A DNA stretch of 50,092 nucleotides from an uncultured Prevotellaceae bacterium (GTDB lineage: Bacteria > Bacteroidota > Bacteroidia > Bacteroidales > Bacteroidaceae), in the NCBI GenBank assembly GCA_902784065.1, contig CACZTJ010000002.1, positions 1 through 50,092 on the forward strand. Direction: 5' to 3'. The notes under the pieces were generated by a model. It saw only the letters and a program-made list of their open reading frames with translations. It ran no database searches and was not told the DNA's origin. This document shows positions 1-50,092 of the stretch, piece by piece (position 1 is the stretch's first letter; each line of letters starts with the position of its first letter). A program made the translations under genes and the position numbers.

Positions 1-849
1 CAACAAGACCGCATTCTTCACGATGGCAAGGCCAAGACCTGTGCCGCCAAGTGAACGACTGCGGCCTTTGTCTATGCGGTAGAAGCGTTCAAAGATACGG
101 GGCAGATGCTCTGGGGCGATGCCCACGCCATTGTCGCTGAGATGAAACATCCAACCGTCAGATGTCGGCTCAGCGCTGATGTCAATCGTAGTGCCCTCGC
201 CGGCATAGTTGATGGCGTTATCAATCAGATTGCGGAAGATACTGTAGATCAGCGAGGGGTTACCCTGAATGATGATACCTTGTGGCAGACTGTTGCGTAG
301 CGTCATGTGGCGCTTCTCTACGGCAATGGCAGTCTCCTCTACGATGTCACCCACAATCTCCGACACGTCGGTGCGCTCCATCGTAAGCTGGTGGGCAGCA
401 TAGTCCATACGGTTCAGTGTTGAGATGTCCTGCAACAGGGCTGTCAGTCGTTGGGCTTGCGCATGTGTGCGCTGGATGAACTGTCGCTGCGTCTCATGAT
501 TCATCTGCGGATCGTCGAGGATGGTCTCAGTATAGCCTAAGATGCTGGCTACGGGGGTCTTCAGCTCGTGGGAGATGTTCTGCGTCAGTTCGCGGCGCAG
601 CTGGTTCTCCTTCTCTGCCTGCTCGCGACTGATGCGTTCGTCCATCCTGCGGGCATAGCGATGCAGCAGCAGGGCAAGCCCCGCCATCACCACAACCGAG
701 AACAACAGCAGGTTCCAGTCGCTGGTCTCCTCGAACGGTTCCAGATAAGCCCTGTCGTAATCCTCGAACAGGATGAAGATGACGGCATAGACGGCAAATA
801 TCACCATCACGCTCATCCACATCTTCGTTCCTTCCGTCAGTTTCCTCAT
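1..849 (-). CDS. Sensor histidine kinase (PhoR-like), 3' end cut by window edge
   Basis: Membrane sensor kinase that would autophosphorylate on His and pass phosphate to the response regulator encoded just upstream; the two genes are one base apart. 283 codons are visible and the frame is open to base 1. Two hydrophobic segments (about residues 10-28 and 46-63) enclose only a short extracytoplasmic loop, so there is little external sensing domain. The HisKA box NISHELKTP holds the phospho-acceptor His94. An N-box (NLIDNAINYA), DNGVGIAP, the F-box region and GGTGLGLAIVK follow. The sequence ends shortly after G2, so only the last few dozen residues are missing. The neighbouring Na+/phosphate cotransporter suggests phosphate sensing, which is inference. 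The start is the ATG at 847-849. Confidence 0.93.
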   Translation of the reverse strand, partial: MRKLTEGTKMWMSVMVIFAVYAVIFILFEDYDRAYLEPFEETSDWNLLLFSVVVMAGLALLLHRYARRMDERISREQAEKENQLRRELTQNISHELKTPVASILGYTETILDDPQMNHETQRQFIQRTHAQAQRLTALLQDISTLNRMDYAAHQLTMERTDVSEIVGDIVEETAIAVEKRHMTLRNSLPQGIIIQGNPSLIYSIFRNLIDNAINYAGEGTTIDISAEPTSDGWMFHLSDNGVGIAPEHLPRIFERFYRIDKGRSRSLGGTGLGLAIVKNAVLL

Positions 850-850
850 A

Positions 851-1534
851 TCATAACTCAAACACATATCCGAATCCCTGACGACTGACAATGAGATTGG
901 CATATCGCCCTATCTTCTTGCGCATACGGGTGACATTGACATCTACGGTGCGATCGGTCACAATGACATCCTGCGGCCAGACGCTGTCGAGAATCTGCTG
1001 GCGCGAGAACACCTTGCCGCGATGGCTCAGCAACAGGACGAGTAGTTCAAACTCGGTCTTAGTCAGCGCCACAGCCTCACCATCCACCTTGACGGACTTG
1101 TGACTGAGGTCTATCACCAGACCCTCGTATTGCAAGGTCTTGGGCTTGTCGGCTTCAGCACTCTCCCTACGACAGAGCACCGCCTTCACCCTGGCCATCA
1201 CCTCGCGGACCGAGAACGGCTTCTTCACGTAGTCGTCAGCCCCAAGTCCGAAACCGTGAAGCATATCCTCCTCCGTGTCCTTCGCCGTCAGGAAGATGAT
1301 GGGTACAGAGGCTGTGGCCTCGTCACCCTTCAGCTGCCGTGCCAGTTCAAAGCCCGACATTCCAGACATCATCACATCGAGCAGGAGCAGGTCATATTGC
1401 GCCACCCCTTTTTCCATCGCCATTTCAGCCGAATACGCCACCTCTGCCTGATAACCCGCAGCCGTCAGGTTATAGCACAGGATCTCGCACAAATCCTGCT
1501 CGTCGTCAACTATAAGGATTCTCTTCTGTTCCAT
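851..1534 (-). CDS. OmpR/PhoB-family response regulator
   Basis: Two-component response regulator of 227 residues. The receiver domain (about 1-118) has the acidic pair D10/D11, phospho-acceptor D53 in LLLDVMM, T83 and K105 in the KKPF motif. A winged-helix DNA-binding domain (about 130-225) has the typical TKTEFELLVLLL and SRQQILDSVWP elements. The frame extends upstream to 1588, but the ATG at 1534 gives the family-typical start (KRILIVDDE) and sits just downstream of its own TATATTTG box. The histidine kinase gene follows after one base, and the Na+/Pi cotransporter gene ends 43 bases upstream. A PhoB-like role is inferred from that neighbour. The receiver and output domains are complete. 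Confidence 0.95.
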   Translation of the reverse strand: MEQKRILIVDDEQDLCEILCYNLTAAGYQAEVAYSAEMAMEKGVAQYDLLLLDVMMSGMSGFELARQLKGDEATASVPIIFLTAKDTEEDMLHGFGLGADDYVKKPFSVREVMARVKAVLCRRESAEADKPKTLQYEGLVIDLSHKSVKVDGEAVALTKTEFELLVLLLSHRGKVFSRQQILDSVWPQDVIVTDRTVDVNVTRMRKKIGRYANLIVSRQGFGYVFEL

Positions 1535-1542
1535 TCTGGCTG

Positions 1543-1550
1543 CAAATATA
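1543..1550 (-). promoter_or_regulatory. -7 box (TATATTTG) of the response-regulator promoter
   Basis: Bacteroidetes-type TAnnTTTG box on the minus strand. It lies only 8 bases before the regulator ATG at 1534, so transcription would begin within a few bases of the start codon. No clear -33 TTTG was found. Confidence 0.5.
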
Positions 1551-1577
1551 ATAAAAAACTTCGAAAAAGAAAAGCTT

Positions 1578-3269
1578 TTATCTCCCAAATCTCGCCTGTA
1601 CGACGTTCACCACGTAGTCGCCCAGTTTCTCGCACCCACTGATGAGGTCGGCGAAGATGGTGCCGAGGGCGTAGTCATACTCATGATCATTAACGGCGTG
1701 GATGTTGCCTGCTTTCAGACGGTCGCGCAGCTGGTTGATGTCATTCTCAATCCTGTATGTGTCGCGGATATCGTGCTCGTTGCGATGACCTGACATAATG
1801 ATATTCATCTGCGTGAGAGCATCGTCACATAGCATCATCATTGTTTCAAGCTGCTGTTGCTGATGAGCGGTGAGACGTTTGCCCGATTCCTGTTTGCGCT
1901 TGAAGGTGCGTGCCAGGTTGTAGCAGGCATCACCGATACTCTCCAGCTCACCCACCTCACGTAACATCTGACGGATCTTATGTTTCGTCGCGTCACTCAG
2001 GTGGTCTTCACTCACTTGCTCCAAATAGTGGGCGATGGCCAGCTCGGTCTGGTCAGAGTGGTCTTCCGCTTGCTCTATCTGTTGGAAGATGGTGTCAAAC
2101 AGCTTCTCGTCCTCCTCCTTAGCCAAGCTTCGCACCTGGGCGAACATCCGCTGCATGCGCTCGGCGAAGTGGGCCGTCTCTTTCTGTGCCTGCAGCACGG
2201 CTATTTCAGGAGTCTGCACCAGGTTAGACTGTATATACTGAAGGTGCAACTCCTGCTGACCAGCCTGTTCCTTCATAGGCAACAGCCAGCAAACGACGCG
2301 TTCCATCTGCGGGATCAGTCCGATGAGCAGCGCCGTATTGGTGATGTTGAAACAGGTGTGGAACATCGCCAGCACGATGGGCAGTCGCTCCGCCTGACCT
2401 GTCATCGTCGGGTCATAGCCTACGAATCCGCACACCATATCGACAAAGGGATAGAACACGCAGAGCACCCAGATTACGCCGAACACGTTGAACAGCAGAT
2501 GGGCCAGTGCTGCCCTGCGCGCCTCTGTGCCAGCCCCCAGCGCCGCGAGATTAGCCGTTGCCGTAGTGCCAATGTTCTCACCCATCACCAGTGCGATGCC
2601 GAGATAGATAGGCAGGACCCCCGTGGAACAGAGCAGGATGGTGATAGCCATCACAGCTGCCGATGACTGCACGATGCAGGTGATGAGCGTTCCGATGAGC
2701 AGGAAGGCGACAATGGTGAGGTGGCTACTTGTATCAAACGAGGCGAAGAAGCTGACCACCGCCTCGTTGTGTGCCAGATCCATCTCTTTGCCAGCCGAAC
2801 TCAACATCACCAGCGACAGGAACATAAAGGCGATGCCGAACAGGAAGTCGCCCACGTAGCGGTGGTGCTTGTAGTAGATGAGCACCATACCTAAGAAGAA
2901 CGCGGGGAACACCACATTCGTCAGATCGACGTTATAACCCAGCGACATGATCCACGCTGTCAGCGTCGTTCCGATGTTCGCTCCCATGATGATGCTGATG
3001 GCCTGTGCCAGCGTCAGCAGTCCTGCCGAGACAAACGATACCGTCATTACCGTTGTGGCCGATGACGACTGCACGGCGCAGGTCGCCAGCGTACCCGTCA
3101 GCATCCCTGTGAACCGGTTGGTCGTCATCTTCGATAGGATATACCGTAACTGAGGTCCCGCAAGCTTCTGCAGAGCCTCACTCATCATCTTCATGCCGTA
3201 AATCAGCAAGCCTAATGCGCCCAGTAATTTCAGCGCTACCATTAAATAATTCTGTGTTGTTTCCATCAT
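1578..3269 (-). CDS. Na+/phosphate cotransporter with PhoU-like C-terminal domain
   Basis: Inner-membrane Na+-coupled phosphate transporter of the NptA/PF02690 type, 563 residues from the ATG at 3269. Two inverted-repeat transport units carry the family's Gln-Ser-Ser signature, CAVQSSSATT near residue 58 and CIVQSSAAV near residue 200, with many hydrophobic helices to about residue 325. The C-terminal 200 residues are helical and charged, resembling PhoU, as in many bacterial members. The frame opens further upstream (3305), but a TATCTTTG promoter box at 3282-3289 puts the likely start at 3269 or 3266. The response regulator and kinase lie directly downstream. Phosphate import linked to that two-component pair is inference from context. 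Confidence 0.93.
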   Translation of the reverse strand: MMETTQNYLMVALKLLGALGLLIYGMKMMSEALQKLAGPQLRYILSKMTTNRFTGMLTGTLATCAVQSSSATTVMTVSFVSAGLLTLAQAISIIMGANIGTTLTAWIMSLGYNVDLTNVVFPAFFLGMVLIYYKHHRYVGDFLFGIAFMFLSLVMLSSAGKEMDLAHNEAVVSFFASFDTSSHLTIVAFLLIGTLITCIVQSSAAVMAITILLCSTGVLPIYLGIALVMGENIGTTATANLAALGAGTEARRAALAHLLFNVFGVIWVLCVFYPFVDMVCGFVGYDPTMTGQAERLPIVLAMFHTCFNITNTALLIGLIPQMERVVCWLLPMKEQAGQQELHLQYIQSNLVQTPEIAVLQAQKETAHFAERMQRMFAQVRSLAKEEDEKLFDTIFQQIEQAEDHSDQTELAIAHYLEQVSEDHLSDATKHKIRQMLREVGELESIGDACYNLARTFKRKQESGKRLTAHQQQQLETMMMLCDDALTQMNIIMSGHRNEHDIRDTYRIENDINQLRDRLKAGNIHAVNDHEYDYALGTIFADLISGCEKLGDYVVNVVQARFGR

Positions 3270-3281
3270 TTCTTTTTTGCG

Positions 3282-3289
3282 CAAAGATA
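3282..3289 (-). promoter_or_regulatory. -7 box (TATCTTTG) of the Na+/Pi cotransporter promoter
   Basis: TATCTTTG on the minus strand, 12 bases before the ATG at 3269. It implies a leader of only a few bases and decides against the upstream in-frame start at 3305. Confidence 0.65.
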
Positions 3290-3310
3290 CAACAATCTCA
3301 GGCACGCTCC

Positions 3311-3348
3311 AAAAAAATCCTGTTACGATACGGTTACGTAACAGGATT
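3311..3348 (-). terminator. Rho-independent terminator after the secreted hypothetical gene
   Basis: Perfect 12-bp stem (3316-3327 with 3337-3348, arm AATCCTGTTACG), 9-base loop. Read on the minus strand it runs into seven Ts. It separates the gene ending at 3389 from the cotransporter promoter. Confidence 0.88.
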
Positions 3349-3388
3349 GTAATATCTTGAGTGTCGCTACGGCGAGCATCATCCAGCG

Positions 3389-4324
3389 TTAATCGCCATT
3401 ATCATCATCGAAGAGCTTCTCCCGTTTCGAGGACACCTGTTTCAGCACCCCGTTCTTCCACTTGTAAGTTTCATAGACCACATATTCATAACCGTCACGC
3501 ACCACCGTAGAGATATCCTTCTGCTCCTCGTCGAAGCTCGGCTCCACCATGTTCTCAAACGCCTCTACACGATAGAACTGCAGTGTGACGGGATTCCACA
3601 CATATGCCACCTGCGTATTCTGCGCATGCGTAGTCATACCCGTATTCACAATCAGGTCGGGGATGCCGTCGAAGTTGATGTCCTTCTCCATCACATAGCC
3701 GAACTGATCCAGATTCTCCCCGTCAAGCGTATAATTCATATACTCCCTGATCTCCGGAGCTACCTTCTTGCCGTTCACGAAGCAATCCACGATGACGTCA
3801 TACAGATCATTCTCATCCTTCTCATACCTCACCTTAAAGCTATAAGCCTCGCGCTTGGGCGCTGTCAGCGTCGCGGGAGCACCAGGCCACCACGTAGGCA
3901 GGGCATTTGTCTGTTCCTTCATTTCCGTCATCAGCAGCCGCTTGCCAGTGGTAGGATTCTGCCAGAAGCCCTCCTTGAATTGGTAGTCACCCTCCACCTC
4001 ATAATACTGTAGATCCATCTTTCCCGTCATCTCGCCATCGGGCTGGTACTCCTCAAACCCCTCGCGGTAAAGATGATCGTAATTGGGATCCTTCGCATCG
4101 GCTTCGAGAGGATGTCCAACAACCAGAATCGGCGCCGGATTCTTGGCATTGGGATAGTACATATAACCCGCACAACGGTGGTCATTCTCCCCAGCCTGCT
4201 GATACCCATACACCAGTTCAAAGGCAGTCCTGCCGTTCAGTTTACCTTTAAAACAGTGAATCTCATTTTGCGCTGCCATCGTGGCGGCATAGAAAAAGAG
4301 CAATAAAAAAACAACCTTTCTCAT
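3389..4324 (-). CDS. Secreted hypothetical protein with a DxNxDGxxD calcium-type motif
   Basis: Protein of 311 residues with an N-terminal signal peptide (MRKVVFLLLFFYAATMAAQ), so probably periplasmic or outer-surface. I do not recognise a named function. Near residue 215 it has DINFDGIPDL, the Asp/Asn loop seen in FG-GAP, dockerin and EF-hand-like calcium sites, followed by a segment resembling the XAC2610-type repeat proteins (VNTGMTTHAQNTQVAYVWNP). The middle is Trp/Pro-rich and the C-terminus acidic. It is monocistronic: its own promoter box lies at 4348-4355 and a strong terminator follows. A catalytic role is not evident. Ligand or polysaccharide binding is possible but is inference. 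Confidence 0.85.
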   Translation of the reverse strand: MRKVVFLLLFFYAATMAAQNEIHCFKGKLNGRTAFELVYGYQQAGENDHRCAGYMYYPNAKNPAPILVVGHPLEADAKDPNYDHLYREGFEEYQPDGEMTGKMDLQYYEVEGDYQFKEGFWQNPTTGKRLLMTEMKEQTNALPTWWPGAPATLTAPKREAYSFKVRYEKDENDLYDVIVDCFVNGKKVAPEIREYMNYTLDGENLDQFGYVMEKDINFDGIPDLIVNTGMTTHAQNTQVAYVWNPVTLQFYRVEAFENMVEPSFDEEQKDISTVVRDGYEYVVYETYKWKNGVLKQVSSKREKLFDDDNGD

Positions 4325-4347
4325 AACTGTTGAATGCTAAATATATG

Positions 4348-4355
4348 CAAAGTTA
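4348..4355 (-). promoter_or_regulatory. -7 box (TAACTTTG) of the secreted hypothetical gene
   Basis: TAACTTTG on the minus strand, 23 bases before the ATG at 4324, with TTG-containing sequence at about the -33 distance. Confidence 0.6.
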
Positions 4356-4407
4356 AGCAAAAACAATGATACAACCAAACATCTGGGCTATAAATTGATA
4401 TTCCCCC

Positions 4408-4514
4408 TTGTCATCTCGACCACGCTCGACATTTGGTCGCTTGCTACCGAAGGGACGCAGGAACGGAGTGAGTGGAGAGATCTCTCCATGCGCTTCGCTT
4501 AGTCGAGATGACAA
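4408..4514. repeat. Dispersed palindromic element, copy 1
   Basis: A 107-base intergenic element bounded by perfect 13-bp inverted ends (TTGTCATCTCGAC at 4408-4420, its reverse complement at 4502-4514). An internal 14-base palindrome GGAGAGATCTCTCC is at 4474-4487. Its right 38 bases, reverse-complemented, match the start of the second copy at 37285 exactly. There is no coding capacity of note. It fits a non-autonomous, REP/MITE-like repeat of the kind scattered between Bacteroidetes genes. Confidence 0.8.
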
Positions 4515-4569
4515 AACGGCGCTCGAAGATAGGTTGCATCTCGGAAAAGCCCAAAAAAATATGATTTTC

Positions 4570-4601
4570 TTTGGTTTTTCTCTCGATTTGCACTATCTTT
4601 G
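4570..4601 (+). promoter_or_regulatory. Promoter of the acetyltransferase-cobalamin operon
   Basis: -33 TTTG at 4570-4573 and -7 TATCTTTG at 4594-4601, separated by 20 bases, about 22 bases before the ATG at 4624. No cobalamin riboswitch was recognised in the short leader. Confidence 0.7.
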
Positions 4602-4623
4602 CCAAAGATTATAGAAATAAGGT

Positions 4624-5178
4624 ATGTTTGAAGTCATAGATGCCACGGGGTCGGGCTATCATAGCGATCCTCGGATGCGGGAAATAGAGGGCGAGATGAT
4701 CAGGAGCCATGAGCTGTGCCTGAAGATCTCGGCCAAGAAACCTACTGATCCTGACTATAAGGGACTGCTGGAAGAGCTGTTCCAGCATGAAATCGATGAC
4801 AGTGTGGCCATCGTCTCGCCATTCTATTGCGATTGCGGCTGCCGGATGACGATCGGTAAGCATGTCATAATCAACAAGGGGGCTACGATTATCTCGCCGG
4901 GGAAGGTGGTGATAGAGAACAACGTGCTGATTGGCCCTGAAGTAAAGATCGTAACGGTGGATCACGACCTCCATGACCGTCACAACCTGTTTCATTTCGG
5001 ACAGGTGACGATCAAGGAGAATGCGTGGATCTGCATCGGAGCCATCATCTGCCCGGGCGTAACCATCGGCAGGAATGCCGTGGTGGCTGCGGGCGCTGTG
5101 GTAACGAAGGACGTGCCCGACGATGTGGTGGTGGGCGGTAATCCTGCCAGAATCATTAAAAAGATAGACAAGATATGA
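4624..5178 (+). CDS. Maltose/galactoside-type O-acetyltransferase (left-handed beta-helix)
   Basis: Acetyl-CoA-dependent O-acetyltransferase of the Maa/LacA/NodL class, 184 residues. The N-terminal helical part (about 1-60, with HELCLKISAKKPTDPDY) matches the maltose-acetyltransferase cap. Hexapeptide repeats from about residue 75 to 175 form the trimeric beta-helix (IGKHVIINKGATI, IGPEVKIVTVDHDLH, CPGVTIGRNAVVAAGAVV). The catalytic His lies in TVDHDLHD. The C-terminus GGNPARIIKK is typical. The acceptor cannot be named: maltose, galactosides and other sugars are possible. Its stop overlaps the next start (ATGA), so it is translationally linked to the TSCPD and cobalamin genes, with no obvious biochemical reason. 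Confidence 0.9.
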   Translation: MFEVIDATGSGYHSDPRMREIEGEMIRSHELCLKISAKKPTDPDYKGLLEELFQHEIDDSVAIVSPFYCDCGCRMTIGKHVIINKGATIISPGKVVIENNVLIGPEVKIVTVDHDLHDRHNLFHFGQVTIKENAWICIGAIICPGVTIGRNAVVAAGAVVTKDVPDDVVVGGNPARIIKKIDKI

Positions 5179-5447
5179 AAACAAAACATGTACAGTATGA
5201 GACTCACGGCACGTGCTCGAAGATGATTGATGTGACTGCCGATGAGAACAATGTGATTCAGCAGGTGTTCTTCCTGGGGGGCTGTAACGGCAACCTGCAG
5301 GGGGTGAGCCAGCTGGTGCGCGGACAGCAGATCGACGATGTGATCAAACGGCTCGACGGCATCCGCTGCGGCACAAAGGGCACCTCATGCCCCGACCAGC
5401 TATGCAGGGCGCTGGAGCAACTGAAGAACGCACCGCTGGAGGACTAA
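5175..5447 (+). CDS. TSCPD-domain protein
   Basis: Small cytoplasmic protein of 90 residues carrying the TSCPD motif near its C-terminus (GTKGTSCPDQL). The same domain occurs at the C-terminus of B12-dependent ribonucleotide reductases (NrdJ) and as free-standing proteins of this length. Four cysteines (positions 14, 37, 65, 72) could bind metal. It starts in the stop of the acetyltransferase gene (ATGA overlap) and ends 6 bases before cobS. Placement at the head of the cobalamin genes fits a B12-related task, but that is inference. No catalytic function is assigned to the stand-alone form. Confidence 0.88.
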   Translation: MKTKHVQYETHGTCSKMIDVTADENNVIQQVFFLGGCNGNLQGVSQLVRGQQIDDVIKRLDGIRCGTKGTSCPDQLCRALEQLKNAPLED

Positions 5448-5453
5448 GGAATC

Positions 5454-6251
5454 ATGCAGACAAGCATCGACCAAACGAAGTGGTACGACCGCATCTGGGC
5501 CTCGCTGATCTTCTTCACCCGCCTACCCTTCTGGCGACTGCATCAGCCGCCGAGGGAGTGTTACCAGCGCGTGGTGGAGCAATGGCCCCTGGTGGGGTGG
5601 CTCACGGGGGGCGTGATGGCTGCCACACTGTATTTCGGCAGTATGGTGATGCCCTACCCGCTGGCGGTGGTTCTGGCCATCGCAGCCCGTCTGCTTCTTA
5701 CTGGGGCACTGCATGAAGACGGGCTGGCTGACTTCTTCGACGGATTCGGAGGGGGCGGCAACGACCGGCAGCGCATCCTCGACATCATGAAGGACTCGCA
5801 CATCGGCACTTATGGCGTGCTGGGGCTGATACTCTACCTGGCCTTGCTGGCGGGCAGCCTGCTCTCTTTTACGCCGCGCAGCGCTGCCTTGCTGATCCTG
5901 GCGGCTGACCCCTTTGCGAAGATGGTGGCATCGCAGCTGATCCTGATGATGCCTTATGCCCGGAAGGAAGAGGAGGCAAAGGCGAAAACGGTGTATCGAA
6001 AGTTCGGGGCGGTGACGGGCATCAGTCTGGCTATTCAGGGTCTGCTGCCGATGGTGGCGTTCATCTGGCTGACGGGCATCGCCTGGGAGACGGTGATCTT
6101 CCTGCCTTGTCTGGTGATGTATTTCCTCTATCTGCTGATGTGGCGCAAGATTCACGGTTACACGGGCGACTGTTGCGGTGCGGCCTTCCTGCTGGTGGAG
6201 CTGGCGGTATATCTGGTGGTCGCTGTGCAATTTCATCTCTCAACGATATGA
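5454..6251 (+). CDS. cobS: Adenosylcobinamide-GDP ribazoletransferase (cobalamin synthase)
   Basis: CobS joins adenosylcobinamide-GDP to alpha-ribazole (or its phosphate), the final condensation of cobalamin nucleotide-loop assembly, in the inner membrane. The 265-residue product has several hydrophobic helices and the family signature HEDGLADFFDGFGGG near residue 87, with a second acidic motif DIMKDSHIGTYGVLGL. The N-terminal FFTRLP is also typical. Length fits the family (about 250). Its TGA overlaps the cobU ATG. Together with cobU and cobT it provides salvage and late synthesis. No corrin-ring genes are in the window. Confidence 0.96.
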   Translation: MQTSIDQTKWYDRIWASLIFFTRLPFWRLHQPPRECYQRVVEQWPLVGWLTGGVMAATLYFGSMVMPYPLAVVLAIAARLLLTGALHEDGLADFFDGFGGGGNDRQRILDIMKDSHIGTYGVLGLILYLALLAGSLLSFTPRSAALLILAADPFAKMVASQLILMMPYARKEEEAKAKTVYRKFGAVTGISLAIQGLLPMVAFIWLTGIAWETVIFLPCLVMYFLYLLMWRKIHGYTGDCCGAAFLLVELAVYLVVAVQFHLSTI

Positions 6252-6757
6252 AGAAACTGATTCTAATAACTGGTGGCCAGCGTTCTGGCAAGAGCAAGGA
6301 AGCCGAAGCTCTGGCACTGCGCCTCTCGGCAAACCCCGTCTATGTGGCGACTGCCCATATCTGGGACGAGGAGTTCAGGGAGCGTGTGCGCAGGCATCAG
6401 GCGCGGCGCGGACCGCAATGGACGAACATTGAGGAGGAGACAGCGCTGAGCCGACATGACCTGACGGGGCGCGTGGCGGTGATCGACTGCGTGACGCTCT
6501 GGCTCACCAACTTCTTCTTTGCCAGCGATGCCGATACAGACAAGTCGCTCGAACAGGCAAAAGCGGAGTTTGACAAGTTCACGGCTCACGAGGCGACCTA
6601 CATCTTCGTGACCAACGAGATTGGCAGCGGCGGCGTGAGCGAAAACGCGATACAGCGCAAGTTTACTGACCTGGAGGGCTGGATGAACCAGTATATCGCC
6701 TCGAAGGCTGATGAGGTGATCCTGATGGTGAGTGGTATTCCCGTAAAAATAAAATGA
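6248..6757 (+). CDS. cobU: Adenosylcobinamide kinase / cobinamide-phosphate guanylyltransferase
   Basis: CobU phosphorylates adenosylcobinamide and then adds GMP, making the substrate for CobS. 169 residues from the ATG at 6248, which overlaps the cobS stop (ATGA). An earlier in-frame opening from 6107 lies wholly inside cobS and is not used. The P-loop GGQRSGKS (residues 9-16), the HQARRGPQW segment carrying the guanylylated His, and DCVTLWLTN with the later TNEIGSGGV motif are all present. The cobT ATG overlaps its stop in turn. Confidence 0.96.
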   Translation: MKKLILITGGQRSGKSKEAEALALRLSANPVYVATAHIWDEEFRERVRRHQARRGPQWTNIEEETALSRHDLTGRVAVIDCVTLWLTNFFFASDADTDKSLEQAKAEFDKFTAHEATYIFVTNEIGSGGVSENAIQRKFTDLEGWMNQYIASKADEVILMVSGIPVKIK

Positions 6758-7800
6758 AGCATTTCGACATTCATCCTATCAAAAATTCGTTGGCGAAGGC
6801 CATCCAAGAAAAGATTGACAACCTGAACAAGCCCAAGGGTGCGTTGGGGCGGCTGGAGGAGATTGCCATGCAGGTGTGCCTGATTCAGGAGTCACTCACG
6901 CCCTGTCTCGCCCACCCCTGTCACCTGCTCTTCGGAGGTGATCACGGCATCGAGCGCGAGGGTGTCAGCGTGTCGCCCCGTGAGGTGACCTGGCAACAAA
7001 TGAAGAACTTTACGCTGGGGGGCGGCGGCGTGAATATGTTCTGCAGGCAGCATGGTTTCAAGCTGCGCATCGTGGATGTAGGCGTGGATTACGACCTGAA
7101 GGCGGTGGAGGGGATCATCGACCGGAAGATCGCACGCGGCACGAAGAACTTCCGCTACGAGCCTGCCATGAGTGAGGCGGAGTTTGACCAGGCGATAGCT
7201 GTGGGCTGCGAGATGGTGGACGACTGTGTCGCCGAGGGGTGCAAGGTGGTGTGCATCGGTGAGATGGGAATTGCGAACACCTCGCCGTCGAGCATCTGGA
7301 TGTCGATCTTCGGGGATATTCCCCTGGCTGACTGTATTGGTGCAGGAGCGGGACTCGACAAGCCCGGCATCGCGCATAAGTACGAGGTGCTGAAGGAGGC
7401 GCTGAGTGGTTACCACAGCTGCGAACCGCAGCCTACACCCATCACGCCGCTCCGCTATTTCGGGGGCTTCGAGATGATTGCTGCCATCGGGGCGATGCTG
7501 CGCGCCGCTGAGCAACACCTTATTATATTAATAGACGGATTTATCATGACGGCCTGTGCAGCTGCTGCCATCCTGCTCTACCCTGCCTCAATGGATTATA
7601 TGATCTTCACCCATTGTGGTGACGAGAGCGGGCATAAACGGATGCTCGACATGGTGGGCGCCAAGCCGCTGCTACACTTGGGACTGAGGCTCGGCGAGGG
7701 TACCGGCGCCCTCTGCGCCTACCCCATCATCGACTCTGCCGTGAGGATGATCAATGAGATGAACAACTTCGACAACGCCCAAATCACCAAATATTTCTGA
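6754..7800 (+). CDS. cobT: Nicotinate-nucleotide--dimethylbenzimidazole phosphoribosyltransferase
   Basis: CobT activates the lower-ligand base by transferring phosphoribose from nicotinate mononucleotide, giving alpha-ribazole phosphate. 348 residues, the usual family length. The conserved GGDHGI (near 63), GGGGVN, GEMGIANTSPSS (near 168) and C-terminal LGLRLGEGTGA with the catalytic Glu are visible. It is the last gene of the plus-strand cluster, translationally coupled to cobU, and is followed by a hairpin terminator. No phosphatase (CobC) gene accompanies it. The specific lower-ligand base cannot be read from sequence. Confidence 0.96.
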   Translation: MKHFDIHPIKNSLAKAIQEKIDNLNKPKGALGRLEEIAMQVCLIQESLTPCLAHPCHLLFGGDHGIEREGVSVSPREVTWQQMKNFTLGGGGVNMFCRQHGFKLRIVDVGVDYDLKAVEGIIDRKIARGTKNFRYEPAMSEAEFDQAIAVGCEMVDDCVAEGCKVVCIGEMGIANTSPSSIWMSIFGDIPLADCIGAGAGLDKPGIAHKYEVLKEALSGYHSCEPQPTPITPLRYFGGFEMIAAIGAMLRAAEQHLIILIDGFIMTACAAAAILLYPASMDYMIFTHCGDESGHKRMLDMVGAKPLLHLGLRLGEGTGALCAYPIIDSAVRMINEMNNFDNAQITKYF

Positions 7801-7815
7801 CCAGCACAAAAAAAG

Positions 7816-7840
7816 AGGCATCCGATGTTTTCGGATGCCT
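7816..7840. terminator. Bidirectional terminator between cobT and the AraC-type gene
   Basis: Perfect 10-bp stem (AGGCATCCGA with TCGGATGCCT), 5-base loop. On the minus strand it runs into CTTTTTTT, and on the plus strand into TTCTTCTT. It lies between convergent genes and serves both, more strongly the minus one. Confidence 0.85.
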
Positions 7841-7846
7841 TTCTTC

Positions 7847-8287
7847 TTACTTCTTCGATACCATGGCCGGATGCTTCTTCAAGTGCTCCAACCGGTACTG
7901 ACGAGGCGTGATGCCTACAAACCTGTAGAACGAGCCATAGAAGGCCTGACGGTTTGCAAAGCCTACCATGTAACCAACATCCTCCATGTCCAGATCCTGG
8001 TAACGCTTGTCGACAAGAATCGTCATCGCTTCATCAATGCGGTACTTGTTGACAAAGGAAGAGTAGTTCATGTGGAAACGCACATTCACGACAGCAGAGA
8101 TATAACGTGTGTTGGTACCTATATCAGCTGCAAGCTTCTTAGCTGAATAGTCCTTGTCACGATACTTCTTCTGCATGACGATGATGTTCATGATCTGCTC
8201 CTGCATCTCATCCATCATCCTTGGGCTGACAAGACTTCTGTAGGCAGCTACTTTCTCTTTTTTCTCTGTAATGTTATACTTTGCCAT
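7847..8287 (-). CDS. Short AraC-type transcriptional regulator
   Basis: DNA-binding protein of 146 residues consisting almost wholly of the double helix-turn-helix of the AraC/XylS family. The first HTH is near YSAKKLAADIGTNTRYISAVVN (residues 47-70). The second is near MEDVGYMVGFANRQAFYGSFYRFVGITPRQYR (about 100-132), ending in the diagnostic P-R-Q-Y-R. There is no ligand-binding or receiver domain, only about 40 N-terminal helical residues, so any signal input is unknown. It is monocistronic, with its own TATATTTG promoter box and a terminator on the far side. Targets cannot be deduced; the convergent cobalamin genes are not an obvious target. Confidence 0.92.
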   Translation of the reverse strand: MAKYNITEKKEKVAAYRSLVSPRMMDEMQEQIMNIIVMQKKYRDKDYSAKKLAADIGTNTRYISAVVNVRFHMNYSSFVNKYRIDEAMTILVDKRYQDLDMEDVGYMVGFANRQAFYGSFYRFVGITPRQYRLEHLKKHPAMVSKK

Positions 8288-8310
8288 ACGCTATGTAGGT
8301 TGATTTGTTG

Positions 8311-8318
8311 CAAATATA
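8311..8318 (-). promoter_or_regulatory. -7 box (TATATTTG) of the AraC-type regulator
   Basis: TATATTTG on the minus strand, 23 bases before the ATG at 8287, inside an AT-rich gap between this gene and rny. Confidence 0.6.
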
Positions 8319-8389
8319 CAAAATTATCTGATATACTGAACAATTACGAGTAAAAATTTACGTAAAATTAACTTTCAAAAATATTTTCC

Positions 8390-9931
8390 CTACTTCGCAT
8401 AAGCAACACTACGGGTCTCACGAATCACGGTGATCTTCACCTGTCCGGGATAGGTCATCTCGTTCTGGATCTTCGTGGCGATATCTGTGCTGAGGGCCTC
8501 GCTCTCGGCATCGTTCATCTTATCGGCACCAACGATGACACGGAGCTCACGACCTGCCTGGATGGCGTAGGTCTTCGTGACACCAGGATAACTCATGGCA
8601 ATCGCCTCAAGATCGTTCAGACGCTTGATGTAAGCCTCTACAATCTCACGACGGGCACCAGGACGGGCACCTGAGATGGCATCGCACACCTGAACGATGG
8701 GAGCCAGCAGGGTCTGCATCTCCATCTCGTCGTGGTGGGCACCGATGGCATTGCAGATATCGGGCTTCTCCTTGAACATCTCGGCGATCTTGGCACCATA
8801 GAGTGCGTGTGGCATCTCGCTGTCCTCATCGGGCACCTTACCGATATCGTGGAGCAGACCGGCACGCTTGGCTTTCTTCGGGTTCAGACCGAGCTCTGCT
8901 GCCATCACAGCACAGAGGTTTGCGGTCTCGCGGGCATGCTGCAACAGGTTCTGTCCATAAGAGCTGCGGTACTTCATCTTACCGATGATGCGGATCAGTT
9001 CAGGATGCAGACCATGGATACCCAGGTCGATGGCGGTGCGCTTACCTGTCTCGATGATCTCATTGTCGAGCTGCTTCTTCACCTTGGCTACCACCTCCTC
9101 GATACGGGCGGGGTGGATACGGCCATCGCTGACCAGCTGATGGAGGGCCAGACGGCATACCTCACGACGAACGGGATCGAAACCGGAAATGACGATGGCC
9201 TCAGGGGTATCGTCAACCACGATCTCAACACCAGCTGCAGCCTCAAGGGCACGGATGTTACGACCCTCTCGACCGATGATACGGCCTTTCACCTCATCAT
9301 TATCGATATGGAACACGCTGACGGAGTTCTCAATGGCAGTCTCGGTAGCGACACGCTGGATGGTCTGAATGACAATCTTCTTGGCCTGGGCATTGGCATT
9401 GAGCTTGGCCTCGTCCATAATCTCATTGATATAGCTGGCGGCAGCGGTCTTAGCCTCATCCTTCATCGACTCTACCAGACGGGCCTTGGCCTCCTCGGCA
9501 CTAAGACCTGACACCTCTTCGAGCTTCTCGCGCTCCTTGAGCTGCATCTTCTCGAGCTCATCGCTCTTGATAGCCAGAAGCTTCTTCTCGTTGTCGATAC
9601 GTGTCTGCTGGTTGTCGAGATCGTTCTTTCGACGACCCAGCTCTTCCTGACGTTGATTCAGCGAGATCTCACGCTGCTTCAGGCGGTTCTCACTCTGCTG
9701 GATGTGCTGGTTGCGCTGCTGCACCTCCTTCTCAAGCTCACTCTTCTTGTTGAGGAACTTCTCCTTGACTTCCAACAGTTTCTTTTCTTTGATGACCTCA
9801 GCCTGCTTTTCGGCATTATCGACCATCTCTCTGTATTTCCCCTTCAGTACGTAGCGGAAAACAAGATATCCACCGACGCCTCCCAGAACGAGCGCACCGG
9901 CAGCAATCAATAGTACAAAAATTAAATCCAT
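8390..9931 (-). CDS. rny: Ribonuclease Y
   Basis: Membrane-anchored endoribonuclease that begins mRNA decay. 513 residues: one N-terminal transmembrane helix ([23 protein letters not shown]), a long charged coiled coil (about 30-195), a KH RNA-binding domain ([19 protein letters not shown], about 215-275) and an HD phosphohydrolase domain with the metal-binding HDIGK near residue 358. All domains are in the usual order and the length is normal. It is the last gene of a minus-strand set after a coiled-coil protein and zapA, 29 bases downstream of zapA. Co-transcription with cell-division genes is seen from spacing; a functional link is inference. Confidence 0.97.
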
Positions 9932-9960
9932 ATAAAATCTATATTGTTAAAATGATATTC

Positions 9961-10260
9961 TTACTTCAGCGCTTCCTCAATCTCAGAAGTCAACTTCGCA
10001 AGAACATCATCATAGGGAGCAGTATCATTCTTACTGCGCTCGCGCTCATGGAGCAAGGCAATATCAATCAGCGTCATCAGCGCAATTGTATGCTCGCCCT
10101 TTCGACCCTTATAAGCCTGAGCATAGGCATTATAACGGTCGGTTATGAGCTTGGCTGCACGGCGATAGAGCTCTTCATCGGAGCGACGTATCGTCACCTC
10201 AATCTCTTCGTCATAGACGTGCAACCTTATATGGAGTCTGTCGTTTTTTACTTCTGCCAT
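9961..10260 (-). CDS. zapA: Cell division protein ZapA
   Basis: Small FtsZ-ring-associated protein of 99 residues that promotes FtsZ bundling. The N-terminal beta-rich part (LHIRLHVYDEEIEVTIRRSDEELYRRAAKLI) and the following long helix match the ZapA family. The Tyr/Arg-rich ITDRYNAYAQAYKG linker is typical of Bacteroidetes members. It lies 12 bases downstream of a small coiled-coil gene and 29 bases upstream of rny. The ATG at 10258-10260 is the only sensible start. No promoter box was seen immediately in front, so it is probably read from the one at 10589-10596. Confidence 0.92.
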   Translation of the reverse strand: MAEVKNDRLHIRLHVYDEEIEVTIRRSDEELYRRAAKLITDRYNAYAQAYKGRKGEHTIALMTLIDIALLHERERSKNDTAPYDDVLAKLTSEIEEALK

Positions 10261-10272
10261 TGAATAGCACTT

Positions 10273-10569
10273 TTATTTTCCGTCACTCAGAAGGGAGATG
10301 CACTTGTTCACATCGCGGATCATCTTGGTAAGCCTTGCCTTGGCACTCTCGAGATCGCCATCGGTGATTTCCAGCATCTTTGCCATCTTCAGTGAATTGT
10401 AGTTACTATCCGCCTGAGCCAACTGTGACTTGAGATCCTGAATCTCCTTTTCGCCTTTCTCCAACCGCGCATGCAAAGCACTATTCTCCTTTTTCAGTTC
10501 CTGAAAACGAAGAATCATCTGCCTTACGCGCGTCTCGAAAGTTGTCAGCGTCTTCTCATTTGGATCCAT
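10273..10569 (-). CDS. Small coiled-coil protein upstream of zapA
   Basis: Protein of 98 residues, nearly all heptad-repeat helix (RQMILRFQELKKENSALHARL and onward), with no membrane segment or enzyme motif. Position directly before zapA (12-base gap) and coiled-coil build recall ZapB, the partner of ZapA in proteobacteria, but I cannot show homology. Its role as a division-ring or ZapA-binding factor is inference. The C-terminal third (DLESAKARLTKMIRDVNKCISLL) looks like a separate conserved helix. It appears to be the first gene of the set ending with rny, with a TAATTTTG box 19 bases upstream of the start. Confidence 0.85.
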   Translation of the reverse strand: MDPNEKTLTTFETRVRQMILRFQELKKENSALHARLEKGEKEIQDLKSQLAQADSNYNSLKMAKMLEITDGDLESAKARLTKMIRDVNKCISLLSDGK

Positions 10570-10588
10570 ACCATAACTATTTGGAGTA

Positions 10589-10596
10589 CAAAATTA
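10589..10596 (-). promoter_or_regulatory. -7 box (TAATTTTG) for the coiled-coil-zapA-rny genes
   Basis: TAATTTTG on the minus strand 19 bases before the ATG at 10569. No convincing -33 TTTG at standard spacing. Confidence 0.5.
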
Positions 10597-10650
10597 TATA
10601 AAATTCGCTTTAAAGGTAAGCAAAGAACTTATCTTTTAAGATTTTTTATA

Positions 10651-11271
10651 TTATTTGTCGTCGTTAGCTGGCTTCGGTTCCTTCTTTGCGAGCATGACCA
10701 CCTTATATACAAAGTCGGTGACCCACTTCTGGGAGAAGCCCAGGCGACGGTTGTATTCACGTACAGCCACCACCGTCTTCATCACGCCGGCATCATTGAA
10801 GTCGTTCTTGTTGAAGATATCGTTTACCGTCTTCTCTGTCATAGAGTACAGAGCCTTCTTCATGAAACCAGGCAGGCGGAGCTTGAACTTCATCAGATTG
10901 CCTGTCAGCATCATGATGTCCTGCGTGAAGCCCTGGAACTGAAGCAGATAGGTCTGTGCATCCTGAATCTTCTTACAGCGACGGCGCAGGCTCTGGTCGA
11001 TCTCCTTGAAGAAGTCGTCGTCCATATTATACATCTCCTTCAGCATCTTCTTACAGCGGGTACGTTCGCCCACACCCAGTTTGTTATTTACGGTAGGCAC
11101 CTTCAGGGTTGCCTTGAACACACGAAGATCGGGAAGAGCTGCCAGATTGGTGATACCCAGATCAGCAGCCATCGCTGCCTGGAAATACACACGGATCAGC
11201 GTCATGAAGTCTTCCATTCCACCGACCTTCTGCGCATCGTTCCTTCCAAAAATTTTATTCCAAAATCCCAT
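10651..11271 (-). CDS. Conserved-looking hypothetical protein, 206 residues
   Basis: Cytoplasmic-looking, basic, helical protein with no signal peptide or membrane helix; I do not recognise a named domain. Notable stretches are MGFWNKIFGR at the N-terminus (amphipathic, membrane-touching in appearance), GGMEDFMTLIRVYFQAAMAADLGITNLAALPDLRVFK, a Lys/Cys-rich RCKKMLKEMY and RRRCKKIQDAQ, and a Lys/Pro tail (KKEPKPANDDK). Orderly composition and a good promoter box (11303-11310) support a real gene. It is divergent from rfbA and ends about 80 bases before the coiled-coil gene, which has its own promoter box. No function is assigned. Confidence 0.82.
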   Translation of the reverse strand: MGFWNKIFGRNDAQKVGGMEDFMTLIRVYFQAAMAADLGITNLAALPDLRVFKATLKVPTVNNKLGVGERTRCKKMLKEMYNMDDDFFKEIDQSLRRRCKKIQDAQTYLLQFQGFTQDIMMLTGNLMKFKLRLPGFMKKALYSMTEKTVNDIFNKNDFNDAGVMKTVVAVREYNRRLGFSQKWVTDFVYKVVMLAKKEPKPANDDK

Positions 11272-11302
11272 AATAATTCGTAGATAAATTAAATTTCGCG
11301 TG

Positions 11303-11310
11303 CAAAGTTA
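11303..11310 (-). promoter_or_regulatory. -7 box (TAACTTTG) of the 206-residue hypothetical
   Basis: TAACTTTG on the minus strand, 31 bases before the ATG at 11271. It is arranged back to back with the rfbA promoter 22 bases away, so the two upstream regions overlap. Confidence 0.6.
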
Positions 11311-11331
11311 CGAAAAATAAAAGAAAAATCG

Positions 11332-11339
11332 TATCTTTG
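11332..11339 (+). promoter_or_regulatory. -7 box (TATCTTTG) of rfbA
   Basis: TATCTTTG 31 bases before the ATG at 11371. It is divergent from the hypothetical gene's promoter. Confidence 0.65.
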
Positions 11340-11370
11340 CAGCGAAAAAGTAAACAAATAAGATAAAATT

Positions 11371-12255
11371 ATGAAAGGAATCGTATTAGCAGGTGGTTCA
11401 GGAACACGCCTCTACCCCATCACCAAGGGCGTCAGCAAGCAGTTGATCCCCATTTTCGACAAACCGATGATCTACTATCCCATCTCGACACTCATGCTGG
11501 CCGGTATCCGTGAGATCCTGATTATCTCAACACCATACGACCTGCCAGGCTTCAAGCGTCTGTTAGGCGACGGCAGTGAGCTCGGCGTGCGCTTCGAATA
11601 TGCAGAGCAGCCCTCTCCCGACGGTCTGGCACAGGCATTTATCATCGGTGAGGAGTTTGTGGGCTCTGACAGCGTTTGTCTGGTGTTAGGTGATAATATC
11701 TTCTACGGCAGCGGTTTCACTGGCATGCTGAAGCAGGCTGTCATCAACGCAGAACAGAACGATCACGCCACAGTCTTCGGCTATTGGGTGAACGACCCGG
11801 AGCGCTACGGTGTGGCTGAGTTCGACCAGGACGGCAATTGTCTTAGCATCGAGGAGAAGCCCGCCAAGCCGAAGTCGAACTACGCTGTCGTAGGACTCTA
11901 TTTCTACCCGAACAGTGTGGTGGAGATTGCGAAGAACATCAAGCCCAGCGCCCGTGGGGAACTGGAGATCACAACGGTGAACCAGAAGTATCTCGAGCAG
12001 AAAAACCTATTGGTGCAGACCCTGCAACGCGGCTTTGCCTGGCTTGACACTGGCACACACGACTCGCTTTCTGAGGCTTCCACCTTTATCGAGGTGATCG
12101 AGAAGCGCCAGGGACTGAAGGTGGCCTGTCTGGAAGAAATTGCCTACAAGCGAGGCTGGATTACAAAGGAGCAGCTGATAGCCTTAGCCCAGCCGATGGC
12201 TAAGAACGACTACGGCATGTATCTGCTCCGTCGCGCTGAAGAGTACGTGAGATAA
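11371..12255 (+). CDS. rfbA: Glucose-1-phosphate thymidylyltransferase
   Basis: RfbA/RmlA makes dTDP-glucose from dTTP and glucose-1-phosphate, the first step to dTDP-L-rhamnose. 294 residues, the family norm. The nucleotide-binding signature [20 protein letters not shown] starts near residue 8. [11 protein letters not shown] (near 109), the metal-binding Asp in the C-terminal half and [11 protein letters not shown] (near 223) are all present. It is transcribed alone; its terminator overlaps the stop codon. The pathway's last enzyme gene, rfbD, is 7 kb away on the other strand, and rfbB/rfbC are not in the window. Confidence 0.97.
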
Positions 12256-12276
12256 CGTACTCTTCGCAATTTTTTT
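12238..12276 (+). terminator. Rho-independent terminator overlapping the rfbA stop codon
   Basis: Perfect 11-bp stem (GAAGAGTACGT, 12238-12248, with 12255-12265), 6-base loop, then seven Ts (12270-12276). The hairpin includes the last five sense codons and the stop of rfbA. Confidence 0.88.
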
Positions 12277-12285
12277 GGCGAAAAA

Positions 12286-12317
12286 TTTGGTAGTTTCAAT
12301 AAAATACCTTAATTTTG
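12286..12317 (+). promoter_or_regulatory. Promoter of the ECF sigma gene
   Basis: -33 TTTG (12286-12289), 20-base spacer, -7 TAATTTTG (12310-12317). The -33 region is inside a 15-base string identical to that of the trp promoter. The leader to the ATG at 12397 is about 75 bases. Confidence 0.75.
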
Positions 12318-12396
12318 CACGCAGAATATTAATAATTTAAAAACCGTTATTGCCTATCGAAACAGCATTTACTCAGATTTTAAAATGATTTAAAGT

Positions 12397-12996
12397 ATGA
12401 GTACATTGAAAACAATGACCGACGAGGAGTTGGCATTGGCTTACGTTGATGGTAATAACAGAGCATTCGACGAGTTACTTTCCCGCAGTCAAGACAAGAT
12501 CTTCAGCTACATTATTTATATAGTGAAGGATGAAGACCTGGCCAACGACCTGTTTCAGGAGACTTTCCTCAAGCTGATAACCAAGCTGAGAGATGGTCGC
12601 TATACCAATTCAGGAAAGTTTATCTGGTGGGCAACACGCATTGCACACAACGTAATCATCGACCACTACAGGGCCGTGAAAAGCAGTAAGATCGTGGATC
12701 AGGGAGAAGACAACGACCTCTCGAACCTGCGTGGCAACTCCATGCTTGAGGGCAACCGTGAAAGCGAGTTAACAAATGCACAGGTGATGAAAGATGTGAG
12801 ACGTCTGATGGACAACCTGCCTGAGGCACAGCGTGAAGTGGTTTTCATGCGTTTCTATCAGGACTTGTCGTTCAAAGAGATTGCCGAGCAGACGAATGTC
12901 AGCATCAACACGTCATTAGGACGTATGCGCTACGCCCTGATGAACATGCGGAAACTGTCGAAGCAATACGGGGTTAACCTCGCGGTAGATTTCTGA
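12397..12996 (+). CDS. ECF-type RNA polymerase sigma factor
   Basis: Sigma-70-family factor of 199 residues with regions 2 and 4 only. Region 2 includes DEDLANDLFQETFLKLI and the promoter-melting segment KFIWWATRIAHNVIIDHYR (about 50-90). Region 4 includes LPEAQREVVFMRFYQDLSFKEIAEQTNVSINTSLGRMRYAL (about 145-185). A roughly 40-residue linker separates them. No anti-sigma gene follows; the 3' end overlaps the convergent rpe by 23 bases. It has a strong promoter and about a 75-base AT-rich leader, which suggests substantial basal expression. The regulon is unknown. Confidence 0.94.
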   Translation: MSTLKTMTDEELALAYVDGNNRAFDELLSRSQDKIFSYIIYIVKDEDLANDLFQETFLKLITKLRDGRYTNSGKFIWWATRIAHNVIIDHYRAVKSSKIVDQGEDNDLSNLRGNSMLEGNRESELTNAQVMKDVRRLMDNLPEAQREVVFMRFYQDLSFKEIAEQTNVSINTSLGRMRYALMNMRKLSKQYGVNLAVDF

Positions 12997-13630
12997 GCTG
13001 GCGGATCACCTCCTCGGGTTGAGGCGCATTGAACACATAGCTGCCACTGACGAGTACATCAACGCCAGCAGTCACCAGACGAGGCGCAGTCTCACCTTGT
13101 ACACCACCATCCACCTCAATCAAGGTGTTCAGGCCCTTCTCGTCGATCATCCGGCGCAGGCGCTTTACCTTATCGATGGTGTTCTCGATGAACTTCTGTC
13201 CACCAAAGCCAGGGTTCACACTCATCAGCAGCACCATGTCGATATCGCCCAGGATATCCTCGAGCACAGAGACAGGCGTAGAGGGATTCAGGGTTACACC
13301 GGCTTTCATACCTGCATTTTGAATCTCCTGAACCGTACGATGCAGATGGACAGAGGCCTCGTAATGTACATTCATCATCATCGCACCCAGTTTGGCTGTC
13401 TGCTGGATATATCGCTCGGGCTTCTCTATCATGTAATGCACATCGAGCGGTTTCTTACATACCTTGGCAACAGCCTCAAGCACAGGGAAGCCAAAAGAAA
13501 TATTTGGCACGAATGAGCCATCCATCACATCGAGGTGAAGCCAATCAGCCTCACTCCGGTTAATCATGTCGATGTCGCGGTCGAGATGCAGAAAGTCGGC
13601 GGCGAGCAGTGAAGGTGATACTAATGTCAT
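12974..13630 (-). CDS. rpe: Ribulose-phosphate 3-epimerase
   Basis: Interconverts ribulose-5-phosphate and xylulose-5-phosphate in the pentose phosphate pathway. 218 residues forming a TIM barrel: SPSLLAADF at the N-terminus, HLDVMDGSFVPNISFG with metal-binding His/Asp (near 34), MSVNPGFGGQKF (near 140) and EVDGGV (near 173). It is the last gene of the long minus-strand set, 4 bases after a 34-codon ORF, and its 3' end overlaps the ECF sigma gene by 23 bases. Confidence 0.97.
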   Translation of the reverse strand: MTLVSPSLLAADFLHLDRDIDMINRSEADWLHLDVMDGSFVPNISFGFPVLEAVAKVCKKPLDVHYMIEKPERYIQQTAKLGAMMMNVHYEASVHLHRTVQEIQNAGMKAGVTLNPSTPVSVLEDILGDIDMVLLMSVNPGFGGQKFIENTIDKVKRLRRMIDEKGLNTLIEVDGGVQGETAPRLVTAGVDVLVSGSYVFNAPQPEEVIRQLRNLPRG

Positions 13631-13634
13631 AATC

Positions 13635-13739
13635 TCAGTTTAGGCCATAAGCCTTGTTAACATTGGGTTGATAGGTGTAAGCTATCTGCCGGATGATGTC
13701 AAGCGTACGCGCTTTGGGTCGTGGGGTAGAAATCTTCAT
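13635..13739 (-). CDS. 34-residue small protein between fmt and rpe
   Basis: An ORF of 34 codons reading MKISTPRPKARTLDIIRQIA at its N-terminus and ending NKAYGLN. It fills most of the 158-base gap between fmt and rpe: it starts 49 bases after fmt and stops 4 bases before rpe. It is basic (several Lys/Arg), with a short amphipathic helix (TLDIIRQIAYTYQ), no signal peptide and no metal motif. No separate promoter box was found, so it would be co-transcribed. Coding is inferred from its fit in the operon and protein-like composition. It could also be a chance ORF or a translational-coupling device for rpe. Confidence 0.55.
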   Translation of the reverse strand: MKISTPRPKARTLDIIRQIAYTYQPNVNKAYGLN

Positions 13740-13788
13740 AGGCAATCATTTTTAAATGTTGTTTATACCTAAGAAACGCACACACCTT

Positions 13789-14766
13789 TTACTTTATTAT
13801 ATAGTTCTCGATATTTTTGTTACCATTCAGGAAATCACGGGCTTTCATGCGGGTCTTTCCTGCCAACTGCAGTTCGTCGATCTGCAACAGACAGTCGCTA
13901 GTGGTGATATAGAGCACTCCCTTATCGACTACAATCACGCCAGGGTGCATATCTACAGACTGACTGGTCTTCGTCGTCTTGGAAATCTTCAGCACTACCG
14001 TCTTACCATTAGGCCCCGTCAGGGTGGTCCATGCACCAGGATACGGACTCAGGCCACGAATAAAGTCGTAGATACGCTTAGAAGGTTGCTTCCAGTCAAT
14101 CTCGCAGGTATCCTTAAACAGCTTCGGGGCTCCGTAGAGGTGAGACTCATCTCCCATCAGATCTTCCTGAGGGATGCTCTCTGGCTGACCACCCGCCTCT
14201 ATGATCTTCTCCAGAGTCTCCAGACAGATGTCTGCACCAAGATGCATCAGACCATCATACACATATTCTACATCAGCGGTGTCAGGGATGTCGAAAGGTT
14301 TCTGCAGGATCACACGACCTGTGTCGATATCCTTGTCGAGGAAGAAGGTCGTAACACCTGTACGCGTCTCACCATTGATGACAGCCCAGTTGATAGGAGC
14401 CGCACCGCGATACTGAGGCAGCAGAGCCGCATGCACATTGAAAGTGCCGTAAGCAGGCATGTCCCAAACCACCTCAGGCAGCATACGGAAGGCTACTACC
14501 ACCTGGAGGTTGGCCTCATAACTGCGTAACTGCTCCACGAATGCCGGATCCTTCATCTTCTCAGGCTGAAGCACAGGCAACTGGTGCTCAAGTGCATATT
14601 TCTTCACTTCGGAAGGCTGCAGCTCATTCTGATGACGTCCTACGGGTTTGTCAGGCTGTGTCACCACTGCCACCACATTATAATCGTTCTCCACCAGAGC
14701 CTTCAGTGTCTCCACAGCAAACTCGGGTGTACCCATAAATACAATTCTTAAATCCTTCTTCTCCAT
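13789..14766 (-). CDS. fmt: Methionyl-tRNA formyltransferase
   Basis: Formylates initiator Met-tRNA with 10-formyl-tetrahydrofolate. 325 residues. The N-terminal Rossmann domain begins IVFMGTPEFAV. The catalytic centre holds HAALLPQYRGAAPINWAVINGE with the conserved Asn-His-Asp set (NVHAALLP near 107, and DKDIDTGRVI near 143). A C-terminal OB-like domain with RGLSPYPGAWT (near 235) follows. Length is normal. It lies 15 bases downstream of the ClC gene and 49 upstream of the 34-codon ORF. Confidence 0.97.
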   Translation of the reverse strand: MEKKDLRIVFMGTPEFAVETLKALVENDYNVVAVVTQPDKPVGRHQNELQPSEVKKYALEHQLPVLQPEKMKDPAFVEQLRSYEANLQVVVAFRMLPEVVWDMPAYGTFNVHAALLPQYRGAAPINWAVINGETRTGVTTFFLDKDIDTGRVILQKPFDIPDTADVEYVYDGLMHLGADICLETLEKIIEAGGQPESIPQEDLMGDESHLYGAPKLFKDTCEIDWKQPSKRIYDFIRGLSPYPGAWTTLTGPNGKTVVLKISKTTKTSQSVDMHPGVIVVDKGVLYITTSDCLLQIDELQLAGKTRMKARDFLNGNKNIENYIIK

Positions 14767-14781
14767 AAATAGTCATTTAAA

Positions 14782-16584
14782 CTAATCCTCACTCATATCT
14801 GCCACCATCTTACGATACATCGTATAGATACGCTGACGAGAGATATAACCTTTCAGGCGGTTTTCCGCATCAAGCACAGGCAACCAGTTGGCACCGGTTC
14901 GATCAAATGCACGCATCACGTCTGCCATTGGTGTGGTATCACTCAGGTGGGCCTTCGGCTCCGTCATCAGCTGCGAAGCCATAAAATGGTGATAAAGCTC
15001 AATACGGAACACCACATTACGGATCTTCATGATATCTATCTCACCCAACAGCATGCCGCCTGCATCCAACACTGGAATCACAGTAGAATGGCTGCGACTG
15101 ATCTTATTGACGATCTGTCCAAGTTCCATATCTGGCGTCACACTCAGATAGTCCTTCTCAATCACAGAGTCGAGATTCATCAGCGTCAGCACGGCATGAT
15201 CCGTGTGGTGGGTAATCAGCTTTCCCTGTTTTGCCAGACGAGAGCCGTAGATGCTGTGAGGTTCGAAGATGATAATCGTGAGATAGGCACACACACTGAC
15301 AATCATCAACGGCATGAACATGCTATAGCCACCTGTCAGCTCAGCAATCAGGAAGATACCCGTCAGAGGGGCATGCATCACACCCGACATCACACCAGCC
15401 ATTCCCAACAACGAGAAATTCTTCTCTGGGATATAAACACCTATCTCGTGCATGTTCCATATACGAGAGAAAAGGAAACCTGTGAAACAACCGATGAACA
15501 ATGAGGGGGCAAAGGTACCACCACAGCCACCGCCACCATTCGTGGCAGAGGTAGCCATCACCTTCGTAAACAGCACCAAAGCGATATATGGAATCAACAT
15601 CGAGCCTTGTCCAGAAAAGAGGGAGTTATTCAGAATCTGATTCCAGTCAGCCTCCGTCTTTCCGTTCAACAGCAGATTGATGCTGATATAACCCTCACCA
15701 TAGAGTGCCGGGAACAAGAAGATGAGCAGACTCAAGACGACACCACCGATAGCCAGTTTGGCATAGGGCTTATCCTTAAAACGGGCAAAAACATCCTCAC
15801 AAACACCCATCATACGGATGAAATAAAGCGATATCAGGCCACAACTGATGCCTAACAACACGCAGGCAGGAATACGCTCCACTGACCACTCACTGTCGAG
15901 ATGGAACGTAAAGAGCGAGGCATCGCCCCTGAAGATGTAGGTAAAACACGTAGCTGTCACACAAGAGACGAGGATAGGCAACAAGGCCGACATCGTCATA
16001 TCAATCATCAGCACCTCAAGTGTAAACACCAGACCAGCTATCGGCGCCTTAAAGATACCGGCAATAGCGCCTGCGGCACCACAACCCACAAGTGTCATCA
16101 GCATCTTCCGGTCAAGATGGAAAATCTGACCGAGGTTTGAGCCGATGGCCGATCCCGTCAGCACAATCGGAGCCTCAGCACCCACAGAACCACCAAAGCC
16201 AATGGTGATGGCAGACGCAATGACTGAAGACCAGCAATTGTGTGATTTCAGACGCGACTTATTGGTGGAGATAGCGTATAGGATCCGAGTGATACCGTGT
16301 GAGATATTATCCTTGACCACATAACGCACAAAAAGCGATGTCAGATAGATACCCGCCACAGGATAGACCAGATAGAGCCAGTTTGCTCCTGTACGATCGA
16401 AAGAACTGGTGAGTAGCGATACGATCTGATTGATGATCCAGTGAAGTGAGAAAGCAGCAACTGCAGCAAAGAAACCGACAAGGAGGGCGAGAATGATCAT
16501 AAACATCTTCTCGCTCACATGTGTTACCCGCCATTCATGCAGGCGTTGTAACAGCGTAGGTTTCGAATCGATCGTTGCGTCCAC
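14782..16584 (-). CDS. ClC-family chloride channel/transporter with C-terminal CBS pair
   Basis: Membrane ClC protein of 600 residues, predicted start GTG at 16584, two bases after the tsaC stop; no ATG is well placed. Transport core about 25-440: DNISHGI carries the filter serine, GGSVGAEAPIVLTG has gating Glu137, and GGGGCGGTFAPSLFIG is the late filter with Phe. Two CBS domains follow (about 455-590) and could bind nucleotides. At the inner proton-glutamate position (E203 of E. coli ClcA) the segment reads FTLEVLMID, so this residue is Val191. That is the state found in channel-type ClCs and argues against tight proton exchange. Whether it acts as channel or exchanger is open. Confidence 0.92.
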   Translation of the reverse strand: MDATIDSKPTLLQRLHEWRVTHVSEKMFMIILALLVGFFAAVAAFSLHWIINQIVSLLTSSFDRTGANWLYLVYPVAGIYLTSLFVRYVVKDNISHGITRILYAISTNKSRLKSHNCWSSVIASAITIGFGGSVGAEAPIVLTGSAIGSNLGQIFHLDRKMLMTLVGCGAAGAIAGIFKAPIAGLVFTLEVLMIDMTMSALLPILVSCVTATCFTYIFRGDASLFTFHLDSEWSVERIPACVLLGISCGLISLYFIRMMGVCEDVFARFKDKPYAKLAIGGVVLSLLIFLFPALYGEGYISINLLLNGKTEADWNQILNNSLFSGQGSMLIPYIALVLFTKVMATSATNGGGGCGGTFAPSLFIGCFTGFLFSRIWNMHEIGVYIPEKNFSLLGMAGVMSGVMHAPLTGIFLIAELTGGYSMFMPLMIVSVCAYLTIIIFEPHSIYGSRLAKQGKLITHHTDHAVLTLMNLDSVIEKDYLSVTPDMELGQIVNKISRSHSTVIPVLDAGGMLLGEIDIMKIRNVVFRIELYHHFMASQLMTEPKAHLSDTTPMADVMRAFDRTGANWLPVLDAENRLKGYISRQRIYTMYRKMVADMSED

Positions 16585-16586
16585 TT

Positions 16587-17168
16587 TTATTTCCTGATAA
16601 TCGTTACTTCGCCGTTTTCTTTCAGTTTGATAATGCTCGAAGGTGTATGGGGCTTATGCTCCTGGCGTCGGCTCCAGCACACATAATCTACAGCCTCAAT
16701 GATTCTGGGGTCAATATCGCCATAATTCTGTGCAGCAGGCTCTCCACTGATATTGGCGGAGGTAGAGACGATAGCCTTCTGGAATCTGTAGCAAAGCTCT
16801 TTGGAGAAAGGCTCGTTCGTGATACGCATCCCTACGCTGCCATCCTCGGCAATCAGATTCTCAGCCAGATTGATGGCAGCATCAAGAATCAGTGTTGTCG
16901 GCTTCCCATCACCCTTTTTCAGACTATCAATCAGTTGCCATGCCACATCGGGTACAGTCCTGAAATAACGCTGCATACGGGCATCGCTATCCACCAGACA
17001 GATCAGTGCCTTCGAATCATCACGCTGTTTAATCTCATAAATACGCTTCACGGCCTCGGCATTCGTCGCATCACAGCCAATGCCCCAAACGGTATCCGTA
17101 GGATAGAGGATCACCCCACCCTTCCGCATGGTCTCAACCGCATTCTTGATATCTTCTTCTCTTGTCAT
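16587..17168 (-). CDS. tsaC: Threonylcarbamoyl-AMP synthase
   Basis: Sua5/YciO/YrdC-family enzyme making threonylcarbamoyl-AMP from Thr, bicarbonate and ATP for the t6A37 tRNA modification. 193 residues, a single YrdC domain without the Sua5 extension. Typical motifs: GGVILYPTDTVWGIGCDA (near 17), IYEIKQRDDSKALICLV (near 43) and IVSTSANISGEPA (near 135). Its ATG overlaps the prfC stop by one base, and the ClC gene begins right after its own stop. The closely related YciO subfamily cannot be wholly excluded, but KQRDDSKAL and STSANISG favour TsaC. Confidence 0.92.
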   Translation of the reverse strand: MTREEDIKNAVETMRKGGVILYPTDTVWGIGCDATNAEAVKRIYEIKQRDDSKALICLVDSDARMQRYFRTVPDVAWQLIDSLKKGDGKPTTLILDAAINLAENLIAEDGSVGMRITNEPFSKELCYRFQKAIVSTSANISGEPAAQNYGDIDPRIIEAVDYVCWSRRQEHKPHTPSSIIKLKENGEVTIIRK

Positions 17169-18757
17169 TAGAACTCACTTGTGAAATGGAACTTGATATG
17201 TTTAAAGTCCTCTTGCGCCATAGAGAGTACATAGCCCGAGTCTGCAAGGAACACATCGCGACCCTCCTTATCCTTTGCCATATACTGATACTTACGCTTC
17301 TTGAAATTTTCCAGCTCAGTATCATCATCACTCTCAATCCAGCAGGCTTTATAAAGGTGTACCGGCTCCCAACGGCATTTGGCATTATATTCGTTCTCCA
17401 GACGATACTGAATCACCTCGAACTGCAACTGACCCACTGTACCGATAATCTTTCGATTGTTGAACTGGTTGACGAATAACTGCGCCACACCCTCGTCCAT
17501 CAACTGGTCGATACCCTTCTGAAGTTGCTTTGCTTTCATCGGGTCGTCGTTCTCAATATACTTGAACAGCTCTGGCGAGAATGAAGGCAGACCACGGAAA
17601 TGCAACTGCTCACCCTCCGTCAACGTATCGCCGATCTTAAAGACACCACCAGTATCCGGCAAACCTACGATGTCACCTGGCCAAGCCTCATCGATAGTAC
17701 TCTTTCGCTGCGCCATAAACTGCGTAGGCGAGGTGAAACGCATCGTCTTCCCCTGACGCACATGCAGATAGGGCTGGTTACGCTGGAACTTTCCGCTGCA
17801 CACCTTGCAGAAAGCGATACACGAACGGTGGTTCGGATCGATATTGGCTGTAATTTTGAAGATAAAGCCTGTGAACTTCTTCTCCTCAGGCTCCACCTCA
17901 CGCTCCTCAGCTTTCGTTGGACGTGGTGAGGGGGCAATCTCCACGAAACAGTTCAACAGCTCCTGCACACCGAAATTGTTCAGGGCAGAGCCAAAGAACA
18001 CGGGTGCCACCTCAGCGGCACGATAGCTCTCCACCTCGAATTCAGGATAGACACCATCTACCAGTTCCAGATCCTCACGCAGCTTGGCGGCGTTCTCTTC
18101 ACCTACACGCTGGTCAAGTTCTTCGCTATTGATATCTACCTCCACCTTATCCGTCACACGCTGTTTGTCGGGTGTGAAAAGATCGAGTTTCTGCTCATAG
18201 ATATTATAAACACCCTTGAACTTAGCACCTTGATTGATGGGCCAACTCAGAGGGCGAACCTTGATTTCAAGCTCCTGTTCCAGTTCGTCTAGCAGATCAA
18301 AGGGGTCACGCCCCTCACGGTCCATCTTATTGATAAAGATAATCACAGGTGTCTTACGCATACGGCAAACAGTCATCAGCTTTCGTGTCTGCGTCTCCAC
18401 ACCTTTGGCACCATCCACCACGATGATAGCCGAGTCAACAGCTGTCAGCGTACGGAAGGTATCTTCAGCAAAGTCCTGGTGTCCTGGGGTATCGAGGATA
18501 TTTACCTTGTATTCCACATCCGAGCCATCCGGGGTATAGTCAAACTCCATCACAGAGGTCGATACCGAAATACCACGTTGTTTCTCAATGTCCATCCAGT
18601 CGGATGTGGCTGTTTTCTTAATCTTATTGCTTTTGACGGCACCAGCCACCTGTATCTGTCCACCGAACAGCAGGAATTTCTCCGTCAATGTCGTCTTACC
18701 CGCATCTGGGTGCGAGATAATTGCAAATGTTCTTCTTCTGTCAATCTCCTGATTCAT
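17168..18757 (-). CDS. prfC: Peptide chain release factor 3
   Basis: Translational GTPase that recycles RF1/RF2 after termination. 529 residues from the ATG at 18757; a TTG one codon earlier is possible but unlikely. G-domain motifs: [15 protein letters not shown] (G1), the switch segment around [23 protein letters not shown] (G3) and [10 protein letters not shown] (G4). The [16 protein letters not shown] string and C-terminal RF3 domain ([21 protein letters not shown]) separate it from EF-G. Length is normal for the family. It lies 16 bases after rfbD and overlaps tsaC. Confidence 0.97.
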
Positions 18758-18773
18758 CAATCTTTCTGTTTAT

Positions 18774-19628
18774 TCAATCTTTCAATTTCTTAATGCACGC
18801 TTCAAGGCTCTCTTCCCAATAAGGAATTTCAATGCCATAGGTCTGCTTAATCTTTGTCTTGTCAAGCACGGAGTAATGCGGACGATTGGCGGGTGTAGGA
18901 TACTCTTCCGTATGAAATGGACGCACCTTACAAGTCTTGATGCCAGCAATACGATGGATCGCTTTCGTGAAATCATACCATGATATAACACCTTCATTAC
19001 TAAAGTGATACACACCTGACTTCACGCCTTGCTCGAAGGCTTCAAAAATCGCAATGGCCAGATCGCGGGCATATGTTGGAGTACCAATCTGGTCGAAGAT
19101 GACTCCCAACTCCGGGCGCTCCTGACCCAGGCGAATCATCGTCTTCACGAAGTTATTGCCGAAGGTGGAATAAAGCCAGGCCGTACGGATAATCATTGTC
19201 TTTGCACATGCTTTCTGAGCCGCTTCTTCACCAGCCAGTTTGGTACGACCATATGTACTATTGGGACAAACTGGGTCTGTTTCCACATAGGGCGTATGGT
19301 TGGTACCATCAAACACATAGTCGGTAGAAATCTGAATCATCCAACCACCTCGCTTCTCGACGGCAGCAGCTAAATAGCCTGGTGCCACCGTATTCAGTGT
19401 CGCGCAAAGTTCCTGGTTCTCTTCCGCCTTATCCACAGCGGTATAAGCCGCACAGTTCACGATACCATCTATCTCGTTATCACTGACAAACGCCTCCACT
19501 GCCTTTTGGTCTGTGATGTCAAGCTCTGCCACATCCGTATTAAAATAGGTATGCTGGGGGTGCTTCGCCTCCAGCAACTGCATTTCGTTTCCCAACTGGC
19601 CATTACAGCCTGTCACTAATATCTTCAT
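18774..19628 (-). CDS. rfbD: dTDP-4-dehydrorhamnose reductase
   Basis: RfbD/RmlD reduces dTDP-4-keto-L-rhamnose to dTDP-L-rhamnose using NAD(P)H. 284 residues from the ATG at 19628 (a TTG two codons earlier would overlap the DUF4924 stop). Rossmann motif TGCNGQLGNEM, NCAAYTAVDKAEE, the catalytic STDYVFDG and YGRTKLAGE Tyr-Lys pair, and NFVKTMIRLG are all seen. It is embedded in a minus-strand run of translation genes rather than beside rfbA, which lies 6.5 kb away. Confidence 0.97.
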   Translation of the reverse strand: MKILVTGCNGQLGNEMQLLEAKHPQHTYFNTDVAELDITDQKAVEAFVSDNEIDGIVNCAAYTAVDKAEENQELCATLNTVAPGYLAAAVEKRGGWMIQISTDYVFDGTNHTPYVETDPVCPNSTYGRTKLAGEEAAQKACAKTMIIRTAWLYSTFGNNFVKTMIRLGQERPELGVIFDQIGTPTYARDLAIAIFEAFEQGVKSGVYHFSNEGVISWYDFTKAIHRIAGIKTCKVRPFHTEEYPTPANRPHYSVLDKTKIKQTYGIEIPYWEESLEACIKKLKD

Positions 19629-19630
19629 AA

Positions 19631-20176
19631 TCAATCAAATTTCAGACCTTCTTCCTTATCCTTCTTGTAATAGTCAGAGAGCATACCGATAAATGTTGAT
19701 ATCTCTTTCACGGCATGAGCGGTATCTGGCGAGATGTCCTTTTTCTGCAAACGCAGCATCATCACCCCATAGAGGGAGTTGAAACACGTCTCAATCTCGT
19801 TTTCTTCCTTATTAGCACCACGATTGCGCAACTCCACGATAAAGGGAAGTACTTTATAATATTCTGTGTTATAAAAGGGGAATTTAGACGACTGCAACAG
19901 CTGATCATTCAGTTCTATCAGCATCTGCAAGGTCACTTTATTGATCTGGAGGTGGCCTTTCTCACGACAACCCTCTTGATTCATCATTCGGATGAGATTA
20001 CCAAACCAATCAATCTCCTCTTCTTTCTGTTCGTCGGTATAGTCAAACCGCTCCACATACTCACGCTTGATACGTGTCAGCGAACAGTCAAATGCCCGTA
20101 TCGTATCCTCGATCTGCCACATATACAGCAGATATTCCGCAATGTTCTTCTTTCTTAATTCCTGAGCTACAAACAC
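19631..20176 (-). CDS. DUF4924 family protein
   Basis: Cytoplasmic helical protein of 181 residues that I place in the Bacteroidetes-specific DUF4924 family from its N-terminus (VAQELRKKNIAEYLLYMWQIEDTIRA). Function unknown. The best start is GTG at 20176; no ATG precedes the conserved N-terminal segment. The body is rich in charged residues and ends with KKDISPDTAHAVKEISTFIGMLSDYYKKD. It lies 27 bases after the LysE-type gene and 2 bases before rfbD, so is probably co-transcribed. No catalytic motif is evident. Confidence 0.85.
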   Translation of the reverse strand: MFVAQELRKKNIAEYLLYMWQIEDTIRAFDCSLTRIKREYVERFDYTDEQKEEEIDWFGNLIRMMNQEGCREKGHLQINKVTLQMLIELNDQLLQSSKFPFYNTEYYKVLPFIVELRNRGANKEENEIETCFNSLYGVMMLRLQKKDISPDTAHAVKEISTFIGMLSDYYKKDKEEGLKFD

Positions 20177-20203
20177 TATTAATCCTATTTTCTTTTTTGA
20201 CCT

Positions 20204-20869
20204 TTAAAAGAATCTGACCAGATTTGTTGTTGTACCTAACAACATGATAACAGAGCCGATGATCACTGCCACACCGATGATCTCATTAATCAGTTTGATA
20301 CCATAGGTATCGAACTTTGTACGGATCTTATCCACAAGCCACGTCAGTCCCCACCACCAGAGCAATGCACCACCCACGATACTGGCAAAGCCTACAACCA
20401 TCTCAAACGGATGATCAGGCAGCACGAAGGCAAACTGGGCATACATCGCCAGGAACAAGAAGATAATCAGCGGGTTAGAGAACGTCACAAGGAATGCCGT
20501 CCAAGTGTTATACCAAAGTGTTCCCTTCTTCTGACCTGACTGGTGCATCTTCTTCGTAGGATCCGAACGATAGGTATAGAGACCGAAACAGAGCAGCATC
20601 ACACTACCCACAATCTGCAGATAGAAACGATTCTGGTCGTTGGTGATAAAGTCCATCACAAACGACATACCAAAGCCTGCAAAACCCGCATAGATAATAT
20701 CGCTGATGGAGGCTCCGACGCCTGTGGCAAGTCCATACCAGCGTCCTTTGTTCAGCGTGCGCTGCACACAAAGGATACCCACAGGACCCATTGGGGCACT
20801 GGCAATCACCCCAATCATCATCCCCTTAAAGATGAAGTCCAATATATTTATTGGTACGTAAAACGGCAT
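20204..20869 (-). CDS. LysE-family exporter
   Basis: Inner-membrane exporter of the LysE/RhtB superfamily, 221 residues from the ATG at 20869. The N-terminal signature GMMIGVIASAPMGPVGILCVQRTL precedes five further hydrophobic helices. The second conserved segment is TAFLVTFSNPLIIFLFLAMYAQF. The open frame continues upstream to 21037, but a minus-strand TACCTTTG box at 20878-20885 lies within that stretch, so the upstream part is unlikely to be translated. Substrate (amino acid or other metabolite) cannot be named. It is the first gene of the long minus-strand set and divergent from the glucokinase gene. Confidence 0.88.
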   Translation of the reverse strand: MPFYVPINILDFIFKGMMIGVIASAPMGPVGILCVQRTLNKGRWYGLATGVGASISDIIYAGFAGFGMSFVMDFITNDQNRFYLQIVGSVMLLCFGLYTYRSDPTKKMHQSGQKKGTLWYNTWTAFLVTFSNPLIIFLFLAMYAQFAFVLPDHPFEMVVGFASIVGGALLWWWGLTWLVDKIRTKFDTYGIKLINEIIGVAVIIGSVIMLLGTTTNLVRFF

Positions 20870-20877
20870 AACGAGTG

Positions 20878-20885
20878 CAAAGGTA
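20878..20885 (-). promoter_or_regulatory. -7 box (TACCTTTG) of the LysE-rpe gene set
   Basis: TACCTTTG on the minus strand, 8 bases before the ATG at 20869, implying an almost leaderless message. It is the only good box in front of the nine-gene run. Confidence 0.55.
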
Positions 20886-20925
20886 AGCATAATTTTCAGA
20901 ACAGGAAAGAAAAACGCGTAAAATG

Positions 20926-20956
20926 TTGCAGGTTTGAGAAATAATTTGTATCTTTG
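20926..20956 (+). promoter_or_regulatory. Promoter of the ROK glucokinase gene
   Basis: -7 TATCTTTG at 20949-20956 with a TTG at 20926-20928, 20 bases upstream. Leader to the ATG at 21016 is about 55 bases. Confidence 0.65.
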
Positions 20957-21015
20957 CACGGCAAAACAAACAGAACGAAATCCAATTATTAACATAATAA
21001 TAAATCTGAAATAGT

Positions 21016-22005
21016 ATGAACGAGCAAAATGCAGCAATCAAGCCGTATGTCATCGGCTTAGATCTGGGAGGAACGAATTCCGTATTCGGCATCGTGGATG
21101 CCCGTGGAGAGATTAAGGCCACAACAGCCATTAAGACTGGTGGTTATGAGAAGGTGGAAGACTATGTGGATGCCTGTGTAGAGGCACTGCAGGTTATCAT
21201 CGATCAGGTGGGTGGCATTGAGAAGATCAAAGCGATGGGTATCGGCGCCCCCAATGGTAACTATTATAATGGAACGATTGAGTTTGCACCCAATCTGGCT
21301 TGGGCAAAAAATGGCGTAGTGCCTTTAGCAAAGCTGTTTAGCGAGCGCCTGAACAATATCCCTGTAGCCCTGACTAACGATGCCAACGCAGCAGCCATTG
21401 GCGAGATGGTATATGGTGTGGCACGCGGTATGAAGAACTTCATCGTGATCACCTTAGGCACGGGTGTTGGTTCTGGTATCGTGGTAAACGGTCAGCTGCT
21501 GTACGGACACGACGGTTTCGCAGGTGAGCTGGGACACGTAACAATGGTACGTGGTGAGGAAGGTCGCCTATGTGGCTGCGGACGCACAGGTTGCTTGGAA
21601 TGCTACTGTTCAGCTACTGGTGTAGCTCGTACGGCACGTGAGATGCTCACAAAGACGGATCGTCCAAGTCTGCTTCGCGAGTTGGATCCGGAAAAGATCA
21701 CATCACTTGACGTTTCTATCGCTGCAGGCAAAGGTGATGAGCTTGCCAAGGAGATCTATGAGTTCACTGGTAAGATGCTGGGCGAAGCCTGTGCTGATTT
21801 CGCTGCCTTCTCTTCACCTGAGGCATTCATCTTCTTCGGAGGTATGGTAAAGGCAGGAGAACTGATCATGAAACCAATCCGTGAAGCCTATAACGCTCAT
21901 GTGATGAATATCTTCAAGAACAAGGCTCAGTTCCTGGTGAGTGGTCTTGACGGCGCTTCTGCAGCAGTGCTGGGTGCCTCAGCTATCGGTTGGGAAATCC
22001 AATAA
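21016..22005 (+). CDS. ROK-family glucokinase
   Basis: ATP-dependent hexose kinase of 329 residues, likely acting on glucose (similar to RokA of Bacteroides). The phosphate-binding motif GLDLGGTNSVFGIVD opens the N-terminal domain. The substrate and catalytic region is ALTNDANAAAIGEM (near 116) and TLGTGVGSGIVVNG. The ROK zinc motif CGCGRTGCLECYCSA (near 185) with its upstream GHVT His is intact. ROK sugar kinases also include fructokinase and N-acetylmannosamine kinase, so specificity is probable, not proven. The gene is monocistronic, and its terminator lies in the end of the opposing thioesterase gene. Confidence 0.93.
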   Translation: MNEQNAAIKPYVIGLDLGGTNSVFGIVDARGEIKATTAIKTGGYEKVEDYVDACVEALQVIIDQVGGIEKIKAMGIGAPNGNYYNGTIEFAPNLAWAKNGVVPLAKLFSERLNNIPVALTNDANAAAIGEMVYGVARGMKNFIVITLGTGVGSGIVVNGQLLYGHDGFAGELGHVTMVRGEEGRLCGCGRTGCLECYCSATGVARTAREMLTKTDRPSLLRELDPEKITSLDVSIAAGKGDELAKEIYEFTGKMLGEACADFAAFSSPEAFIFFGGMVKAGELIMKPIREAYNAHVMNIFKNKAQFLVSGLDGASAAVLGASAIGWEIQ

Positions 22006-22020
22006 TCACGAATACATTGA

Positions 22021-22434
22021 TTATTCCAAGCCGTCGATCGGAAGATCGGCGGCTTTTCTGTATGCCATACCTGTGACGACACAGCATAGTTCGCCATGCT
22101 GATTGGTTATTCGTACATCAACATAGGGAATCTTATGATGGTTAAACACCTCTGTGGCCTCAGCGATAAGTGTATCGCCAGCTTTAGCACTCTGAAGGAA
22201 CACAATATTGTTCTCAATACCCAAAGTAAGCGTCCCTCGACTGTTCATAACAGCAGCTAGGGCTATATCTGCCAAAGTGAAATATGCTCCACCCTGACAG
22301 ACACCACCAGCATTCAGGTGTTCAGACGTAACAACCAGTTCAGCACGGGCATACCCCTCGCGAACCTCTTTTAATAGACAGCCACTATTTGCAGCAAATC
22401 GGTCATTTTGTGATAAAAAGTCTTTTAAAGTCAT
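22021..22434 (-). CDS. PaaI-type hotdog thioesterase
   Basis: Acyl-CoA thioesterase of the hotdog-fold PaaI/YbgC-like group, 137 residues from the ATG at 22434; an earlier TTG at 22458 lies inside the promoter box. The family signature is LNAGGVCQGGAYFTLADIALAA (near 41-62), with the catalytic Asp/Glu in TLADIA, and the central helix and five-strand sheet follow (NNIVFLQSAKAGDTLIAEA). The substrate is unknown, though PaaI enzymes hydrolyse phenylacetyl-CoA-like or medium-chain acyl-CoAs. It is monocistronic and convergent with the glucokinase gene. Confidence 0.9.
   Translation of the reverse strand: MTLKDFLSQNDRFAANSGCLLKEVREGYARAELVVTSEHLNAGGVCQGGAYFTLADIALAAVMNSRGTLTLGIENNIVFLQSAKAGDTLIAEATEVFNHHKIPYVDVRITNQHGELCCVVTGMAYRKAADLPIDGLE
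22028..22057 (+). terminator. Terminator of the glucokinase gene, inside the thioesterase 3' end
   Basis: 12-bp stem (AAGCCGTCGATC, 22028-22039, with 22044-22055, one G-U), GGAA loop, then Ts. It overlaps the last codons of the opposing thioesterase. Confidence 0.75.
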
Positions 22435-22455
22435 AGTTTTACGATAAATCGTTGG

Positions 22456-22463
22456 CAAAAATA
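22456..22463 (-). promoter_or_regulatory. -7 box (TATTTTTG) of the thioesterase gene
   Basis: TATTTTTG on the minus strand, 21 bases before the ATG at 22434. Confidence 0.55.
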
Positions 22464-22503
22464 CACTTTTTCTTTCATTTTATCAAAAAAAGTGGCTGAA
22501 AAA

Positions 22504-22534
22504 TTTGGTAGTAAGAAAAATATGCTTAACTTTG
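22504..22534 (+). promoter_or_regulatory. Promoter of the trp operon
   Basis: -33 TTTG (22504-22507), 19-base spacer, -7 TAACTTTG (22527-22534). Transcription would start about 20 bases before the leader-peptide ATG at 22560. The string at 22498-22512 is identical to the one at the ECF sigma promoter. Confidence 0.82.
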
Positions 22535-22559
22535 CACCCAAAAACTTAAAAAAGACAAG

Positions 22560-22613
22560 ATGAACAATTGTATGTATAACATTTGGTGGTGGCGTAACTC
22601 GAGATTAAAATAG
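22560..22613 (+). CDS. trpL: trp operon leader peptide (17 residues, three consecutive Trp)
   Basis: Short ORF encoding MNNCMYNIWWWRNSRLK, with three adjacent TGG codons at 22584-22592, positioned between the trp promoter and a terminator hairpin ahead of trpB. Three successive Trp in 17 residues is a strong sign of a ribosome-stalling sensor of charged tRNA-Trp. Its stop codon ends at 22613, the first base of the strand that can pair with the terminator's 5' arm, so a ribosome finishing the peptide would mask it. No Shine-Dalgarno is obvious (AAAAAAGACAAG precedes the ATG), which is normal for this phylum. Confidence 0.9.
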   Translation: MNNCMYNIWWWRNSRLK

Positions 22614-22692
22614 TCGCGAGGTTCATAGCCGTATGTTATCATTCAAACAGAAGATATAAGAAGGCTCGTCGCGACAGCGGCGAGTCTTTTTT
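22613..22692 (+). terminator. trp attenuator: antiterminator strand plus rho-independent terminator
   Basis: Terminator stem AAGGCTCGTCGC (22661-22672) with GCGGCGAGTCTT (22677-22688), GACA loop, six Ts at 22687-22692. An upstream string GTCGCGA (22613-22619) is exactly complementary to TCGCGAC (22669-22675), which covers the terminator's 5' arm and loop, so the two pairings exclude each other. A stall on the Trp codons leaves 22613-22619 free (readthrough), while translation to the stop codon covers it (termination). The pairing logic is read directly; in vivo function is inferred. Confidence 0.85.
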
Positions 22693-22725
22693 CATTAGAA
22701 ATATCACAAAAACAGCCATATAACA

Positions 22726-23934
22726 ATGAAAGAAAATTATTTTGTAGATGAAAGAGGTTTTTACGGAGAGTACGGCGGCGCCTATGTGCCAGAGATACTC
22801 TACAAGTGCGTACATGACTTGCAGGAGGCTTATCTGCCCATCATCGAATCGGCGCAGTTCAAAGAAGCCTACCATGCACTCCTGAAGGATTATGTGGGCC
22901 GTCCCTCACCTCTTTACTTTGCCAAACGTATGAGTGAACGCTACGGATGTCAGCTCTACCTGAAGCGTGAGGACCTAAACCACACTGGTGCCCACAAGAT
23001 CAACAACACGATCGGCCAGATTCTGTTGGCGAAGCAGATGGGTAAGACCCGTATCATCGCTGAGACTGGTGCAGGACAGCACGGAGTAGCTACAGCAACG
23101 GTCTGTGCCCTGATGGACATGAAATGTGAGGTGTTTATGGGTGCCACTGATGTGGAACGTCAGCACACCAACGTGGAGCGTATGAAGATGCTGGGTGCAG
23201 AGGTACATCCGGTAAGGACGGGTAACATGACCCTGAGCGATGCCTGTTCAGAAGCCATCCGCGACTGGTGCTGTCATCCGGCTGACACTTTCTACATCGT
23301 AGGTTCAACAATGGGTCCACATCCCTACCCTGACCTGGTAGCAAGGATGCAGAGCGTAATCTCAGAAGAGATTAAATGGCAGCTTGAAGAGAAAATTGGA
23401 CGTGACTATCCCGACTATCTGATTGCTTGCATCGGTGGAGGATCAAATGCTGCTGGCACTATCTACCATTATGTAAACGATGAGCGCGTAAAAATCGTTC
23501 TGGCAGAGGCAGGCGGACACGGCTGGGAGACCAACCATACAGCTGCTACCATCCATAAAGGCACTACTGGCATCCTACATGGTGCAAAGATGCTGGTCAT
23601 GCAGAACGAAGATGGACAGATTGAGGAAGCCTTCACTATCTCTGCAGGACTGGACTATCCTGGTGTGGGACCGATGCATTGCAATATGGCGAAGAAAGGT
23701 CGCACAGAGGTGCTGAGCATCAACGACGACGAAGCTATCTACGGAGGTTACGAACTGACCCGTATGGAGGGAATCATCCCTGCCATCGAGTCGGCACACG
23801 CCATCGCTGCCCTTAAAAAACTGACATTCAAACCTACTGATGTGGTTGTGCTGACTGTAAGTGGGCGCGGCGACAAGGATGTAGAAACTTACTTGAACAA
23901 CAAACTAATGGCAAAGGAATATGGAAACTTTTAA
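22726..23934 (+). CDS. trpB: Tryptophan synthase beta chain
   Basis: Joins indole and serine to tryptophan with pyridoxal phosphate, in complex with TrpA. 402 residues, normal length. N-terminal ERGFYGEYGGAYVPE, the PLP lysine in LNHTGAHKINNTIGQ (near 88), the catalytic Glu in ETGAGQHGVA (near 110), and the phosphate-binding CIGGGSNAAGT (near 233) are intact. First structural gene of the operon, 34 bases beyond the attenuator; its 3' end overlaps trpE by 14 bases. Confidence 0.98.
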   Translation: MKENYFVDERGFYGEYGGAYVPEILYKCVHDLQEAYLPIIESAQFKEAYHALLKDYVGRPSPLYFAKRMSERYGCQLYLKREDLNHTGAHKINNTIGQILLAKQMGKTRIIAETGAGQHGVATATVCALMDMKCEVFMGATDVERQHTNVERMKMLGAEVHPVRTGNMTLSDACSEAIRDWCCHPADTFYIVGSTMGPHPYPDLVARMQSVISEEIKWQLEEKIGRDYPDYLIACIGGGSNAAGTIYHYVNDERVKIVLAEAGGHGWETNHTAATIHKGTTGILHGAKMLVMQNEDGQIEEAFTISAGLDYPGVGPMHCNMAKKGRTEVLSINDDEAIYGGYELTRMEGIIPAIESAHAIAALKKLTFKPTDVVVLTVSGRGDKDVETYLNNKLMAKEYGNF

Positions 23935-25312
23935 ATATACGACCAAAAGCCGTACGATCTTGGCAGATCTCTATACACCAGTAGGCGTATATATGCGTCT
24001 GAGGGATCTTTACCCTCAGAGTGCCCTGATGGAGAGTTCTGACTATCACGAGAAAGACAACTCCCGCTCATTCATCGGCATTAATCCCATCGCCTCTGTT
24101 GCCATCGGACACGGAGAGGCAACAATCAAATTCCCTGATGGCAGCCAGGAGATGCACACTGTGAGTAAGGCATTCAGCAGTGCTCAAGCCATCCATGCGC
24201 TGACAGATCGCATTGAGGTAAGTGGAGAACAGGCAAAGGTATGCGGTCTCTACGGCTATACATCATTCAACGCTGTACGCTATTTCGAGGACATCGCAGT
24301 AAAAGATGAGACGCAGACCAAGAATGACGCCCCTGATATGCTCTATATCCTCTACAGAGAGGTGATCGTGTTTGATCATTTTAACAACCTGCTGACACTG
24401 GTGACACTGGGCGAAACGGAAGAGCTGGACAAACTCTTCAAGGCCATGAACCGCACAAATATTCAGGCTTACGACTTCCATCCTGTGGGTGATACCACCA
24501 GCACGCTGACTGATGAGGAGCACAAGGCAAATATCCGCAAGGGTATCCAGCACTGTTTGAGAGGTGACGTCTTCCAGATTGTTCTTTCACGACGATTCAT
24601 TCAGCGCTATGAGGGCGATGATTTCAAGCTCTACCGTGCGCTGCGCAGTATCAATCCCTCACCTTACCTCTTTTATTTCGACTTTGGTGGATTCCGTATC
24701 TTCGGCTCTTCACCAGAGACCCACTGCCGCATTCAAGATCGTAAAGCCTATATCGATCCGATAGCAGGTACAACCAAGAGAACAGGCGATGCAGAAGCCG
24801 ACCGACGGGGAGCCGACTACCTAAGGAATGATCCCAAGGAGAATGCCGAACACGTGATGCTGGTGGATCTGGCCCGTAATGACCTGTCGCGTAACTGTCA
24901 TGGTGTAAAGGTGGATTTCTACAAAGATTTGCAGTACTATTCACACGTGATCCACCTGGTGAGTCGCGTGAGTGGAGAGCTCGATGAAGGAGCAGATCCC
25001 ATCAAGGCCTTTATTGACACTTTCCCTGCTGGTACACTCAGTGGTGCACCAAAGGTAAGAGCCATGCAGCTCATCTCGGAATACGAGCCACATAACAGAG
25101 GTGCTTATGGCGGCTGTATCGGCTATATCGGACTTGACGGCTCCCTGAACCAGGCCATCACCATCCGTACGTTTGTAGCCAGAAACGGTGAACTTTGGTT
25201 CCAGGCCGGTGGTGGCATCGTAGCTAAGAGCGATGTTGAATACGAGTTGCAGGAAGTAAACAACAAACTCGGAGCCCTGCGCAGAGCCATTCTGATGGCA
25301 GAAGACATGTAG
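23921..25312 (+). CDS. trpE: Anthranilate synthase component I
   Basis: Makes anthranilate from chorismate with ammonia supplied by TrpG. 463 residues. The N-terminal domain holds SALMESSDYHEKDNSRSFIG, the region of Trp feedback binding (L-x-E-S with a later Ser). The C-terminal chorismate-binding domain has GDVFQIVLSRRF, PSPYLFYFDFG, DPIAGTTKRTG, DLARNDLSR and GTLSGAPKVRAM. All are canonical, so the enzyme should be Trp-inhibited as well as attenuated. It starts inside the end of trpB and is separate from trpG. Confidence 0.97.
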   Translation: METFKYTTKSRTILADLYTPVGVYMRLRDLYPQSALMESSDYHEKDNSRSFIGINPIASVAIGHGEATIKFPDGSQEMHTVSKAFSSAQAIHALTDRIEVSGEQAKVCGLYGYTSFNAVRYFEDIAVKDETQTKNDAPDMLYILYREVIVFDHFNNLLTLVTLGETEELDKLFKAMNRTNIQAYDFHPVGDTTSTLTDEEHKANIRKGIQHCLRGDVFQIVLSRRFIQRYEGDDFKLYRALRSINPSPYLFYFDFGGFRIFGSSPETHCRIQDRKAYIDPIAGTTKRTGDAEADRRGADYLRNDPKENAEHVMLVDLARNDLSRNCHGVKVDFYKDLQYYSHVIHLVSRVSGELDEGADPIKAFIDTFPAGTLSGAPKVRAMQLISEYEPHNRGAYGGCIGYIGLDGSLNQAITIRTFVARNGELWFQAGGGIVAKSDVEYELQEVNNKLGALRRAILMAEDM

Positions 25313-25340
25313 ATAATGACAGAACAGATATAAAGACAAT

Positions 25341-25907
25341 ATGATGAAAATAGTTATCATTGACAACTACGACTCGTTTACATATAATCTGAGTCATCTG
25401 GTGAAGGAGTTGGGAGCAGATGTGACTGTGTTGCGCAACGACCAGTTTGAACTCTCTGAGTTGGAACCTTATTCCAAGATCATTCTCTCACCAGGCCCAG
25501 GCATTCCCTCAGAGGCTGGTTTGCTATGTGATGTTATCCGCACTTATGCTGGGATCAAACCGATCCTCGGTGTCTGTCTCGGTCATCAGGCAATCGGCGA
25601 GGTATTTGGTGGAAAACTGGAGAATCTGAGTGATGTGTTCCACGGTGTGGCTACTGAGGGCACCCAGTTTGGCAACGATCCGCTGTTCAGTGGTCTTCCT
25701 GAACGTATCACGATGGGGCGCTACCACTCCTGGGTGGTATCGAAAGAAGGATTCCCAGAGTGTCTGGAGATTACAGCAGAAAGCGATGAAGGGCAGATCA
25801 TGGCCCTACGTCACAAGACATTAAACGTCAGGGGAATCCAGTTCCATCCTGAGAGCGTGCTCACACCAGATGGAAGAAAAATGTTGCAGAACTGGATGTT
25901 TTTATAA
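25341..25907 (+). CDS. trpG: Anthranilate synthase component II (glutamine amidotransferase)
   Basis: Class I glutamine amidotransferase feeding ammonia to TrpE. 188 residues. DNYDSFTYNLSHLV at the N-terminus, oxyanion strand SPGPGIPSEAG, nucleophile Cys in GVCLGHQAIGE (near 77), and the His-Glu pair in FHPESVLTPDG near the end complete the catalytic triad. Two adjacent ATGs (25341, 25344) are possible starts. Close relatives (pabA) share all motifs, and the same protein may serve folate synthesis; context makes trpG the main call. Confidence 0.96.
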   Translation: MMKIVIIDNYDSFTYNLSHLVKELGADVTVLRNDQFELSELEPYSKIILSPGPGIPSEAGLLCDVIRTYAGIKPILGVCLGHQAIGEVFGGKLENLSDVFHGVATEGTQFGNDPLFSGLPERITMGRYHSWVVSKEGFPECLEITAESDEGQIMALRHKTLNVRGIQFHPESVLTPDGRKMLQNWMFL

Positions 25908-25936
25908 TTTAAGTATTAATTTAATGATTAAGAGTT

Positions 25937-26947
25937 ATGGCACAGACAATGAAGGATATACTCAACAGGATGTTGAATCATGAAGAACTCTCCCGTGAGG
26001 AGATGAAACAGATTCTGATAGGTATCACACAATCGGAATATCCTACGGAACAGATCACGGCACTGCTCACCGCTTTACAGATGCGCGGCGTCACAGTAGA
26101 TGAGTTACTCGGCTTCCGCGACGGTATTCTAGAGACGGGTGTCCCCGCCCTATTGAAGGCAGACCGCTATATCGATGTAGTAGGTACTGGAGGTGACAGG
26201 AAGAACACCTTTAACATTTCCACAACGGCCTGTTTCGTGATAGCAGGTGCAGGTTATAAGGTAGCCAAACACGGCAACTATGCCGCCACCTCGGTAAGTG
26301 GTGCTTCCAACGTAATCCAGCATCATGGCATCAAGTTCACCGACGACATTGATCGTCTGAACCGCTCTCTCGACGAGGCTGGCATCGTCTATCTGCATGC
26401 ACAGCTCTTTGCCAAGGCAATGAAGTTTGTAGGTCCTATCCGCAAAGCCCTCCAGTTCCCCACCATCTTCAATCTGTTAGGTCCTCTGGTTAATCCCAGT
26501 CAGCCAACCTGTCAACTTCTGGGCGTTGCAAACCTCGATCAGATGCGCTTATATAATAATGTATATCAGAAGATTGGCATCGACTATGGTATTGTGAACT
26601 CTATCGATGGTTACGACGAGATCTCACTGACGGGACCGTTCAAGGTAACCACCAACCATTATGAGCGGGTGTTTGCCCCTGCAGATTTGGGTTTCGACAT
26701 TGCCAAACCGGAAGAGTTGGTAGGTGGTGCCACTGAAGAGGAGGCCGCAGAGATCTTCGATAGCGTGCTGGAGAACCGCTCCCTGCCTGCTCAGAAGAAC
26801 ATCGTATTGGCGAATGCTGCTTTCGGCATCCAGGTATTGGAGAAAGGTCAGAAGAGTATTGAGGAGTGTATCGACATTGCCCGAGAGAGTATCGACAGCG
26901 GTAAGGCACTAGCCACATTCAAGAAATTCGTTGAACTGAATAGCTAA
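25937..26947 (+). CDS. trpD: Anthranilate phosphoribosyltransferase
   Basis: Transfers phosphoribose from PRPP to anthranilate. 336 residues, family norm. The PRPP-binding glycine loop GTGGDRKNTFNIST (near 77), KHGNYAATSVSGASNV (near 105) and the NLLGPLVNPSQP segment (near 173) are present. One substitution from the more usual GNRxxSS is the Tyr-Ala-Ala (NYAATS) before SGASNV, which looks like a lineage variant rather than a defect. It lies 29 bases after trpG and 7 before trpC. Confidence 0.97.
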   Translation: MAQTMKDILNRMLNHEELSREEMKQILIGITQSEYPTEQITALLTALQMRGVTVDELLGFRDGILETGVPALLKADRYIDVVGTGGDRKNTFNISTTACFVIAGAGYKVAKHGNYAATSVSGASNVIQHHGIKFTDDIDRLNRSLDEAGIVYLHAQLFAKAMKFVGPIRKALQFPTIFNLLGPLVNPSQPTCQLLGVANLDQMRLYNNVYQKIGIDYGIVNSIDGYDEISLTGPFKVTTNHYERVFAPADLGFDIAKPEELVGGATEEEAAEIFDSVLENRSLPAQKNIVLANAAFGIQVLEKGQKSIEECIDIARESIDSGKALATFKKFVELNS

Positions 26948-26954
26948 GAGTTAT

Positions 26955-27695
26955 ATGGCAAAAGACATATTACAAGAAATCGTTGAACATAAATGCAAGG
27001 AACTGGAATTGTGGAAAGCCCCCAAACCTTCCCTGCGCGAGGCTTTGCTTCAGAGCGAGACAGGCATCATCGCAGAGTTTAAGCGTAAGTCGCCGTCGAG
27101 GGGCTGGATCAAGGAGGATGGACGAGCCGACATCATTCCGCTGAGTTATCAGCAGAACGGCGCCGCAGCTATCAGCATCCTTACCGATGAGCATTACTTC
27201 GGAGGGCACGACGATTTCATCCGAGCCGCCCACCAGTCGGGAGTGACGATACCTATTTTATATAAGAACTTTGTCGTCGACGAGTTCCAGCTTTACGAGG
27301 CAGCCCTCTGCGGAGCTTCTGCCGTACTCCTCATTGCCGCCTGCCTTACTATCGAGCGCTGTGCCGAACTCATGCATATAGCTCATAGCCTTGGGCTTGA
27401 GGTACTGCTTGAGATGCATGACGAAGCCGAATTGAAATATGCTGAACTGCAGCCCGATCTCTGCGGCATCAACAACCGTAACCTCGGCTCGTTTGTGACT
27501 GATGTTCAGAATTCCTACCGTTTGGCAGAGTTATTGCCAAAAGATGCTGTCAAGGTCAGCGAAAGCGGTATTTCTAACCCCGATACCGTCCGTGCGCTTC
27601 GCCAAGCAGGCTTCCGCGGATTCCTCATTGGTGAGAACTTCATGAAGACGCCTGATCCCGGTCTGGCACTCCAACAATTTGTAAGTCAGCTATGA
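26955..27695 (+). CDS. trpC: Indole-3-glycerol-phosphate synthase
   Basis: Closes the indole ring of 1-(2-carboxyphenylamino)-1-deoxyribulose-5-phosphate. A TIM barrel of 246 residues with catalytic EFKRKSPSRGWIK (Lys/Glu, near 41), LTDEHYFGG (near 77), LYKNFVVDEFQ (near 97), CGINNRNLGSF (near 175) and VSESGIS. It is a stand-alone enzyme, not fused to TrpF; its stop overlaps the trpF start (ATGA). Slightly shorter than the E. coli domain, but all catalytic parts are present. Confidence 0.97.
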   Translation: MAKDILQEIVEHKCKELELWKAPKPSLREALLQSETGIIAEFKRKSPSRGWIKEDGRADIIPLSYQQNGAAAISILTDEHYFGGHDDFIRAAHQSGVTIPILYKNFVVDEFQLYEAALCGASAVLLIAACLTIERCAELMHIAHSLGLEVLLEMHDEAELKYAELQPDLCGINNRNLGSFVTDVQNSYRLAELLPKDAVKVSESGISNPDTVRALRQAGFRGFLIGENFMKTPDPGLALQQFVSQL

Positions 27696-28297
27696 TCATC
27701 AAAGTATGTGGTATGCGAGAAGCGGAGAACATCCGTGAGGCCGAGTCCTTGGGCATCGACCTTATGGGCTTCATCTTCTGGCCTAAGTCCAACCGCAATG
27801 TCAGTGAACGTCCGGCTTACCTGCCCACGAGGTGCAAGCGTGTTGGTGTATTCGTCGATGCGAGTTTGGAGGATATCCGCCAGCATGCCGAAGAATACCA
27901 ACTCGACCTCATCCAGCTGCACGGACATGAGTCACCGGCATTTGCAAAAGCCCTGAAACCTCTGTCACTCATCAAGGCCTTTAATATTGCCTGTGCTGAG
28001 GATCTCAGACAGACAGAAATGTATGAAGGTGTCGTTGACTATTTTCTCTTTGACACTAAAGGGAAGGTGGTTGGTGGCAACGGGGTGAAGTTCGACTGGT
28101 CAGTGCTCTCGGCTTATCAAGGCTCCACCCCATTCCTGCTCAGCGGAGGAATCGGACCTGACGATGTGGAGGCACTCAACGGTTTCCATCATTCTCAATG
28201 CATAGGCATCGACCTGAACTCACGTTTCGAGGTTGAGCCGGCTCTTAAAGATATCCCCAAACTTAGACAATTCATAAATCAATTGCATCATGAATAA
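27692..28297 (+). CDS. trpF: Phosphoribosylanthranilate isomerase
   Basis: Amadori rearrangement of phosphoribosylanthranilate. TIM barrel of 201 residues: catalytic Cys in IIKVCGMREAENI at the N-terminus, MGFIFWPKSNRNV, LIQLHGHES (near 71), FDTKGKVVGGNGVKFDW with the catalytic Asp (near 122), and LSGGIGPDDVE (near 148). Overlaps trpC at the start and trpA by 8 bases at the end, consistent with translational coupling. Confidence 0.97.
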   Translation: MIIKVCGMREAENIREAESLGIDLMGFIFWPKSNRNVSERPAYLPTRCKRVGVFVDASLEDIRQHAEEYQLDLIQLHGHESPAFAKALKPLSLIKAFNIACAEDLRQTEMYEGVVDYFLFDTKGKVVGGNGVKFDWSVLSAYQGSTPFLLSGGIGPDDVEALNGFHHSQCIGIDLNSRFEVEPALKDIPKLRQFINQLHHE

Positions 28298-29066
28298 AAT
28301 CAATCAACTTTTCGCAAATCTCCAGGATCGCAAGCTGCTTTCACTCTATTTCTGTGCCGGCAGTCCAACGTTTGAGAGTACCACAGATATTATCTTAGCC
28401 ACCCAGCGACGAGGTATCGACATGGTGGAGGTGGGTATTCCCTTCAGCGATCCACTGGCTGACGGTCCTGTCATCCAAAGTGCTGCAACCCAGGCCTTGC
28501 GCAACGGCATGAGCCTGAAGAAACTCTTCGAACAACTGAAGAGCATTAAAGATGAAGTCACTATGCCCTTGGTACTCATGGGTTATCTGAATCCTATCCT
28601 GCATTACGGTATTGAGGCGTTCTGCCAGAGTTGTGCAGAGAGTGGTGTCAGCGGTGCCATCATCCCTGATCTACCTTTTAAAGACTATCTCGACATCGTA
28701 AAACCTGTAGCCGATCGTTACGACATTCGTATCATCATGCTCATCACCCCTGAGACCAGCGAGGAGCGCATCCGCTTCATCGACGAACATACCGACGGCT
28801 TTATCTATATGGTATCGTCAGCCGCTATCACCGGTGCCCAGAAATCCTTTGATGATGCCAAACAGGCCTATTTCCGTCGTATTGATGCCATGCAATTACG
28901 TAATCCGCGTATGATTGGCTTTGGTATCAGTAACCAACAGACACTTCAAGCTGCACAACATAATGCTGCAGGTGCTATCATCGGCTCTAAATTTGTGACA
29001 CTACTCAATGAGAGTAAGGATGCCGACGAAGCACTTGACAAGCTGTTCGAAGCTCTCGCAAGTTAA
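28290..29066 (+). CDS. trpA: Tryptophan synthase alpha chain
   Basis: Cleaves indole-3-glycerol phosphate to indole for TrpB. 258 residues, normal. Catalytic Glu in DMVEVGIPFSDPLADGPVIQ (near 46) and Asp in IIPDLPFKDY (near 126), with the phosphate-binding GFGISN loop (near 212). One difference from common members is the flexible loop SSAAITGAQKS, where many have VTG. Last gene of the operon; no terminator was seen in the 97-base gap before the pectin operon, which has its own promoter. Confidence 0.97.
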   Translation: MNKINQLFANLQDRKLLSLYFCAGSPTFESTTDIILATQRRGIDMVEVGIPFSDPLADGPVIQSAATQALRNGMSLKKLFEQLKSIKDEVTMPLVLMGYLNPILHYGIEAFCQSCAESGVSGAIIPDLPFKDYLDIVKPVADRYDIRIIMLITPETSEERIRFIDEHTDGFIYMVSSAAITGAQKSFDDAKQAYFRRIDAMQLRNPRMIGFGISNQQTLQAAQHNAAGAIIGSKFVTLLNESKDADEALDKLFEALAS

Positions 29067-29090
29067 ACGTTTGCGTAAAATAATTATAGG

Positions 29091-29153
29091 TTTTAGTTCG
29101 TAGTTTCATTTTTTATGCTTACCTTTGTGCTCGAAAAGAACTACGTACTAAAA
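29091..29153 (+). promoter_or_regulatory. Pectin-operon promoter flanked by an inverted repeat
   Basis: -7 box TACCTTTG at 29120-29127. Two 15-base arms match as an inverted repeat with one mismatch: TTTTAGTTCGTAGTT (29091-29105) and AACTACGTACTAAAA (29139-29153). The left arm covers the -33 region and the right arm lies just past the expected start of transcription, so only the right arm is in the RNA. That arrangement fits a two-site DNA operator rather than an RNA hairpin. The bound protein is unknown. Confidence 0.6.
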
Positions 29154-29163
29154 CTTATTCAAT

Positions 29164-31779
29164 ATGATAAGGAGATTTTTTCTATTATTGATGTGCGCTC
29201 TGATTGCACCCATCACAATAGTGGCACAAGGCTGGGATGAGGCCAAATACAAACAGATTGAGCAAAGTATCCGCGTACCTCAGTTTGCAGATAAAACCTA
29301 TTCCATCACGAAGTATGGGGCAAAGGTTGACAACACTGCTGCCGTCAATCAGAAGGCTATTCAGAAGGCTATCGATGTCTGTTCAAAAAAAGGCGGCGGC
29401 AAGGTGGTTATCCCTGCCGGCGAGAAGTTTCTCACTGGTGCTATCACACTGAAAGACGGTGTGAACCTCGTTGTTGAGGAAAGTGCAACACTTGAATTCG
29501 TTTTCCAACCAGAGCTCTACCCCATCGTGGAGACTTCATGGGAAGGACTGGAGTGTTTCAACCTCTCACCTTGTATCTATGCTTTCAATGCCAAGGATAT
29601 TGCCATTACAGGTAAAGGCACGATTGATGGTGGTGGCTCCAACGACACCTGGTGGCCCTGGAACGGCAACCCACGTTTCGGTTGGAAGGAAGGCATGATT
29701 AGCCAGCGTGCTGGTTCACGTGCCCGTCTGCTGAAGAATGGTGAGGATGGCATTCCTATGTATAATGAAAAAGGTGAACGCACGCGCGAGCGTATATTTG
29801 GTCCAGAGGATGGTCTGCGCCCGCAGCTCGTCAGCTTCAACAAGTGCGAAGGCATCCTGTTGGAAGACATCACACTGCTCCGTTCGCCCTTCTGGGTGAT
29901 TCATCCCCTCCACTCTACCGACATCACCGTTCGTCGTGTCAAGATGATCAACGATGGTCCTAACGGTGACGGATGCGACCCTGAGTGCTGTGACCGTGTG
30001 CTGATTGAAGACTGTTATTTCAATACGGGCGACGATTGTATCGCCATTAAGAGTGGACGCAATCGTGACGGACGGGAGCGCAATATGCCTTCAAAGAACA
30101 TCATCATCCGCAACTGCGAGATGAAGAACGGACATGGTGGTGTAGTTATCGGTTCTGAAATCTCTGGTGGTTGCCAGAACGTATATGCTCACGACTGCGT
30201 GATGGACTCTCCTGAACTGGAGCGTGTACTCCGCATCAAGACCAACACCTGTCGTGGCGGTATCATCGAGAATATCAACATGCGTAATGTGAAGGTAGGT
30301 GTCTGCAAGGAGTCTGTCTTGAAGATCAACCTCGATTACGAGCCCAAAGAGATCTGCTGCAGAGGCTATAATCCTACCGTGCGCAACGTCTATATGGAGA
30401 ATGTTACCAGTGAGTCATCCCAATACGGTGTGCAGATTATCGGTCTTGAGGAAGAGACCTATGTTTATGACATCACTGTCAAGAACTGTCAGTTCAATGG
30501 CGTCAAGGATGGTAACTTCATGTCAGGCAAGACCCGCAACGTGAATTTCGACAATCTGTTCGTTAACGGTAGCCTCTCATTATTGAAGCCTCCCTATGAG
30601 CACTATTCTGAATGGCTTACCTATTCAGAAATGAAGCGTGTGCCGAAGAGCTACCTGCTCGACTTTTCCAAAAGCCCCAAATGGAGCTATGTGATGGGAA
30701 TCGAGCTCGAAGGTATGCTTGACACCTATCTTACCTATGGTGGTGAGGATATCCGCAAGTACTGTCAGGAATATACCGACACGATGATCAACGAGAAAGG
30801 TGAGATCCGCGGTTACAATATCCTGGAGTATAACCTCGACAACGTCCGTACAGGTCACTTTGTGACACGTATGTATAACCTCAATCCTGAGACAAAGAAT
30901 CAGCTGGCCATCAACACGATGATGAAACAGTTGCAGAACCAGCCGCGAACCATCGCTGATAAGGTATTCTGGCACAAGGCCGTTTACGCCTATCAGGTAT
31001 GGCTCGACGGCATCTTCATGGGTCTTCCCTTCCGCTGTCTCACAGCCTCAACGCAACTGAAGGCGAAGGATGCCAACAAGATCTACGACGATGCTGTAAA
31101 CCAGCTGAAGATTACTTACGAGCGCACCCTCGATCCCGAGACAGGCCTGAACCGTCATGCTTACGACGAGACGCGCGACGCTTTCTGGAGCGATCAGACA
31201 ACTGGTCTCTCACAGCATTGCTGGGGCCGTGCTCAGGGCTGGTACTCTATGGCACTCATTGAGGTGCTGGATGCTCTGCCTGAGGACTATAGCCGTCGTA
31301 GCGAAGTAATCGAACTGCTGCAGAACGATCTGGATGCCGTCATCAAATGGCAGGATCAGGCCACAGGTGCCTGGTATCAGGTCATGGACTCCCCAGGCCG
31401 CGAGGGCAATTATCTGGAGTCAACCTGCACATCCATGTTCGCCTATGTGCTTCTGAAAGCCTACAACAAGGGCTATCTTGACACGAAATACCGCGATGCA
31501 GGCATCAAGGCCTATCAGGGTATCCTCAAGAATTTCATCCGCGTGAATGCCGACAAGACCATCTCTCTCACCCAGTGCTGCGAGGTGGCAGGTCTCGGTC
31601 CTGCTGCTACTCCAGAGGTAATTGCCGCAATGAAGAAGATCAATCCCAAGGGCAGCGTGAAAGAGAACAAACATCGCGACGGCAGCTATGAATACTATCT
31701 CTCAGAACCTATCCGCGACAACGATGCCAAGGGTGTCGGACCCTTCATCTGGGCTTCGCTCGAATACGAGAAATTATAA
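29164..31779 (+). CDS. GH28 polygalacturonase fused to GH105 unsaturated glucuronyl/galacturonyl hydrolase
   Basis: Secreted two-enzyme protein of 871 residues with an N-terminal signal peptide (to about 21). Residues 40-470 are a right-handed beta-helix with all GH28 catalytic elements: N267-x-D269, the Asp pair D290-D291 in NTGDDCIAIKSG, H324 in NGHGG, and RIK at 357-359. Residues about 505-871 are a GH105 (alpha/alpha)6 barrel with general-acid Asp615 in WLDGIFMG and the later QHCWGRAQGW. GH28 cuts galacturonan internally or from the end, and GH105 removes the unsaturated end sugar left by lyases. First gene of the operon with susC and susD. Confidence 0.93.
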   Translation: MIRRFFLLLMCALIAPITIVAQGWDEAKYKQIEQSIRVPQFADKTYSITKYGAKVDNTAAVNQKAIQKAIDVCSKKGGGKVVIPAGEKFLTGAITLKDGVNLVVEESATLEFVFQPELYPIVETSWEGLECFNLSPCIYAFNAKDIAITGKGTIDGGGSNDTWWPWNGNPRFGWKEGMISQRAGSRARLLKNGEDGIPMYNEKGERTRERIFGPEDGLRPQLVSFNKCEGILLEDITLLRSPFWVIHPLHSTDITVRRVKMINDGPNGDGCDPECCDRVLIEDCYFNTGDDCIAIKSGRNRDGRERNMPSKNIIIRNCEMKNGHGGVVIGSEISGGCQNVYAHDCVMDSPELERVLRIKTNTCRGGIIENINMRNVKVGVCKESVLKINLDYEPKEICCRGYNPTVRNVYMENVTSESSQYGVQIIGLEEETYVYDITVKNCQFNGVKDGNFMSGKTRNVNFDNLFVNGSLSLLKPPYEHYSEWLTYSEMKRVPKSYLLDFSKSPKWSYVMGIELEGMLDTYLTYGGEDIRKYCQEYTDTMINEKGEIRGYNILEYNLDNVRTGHFVTRMYNLNPETKNQLAINTMMKQLQNQPRTIADKVFWHKAVYAYQVWLDGIFMGLPFRCLTASTQLKAKDANKIYDDAVNQLKITYERTLDPETGLNRHAYDETRDAFWSDQTTGLSQHCWGRAQGWYSMALIEVLDALPEDYSRRSEVIELLQNDLDAVIKWQDQATGAWYQVMDSPGREGNYLESTCTSMFAYVLLKAYNKGYLDTKYRDAGIKAYQGILKNFIRVNADKTISLTQCCEVAGLGPAATPEVIAAMKKINPKGSVKENKHRDGSYEYYLSEPIRDNDAKGVGPFIWASLEYEKL

Positions 31780-31816
31780 ACAATTTATATATATATTTTT
31801 AACCTAATTAAATGAT

Positions 31817-34800
31817 ATGCAAAAAAGAAGAATCTTCTTAGCCATGCTATTATGTATGCTGTGGCTAACGGGCTTTGCCCAGAACGACGTCACTGGTGTC
31901 GTAAAAGACGGAACCGGTGAGCCTCTGATTGGTGTAAGCGTGATGATTAAAGGTTCCACTACTGGAACAGTAACTGACTTCGACGGTAACTTCACTCTGA
32001 AATCGGTACCTTCATCCGCACAATTGCAGTTCTCTTACATCGGCTTCCAGACACAGGTAGTCAATGTAGGCAACACTACTAATTTCGACATCACCCTCCT
32101 GGAGGACAACACAACCCTCGAGGACGTGGTAGTGATCGGTTATGGTACGATGAAGCGTAAGGACCTGACTGGTTCCGTATCATCTGTGACTGGTGACAAG
32201 CTGGCTGCCGTTCCTGTATCCACTGTTACAGAGGCACTGCAGGGTAAGCTGTCAGGTGTGAACGTCACCGCACAGGATGGTCGTCCTGGTGCAGCTATGA
32301 CTATTCGTGTTCGTGGTGGTGGTTCTATCACCCAGAGCAACGACCCGCTCTTCATTGTTGATGGTGTTGCCGTTAGCACAATCGACGACATCCCCGCCGA
32401 CAACATCGAGAGCATTGACGTGCTGAAGGATGCTTCATCAACAGCTATCTACGGTGCCCGTGGTGCTAATGGTGTTATCTTGATCACCACCAAGAGTGCA
32501 AAGGAAGGTAAGGCTGTTGTGAAGTACAACATGTACTATCAGATCAAGGCCAAGCCAACTCTTCTGAAAACGCAGGACGCCTATTATTATGTTCGCGACA
32601 GATGGGAGTACATGCAGGCTGTCGGCTATGGCGACAACATGGCAAGATACTACGGACTGGGTACTGATAATGGCAACCACCTGAACGACTACAAGAATGT
32701 ATCTTCTCACAACTACATGGATGATGTGTTTAAGGGCGGTCATATGTGGAACCACGACCTGTCGGTTAGCGGCGGTACAGACAAGACCAAGTACTTTGCT
32801 TCTGTCAACTATACTGACGATGCCTCAACGATGAAGAATTCTGATTACAACCGTTGGAACATCAGCCTGAAGTTACAGCAGAAGATCAACAAGAGTCTGA
32901 AACTGGATGTCGAGGCACGCTACAATGAGACAGCTACCAGACAGAACCGATTCTTCAATGGTACTACAGCCAACATCAACAACACGCTGGTTTATCCTTG
33001 GATGTTCAACCCCATCGACAATCCTCTTGGAAATGGTGCTACCACAGAGTTCGGTGAAGGTAACATCTTTGCTGAGCCCCAGTACAATCCTATTGCAGTT
33101 ATCAACGACAATGATTATATAACCAAAAAGCAGCGCGTTGGTTTGAACTCCGCTCTGACTTGGGAGATTGTCAAGAATCTGACAGCCAAGACCGAACTCG
33201 CCGTGGCACGCAACTGGAGCAAGACTGAGGTATGGACAGGTCCTAATACCGGTCGTGATCTCACTTCACAAGCTAAGTTGGCTCAGGGCGATGGCTACAG
33301 TACCGCATGGACAACCACTTTGAATTATGACTTTGCCGACCTGCTGAAGAGCGATATTCACTCTTTCAACATGCTGGTTGGTAACGAAGTACTGGGCAGT
33401 CGCTCCAACACTTCTACCATCCTTGGTTATCAGTATCCCACCAGCTGGGGCAAGGAGATTGCATTTGGTCAGATCCAGATGGCTCAGGATCGTAACCAGA
33501 GCTATTTCACGAATAACATCGGTGTTTCTTCACACACCATCTCTTGGTTCGGCCGCGCCAACTACAACCTCTTAGGCAGATACCTTCTCACCTTCACCAT
33601 GCGTGCTGACGGTTCTTCCAAGTTCGCTGAAGGCAACCGCTGGGGTTACTTCCCTGCAGGTGCATTTGCTTGGCGTATCTCTGACGAGCCGTTCATGGCA
33701 AGCGCACAGAATTGGCTCGACAACTTGAAGCTCCGTGTATCTCTCGGTACTTCTGGTAACGATGGTATCGATGCAAGTGCATTCATCGATCAGTGGGTAT
33801 CTAAACAGCAGAGCGATGGTAGCTTCAACTATACCACTGGCAGCCTGAAGGGTAATCCTGACCTGACATGGGAGAAGACCATTTCTCGTAACATCGGTCT
33901 CGACTACAGCTTCCTGAATGGTAAGTTCAACGGTGCTATCGATTTCTATTGGAACACCACGAAGGACTGTCTGATGCTCGTGCCCATTAACTCTACCTCA
34001 GGTTTCTCTTACAAGTTCATGAATGCTGCCAAGACCTCTAACAAGGGTATCGAGTTGTCATTCAACTACAACATCATCGATAAGGCAGACTTCAACCTCA
34101 GCTTCGGCCTTACCTATAACTACAATGTGAATAAGGTTGAAGAAGTTCCTGCTGATGCAAACATGGATGGCGAGATGAGATTTGCCTCTACCGCCATGAA
34201 CCCGTCAAAGCCTTACATTATCAGAGAGGGCGAGCCTGTTGGTCTGATTATCGGTTATCAGGCAGATGGATTCTACAAGGTTGAAGACTTCAACGTAGTG
34301 GATGGCGTATGGACTCTGAAAGACGGTGTCAAGGATTGCAATGTAACAACCTATCACGGCAGCACGAATTACAAGCTGGCTGATGGTCAGTACGCATTCC
34401 CCGGTATGCCTAAGTACAAGGACAGCAACGAAGACGGCATCATCGATCAGAACGATGTAACTATCATTGGTCGCATGGCTCCTAAGCACACTGGTGGTTT
34501 CAACTTCGCTGGTCGCTACAAGGCTATTGATTTCAACGCCAACTTCGCTTATCAGCTCGACGGTAAGGTCTTCAATGCCAACTTCGCACGTTCGGTACAC
34601 AGCGGAAACAACACCAAATGGTCAGCTATGAACCGTCTGGAGTCTAGGTTCGACAACCATTGGAGAATGTACGATGTCGACGCAAGCGGCAACCTCTATC
34701 TTGTTACTGATCCTTCAGAACTCGCAGCACTCAATGCTGGTGCCGAGTACGGACTGTTAGGTTACGTTTCAAACGATGCACCTGTTGTCAGCGACAACTA

Positions 34801-35074
34801 CGTTGAGAGCGCCGCTTTCCTGCGCCTCCAGTCACTGACCATTGGTTATACCTTCCCCAAGGCACTGATCAATAAGATTGGCCTCAGCAACGCTCGCGTT
34901 TACTTCACAGGTGGTAACCTCTTCTGCATCAAGAGCTATGACGGTCTTGACCCAGACGTAAACACCAACTCTGCAATGGATCCCAACTACTCTGGTTTCC
35001 CAACACCGGGCTTCGACTATAACTCATACCCACGTAGCCGTACATTCACATTCGGCCTTAATGTAGCATTCTAA
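31817..35074 (+). CDS. SusC-type TonB-dependent outer-membrane transporter
   Basis: Outer-membrane beta-barrel importing oligosaccharides together with the SusD lipoprotein. 1085 residues: signal peptide (to about 22), carboxypeptidase-regulatory-like domain (about 24-105, GVVKDGTGEPLIGVSVMIKG), the TonB-box region LEDVVVIGYG, a plug (VRGGGSITQSNDPLFIVDGV) and a long barrel ending RTFTFGLNVAF with the terminal Phe used by the BAM machinery. It lies 37 bases after the GH28-GH105 gene. The substrate is probably pectin fragments by context. No sigma/anti-sigma signalling extension is visible. Confidence 0.96.
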   Translation: MQKRRIFLAMLLCMLWLTGFAQNDVTGVVKDGTGEPLIGVSVMIKGSTTGTVTDFDGNFTLKSVPSSAQLQFSYIGFQTQVVNVGNTTNFDITLLEDNTTLEDVVVIGYGTMKRKDLTGSVSSVTGDKLAAVPVSTVTEALQGKLSGVNVTAQDGRPGAAMTIRVRGGGSITQSNDPLFIVDGVAVSTIDDIPADNIESIDVLKDASSTAIYGARGANGVILITTKSAKEGKAVVKYNMYYQIKAKPTLLKTQDAYYYVRDRWEYMQAVGYGDNMARYYGLGTDNGNHLNDYKNVSSHNYMDDVFKGGHMWNHDLSVSGGTDKTKYFASVNYTDDASTMKNSDYNRWNISLKLQQKINKSLKLDVEARYNETATRQNRFFNGTTANINNTLVYPWMFNPIDNPLGNGATTEFGEGNIFAEPQYNPIAVINDNDYITKKQRVGLNSALTWEIVKNLTAKTELAVARNWSKTEVWTGPNTGRDLTSQAKLAQGDGYSTAWTTTLNYDFADLLKSDIHSFNMLVGNEVLGSRSNTSTILGYQYPTSWGKEIAFGQIQMAQDRNQSYFTNNIGVSSHTISWFGRANYNLLGRYLLTFTMRADGSSKFAEGNRWGYFPAGAFAWRISDEPFMASAQNWLDNLKLRVSLGTSGNDGIDASAFIDQWVSKQQSDGSFNYTTGSLKGNPDLTWEKTISRNIGLDYSFLNGKFNGAIDFYWNTTKDCLMLVPINSTSGFSYKFMNAAKTSNKGIELSFNYNIIDKADFNLSFGLTYNYNVNKVEEVPADANMDGEMRFASTAMNPSKPYIIREGEPVGLIIGYQADGFYKVEDFNVVDGVWTLKDGVKDCNVTTYHGSTNYKLADGQYAFPGMPKYKDSNEDGIIDQNDVTIIGRMAPKHTGGFNFAGRYKAIDFNANFAYQLDGKVFNANFARSVHSGNNTKWSAMNRLESRFDNHWRMYDVDASGNLYLVTDPSELAALNAGAEYGLLGYVSNDAPVVSDNYVESAAFLRLQSLTIGYTFPKALINKIGLSNARVYFTGGNLFCIKSYDGLDPDVNTNSAMDPNYSGFPTPGFDYNSYPRSRTFTFGLNVAF

Positions 35075-35098
35075 AACAACATCTAAAAAATAAGTAAA

Positions 35099-37225
35099 AT
35101 GAGAAATAAAATATTAGGTATCGCCCTATGCACAACAGCAGTTCTCTCTTTGAACTCTTGTGGCGATTATCTCGAAACTAATTCTCCTTCAACTGTTACA
35201 GCCCAGTTGGCAACGTCATCTATCGATGGCTGTCAGACAACGATGGAGGGTGCATACGAGAGCTTTCACAAGGCACTCAGAGACCAGATCTTTGGCAATG
35301 GTTTGTTCTACACATTGGATGCCGCTGGATCTGACATCGAGCGTCATGGTGGCGAACAGAACACTGGTCGTCTGAAGGCTGAGACTTTCTATAATGGTGG
35401 TGACCCTAACGTCATCTCTACATTCACCGTTCTGCAGGACCTTGGAACTGCCGACAACAATACAGCTTTCGCCCTGCTCTATGCTATCATCCCGACGATG
35501 AACGTCCTGACCGACGGTATTACAGAAGAGATGATGGAAGACGAAAAGAACGGTAAGGCATTTGCAGAGATCTATGGACAGGCTCTCTGCATGAAGGCCA
35601 CCTGCTATCGCGAACTGATTAAGTACTATGGCGATGTCATGTACGTATTCTCACTCGACGATATTCCTACCAGCTTCACTTCACGTCTTGACATCTACGA
35701 CAAGCTGATCGAAGACCTGTATATCGCTAAGGAACTGTGCCCGGAGCTCACTGCCGGCAACAAGATCAGATTCACAAAGCAGTATGCTTATGCTCTGCTG
35801 GGTCGTATTGCAATGGAGGCAGCAAGTTATCAGACCTACCGTCTGGATGTTACCGACGCTTCACGTCTTGAGAAGCACCCCGATTATACCGATGTATATA
35901 ATGCAACATACGCTCGTCCAACGAATTATAAGTCATATTATGACATCGCCTACGAGGCCTTCAAGTATGTAGCAGAGAATCCTGGTGCTGCCAAGTTTGA
36001 TGACAACAACTACTCAACCTTCTTTACTCAGATGCACGCTCCTGATGGTGGCGTAGCCGACGAGTCGATTTTCGAGGATGAGAATGTGCAGGGTTCATCA
36101 ACCACTGGTAACTGCGAGCGCCCCTATGCCATCGGCCGTCCCGCAACCAGCTCTAACAAGTTCGGTGTATGTAAGTCTTATGGTCAGGCTCGTATCAACC
36201 CCGCCTTCTACTATGGCATGTTTGATCCCAAAGACGTACGTCGCGACATTTCTTGCTCCGTTACAGGTTCTTATCTGAAGGCCGGTACCGCTGGTATTCG
36301 TGACGATTTGAAGGAAGCTGGTTACGATGGTAAGGGCTGCTGCTATGAGGTGATTCTGGGCTTCAACATGAAGACCTCTGGCGACGGTGGTGGTATCGCC
36401 TGCGGTAAGTGGGATGAGAACCGTCAGGTTAATCCTTATACCGTTAAGCAGCGTATGTCAGGTATCAACGCTCCTTATATGCGTATGTCTGAGGTTTACT
36501 TAGGTCTTGCAGAGGCTGCTCTGATGAAGACCTCTCCCGACCAGAGCACAGCCGACAGCTACTACAACAAGACTCACAAGCGTGCAGGTCTTGGCACGAA
36601 GAGTGGTGTTTCACTGGAGGATGTTGTCGATGAGCGTGGCTTCGAGTTCGCTGGTGAGGGTGACCGTCGTTGGACCCTGATCCGTACCGGCTTCATTGGC
36701 AAGAAGGTAAAGGCTATTAAGGAACTGACCAAGAAGATGATCGATGGTCTGAAAGCTAATGGCTACTACACCTTCGAGAATGGTAACACCATCGGTAACT
36801 ACATCTATTATAAAGGTGTTGATCCCACAGCAATGGGTCTGAGCTCTCGCGTTACCGATCCCACACCAGAGGCTATGCTGAAGAGCGGTTACGAGCCCAC
36901 CACCGATCTGGAGGCTACACGCTTCCCCGGCTGGCGCGGTCAGCACGACTGGGATGAGTACAAAACCTATCAGAATGGTAAGTTCCCCAATAGTAATATT
37001 GCTATCAAGGGTCTCTTCACCAACGTTACAACGACTCCTGACGGTTACTACAAGAAGGATTGGGGTAAGGCTATTGTGAGCCAGGAAGAGGCTAACGGCT
37101 TCTATTACGAAGACCTGTTTAAGGGCTGGGACTACAAGACTGCTCCTATCTATCTCGTTCCCATCTCACAGAATGGTCTGATCGGAGGTCTTAAAAACGG
37201 TTACGGATTTACAAGCGATTTCTAA
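35099..37225 (+). CDS. SusD-type glycan-binding lipoprotein
   Basis: Surface lipoprotein that lids the SusC barrel and captures glycans. 708 residues. Lipobox LNSC with acylated Cys near residue 21, then GDYLETNSPS typical of SusD N-termini. Tetratrico-like helices follow (GQALCMKATCYRELIKYYGDV, YALLGRIAMEAA), and the conserved C-terminal RGFEFAGEGDRRWTLIRTG segment is near 515. Longer than most SusD proteins (about 500-650), with the extra length mostly in the C-terminal third. It starts 25 bases after susC and is followed by a strong terminator. Confidence 0.95.
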   Translation: MRNKILGIALCTTAVLSLNSCGDYLETNSPSTVTAQLATSSIDGCQTTMEGAYESFHKALRDQIFGNGLFYTLDAAGSDIERHGGEQNTGRLKAETFYNGGDPNVISTFTVLQDLGTADNNTAFALLYAIIPTMNVLTDGITEEMMEDEKNGKAFAEIYGQALCMKATCYRELIKYYGDVMYVFSLDDIPTSFTSRLDIYDKLIEDLYIAKELCPELTAGNKIRFTKQYAYALLGRIAMEAASYQTYRLDVTDASRLEKHPDYTDVYNATYARPTNYKSYYDIAYEAFKYVAENPGAAKFDDNNYSTFFTQMHAPDGGVADESIFEDENVQGSSTTGNCERPYAIGRPATSSNKFGVCKSYGQARINPAFYYGMFDPKDVRRDISCSVTGSYLKAGTAGIRDDLKEAGYDGKGCCYEVILGFNMKTSGDGGGIACGKWDENRQVNPYTVKQRMSGINAPYMRMSEVYLGLAEAALMKTSPDQSTADSYYNKTHKRAGLGTKSGVSLEDVVDERGFEFAGEGDRRWTLIRTGFIGKKVKAIKELTKKMIDGLKANGYYTFENGNTIGNYIYYKGVDPTAMGLSSRVTDPTPEAMLKSGYEPTTDLEATRFPGWRGQHDWDEYKTYQNGKFPNSNIAIKGLFTNVTTTPDGYYKKDWGKAIVSQEEANGFYYEDLFKGWDYKTAPIYLVPISQNGLIGGLKNGYGFTSDF

Positions 37226-37245
37226 TCCCCCTACTCTATCAATAG

Positions 37246-37283
37246 AAAACACCCTAAGGTTCAACCGCCTTAGGGTGTTTTTT
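37246..37283. terminator. Terminator after susD, likely bidirectional
   Basis: 14-bp stem (AAAACACCCTAAGG, 37246-37259, with 37268-37281), 8-base loop, with Ts on the plus side and As on the other, so it can also stop minus-strand reading from the SDR gene. Confidence 0.9.
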
Positions 37284-37284
37284 A

Positions 37285-37354
37285 TTGTCATCTCGACTAA
37301 GCGAAGCGCATGGAGAGATCTCATGAGACCTCTCGACTACGCTCGAGGTGACAA
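37285..37354. repeat. Dispersed palindromic element, copy 2
   Basis: A 70-base relative of the element at 4408-4514, in opposite orientation. Its first 38 bases (from TTGTCATCTCGAC) equal the reverse complement of 4477-4514 exactly. The other end (CTCGAGGTGACAA) matches the inverted end with two changes. It lacks the central part of copy 1. It sits between two convergent genes, directly after the susD terminator. Confidence 0.8.
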
Positions 37355-37365
37355 AGCCTTTTTAT

Positions 37366-38115
37366 CTATTTCCTAACGATGACACTACCGCTAGCCTGAT
37401 GGGTGGCCAGGATGAGCACCTCGGCAATCTGAACATGAGCAGGTGCATTGGCAGCATAGACAGCAACATCGGCAATATCATCGCCCATCAACGGTTGGAT
37501 GCCTTTATAGACATTAGCAGCCCGATCGCTATCACCATGAAAACGGATGTTGCTGAAGTTGGTCTCAACAAGACCGGGCTTTAGGTTCGTGACGCGAATA
37601 GCCGTATTAGCCACATCGATGCGCAGGCCGTCGGACAATGCCTTCACAGCAGCCTTAGTGGCGCAATACACATTACCACCAGCATAAGCGGCATCACCTG
37701 CCACTGAGCCCACATTGATGATATGACCACTGTTGCGCTCCACCATACCTGGCACAACGAGGCGCGTCATCGTGAGAAGTCCCTTGATGTTGGTGTCGAT
37801 CATCGTCTCCCAATCGTCTAGGTCGCCTTCAAACTCGGGCTCCAAGCCCAGGGCGAGGCCGGCATTATTCACCAGCACATCGATAGACTGCCACGCTGCG
37901 GGAAGATTGGCGATACAGCTTTTGGCCTTCTCGCGGTCTCTCACATCGAAAGCCAACGTCAGCACTTCGGTACCCACTAACTCCTTCTTGATTTCAGCCA
38001 GACGCTGTTCGTTTCTGCCAGTCAGAATCAACTTGTCGCCATTTGCGGCGAACTTTCTTGCACAAGCCAGACCAATGCCGCTCGTAGCTCCTGTTATCAA
38101 AACGATCTTATTCAT
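37366..38115 (-). CDS. Short-chain dehydrogenase/reductase (YdfG-like)
   Basis: NAD(P)-dependent oxidoreductase of 249 residues. Cofactor motif TGATSGIG at the N-terminus, followed by TGRNEQR (basic residue favouring NADP), VNNAGLALGLEP (near 87), catalytic Ser in NVGSVAGDAAY (near 140) and YCATKAAVKAL with Tyr/Lys. The LALGLEP stretch and overall layout resemble E. coli YdfG (3-hydroxy acid/allo-threonine dehydrogenase); the substrate here is not proven. It is the only minus-strand gene in the pectin region's centre, with its own promoter, so a role in pectin metabolism is uncertain. Confidence 0.9.
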   Translation of the reverse strand: MNKIVLITGATSGIGLACARKFAANGDKLILTGRNEQRLAEIKKELVGTEVLTLAFDVRDREKAKSCIANLPAAWQSIDVLVNNAGLALGLEPEFEGDLDDWETMIDTNIKGLLTMTRLVVPGMVERNSGHIINVGSVAGDAAYAGGNVYCATKAAVKALSDGLRIDVANTAIRVTNLKPGLVETNFSNIRFHGDSDRAANVYKGIQPLMGDDIADVAVYAANAPAHVQIAEVLILATHQASGSVIVRK

Positions 38116-38141
38116 GAATCAACTTATGTTAAATCTTGGTG

Positions 38142-38149
38142 CAAAGATA
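38142..38149 (-). promoter_or_regulatory. -7 box (TATCTTTG) of the SDR gene
   Basis: TATCTTTG on the minus strand, 26 bases before the ATG at 38115; back to back with the GH3 promoter. Confidence 0.6.
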
Positions 38150-38191
38150 CAGATTTTTATTGGGTTCTCACCATCTTTACAAAAAAAGTTG

Positions 38192-38199
38192 TATCTTTG
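38192..38199 (+). promoter_or_regulatory. -7 box (TATCTTTG) of the GH3 gene
   Basis: TATCTTTG 35 bases before the ATG at 38235. Its position shows that the in-frame opening from 38136 is not the true start. Confidence 0.62.
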
Positions 38200-38234
38200 T
38201 AACCACAACAAAAACTGATAAACATTATAAAATT

Positions 38235-40817
38235 ATGAGAAAGCAGCTACTAACAACCGTGTTGAGCGTTTGCGCCTTGATGGCTACGGCTCAATCCCTA
38301 CCCTATCAGAATGCAAGTCTGAGTGCTGAACAGCGTGCCGATGATCTGCTCGGCCGACTGACACTCGAAGAGAAAGTGGATTTGATGATGGACACTTCGC
38401 CTGCCATCAAGCGGTTAGGTATCCCCCAGTTCCAGTGGTGGAACGAGGCCCTACACGGCATCGGGCGCAATGGCTTTGCAACGGTGTTCCCCATCACGAT
38501 GGGTATGGCGGCTTCATGGGATGACGCCCTGCTCCATCAGGTATTTACAGCCGTGAGCGACGAGGCACGAGTGAAGGCACAGCAGGCCAAGCGCACAGGC
38601 GACATACAGCGTTACCAGAGCCTTTCGTTCTGGACGCCAAACATCAACATCTTCCGTGACCCACGATGGGGACGCGGACAGGAGACCTACGGCGAAGATC
38701 CCTACCTGACAGCAAAGATGGGTCTGGCTGTGGTGCGTGGCCTGCAAGGTGTGGGCTATAACGGCGAGGATCTGGGCGTGAGCAAATATCGTAAGCTGCT
38801 GGCGTGTGCCAAGCACTTTGCCGTGCATAGTGGCCCCGAGTGGAACCGTCATGAGTTTGATGTGGAGAACCTGCCTGAGCGCGACCTCTGGGAAACTTAT
38901 CTGCCAGCCTTCAAGGCATTGGTGCAGGAGGGCAAGGTGGCTGAGGTGATGTGTGCCTACCAGCGCATCGACGGACAGCCCTGCTGTTCGCAGACACGTT
39001 ACGAACGGCAGATCCTGCGCGACGAATGGGGGTTTGAGGGTCTGATCACCAGCGACTGCGGTGCCATCCGCGACTTTCTGCCCCAATGGCACAACACCGC
39101 AAAGGATGCTGCACAAGCCTCTGCTCAGGCTGTGCTGGCTGGTACGGATGTGGAGTGCGGATCGGAATACAAGAACCTGCCCCTGGCCGTGCGCCGTGGA
39201 GAGGTGAAAGAGGCTGACCTCGACAAGAGTCTGCGCCGCCTGCTGATTGCCCGCTTCGAACTGGGTGACTTCGACAGCGACGACCTGAACCCCTGGACGA
39301 AGATTCCGGAGAGCGTGGTGGCCTGTGATGCCCACAAGCAGTTGGCACTCGACATGGCCCGCAAGAGCATGGTGCTGCTGATGAACAAACAGCAGACACT
39401 GCCGCTGAAGAAAGACCAGAAGATTGCCGTGCTGGGGGTGAATGCCATCGACTCGGTGATGATGTGGGGTAACTACAGCGGCTTTGCCACTCGCACGATT
39501 TCGGCCTTAGAGGGTATTCAGCAACTGGCACCTCAGGCGCGCTATATCAGTGGTTGCGGCCTAACGCGCAACGAGGCGTTCGAGAGTCGCTTCGGTGAAC
39601 TGCAGATGCCCAAGGGCGGACAAGGTATGCAGGTCACCTATTATAATAATACAGAGATGAAGGGTGCCCCTGTGACCACTGCCAACTTCACGGCACCAAT
39701 TATGCTGAGCAACGGCGGTAACACGGTGTTTGCCCCAGGCGTAAACTTGGAGGGCTTCTCTGCCAAGCTCGAAGCGACCTTTATCCCGACACGCGACGAG
39801 ACAGTGATCTTCAACATCAACGGCGACGACAAGGTGCGCCTGCTGGTGGACGGCGACACCATCGTTGACATCTGGCGCGTACGTCAGCGCATACAAGGTG
39901 CCCAGAAGGAGATGGCCGTCAAGGCAGGTCAGAAATACCGCATCCAGATAGAATATGTGCAGGAGCACGGCTTCGCCTTCTTGGGCTTCGACATCCAGCA
40001 TAAGGTAGCACCCACCCATCAGGAGCTGCTGACACAGATCGGCGATGCCGAGACTGTAATTTTCGTAGGTGGTATCTCTCCCAAACTGGAAGGTGAAGAG
40101 ATGCGTGTGGATGAGGAAGGCTTCAAAGGTGGCGACCGCACAAGCATTGAATTGCCCAAGGCGCAACGCGAGACATTAGCAATGCTCCACAAGGCCGGTA
40201 AGAAGGTTATCTTCGTGAACTGCTCGGGTTCGGCAATGGCTTTGGTGCCTGAGTTGGAATCATGCGATGCCATCATCCAGGCCTGGTATGGCGGCGAGCT
40301 GGGCGGTAAAGCGCTGGCAGAGGTGATCTTCGGCGACTACAACCCAAGCGGCAAGCTACCGATCACCTTCTACAAGAGCACCAACGACCTGCCCGACTTC
40401 CTGGACTACAAGATGAAGAACCGCACCTACCGTTACTTCACGGGTGAGCCGCTGTTCCCCTTCGGCTTCGGCCTGAGCTACACCAATTTTGAGATTGGCA
40501 AACCCCAGTACAAGGACGGAAAGGTAGAGGTGAGCGTGAAGAACACCGGTACCAAAGAAGGTCTGGAGACGGTACAGGTGTATATCCGCAACACAGCCGA
40601 CCAGGAAGGACCGCTGAAGACGCTTCGCGCCTACAGCCAGGTGAAGTTGGCTGCAGGTGAAGCCCAGACCATCACCATCGACCTGCCCCGCGAACGCTTT
40701 GAGGGTTGGGACAGTAAGTCCAACACCATGCGTGTGGTGCCAGGCTTGTACGAGATTATGGTGGGTAACAGCAGCGCCGACAAGGATCTGAAGAAGATTA
40801 TCATCAATCTCAAATAG
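38235..40817 (+). CDS. GH3 beta-xylosidase-like glycosidase with PA14 insert
   Basis: Secreted exo-glycosidase of 860 residues, start ATG at 38235, signal peptide to about 20. N-terminal GH3 barrel: FQWWNEALHGIGR (near 68, typical of the xylosidase branch), RDPRWGRGQETYGEDP, the KHFAVHSGPEWNRH substrate site, and nucleophile Asp274 in GLITSDCGAIRD. A PA14-like domain (about 458-600, with LEATFIPTRDETVIFNINGDDKVRLLVDG) interrupts the second GH3 domain. A fibronectin III-like domain ends the protein (about 760-855). Xylan 1,4-beta-xylosidase activity is most likely; beta-glucosidase cannot be excluded. Between a divergent SDR gene and a convergent pectinase, it may trim xylose from pectin side chains. 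Confidence 0.92.
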   Translation: MRKQLLTTVLSVCALMATAQSLPYQNASLSAEQRADDLLGRLTLEEKVDLMMDTSPAIKRLGIPQFQWWNEALHGIGRNGFATVFPITMGMAASWDDALLHQVFTAVSDEARVKAQQAKRTGDIQRYQSLSFWTPNINIFRDPRWGRGQETYGEDPYLTAKMGLAVVRGLQGVGYNGEDLGVSKYRKLLACAKHFAVHSGPEWNRHEFDVENLPERDLWETYLPAFKALVQEGKVAEVMCAYQRIDGQPCCSQTRYERQILRDEWGFEGLITSDCGAIRDFLPQWHNTAKDAAQASAQAVLAGTDVECGSEYKNLPLAVRRGEVKEADLDKSLRRLLIARFELGDFDSDDLNPWTKIPESVVACDAHKQLALDMARKSMVLLMNKQQTLPLKKDQKIAVLGVNAIDSVMMWGNYSGFATRTISALEGIQQLAPQARYISGCGLTRNEAFESRFGELQMPKGGQGMQVTYYNNTEMKGAPVTTANFTAPIMLSNGGNTVFAPGVNLEGFSAKLEATFIPTRDETVIFNINGDDKVRLLVDGDTIVDIWRVRQRIQGAQKEMAVKAGQKYRIQIEYVQEHGFAFLGFDIQHKVAPTHQELLTQIGDAETVIFVGGISPKLEGEEMRVDEEGFKGGDRTSIELPKAQRETLAMLHKAGKKVIFVNCSGSAMALVPELESCDAIIQAWYGGELGGKALAEVIFGDYNPSGKLPITFYKSTNDLPDFLDYKMKNRTYRYFTGEPLFPFGFGLSYTNFEIGKPQYKDGKVEVSVKNTGTKEGLETVQVYIRNTADQEGPLKTLRAYSQVKLAAGEAQTITIDLPRERFEGWDSKSNTMRVVPGLYEIMVGNSSADKDLKKIIINLK

Positions 40818-40819
40818 AA

Positions 40820-40853
40820 GAAAGCACATGTGGAAATCACATGTGCTTTCTTT
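40820..40853 (+). terminator. Terminator of the GH3 gene
   Basis: Perfect 13-bp stem (GAAAGCACATGTG, 40820-40832, with 40838-40850), 5-base loop, then TTT. It begins 2 bases after the stop codon. Confidence 0.82.
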
Positions 40854-40860
40854 AATAATA

Positions 40861-40890
40861 TTGAGCTAATAAGTAAATACTGTATATTTG
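40861..40890 (+). promoter_or_regulatory. Promoter-like sequence ahead of a palindrome array
   Basis: TTG at 40861-40863 and TATATTTG at 40883-40890, 19 bases apart, on the plus strand after the GH3 terminator. No plus-strand gene follows for kilobases. Transcripts would enter the palindromes at 40895-40957 and the antisense of the PL10-CE8 gene. The match may be chance in AT-rich DNA. Confidence 0.4.
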
Positions 40891-40894
40891 CAAA

Positions 40895-40957
40895 CCAAAT
40901 TCAGTGTATTTACCGACCAAATTCACTGAATTTGGTGAGTAAATTCAGTGAATTTAC
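40895..40957. repeat. Array of three related palindromes
   Basis: Three 19-20-base units share the core AAATTCA: CCAAATTCAGTGTATTTACC (40895-40914), CCAAATTCACTGAATTTGG (40917-40935) and GTAAATTCAGTGAATTTAC (40939-40957). The second and third are 9-bp perfect palindromes around one central base, while the first is a hybrid of the two arm types. The arms of different units can also pair with one another. The array ends 3 bases before the PL10-CE8 stop codon. Confidence 0.75.
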
Positions 40958-40960
40958 AAT

Positions 40961-43081
40961 TTAATATGCTAAGACTGGCCAAAGATCTCGAATCCGTTGT
41001 TCGGGATCCCATTCGCCTTTGAAGGTCCAAGCGGCTGTAAACCCGTGGAACTCGGTATCTTCGTCGGACTGTTCCAGATTGTTTCTCAGCCAACCACTAT
41101 GGCCGCCTTCGCGACTACAGTTATAATAATAGGTGCGAACACCCCATGGACAGGGGTCGAGCACCTTGTCGCTGTAGGCGTAGCTGATGTTGGTGTCGAG
41201 AATCTGTTTCGACAGGCGACAGTTCAACAGGAAGAACTTGGAGTCGTGATGGTAACGGCCCAGCATGGTGGGCGACTTGGCATCGAAGAAAGAATCCTTG
41301 ATGACGAGCTTCTTGGACTTGTCGCCCCTACCGTCGTGCCAGATGATGGCCCGACTATCACCTAAGAAATGACAGCGCGTAACGAAGCACCAGCCACGAG
41401 GACAGAGAAAATCGACACCCGGACAACGCAGAAAGAGGTCGGCATGATAATACATGCCGCTGGCATTGGGCGCCCAGAGTGAGAGGGCATCGTTGCCGTC
41501 GGCCCATACGTTACTATTGATGACGATGGTGCGAGTGGCAGTGCCGTAAATCGCCATCTGATGGGTGGTATTACCCGGCTCCACCGCAGTACCATAATTA
41601 TTATAGACTGTCAAGCCGCTGATGATGCAATCGTCGGCTCCCTCCTGCAACACAATGACACCATTGCCCACGGGCTTGCCGTGATACTCGGTAATGGCCC
41701 GCGTCTTGGCGGTCTCTGCCAAAACCAGTACAGTGCTGTCGCGATCCTCTCCTACCAGCACGATATTCGGGCGGTCGATGATGACCTTCTGATGATAGGT
41801 GCCCTTGCGGATCAGAATCTTATAGGGCACTGAGGGTTGGGCTGGCGCCTGCTCGATAGCCAGTTGGATGCTGTCGCCAGGATTAACCACAACGTCGAAG
41901 CCGGCAATGTTGACAACAGGTTTGCGGAACCACTCGATGATACCTTTCTCGTTGGCCCCTTTTGAATGAAGGTCTAAAGCCACCTTGTTGGCAGGATCGT
42001 ATTTCTCTGCCCACTTCTCATAAAGCGGATAGAGGCTGGCAGGACCATTGGTGTACCAAGCATAGCCATTACGTCGCTCACCACCAATCTGATACAAATG
42101 GCGACGGGGCAAGCCATCACGATCGCAGACATAGGGCTCGCAATACTCCAGATCGTAGAAACGTGCCCACAACGGCTCTGCCTGAGGGTCTTTCTCCAGA
42201 CGCGTATCCTGATCGTAGCTACCCCGCTGACCTGTACGCACCAACTTATAGCCCGTGAGTTTGTACTTATCGAACCAGCGCATGGCAGCATGAACGGCCT
42301 GCTTCGCACGGTTATCAGGATGGGGCAGCTCCATCAACAGATGGGTGAGCGAGGCACTCTCCATCGAGCAATAGGAAGGCAACTCATAGGCTCGTGCAGG
42401 GGCCGGTTTCAGTGTCACACGATCATGCTGCTGGCACCATACCGTGAGCTGACCATCTGTCACAATCTGCGTGGCAAGAATGCACTCTATACCCTTATCA
42501 AAGGCCGCCGACATCTGCTTGCGCAAAGCCTGATCAGTCAGGTCGCCCTGATAGGGCTCTTTCTGAGCAATCATATCACGAAGCAAGGTCAGCGTATTCA
42601 CCATCGCGTTATCGTTGTAGGTGATATGAATCTGATAGTCACGCATATCAGGCCAGAACTGAGGCCAGCCACCATTAGCATACTGTCCACTCAGCAGATA
42701 GGCTACACCCTTGCGGAACCCTTCGCGATAACGGGGATCACGGGTATATTGATAGAGTCGTGCGAGGAAAATCATCTGGATGGTCGTCGCATCATTATCA
42801 GTTGTGGAGTCGTCGCGTCTCTGCTTGTCTTTCAGCAGTTGGGTTCTTTCCTCATCGGAGACAGGCTGCGCCATATCGATGTTCTTGGGCCAGCCGCCCG
42901 TCACACGTTGGTACAACAGTAGCTGATCGCCCACCTGACGGGCTTCGTCTGTCTTGAAGAATGCAGGATCAGTGGTACGCATCAGATTCTTAAAGGCCGG
43001 CTGAGCCACAGCAGGCATCCACATCTGCAGCAGAAAGAGGCCTACGATCAACCATCTGTGCGTATAAAGTTTATGCTTCAT
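40961..43081 (-). CDS. PL10 pectate lyase fused to CE8-like pectin methylesterase
   Basis: Secreted protein of 706 residues with a signal peptide (to about 26). Residues about 30-375 are a family 10 pectate lyase: TGGWPKNIDMA (near 61), DNDATTIQMIFLARLYQYTRDPRYREGF, and QYANGGWPQFWP. Residues about 395-700 are a beta-helix resembling pectin methylesterase (CE8): KGTYHQKVII, Q508 in HQMAIYGT, D531 in DGNDALSL, D557 in GVDFLCPRG and LGRYHH. The two Asp and the Gln are kept, but the usual GYQDTLY, DFIFG and LGRPW wording is not. It pairs demethylation with lyase cutting, producing ends suited to the GH105 enzyme. Confidence 0.88.
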   Translation of the reverse strand: MKHKLYTHRWLIVGLFLLQMWMPAVAQPAFKNLMRTTDPAFFKTDEARQVGDQLLLYQRVTGGWPKNIDMAQPVSDEERTQLLKDKQRRDDSTTDNDATTIQMIFLARLYQYTRDPRYREGFRKGVAYLLSGQYANGGWPQFWPDMRDYQIHITYNDNAMVNTLTLLRDMIAQKEPYQGDLTDQALRKQMSAAFDKGIECILATQIVTDGQLTVWCQQHDRVTLKPAPARAYELPSYCSMESASLTHLLMELPHPDNRAKQAVHAAMRWFDKYKLTGYKLVRTGQRGSYDQDTRLEKDPQAEPLWARFYDLEYCEPYVCDRDGLPRRHLYQIGGERRNGYAWYTNGPASLYPLYEKWAEKYDPANKVALDLHSKGANEKGIIEWFRKPVVNIAGFDVVVNPGDSIQLAIEQAPAQPSVPYKILIRKGTYHQKVIIDRPNIVLVGEDRDSTVLVLAETAKTRAITEYHGKPVGNGVIVLQEGADDCIISGLTVYNNYGTAVEPGNTTHQMAIYGTATRTIVINSNVWADGNDALSLWAPNASGMYYHADLFLRCPGVDFLCPRGWCFVTRCHFLGDSRAIIWHDGRGDKSKKLVIKDSFFDAKSPTMLGRYHHDSKFFLLNCRLSKQILDTNISYAYSDKVLDPCPWGVRTYYYNCSREGGHSGWLRNNLEQSDEDTEFHGFTAAWTFKGEWDPEQRIRDLWPVLAY

Positions 43082-43123
43082 TTGTAATTTGTTTTAATTG
43101 ATTAGTCTTTTGTTGGTTCAAGA

Positions 43124-43155
43124 AGCAGGACGCCATCTCATCATGACGCCCTGCT
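43124..43155. terminator. Hairpin between the glucan operon and the PL10-CE8 gene
   Basis: 13-bp imperfect stem (AGCAGGACGCCAT, 43124-43136, with 43143-43155), 6-base loop, both mispairs being G-U when read on the minus strand. No T-run follows, so termination is possible but weak; it lies 28 bases after the GH57 stop. Confidence 0.4.
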
Positions 43156-43183
43156 CTATCCAATCTAGTAGTTCATTCAAATG

Positions 43184-44602
43184 TTACTCTGCAGCCTTCA
43201 GCTCCTCGGTTTTCGGCTCTTCTACCTTGGGAGCTTCTGCCTTTTTGGGAGCAGCTTTCTTCTTCGGGGCTGCCTTCTTCTTAGGCGCAGCTTTCTTCTC
43301 AGCTGGCTCCAGCTTCTCGAGACGGGTCTTCAGACGGGTAATCTCCCTATCCTTCATCTCAATCTCATCACCCTGATTCTTAATGGTGGTGAGCAGACCT
43401 TCCAGCTCATCGTTATCGATGCTGAGCGGATAAAGGGCATTCACTCTGTTGATGAAGTCACCAAGGATGTTCATATAGTTGGTGAATGCATCAAACGGAC
43501 CACTGTAGATACCACGATCAAGACCAACGTTAGAGGGCTTGGTAGTCATGAAACGGAAATTATTGGAAGCCTGGAGATAATCCCAGTCTTGATTAATACG
43601 TGGATCGTTAGCGATGCGCAGACGATCAGCTACGCTATAGAGCTTGTTGAAAGCCTCACGCTGCATGGCGTTACCCAGCCAGCAGCTGACATCGCGCTCC
43701 TCATCAACCCAAGAAAGGGTGTCGGGTACGTCGATCTGACCAACACTCTTACATGACATACAGATCTCTGTAGGTGTCATGAAGTTGATGCCCTTCTCTT
43801 TAGCGCAGGCAGGCAGTGCCTTGATGAAGTCGAGGATATTACTGCTCAGAGGCTGGGCGATACCCAGGGCAGAGAGTTCCATGAAGATATTGATGATCTT
43901 CTCTTCCTCTGGGAAGCTGGCGATACGATCGATATACGCATCGGCAAAGAGAGGATAGCCGTCCCACTCTGAATTGTTGAAACGCAGTGAGATATCGTCA
44001 GACAGCTCTACATCACGAAGCAGGAGCTTCAGGTTGGGAGCGATGTTACAGTTATAGACATAATGGGGACTCTTCCAGCCGAGCACATGCTTGGCACCCT
44101 CGGTGAGCATGCCCTTGAAGCCCATAGCAGCAGCCTGAGCACCGATGTCATCGCTATAGATGAGTGAAGAGTTACGGAGCACGGTGGGCTTCTTGCCGAA
44201 GAGCTCCTCGATCTTCTTGGCCTGCTTCTTCACGTCGAGGGCGAAAGTCTCCTCATTGGCGAGTGAGGAAAGACCATGACTGTAGGGCTCTGCCAGGAAC
44301 TCCACACAACCCGTCTCGTTCATCTTCTGCAGCTTCTCCAGCACCTGAGGCGCATGCATCTCCAGCTGCTCGATACCTGTACCTGAAAGTGAGAATGCCA
44401 CCTTGAAGAACTTGCCGTTCTCATTGATCATGTCGTGGAGCGTGTTCAGCGCAGGCATATAGCTACGCTCGGCAATATCAGTGATGCTACGCTCGTTCTC
44501 GTAGTCATCATAGTAATAATGATCAGTACCGATATCAAAGAAACGGTAACGCTTCAGATGAATAATCTGATGTATTTCGAAATATAAACAAATCGTTTTC
44601 AT
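43184..44602 (-). CDS. GH57 alpha-amylase-like protein with altered motif and Lys/Ala/Pro tail
   Basis: Cytoplasmic protein of 472 residues related to GH57 alpha-amylases. HQI replaces the usual HQP in motif 1 (near 11). Glu168 in GFKGMLTEGAKHVLGW is the presumed nucleophile. Where active members have FMDYETFGEH, this one has FMELSALGIA (from 240), so the acid/base Asp is Glu242 and surrounding residues are lost. It may be a non-catalytic or altered amylase-like homologue. A coiled coil (about 400-432) leads to a tail (433-472) with repeated KKAAP units. Last gene of a minus-strand trio with a glycosyltransferase and debranching enzyme. Confidence 0.85.
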   Translation of the reverse strand: MKTICLYFEIHQIIHLKRYRFFDIGTDHYYYDDYENERSITDIAERSYMPALNTLHDMINENGKFFKVAFSLSGTGIEQLEMHAPQVLEKLQKMNETGCVEFLAEPYSHGLSSLANEETFALDVKKQAKKIEELFGKKPTVLRNSSLIYSDDIGAQAAAMGFKGMLTEGAKHVLGWKSPHYVYNCNIAPNLKLLLRDVELSDDISLRFNNSEWDGYPLFADAYIDRIASFPEEEKIINIFMELSALGIAQPLSSNILDFIKALPACAKEKGINFMTPTEICMSCKSVGQIDVPDTLSWVDEERDVSCWLGNAMQREAFNKLYSVADRLRIANDPRINQDWDYLQASNNFRFMTTKPSNVGLDRGIYSGPFDAFTNYMNILGDFINRVNALYPLSIDNDELEGLLTTIKNQGDEIEMKDREITRLKTRLEKLEPAEKKAAPKKKAAPKKKAAPKKAEAPKVEEPKTEELKAAE

Positions 44603-44635
44603 AATTGTTTAATGTTTAATGTTTAACGTATAATA

Positions 44636-45907
44636 TTATTCCTCCCATCCGAGTGTGCGGCGATAGAGTGTGCGGATCCAGCGACCAACCTTCTCCCAAG
44701 TAATCTGATCCACCTCGCGCTTGCCCTCTTCCTTCAGGTACTGGAAGAGCGACTCGTTGTGGCAGATAGAATAGATGGCATCAGCCAGCGCATGGATATC
44801 CCAATAGTCAACCTTGATACAATTGTCGAGGATCTCAGCACAACCCGACTGCTTCGAGATGATCGAAGGCGTGCCGCACTGCATAGCTTCCAGCGGAGAG
44901 ATACCAAAGGGCTCACTCACAGAAGGCATCACATATACATCAGATGCTTTCAGACACTCATAAACCTGCTTCCCGCGCATGAAGCCTGGGAAGTGGAAAC
45001 GATCGGCAATGCCGCGCTCTGCTGCCAAGTGGATCATCGCATCCATCATATCGCCGGAACCTGCCATGCAGAAACGGACGTTACGGGTACGATGAAGCAC
45101 CATTGTAGCAGCCTCAACGAAATACTCAGGACCCTTCTGCATCGTGATACGACCCAGGAAGGTAACCACTTTCTCCTTACCAGTGTGGTCAGGACGAGGA
45201 ATGGCCTGATACTCATCGGGCAATGGGTAAACGGCATTGTGAACGGTGAAGCACTTACGAGGATCCTGGTGGTACTGGTGGATCACCGTCTGACGTGTCA
45301 GCTCTGACACACACATGATGCAGTCGGCCCAGTCCATACCGTTCTTCTCTATCGAATAGACCGTCGGGTTCACCTTTCCACGAGAGCGGTCGAAATCAGT
45401 AGCATGAACGTGGATACACAGAGGCTTACCACTCACCTGCTTAGCATGGATGCCAGCGGGGAAGGTGAGCCAGTCGTGTGCGTGGATGATATCAAACTCC
45501 TCGGCACGGGCCACCTGACCTGCAATGATCGAGTAGTTGTTGATCTCCTCATGCAGATTGCCGGGATAACCTCCAGCAAACTCCATCGCACCGAGATCGT
45601 TCACGTTCATATAGTTAAAGTCAGCATAGATATGCTCACGCAGCTTGAAATAATAATCGGGATCCATGATGTTGCCCACACGCTGCTTCACATAGTCGTA
45701 ATCTACATCACGATAAGCAATGGGCACAGCATTCATGGCAACGATACGGCAAGCGTGCTGGCTCTCATCACCAAACGGATGCGGCAGGCAGAGCACCGTC
45801 TCAATATCGCCCTGAGCTTTCAAGCCTTCAGAAATACCATAATTCGCAGTGGCGAGTCCACCAAATACATGAGGAGGATACTCCCATCCAAACATTAATA
45901 CTTTCAT
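44636..45907 (-). CDS. GT4 glycosyltransferase, glycogen-synthase-like
   Basis: Nucleotide-sugar transferase of 423 residues with the GT-B fold. The N-terminal MFGWEYPPHVFGGLATANYGISEGL is the glycogen/starch synthase-like start, with DIIHAHDWLTFPAG (near 143) and HVHATDFDRSRG. The C-terminal domain has VTFLGRITMQKGPEYFV (Lys/Arg phosphate contacts, near 252) and the E-x7-E element SEPFGISPLEAM (near 335). It is a GT4 rather than GT5 enzyme by wording; an alpha-1,4-glucan synthase role is supported by its debranching-enzyme and amylase-like neighbours. 12 bases after the GH133 gene. Confidence 0.9.
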   Translation of the reverse strand: MKVLMFGWEYPPHVFGGLATANYGISEGLKAQGDIETVLCLPHPFGDESQHACRIVAMNAVPIAYRDVDYDYVKQRVGNIMDPDYYFKLREHIYADFNYMNVNDLGAMEFAGGYPGNLHEEINNYSIIAGQVARAEEFDIIHAHDWLTFPAGIHAKQVSGKPLCIHVHATDFDRSRGKVNPTVYSIEKNGMDWADCIMCVSELTRQTVIHQYHQDPRKCFTVHNAVYPLPDEYQAIPRPDHTGKEKVVTFLGRITMQKGPEYFVEAATMVLHRTRNVRFCMAGSGDMMDAMIHLAAERGIADRFHFPGFMRGKQVYECLKASDVYVMPSVSEPFGISPLEAMQCGTPSIISKQSGCAEILDNCIKVDYWDIHALADAIYSICHNESLFQYLKEEGKREVDQITWEKVGRWIRTLYRRTLGWEE

Positions 45908-45919
45908 CGTCGTTCCTCC

Positions 45920-47899
45920 TTATTTTTGATATGAATACTTATCCATCAGCTCCAACGTGCGCAGAATCTCTGCCACGTTCATCGCAAACGACATGGCACC
46001 ACGTCCGTGGAACGGGGGGTTACCGTCGAAGAGTTCGGAGATGGTTCCGATAGCATGATAGTCCATCTCGTCTTCATAGCCCACCAGCTGGCGCTCAACG
46101 AAGCTCAGGCGACTACGCTTGTAGAGCTTCAGACAAGCCTCCATGTAGAAACCACCGAGCCAAGGCCAAGCTGTTCCCTGATGATAGGCATAGTCACGCT
46201 GTGTCTGCGGACCAACATACATCGGGTTGTAACCACCACTCTTCGGAGAGAGTGAGCGCAAGCCCTTTGGTGTCAGCAACTCACGGGTGCAGACATCTAC
46301 CACACTCCTCATCTGCTCCTGTGTCAGCGGAGAGTAATCGAGTGCAACTGCAAAAATCATGTTAGGACGAACAGACCAGTCCATCATGTTGCCATCCACA
46401 TAGTCGAGCAGATAGCCATACTCATTAACGAAGGTTTCAACAAACGATGCCTTAGTCTTCAGAGCAAGCTCCTCCAGTTTCTCAGCACCCTTGGCATCAC
46501 CCTTCTCTGCAGCCAGTGAAGCGCAGAACTTCAGGGCATTGTACCACAGGGCATTGAACTCAACGATATAACCTGAACGCGGCACAACGGGACGACCGTT
46601 GGCAGTAGAGTTCATCCAGGTTATAGCACGATCACGTCCATTCGAATAGAGCAGACCGTTATCGTCAAGACGAAGATTCGGGTGACCGCCATCAAGGATA
46701 TACTTCACGATATCCTGCAGCAGTTTGCCATACATCTTGAAGCCCTTATCGCGACCTACCTCCTTGACATACTGCTGGATAGCCCATACGCACCAGAGAG
46801 GCACATCAGGCTGCTCGATCTCATAGATCTTCACACTCAGCGGCTTGCCTTCCATGAACTCACGGAGACCACGCTCAGCAGTTCTCATCACCAGCTCAAA
46901 ATAGTCGAACTCGTCAATGGAGAGCGTCAAACCAGGTAGTGCGATAAACGTATCACGGGCACGGGCCTTGAACCAAGGATAACCTGCCAGCAAATAACGG
47001 TCGTCTTTCTTGTCAATCTTCTCCATAGTGCCACTGCGGCGATCGCGGAAGTGGAACTGGTGGGCTGCGCAAAGCAGCATATTGAAGAAGTTATCTCGCG
47101 GTTTGCGATCCTCCACCTCCTCATCCCACAACTTCTTCAGGGATGAAGTCTTGATCTGTGAGGTAGAGCCTGAGAAGACGATGCTCTCGCCTTTCTTGAT
47201 CGGCATCTCGAAATAGCCAGGCACATACAGGTCCTCGTTAGAGGCGTAACCGCGCTCCTGCTCCTTCGGATACTCTATGCCACGATACCAGTCAGGCTGG
47301 AAGACAAACTGATTTTTCTTTGAGAACTGCATATAGAGGTCGGGATAACCGGCATACATACAGGTCTTGATACCACCATCAATCTCGTGATACTCACGGC
47401 TGGCCGTTGAGTTCTCATGCGTAAACTGGCGAACCGAACGGAAGGCCAGGAACGGACGGAAGCGTAAGGTAGTAGCAGAGTGAGCATCTACCAGTGTGTA
47501 ACGGATCAGGATACGATCCTCGTAATGGTGGAAGATCACTTCTTTCTTCAATACAACGCCACCCACGCGATACGTTGTCGTAGGCACGAGACTGGCATCA
47601 AACTCTTTGATGTACTTGTGTCCGTTAGGACTGAATGTGTTGCCCTGATACTTGTGAAGTCCCAAGTTGAATTCAGCTCCATGCTGGATGACCGTACAAT
47701 CGAGCGATGACAAGAGCACATGGTTATCATCATCAAGCTCTGGTACGGGAACCACCAACAAACCATGATACTTACGCGTATTACAATCTACCAGAGTAGA
47801 ACTGCTATACGCACCAGAACGATTGGTCCGGAGTAATTCACGACGGAGACTTTCCTGTAGATTAGTCATCACGGCTTTTTCGAATCGTAAATAGCTCAT
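45920..47899 (-). CDS. Glycogen debranching enzyme (amylo-alpha-1,6-glucosidase, GH133)
   Basis: Hydrolyses alpha-1,6 branch points of glycogen-type glucans. 659 residues, no signal peptide. N-terminal debranching domain (about 20-250: LLRTNRSGAYSSSTLVDCNTRKYHGLLV). Catalytic (alpha/alpha)6 barrel (about 280-650) with AGYPWFKARARDTFIALPG, ITWMNSTANGRPVVPRSGYIVEFNALWYNAL and QRDYAYHQGTAWPWLGGFY, all as in bacterial GH133 enzymes. First gene of the trio with GT4 and GH57, behind a canonical promoter. The set points to storage-polysaccharide turnover in the cytoplasm. Confidence 0.94.
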   Translation of the reverse strand: MSYLRFEKAVMTNLQESLRRELLRTNRSGAYSSSTLVDCNTRKYHGLLVVPVPELDDDNHVLLSSLDCTVIQHGAEFNLGLHKYQGNTFSPNGHKYIKEFDASLVPTTTYRVGGVVLKKEVIFHHYEDRILIRYTLVDAHSATTLRFRPFLAFRSVRQFTHENSTASREYHEIDGGIKTCMYAGYPDLYMQFSKKNQFVFQPDWYRGIEYPKEQERGYASNEDLYVPGYFEMPIKKGESIVFSGSTSQIKTSSLKKLWDEEVEDRKPRDNFFNMLLCAAHQFHFRDRRSGTMEKIDKKDDRYLLAGYPWFKARARDTFIALPGLTLSIDEFDYFELVMRTAERGLREFMEGKPLSVKIYEIEQPDVPLWCVWAIQQYVKEVGRDKGFKMYGKLLQDIVKYILDGGHPNLRLDDNGLLYSNGRDRAITWMNSTANGRPVVPRSGYIVEFNALWYNALKFCASLAAEKGDAKGAEKLEELALKTKASFVETFVNEYGYLLDYVDGNMMDWSVRPNMIFAVALDYSPLTQEQMRSVVDVCTRELLTPKGLRSLSPKSGGYNPMYVGPQTQRDYAYHQGTAWPWLGGFYMEACLKLYKRSRLSFVERQLVGYEDEMDYHAIGTISELFDGNPPFHGRGAMSFAMNVAEILRTLELMDKYSYQK

Positions 47900-47948
47900 A
47901 GTTCCTTAAAGGGTATTTAATTATTGAAAATATTAGTCTTTAATTCTC

Positions 47949-47979
47949 CAAAAGTACGAAAAAAATCGATGTCAGCAAA
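47949..47979 (-). promoter_or_regulatory. Promoter of the GH133-GT4-GH57 operon
   Basis: On the minus strand, -33 TTTG (47976-47979), 19-base spacer, -7 TACTTTTG (47949-47956). Leader about 45 bases to the ATG at 47899. Confidence 0.7.
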
Positions 47980-48013
47980 GAAATTCAAGATATTTAACTA
48001 TTATTTAATACAA

Positions 48014-48037
48014 AAGAGGCTAAAAACTAAGCCTCTT
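48014..48037 (-). terminator. Terminator after the diacylglycerol-kinase-like gene
   Basis: 8-bp stem (AAGAGGCT with AGCCTCTT), 8-base loop, then TTTGTATT on the minus strand. It begins 5 bases past the stop codon. Moderate strength. Confidence 0.65.
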
Positions 48038-48041
48038 CTAT

Positions 48042-49010
48042 TCATTCTGGAATAATAAAATTGATAACCTCTTGTTCTACGCTGATGCGATAAGCACCCA
48101 CCGGCGTCTTCATCAACCGGCCGTCGATACCTACCAGAGCATGTTTAGCCGACTCTACCAACACCTCTCGTGTACGATACGGATGCACACTCCGATGGTT
48201 CAGGAAGCGGCCTGTCACCAAGAGCCAGATGCCCTCTATCAACTGAACCATCTCAGGATGATAGACCACCGACACATCAAGCATCCCGTTATAGGGTACA
48301 GCATTAGGGGTCTGACCGTAACCAGGTCCGCTACCCACACAAAGAGTCATCACCTTGCGGTCGATCACGTCATCATTAATCTTCAGTTTCATCTTATACT
48401 CCATCCGATGGAAGAACATCACAAACAGCGATGACACAAACGACAAGGATCGTGAACCAAAGAGGCGACGCGTCTGTCGGCGCAGATTCATGATATCTGC
48501 CGTCATACCGATATTGATGCAATTCAGGAAATAGCGATGGCATCGTTCGCCATTGGCATTCGAATAGCGAACACAACCGAGGTCCACCTTGCGGATACGT
48601 CGTTTCAAGAGGGTATCCACCGTTGCTTCTATCTCATCACCATCGATCTCCCAAAAATGTGCAAAATCATTCATGATGCCATTGGGGAGCACACCCAAAG
48701 CGATGCCTTCACGCACTTCATTCTCCTCCATCATCAAGCAGTTCACCGCATCATTCAATGCAGAGTCGCCACCAACAATAATTATAGTTTTATAGCCGTT
48801 GGTGATCATCATTTTCATCAGACGTTCCACACTCTCAGCAGTCTCACTCTGCACAAAATCGTATGAAATGTTACGTGCATCAAGCACCTTCTGGATCTTC
48901 TCCCAGCGTTTACGCTTATTGGTGATACCAGCCTTTGGGCAATAAATAATGCCCCATTTTGTTGTCGTTCCCGAGTAAGTCTCGCCTACCCGCTGCTTTT
49001 CTTCTGCCAT
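48042..49010 (-). CDS. Diacylglycerol-kinase-family lipid kinase-like protein
   Basis: Protein of 322 residues with the two-domain fold of bacterial lipid kinases (DgkB/YegS type). N-terminal GIIYCPKAG, ATP-site region TIIIVGGDSALNDAVN (79-90), GVLPNGIMNDFAHFW (near 109), VDLGCVRYSN, NCINIGMTAD (near 163), CVGSGPGYGQTPNAVPYNGMLDVSVV (near 227) and a C-terminal beta sandwich ending in VGIDGRLMKTPVGAYRIS. The family motif GGDGTxNE reads GGDSALND here, which may alter nucleotide use. The lipid substrate is unknown. Its start overlaps the miaA end by 25 bases. Confidence 0.88.
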   Translation of the reverse strand: MAEEKQRVGETYSGTTTKWGIIYCPKAGITNKRKRWEKIQKVLDARNISYDFVQSETAESVERLMKMMITNGYKTIIIVGGDSALNDAVNCLMMEENEVREGIALGVLPNGIMNDFAHFWEIDGDEIEATVDTLLKRRIRKVDLGCVRYSNANGERCHRYFLNCINIGMTADIMNLRRQTRRLFGSRSLSFVSSLFVMFFHRMEYKMKLKINDDVIDRKVMTLCVGSGPGYGQTPNAVPYNGMLDVSVVYHPEMVQLIEGIWLLVTGRFLNHRSVHPYRTREVLVESAKHALVGIDGRLMKTPVGAYRISVEQEVINFIIPE

Positions 49011-49924
49011 ATTGCTTTTATCCTTTCTATCTTTTCTTCCATCGGAAGTGTTGCATCAATCCAGTGAATCACAAAACCCCGTCGCTCCATTCCCCTAAAC
49101 CAGGTCATCTGTCGCTTGGCAAACTGATGGATAGCGATCTCCAATCTGTTGAACATCTCATCATAGGTGAGCTGATTGGTGAGGTATTCTGTAATGAACT
49201 TATATTCCAAACCATAATAAATCAGGTCTTCTGCAGGGATGCCCTCATGGAGCAGGCTCTGAACTTCATCAACCATCCCCTCCTCCAGGCGTTTCTTGAG
49301 CCGTCGCGTAATCTTCTCACGACGCAACTCGCGATCGATGTCTATACCTATTATTATACTATCTACTGAGGGCAACTCACGCCTGGGCGTGGGGTGCTCC
49401 AGATTATAGGTCTCAATCTCTATCGCACGGATGGCACGCTGACACGAATCGACATCGGTGGTGTTATGCATGTTCGAGCCATTCTTCGCCTTCAATTCCG
49501 TCAGCATCTGGGTCAACTCTGCCAGCGATTTCCCTTCCAGACTATCACGCAGCTGCTGATCCTGTGGCACAGGCGACAGCTTATAACCCTTGAGGACAGC
49601 CTCAATATAGAGTCCTGTACCACCACAGAGGACGGGCTCCCTACCCCGCTGACGGATATCCTGATACACATCGTAAAAATCCTGTTGATACTCAAACAGA
49701 TTGTACTTAGTACCCGGCTCCCGGATGTCAATCAGATGATATGAAACCTGTTGTCCGCCAACCACATAATCGGCCAGATCCTTGCCTGTTCCGATGTCCA
49801 TGCGACGATACACCTGACGCGAATCAGCAGAGATCACCTCCCCGCCAATTTCCGATGCCAGTGTGGCGGCTACAGGCGTCTTACCCGATGCCGTCGGCCC
49901 CAATATCGTTATCATCTTATGCAT
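48986..49924 (-). CDS. miaA: tRNA dimethylallyltransferase
   Basis: Adds a dimethylallyl group to A37 of UNN-reading tRNAs (i6A). 312 residues from the ATG at 49924; 49915 is an alternative that leaves the P-loop intact, and the upstream opening to 49945 lies in the promoter. P-loop LGPTASGKTPVA, SADSRQVYRRMDIGTGK (near 40), GGTGLYIEAVLKGY (near 101), DVDSCQRAIRAIE (near 150), and the C-terminal tRNA-binding region FAKRQMTWFR. Family-typical length. The 3' end overlaps the lipid-kinase-like gene by 25 bases. Confidence 0.97.
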   Translation of the reverse strand: MHKMITILGPTASGKTPVAATLASEIGGEVISADSRQVYRRMDIGTGKDLADYVVGGQQVSYHLIDIREPGTKYNLFEYQQDFYDVYQDIRQRGREPVLCGGTGLYIEAVLKGYKLSPVPQDQQLRDSLEGKSLAELTQMLTELKAKNGSNMHNTTDVDSCQRAIRAIEIETYNLEHPTPRRELPSVDSIIIGIDIDRELRREKITRRLKKRLEEGMVDEVQSLLHEGIPAEDLIYYGLEYKFITEYLTNQLTYDEMFNRLEIAIHQFAKRQMTWFRGMERRGFVIHWIDATLPMEEKIERIKAIWQKKSSG

Positions 49925-49932
49925 TCTGTTTG

Positions 49933-49940
49933 CAAAGATA
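49933..49940 (-). promoter_or_regulatory. -7 box (TATCTTTG) of miaA
   Basis: TATCTTTG on the minus strand, 8 bases before the ATG at 49924, so the message would be nearly leaderless, or have about a 12-base leader if 49915 is used. Confidence 0.6.
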
Positions 49941-49943
49941 AAC

Positions 49944-49973
49944 AAAAAAAGCCGTCCGACAAAATCGGACGGC
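49944..49973 (-). terminator. Terminator after gapA
   Basis: Perfect 9-bp stem (GCCGTCCGA, 49951-49959, with 49965-49973), 5-base loop, running into seven Ts on the minus strand. It lies directly upstream of the miaA promoter box. Confidence 0.9.
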
Positions 49974-49996
49974 CATTATTTTGCTTAAAGCTTCTC

Positions 49997-50092
49997 TTAT
50001 TTGAGCTCAGCGAGGTACTTAATGGTGCGAACCATCTGAGAAGTGTAAGAGTTCTCATTGTCGTACCAAGCAACAACCTGTACGAGAGAGTT
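49997..50092 (-). CDS. gapA: Glyceraldehyde-3-phosphate dehydrogenase, C-terminal end only
   Basis: Only the last 31 codons and the TAA stop are inside the window, continuing beyond its right edge. The visible residues include [22 protein letters not shown], the C-terminal helix region of type I GAPDH, where the WYDNE string is near invariant. The enzyme would oxidise glyceraldehyde-3-phosphate with NAD in glycolysis. A strong terminator follows 24 bases downstream. The short visible length is the only limit on the call. Confidence 0.85.

Follow-up and report, generated by a model that had tools for sequence, protein, structure and literature searches.

A probable ribosome-mediated trp transcription attenuator with a Trp-Trp-Trp leader peptide ahead of trpB in a Prevotellaceae bacterium

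Main finding

The trp operon of the window, which is the whole 50,092-nucleotide stretch of DNA that was analysed, is preceded by an element that is very probably a transcription attenuator governed by a translating ribosome, as in E. coli, and a homologue of the Bacteroid-trp leaders. Four lines of evidence speak for this reading of the sequence: the Trp codons are conserved, three helices covary, the geometry is fixed, and the element is present at operon heads but absent before internal trpB genes. The attenuator logic proposed in a preliminary description of this DNA thus stands.

Organization of the locus

The gene order of the operon is trpB-E-G-D-C-F-A. The features of the locus are as follows.

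22504 to 22534, + strand: promoter of Bacteroidota type, with TTTG at 22504-22507, a 19-nt spacer, and TAnnTTTG, here TAACTTTG, at 22527-22534 (direct reading)
22560 to 22613, + strand: leader peptide ORF MNNCMYNIWWWRNSRLK of 17 codons, with ATG at 22560 and stop codon TAG at 22611-22613 (direct reading; WW or WxW leaders in relatives)
22568 to 22646, + strand: longer hairpin of ribosome-free RNA, taking in the 1:2 stem as well as the Trp codons (minimum free energy, MFE, fold)
22584 to 22592, + strand: three adjacent TGG (Trp) control codons (direct reading)
22598 to 22607, + strand: strand 1 of the protector (1:2) hairpin (MFE fold and covariation)
22611 to 22620, + strand: strand 2, partner of strand 1 or, as antiterminator, of the terminator; it starts at the leader stop codon
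22627 to 22630, + strand: second antiterminator segment AGCC, with partner GGCT at 22663-22666
22658 to 22692, + strand: intrinsic terminator, with the 3:4 stem at 22658-22691 (15 bp in the MFE fold) and six T at 22687-22692
22669 to 22675, + strand: terminator 5' arm/loop segment TCGCGAC, partner of the antiterminator GTCGCGA (22613-22619) in the register of the window clade
22726 to 23934, + strand: trpB, first gene of the operon (translation; query in the searches for relatives)
23921 to 29066, + strand: trpE, trpG, trpD, trpC, trpF, and trpA, the remainder of the operon (identities from reading the translations, which served as queries)

The preliminary description had reported a 17-residue ORF with three adjacent TGG codons, a stop codon abutting the antiterminator strand, and a GC-rich stem with six T just before trpB. 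All three were found again on direct reading and folding, the TAG lying where strand 2 begins and the ATG of trpB following the terminator T-run by 33 nt. It had also described 22613-22619 as exactly complementary to 22669-22675, and the two segments, GTCGCGA and TCGCGAC, are indeed exact reverse complements. The promoter and the 1:2 hairpin nested in a longer hairpin are additions to that description. TGGTGGTGG occurs 129 times on both strands of 2.66 Mb, which corresponds to approximately 0.004 expected occurrences per 150 nt of one strand. TTTG/TAnnTTTG is here taken to be the promoter consensus of Bacteroidota, and the position of the promoter would place the transcription start near 22541. 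Of the 180 leaders, 150 have TAnnTTTG no more than 70 nt from their ATG, compared with 6.0 expected from mono-nucleotide shuffles.

Under the proposed mechanism, when charged tRNA-Trp is plentiful, the ribosome would reach the stop codon and cover strand 2, and the terminator would fold. When charged tRNA-Trp is scarce, the ribosome would stall at the TGG codons and mask strand 1, and the freed strand 2 would form the antiterminator before the 3' arm of the terminator is synthesized, resulting in read-through into trpBEGDCFA. An untranslated leader would form the 1:2 hairpin, followed by termination. The mechanism presupposes close transcription-translation coupling, which is assumed for Bacteroidota.

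Occurrence of the leader in relatives

Relatives were drawn from several searches. The best 80 of 576 relatives were taken from the first trpB search. Within the GTDB family, trpB was matched in 141 of 151 genomes at E <= 0.001, with distant TrpB2-like matches counted; the corresponding values were 207 of 247 genomes for the phylum at E <= 1e-100 and 58 of 148 for the order at E <= 1e-150, and trpE was matched in 32 of 99 genomes of the class at E <= 1e-60. The upstream regions examined (L001-L236, n = 236) represent a part of all matches and include the window itself (L081); some genomes are probably present twice, in the first-search set and in the GTDB-family set, and the leaders of L023 and L082 are identical. 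The search criterion for a leader was at least two Trp (WW or WxW).

Of the 236 regions, the window counted, 180 had a Trp-rich leader; these leaders contained WWW in 134 cases, WWWW in 4, WW in 29, and WxW in 13. The remaining 56 regions, among them the internal control genes, had no leader or a chance ORF alone. Conservation of the leader and its pairings in relatives had been proposed at the outset as a check, and it was passed both by these counts and by the covariation of 92 leaders described below.

In the first trpB set, which includes the window and its best 80 relatives, a WW or WxW leader was present in 104 of 110 regions, and WW lay within 400 nt in 99 of 110. Among the six exceptions, L055 is clipped by a contig end with the TGG run still visible, the genomes of L088, L089, and L090 carry a WWW leader in front of trpD, where a rearranged cluster begins (L289, L290, and L291), the genome of L094 has a WW leader approximately 0.8 kb before trpB (L292), and no leader was found at L092. 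Of the three genomes with this rearranged cluster, in which trpD is near the front and has a leader before it (L289-L291), two are from the window genus and the third is from a different genus within the family. Further trpB loci of the family had a leader in 36 of 40 cases; L114, L136, and L146 were without one, and L121 had a chance ORF alone. In the order, 16 of 18 trpB-first loci (L179-L196) had a leader, the exceptions being L192, from a 1.2-Mb genome, and L196. At the class level, trpE loci with enough upstream sequence had a Trp-rich leader in 24 of 25 cases, L210 and L218 being too short and L212 the exception. The region before trpE in L212 contains a short ORF with TGG TGC TGC (one Trp and two Cys) and a terminator-like stretch; this ORF is possibly a decaying copy or the product of a sequence error.

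No leader was found in any of 28 regions (500 nt) in which trpB lies behind another trp gene on the same strand (L151-L178, the best-scoring new loci among the 207 phylum matches), or in any of three regions before an internal trpE (L207-L209). The other ten loci of the order (L197-L206) yielded three chance WxW ORFs and no convincing leader; nine of them have an upstream trp gene, and L202 has none in its locus. Since leaders occur at operon heads and are missing at internal genes, the leader follows the operon head. Nine loci have no leader although an upstream trp gene was unseen or unchecked (L092, L114, L121, L136, L146, L192, L196, L202, and L212).

Loose WxW ORFs in L121, L199, L200, and L205 were judged to be due to chance and were removed, which lowered the count from 184 to 180. 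Those of L200 and L205 overlap trpF, which ends just before trpB, that of L199 lies between trpB and the end of trpF approximately 550 nt before it, and that of L121 is unlike the others. In the window's own genome, short ORFs at the four loci of hisG, ilvD, and two of three aspartokinase hits (L267-L270, with flanks of up to approximately 1.5 kb; the third hit, L271, was left out) contained no His run of at least three and no run of at least five residues of the branched-chain/Thr set.

RNA folding

The fold of 22541-22692 had a z-score of -5.68, and none of 200 shuffles was equally stable. MFE pairing comparable to the longer hairpin was obtained for 123 of 147 motif-bearing leaders, compared with 37 of 147 after shuffling of the 3' 35 nt. 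Masked folds were computed with an assumed ribosome footprint. With the Trp codons occupied by a ribosome, window RNA up to 22677 adopted the antiterminator fold (-23.3 kcal/mol); when the ribosome was placed at the stop codon instead, the antiterminator pairing was unavailable and the terminator formed. In the full-length RNA with the Trp stall, the equilibrium fold was the terminator (-27.6 versus -23.3 kcal/mol). Since the terminator is the more stable structure in the complete RNA, the choice between the two must be kinetic. The choice at the E. coli attenuator is likewise kinetic.

A predicted terminator of -10 kcal/mol or better was present in 161 of the 180 leaders. Under a strict rule the terminator was missing in 34 of 180, of which a looser rule recovered 22; poor terminators are among the looser-rule calls (e.g., L102, L103, L110, L125, and L140).

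Covariation and register of the antiterminator

Alignment A1 contains 92 leaders, and its helix columns were picked by eye. The 1:2 helix (columns 12-20 with 27-35) was paired in 85.1% of cells with 82 double-sided changes (shuffled mean 19.8), the 3:4 terminator in 97.3% with 163 (shuffled mean 40.4), and the 2:3 antiterminator, over all 92 sequences, in 88.8% with 34 (shuffled mean 6.9); these double-change cell counts were reached by none of 500 shuffles for any of the three helices, with the caveat of the covariation tool that kinship alone can lift counts above shuffles without structure. Two inner pairs of the 1:2 helix fail, in 61 and 28 of the 92 sequences, respectively. The number of double-changed pairs in this helix was weakly above shuffles (49 of 500), and the measure of further standard pair types was not above them, being reached by 411 of 500 shuffles for 1:2 and 364 of 500 for 2:3. 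When the registers were slid, 17 to 66% of cells paired, and the double-change maxima were 10 for 1:2, 48 for 3:4, and 21 for 2:3. The last value, obtained with the 2:3 partner slid by +3 columns and set against 34 in register, is the least clear of the sliding controls. Covariation thus supports 1:2, 2:3, and 3:4 as predicted alternative helices, of which 2:3 is the weakest and needs two registers.

The strand-2 type divides the alignment. In 20 of the 92 sequences strand 2 is of the window type, and pairing with the 5' arm and loop of the terminator accounts for 135 of 140 cells, compared with 112 of 159 in the other register. In the other 72, strand 2 fits the loop and 3' arm better, with 538 of 573 cells paired, than the window register (322 of 500). 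The preliminary description had placed the antiterminator on the 5' arm and loop; this holds for the window clade and gives way to the loop and 3' arm in the 72 relatives. The window clade shows, as judged from the alignment, a shift in antiterminator register.

Pairing of individual leaders was also compared with shuffles. A target limited to the terminator 5' arm and loop was rejected, the pairing reaching the 5% level in 40 of 75 leaders of the window clade, 10 of 62 other trpB leaders, and 12 of 23 trpE leaders. With the target extended to the 3' arm, the corresponding values were 39 of 58, 52 of 64, and 13 of 21; of 143 unique leaders, 104 had a pairing that no more than 5% of shuffles equalled, and in 39 more than 5% of shuffles equalled it. 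The extended target was chosen post hoc, and the covariation counts are therefore the stronger test.

Geometry and translation of the leader

The exact strand-2 motif is present in 147 of the 180 leaders and missing in 33, and in 144 of the 147 it starts 18-22 nt past the final Trp codon. The leader stop falls within the motif in 91 of the 147, before it in 30, and after it in 26, and frames 0, 1, and 2 all occur. With the spacing of the motif fixed and the reading frame variable, the RNA is kept more than the peptide. When RNA was masked to 12 nt past the stop, the best antiterminator pairing lost 3 kcal/mol or more in all 143 leaders, a one-sided comparison given that the masked region is a subset. 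According to these distances and the masked folds, a ribosome on the Trp codons would cover strand 1 only, and one at the stop codon would cover strand 2.

Residues past the Trp run (R-S-R, LQL..KS) are conserved across genera, as they might be if the leader peptide were a TnaC-like nascent-chain sensor of free tryptophan in which these residues sense. This is very unlikely: the codons concerned overlap strands 1 and 2, the distance to the motif is fixed while stop position and frame vary, and the leader C-termini differ by lineage (RLK, RTRD, KTSRG, KS, VVSQPGLFLY). Conservation of the peptide independently of RNA structure would characterize such a sensor, and here the RNA motif is kept and the frame is not. 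In an attenuator, the conservation of the C-terminal residues is best explained as a side effect of the RNA pairing.

A long structured 5' UTR ending in a terminator would also suit a T-box, a TRAP-like element, or a Trp riboswitch governing the terminator, with the short ORF incidental. Almost no weight is given to this explanation: the heads of trp operons repeatedly carry adjacent Trp codons although their flanks diverge, internal genes do not, and, when Rfam was searched with 261 nt of the window up to E = 10, the sole match below E = 1 was Bacteroid-trp (TRAP-type protein binding being outside the reach of Rfam).

No Shine-Dalgarno sequence precedes the leader ATG of the window on direct reading, as the preliminary description had stated; among the 180 leaders a Shine-Dalgarno 4-mer (AGGA, GGAG, or GAGG) occurs within 15 nt in 3 and a 5-mer in none, so the question it raised about translation of the leader is a real one. 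Across the 180 leaders, A makes up on average 52% of the 20 nt preceding the ATG. Translation-coupled or Rho-dependent control, in which ribosome loading or access of Rho would take the place of the intrinsic terminator, would draw on this near-absence and on the reinitiation proposed for gene-proximal leader ORFs (PMC4833913, in the part available), and is scarcely credible given that the intrinsic terminator is kept by covariation in the 92 sequences of A1 and that the 112 nt from leader stop to trpB in the window are far for reinitiation.

Spread to other transcription units

Matches to RF01692 away from the known places, mostly below its cut-off, led to 20 stretches being fetched. A WW leader preceded a standalone trpB2-like gene in nine (L282-L286, L293-L295, and L301) and trpD in seven (L287-L291, L298, and L299); L292 lies far before trpB, L300 is before no nameable gene within 400 nt, and L296 and L297 are without a leader. 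The TrpB2-like ORFs behind the leaders are 440-476 aa in length with 26-29% identity to the TrpB of the window, and a closely related trpB was not found in seven of the nine genomes. The leader at TrpB2-like genes suggests Trp-controlled indole salvage. Two attenuators per genome were seen in G069 (L287) and G087 (L288), one before trpB and a similar second one 4.9 or 6.6 kb on, before trpD. In these two genomes a split trp operon thus carries two leaders.

Wider significance

The analysis favours, with moderate confidence, leader-peptide trp attenuation as the default throughout the class Bacteroidia: a modular, Shine-Dalgarno-free element that would track the unit head (trpB, trpE, trpD, or standalone trpB2) and whose register in the window clade would have been switched by the strand-2 change from GUCGURAG to GUCGCGAG. 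If this is true, the operon would be a natural single-operon reporter at which transcription-translation coupling can be tested directly in a phylum where Shine-Dalgarno initiation is uncommon. In classical attenuation, the ribosome must closely trail RNA polymerase. Because attenuation needs a trailing ribosome and the element is widespread in Bacteroidia, the results suggest that at least the trp operon is coupled there, with leader translation starting without Shine-Dalgarno pairing.

Comparison with known systems

The E. coli trp leader, trpL (Trp_leader in Rfam), has a leader peptide with adjacent Trp residues, alternative 1:2, 2:3, and 3:4 structures, a stop codon at strand 2, and an intrinsic terminator before the first trp gene. 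The window shares these features with the E. coli layout as it is generally known, taken without a direct comparison; unlike trpL, it has no Shine-Dalgarno sequence, a Bacteroidota promoter, and trpB rather than trpE as first gene. Trp_leader was not among the Rfam matches of the 261 nt searched up to E = 10. The peTrpL peptide of S. meliloti contains a WWW run. It is also the leader peptide of a trp attenuator, and a trans-acting role of the peptide is reported in the available part of PMC7298713.

The closest known system is the Rfam family RF01692, named Bacteroid-trp (Bacteroidete tryptophan peptide leader RNA), which Weinberg et al. (2010; PMC2864571, available in part) give for Bacteroidetes in their Table 1. 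Its model aligned with the window over its full length (1-131) at 36.4 bits, with E = 0.0072 for 261 nt and E = 0.0176 for the whole genome. The Rfam scan of the window at the gathering score was empty; the cut-off of RF01692 is 49 bits, and the default scan therefore misses the window copy. Homology is indicated by position, the full-length alignment, intermediates scoring above the cut-off, and the single continuous alignment A1. Two of the above-cut-off genomes belong to the window genus (G005, corresponding to L091, and G150, corresponding to L289), and their trp leaders have the same layout. Under stricter filters, by which some weak matches were lost, RF01692 exceeded its cut-off in 29 of 151 GTDB-family genomes and 4 of 99 class genomes; direct reading gave 61 leaders (25 of 30 and 36 of 40 loci) from the 151 family genomes, not all of which were fetched. 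RF01692 and the window share the phylum, a leader RNA at trp genes, a hairpin around the Trp codons, the strand-2 motif AGUCGUAAG, and a terminator start in the consensus. They differ in strand 2, which in the window reads GUCGCGAG and has the 5' arm and loop of the terminator, instead of the loop and 3' arm, as its partner. The model stops partway through the 5' arm of the terminator, and no antiterminator appears in its printed structure line. As default annotation misses many copies, A1 and the antiterminator pairing could mend this gap.

A 2004 survey by Vitreschak and others reportedly listed Bacteroidetes/Chlorobi. According to the available part of a 2010 article (PMC2965389), leader-peptide systems had at that time been demonstrated in no group beyond Proteobacteria and Actinobacteria, and trp leaders of Bacteroidetes do not come up in the available parts of PMC4833913, PMC1262725, and PMC9413887. 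The accessible text of PMC9723704 and PMC7366714 mentions, for the phylum, leader-peptide attenuation or ORFs that call it to mind. PMC6414381 (2019), as far as available, places a Bacteroid-Trp RNA before the Flavobacterium psychrophilum trp operon, compares it with the E. coli trp leader, and links it to attenuation; PMC9723704 infers leader-peptide attenuators in the same species. These resemble the window element in being leader-peptide attenuators before amino-acid operons of the same phylum and differ in belonging to another order; in the available portions of both articles, neither covariation nor an antiterminator pairing was found.

Because RF01692 and PMC6414381 (seen in part) describe the element in the phylum, the preliminary claim of an attenuator in Bacteroidales is upheld as to its presence and is not new in kind. 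The finding is mostly a confirmation, the element having been catalogued as Bacteroid-trp and its role already proposed in print. What is added to the known systems is the antiterminator pairing, the register shift of the window clade, the spread to trpD and trpB2 units, and the near-absence of Shine-Dalgarno sequences.
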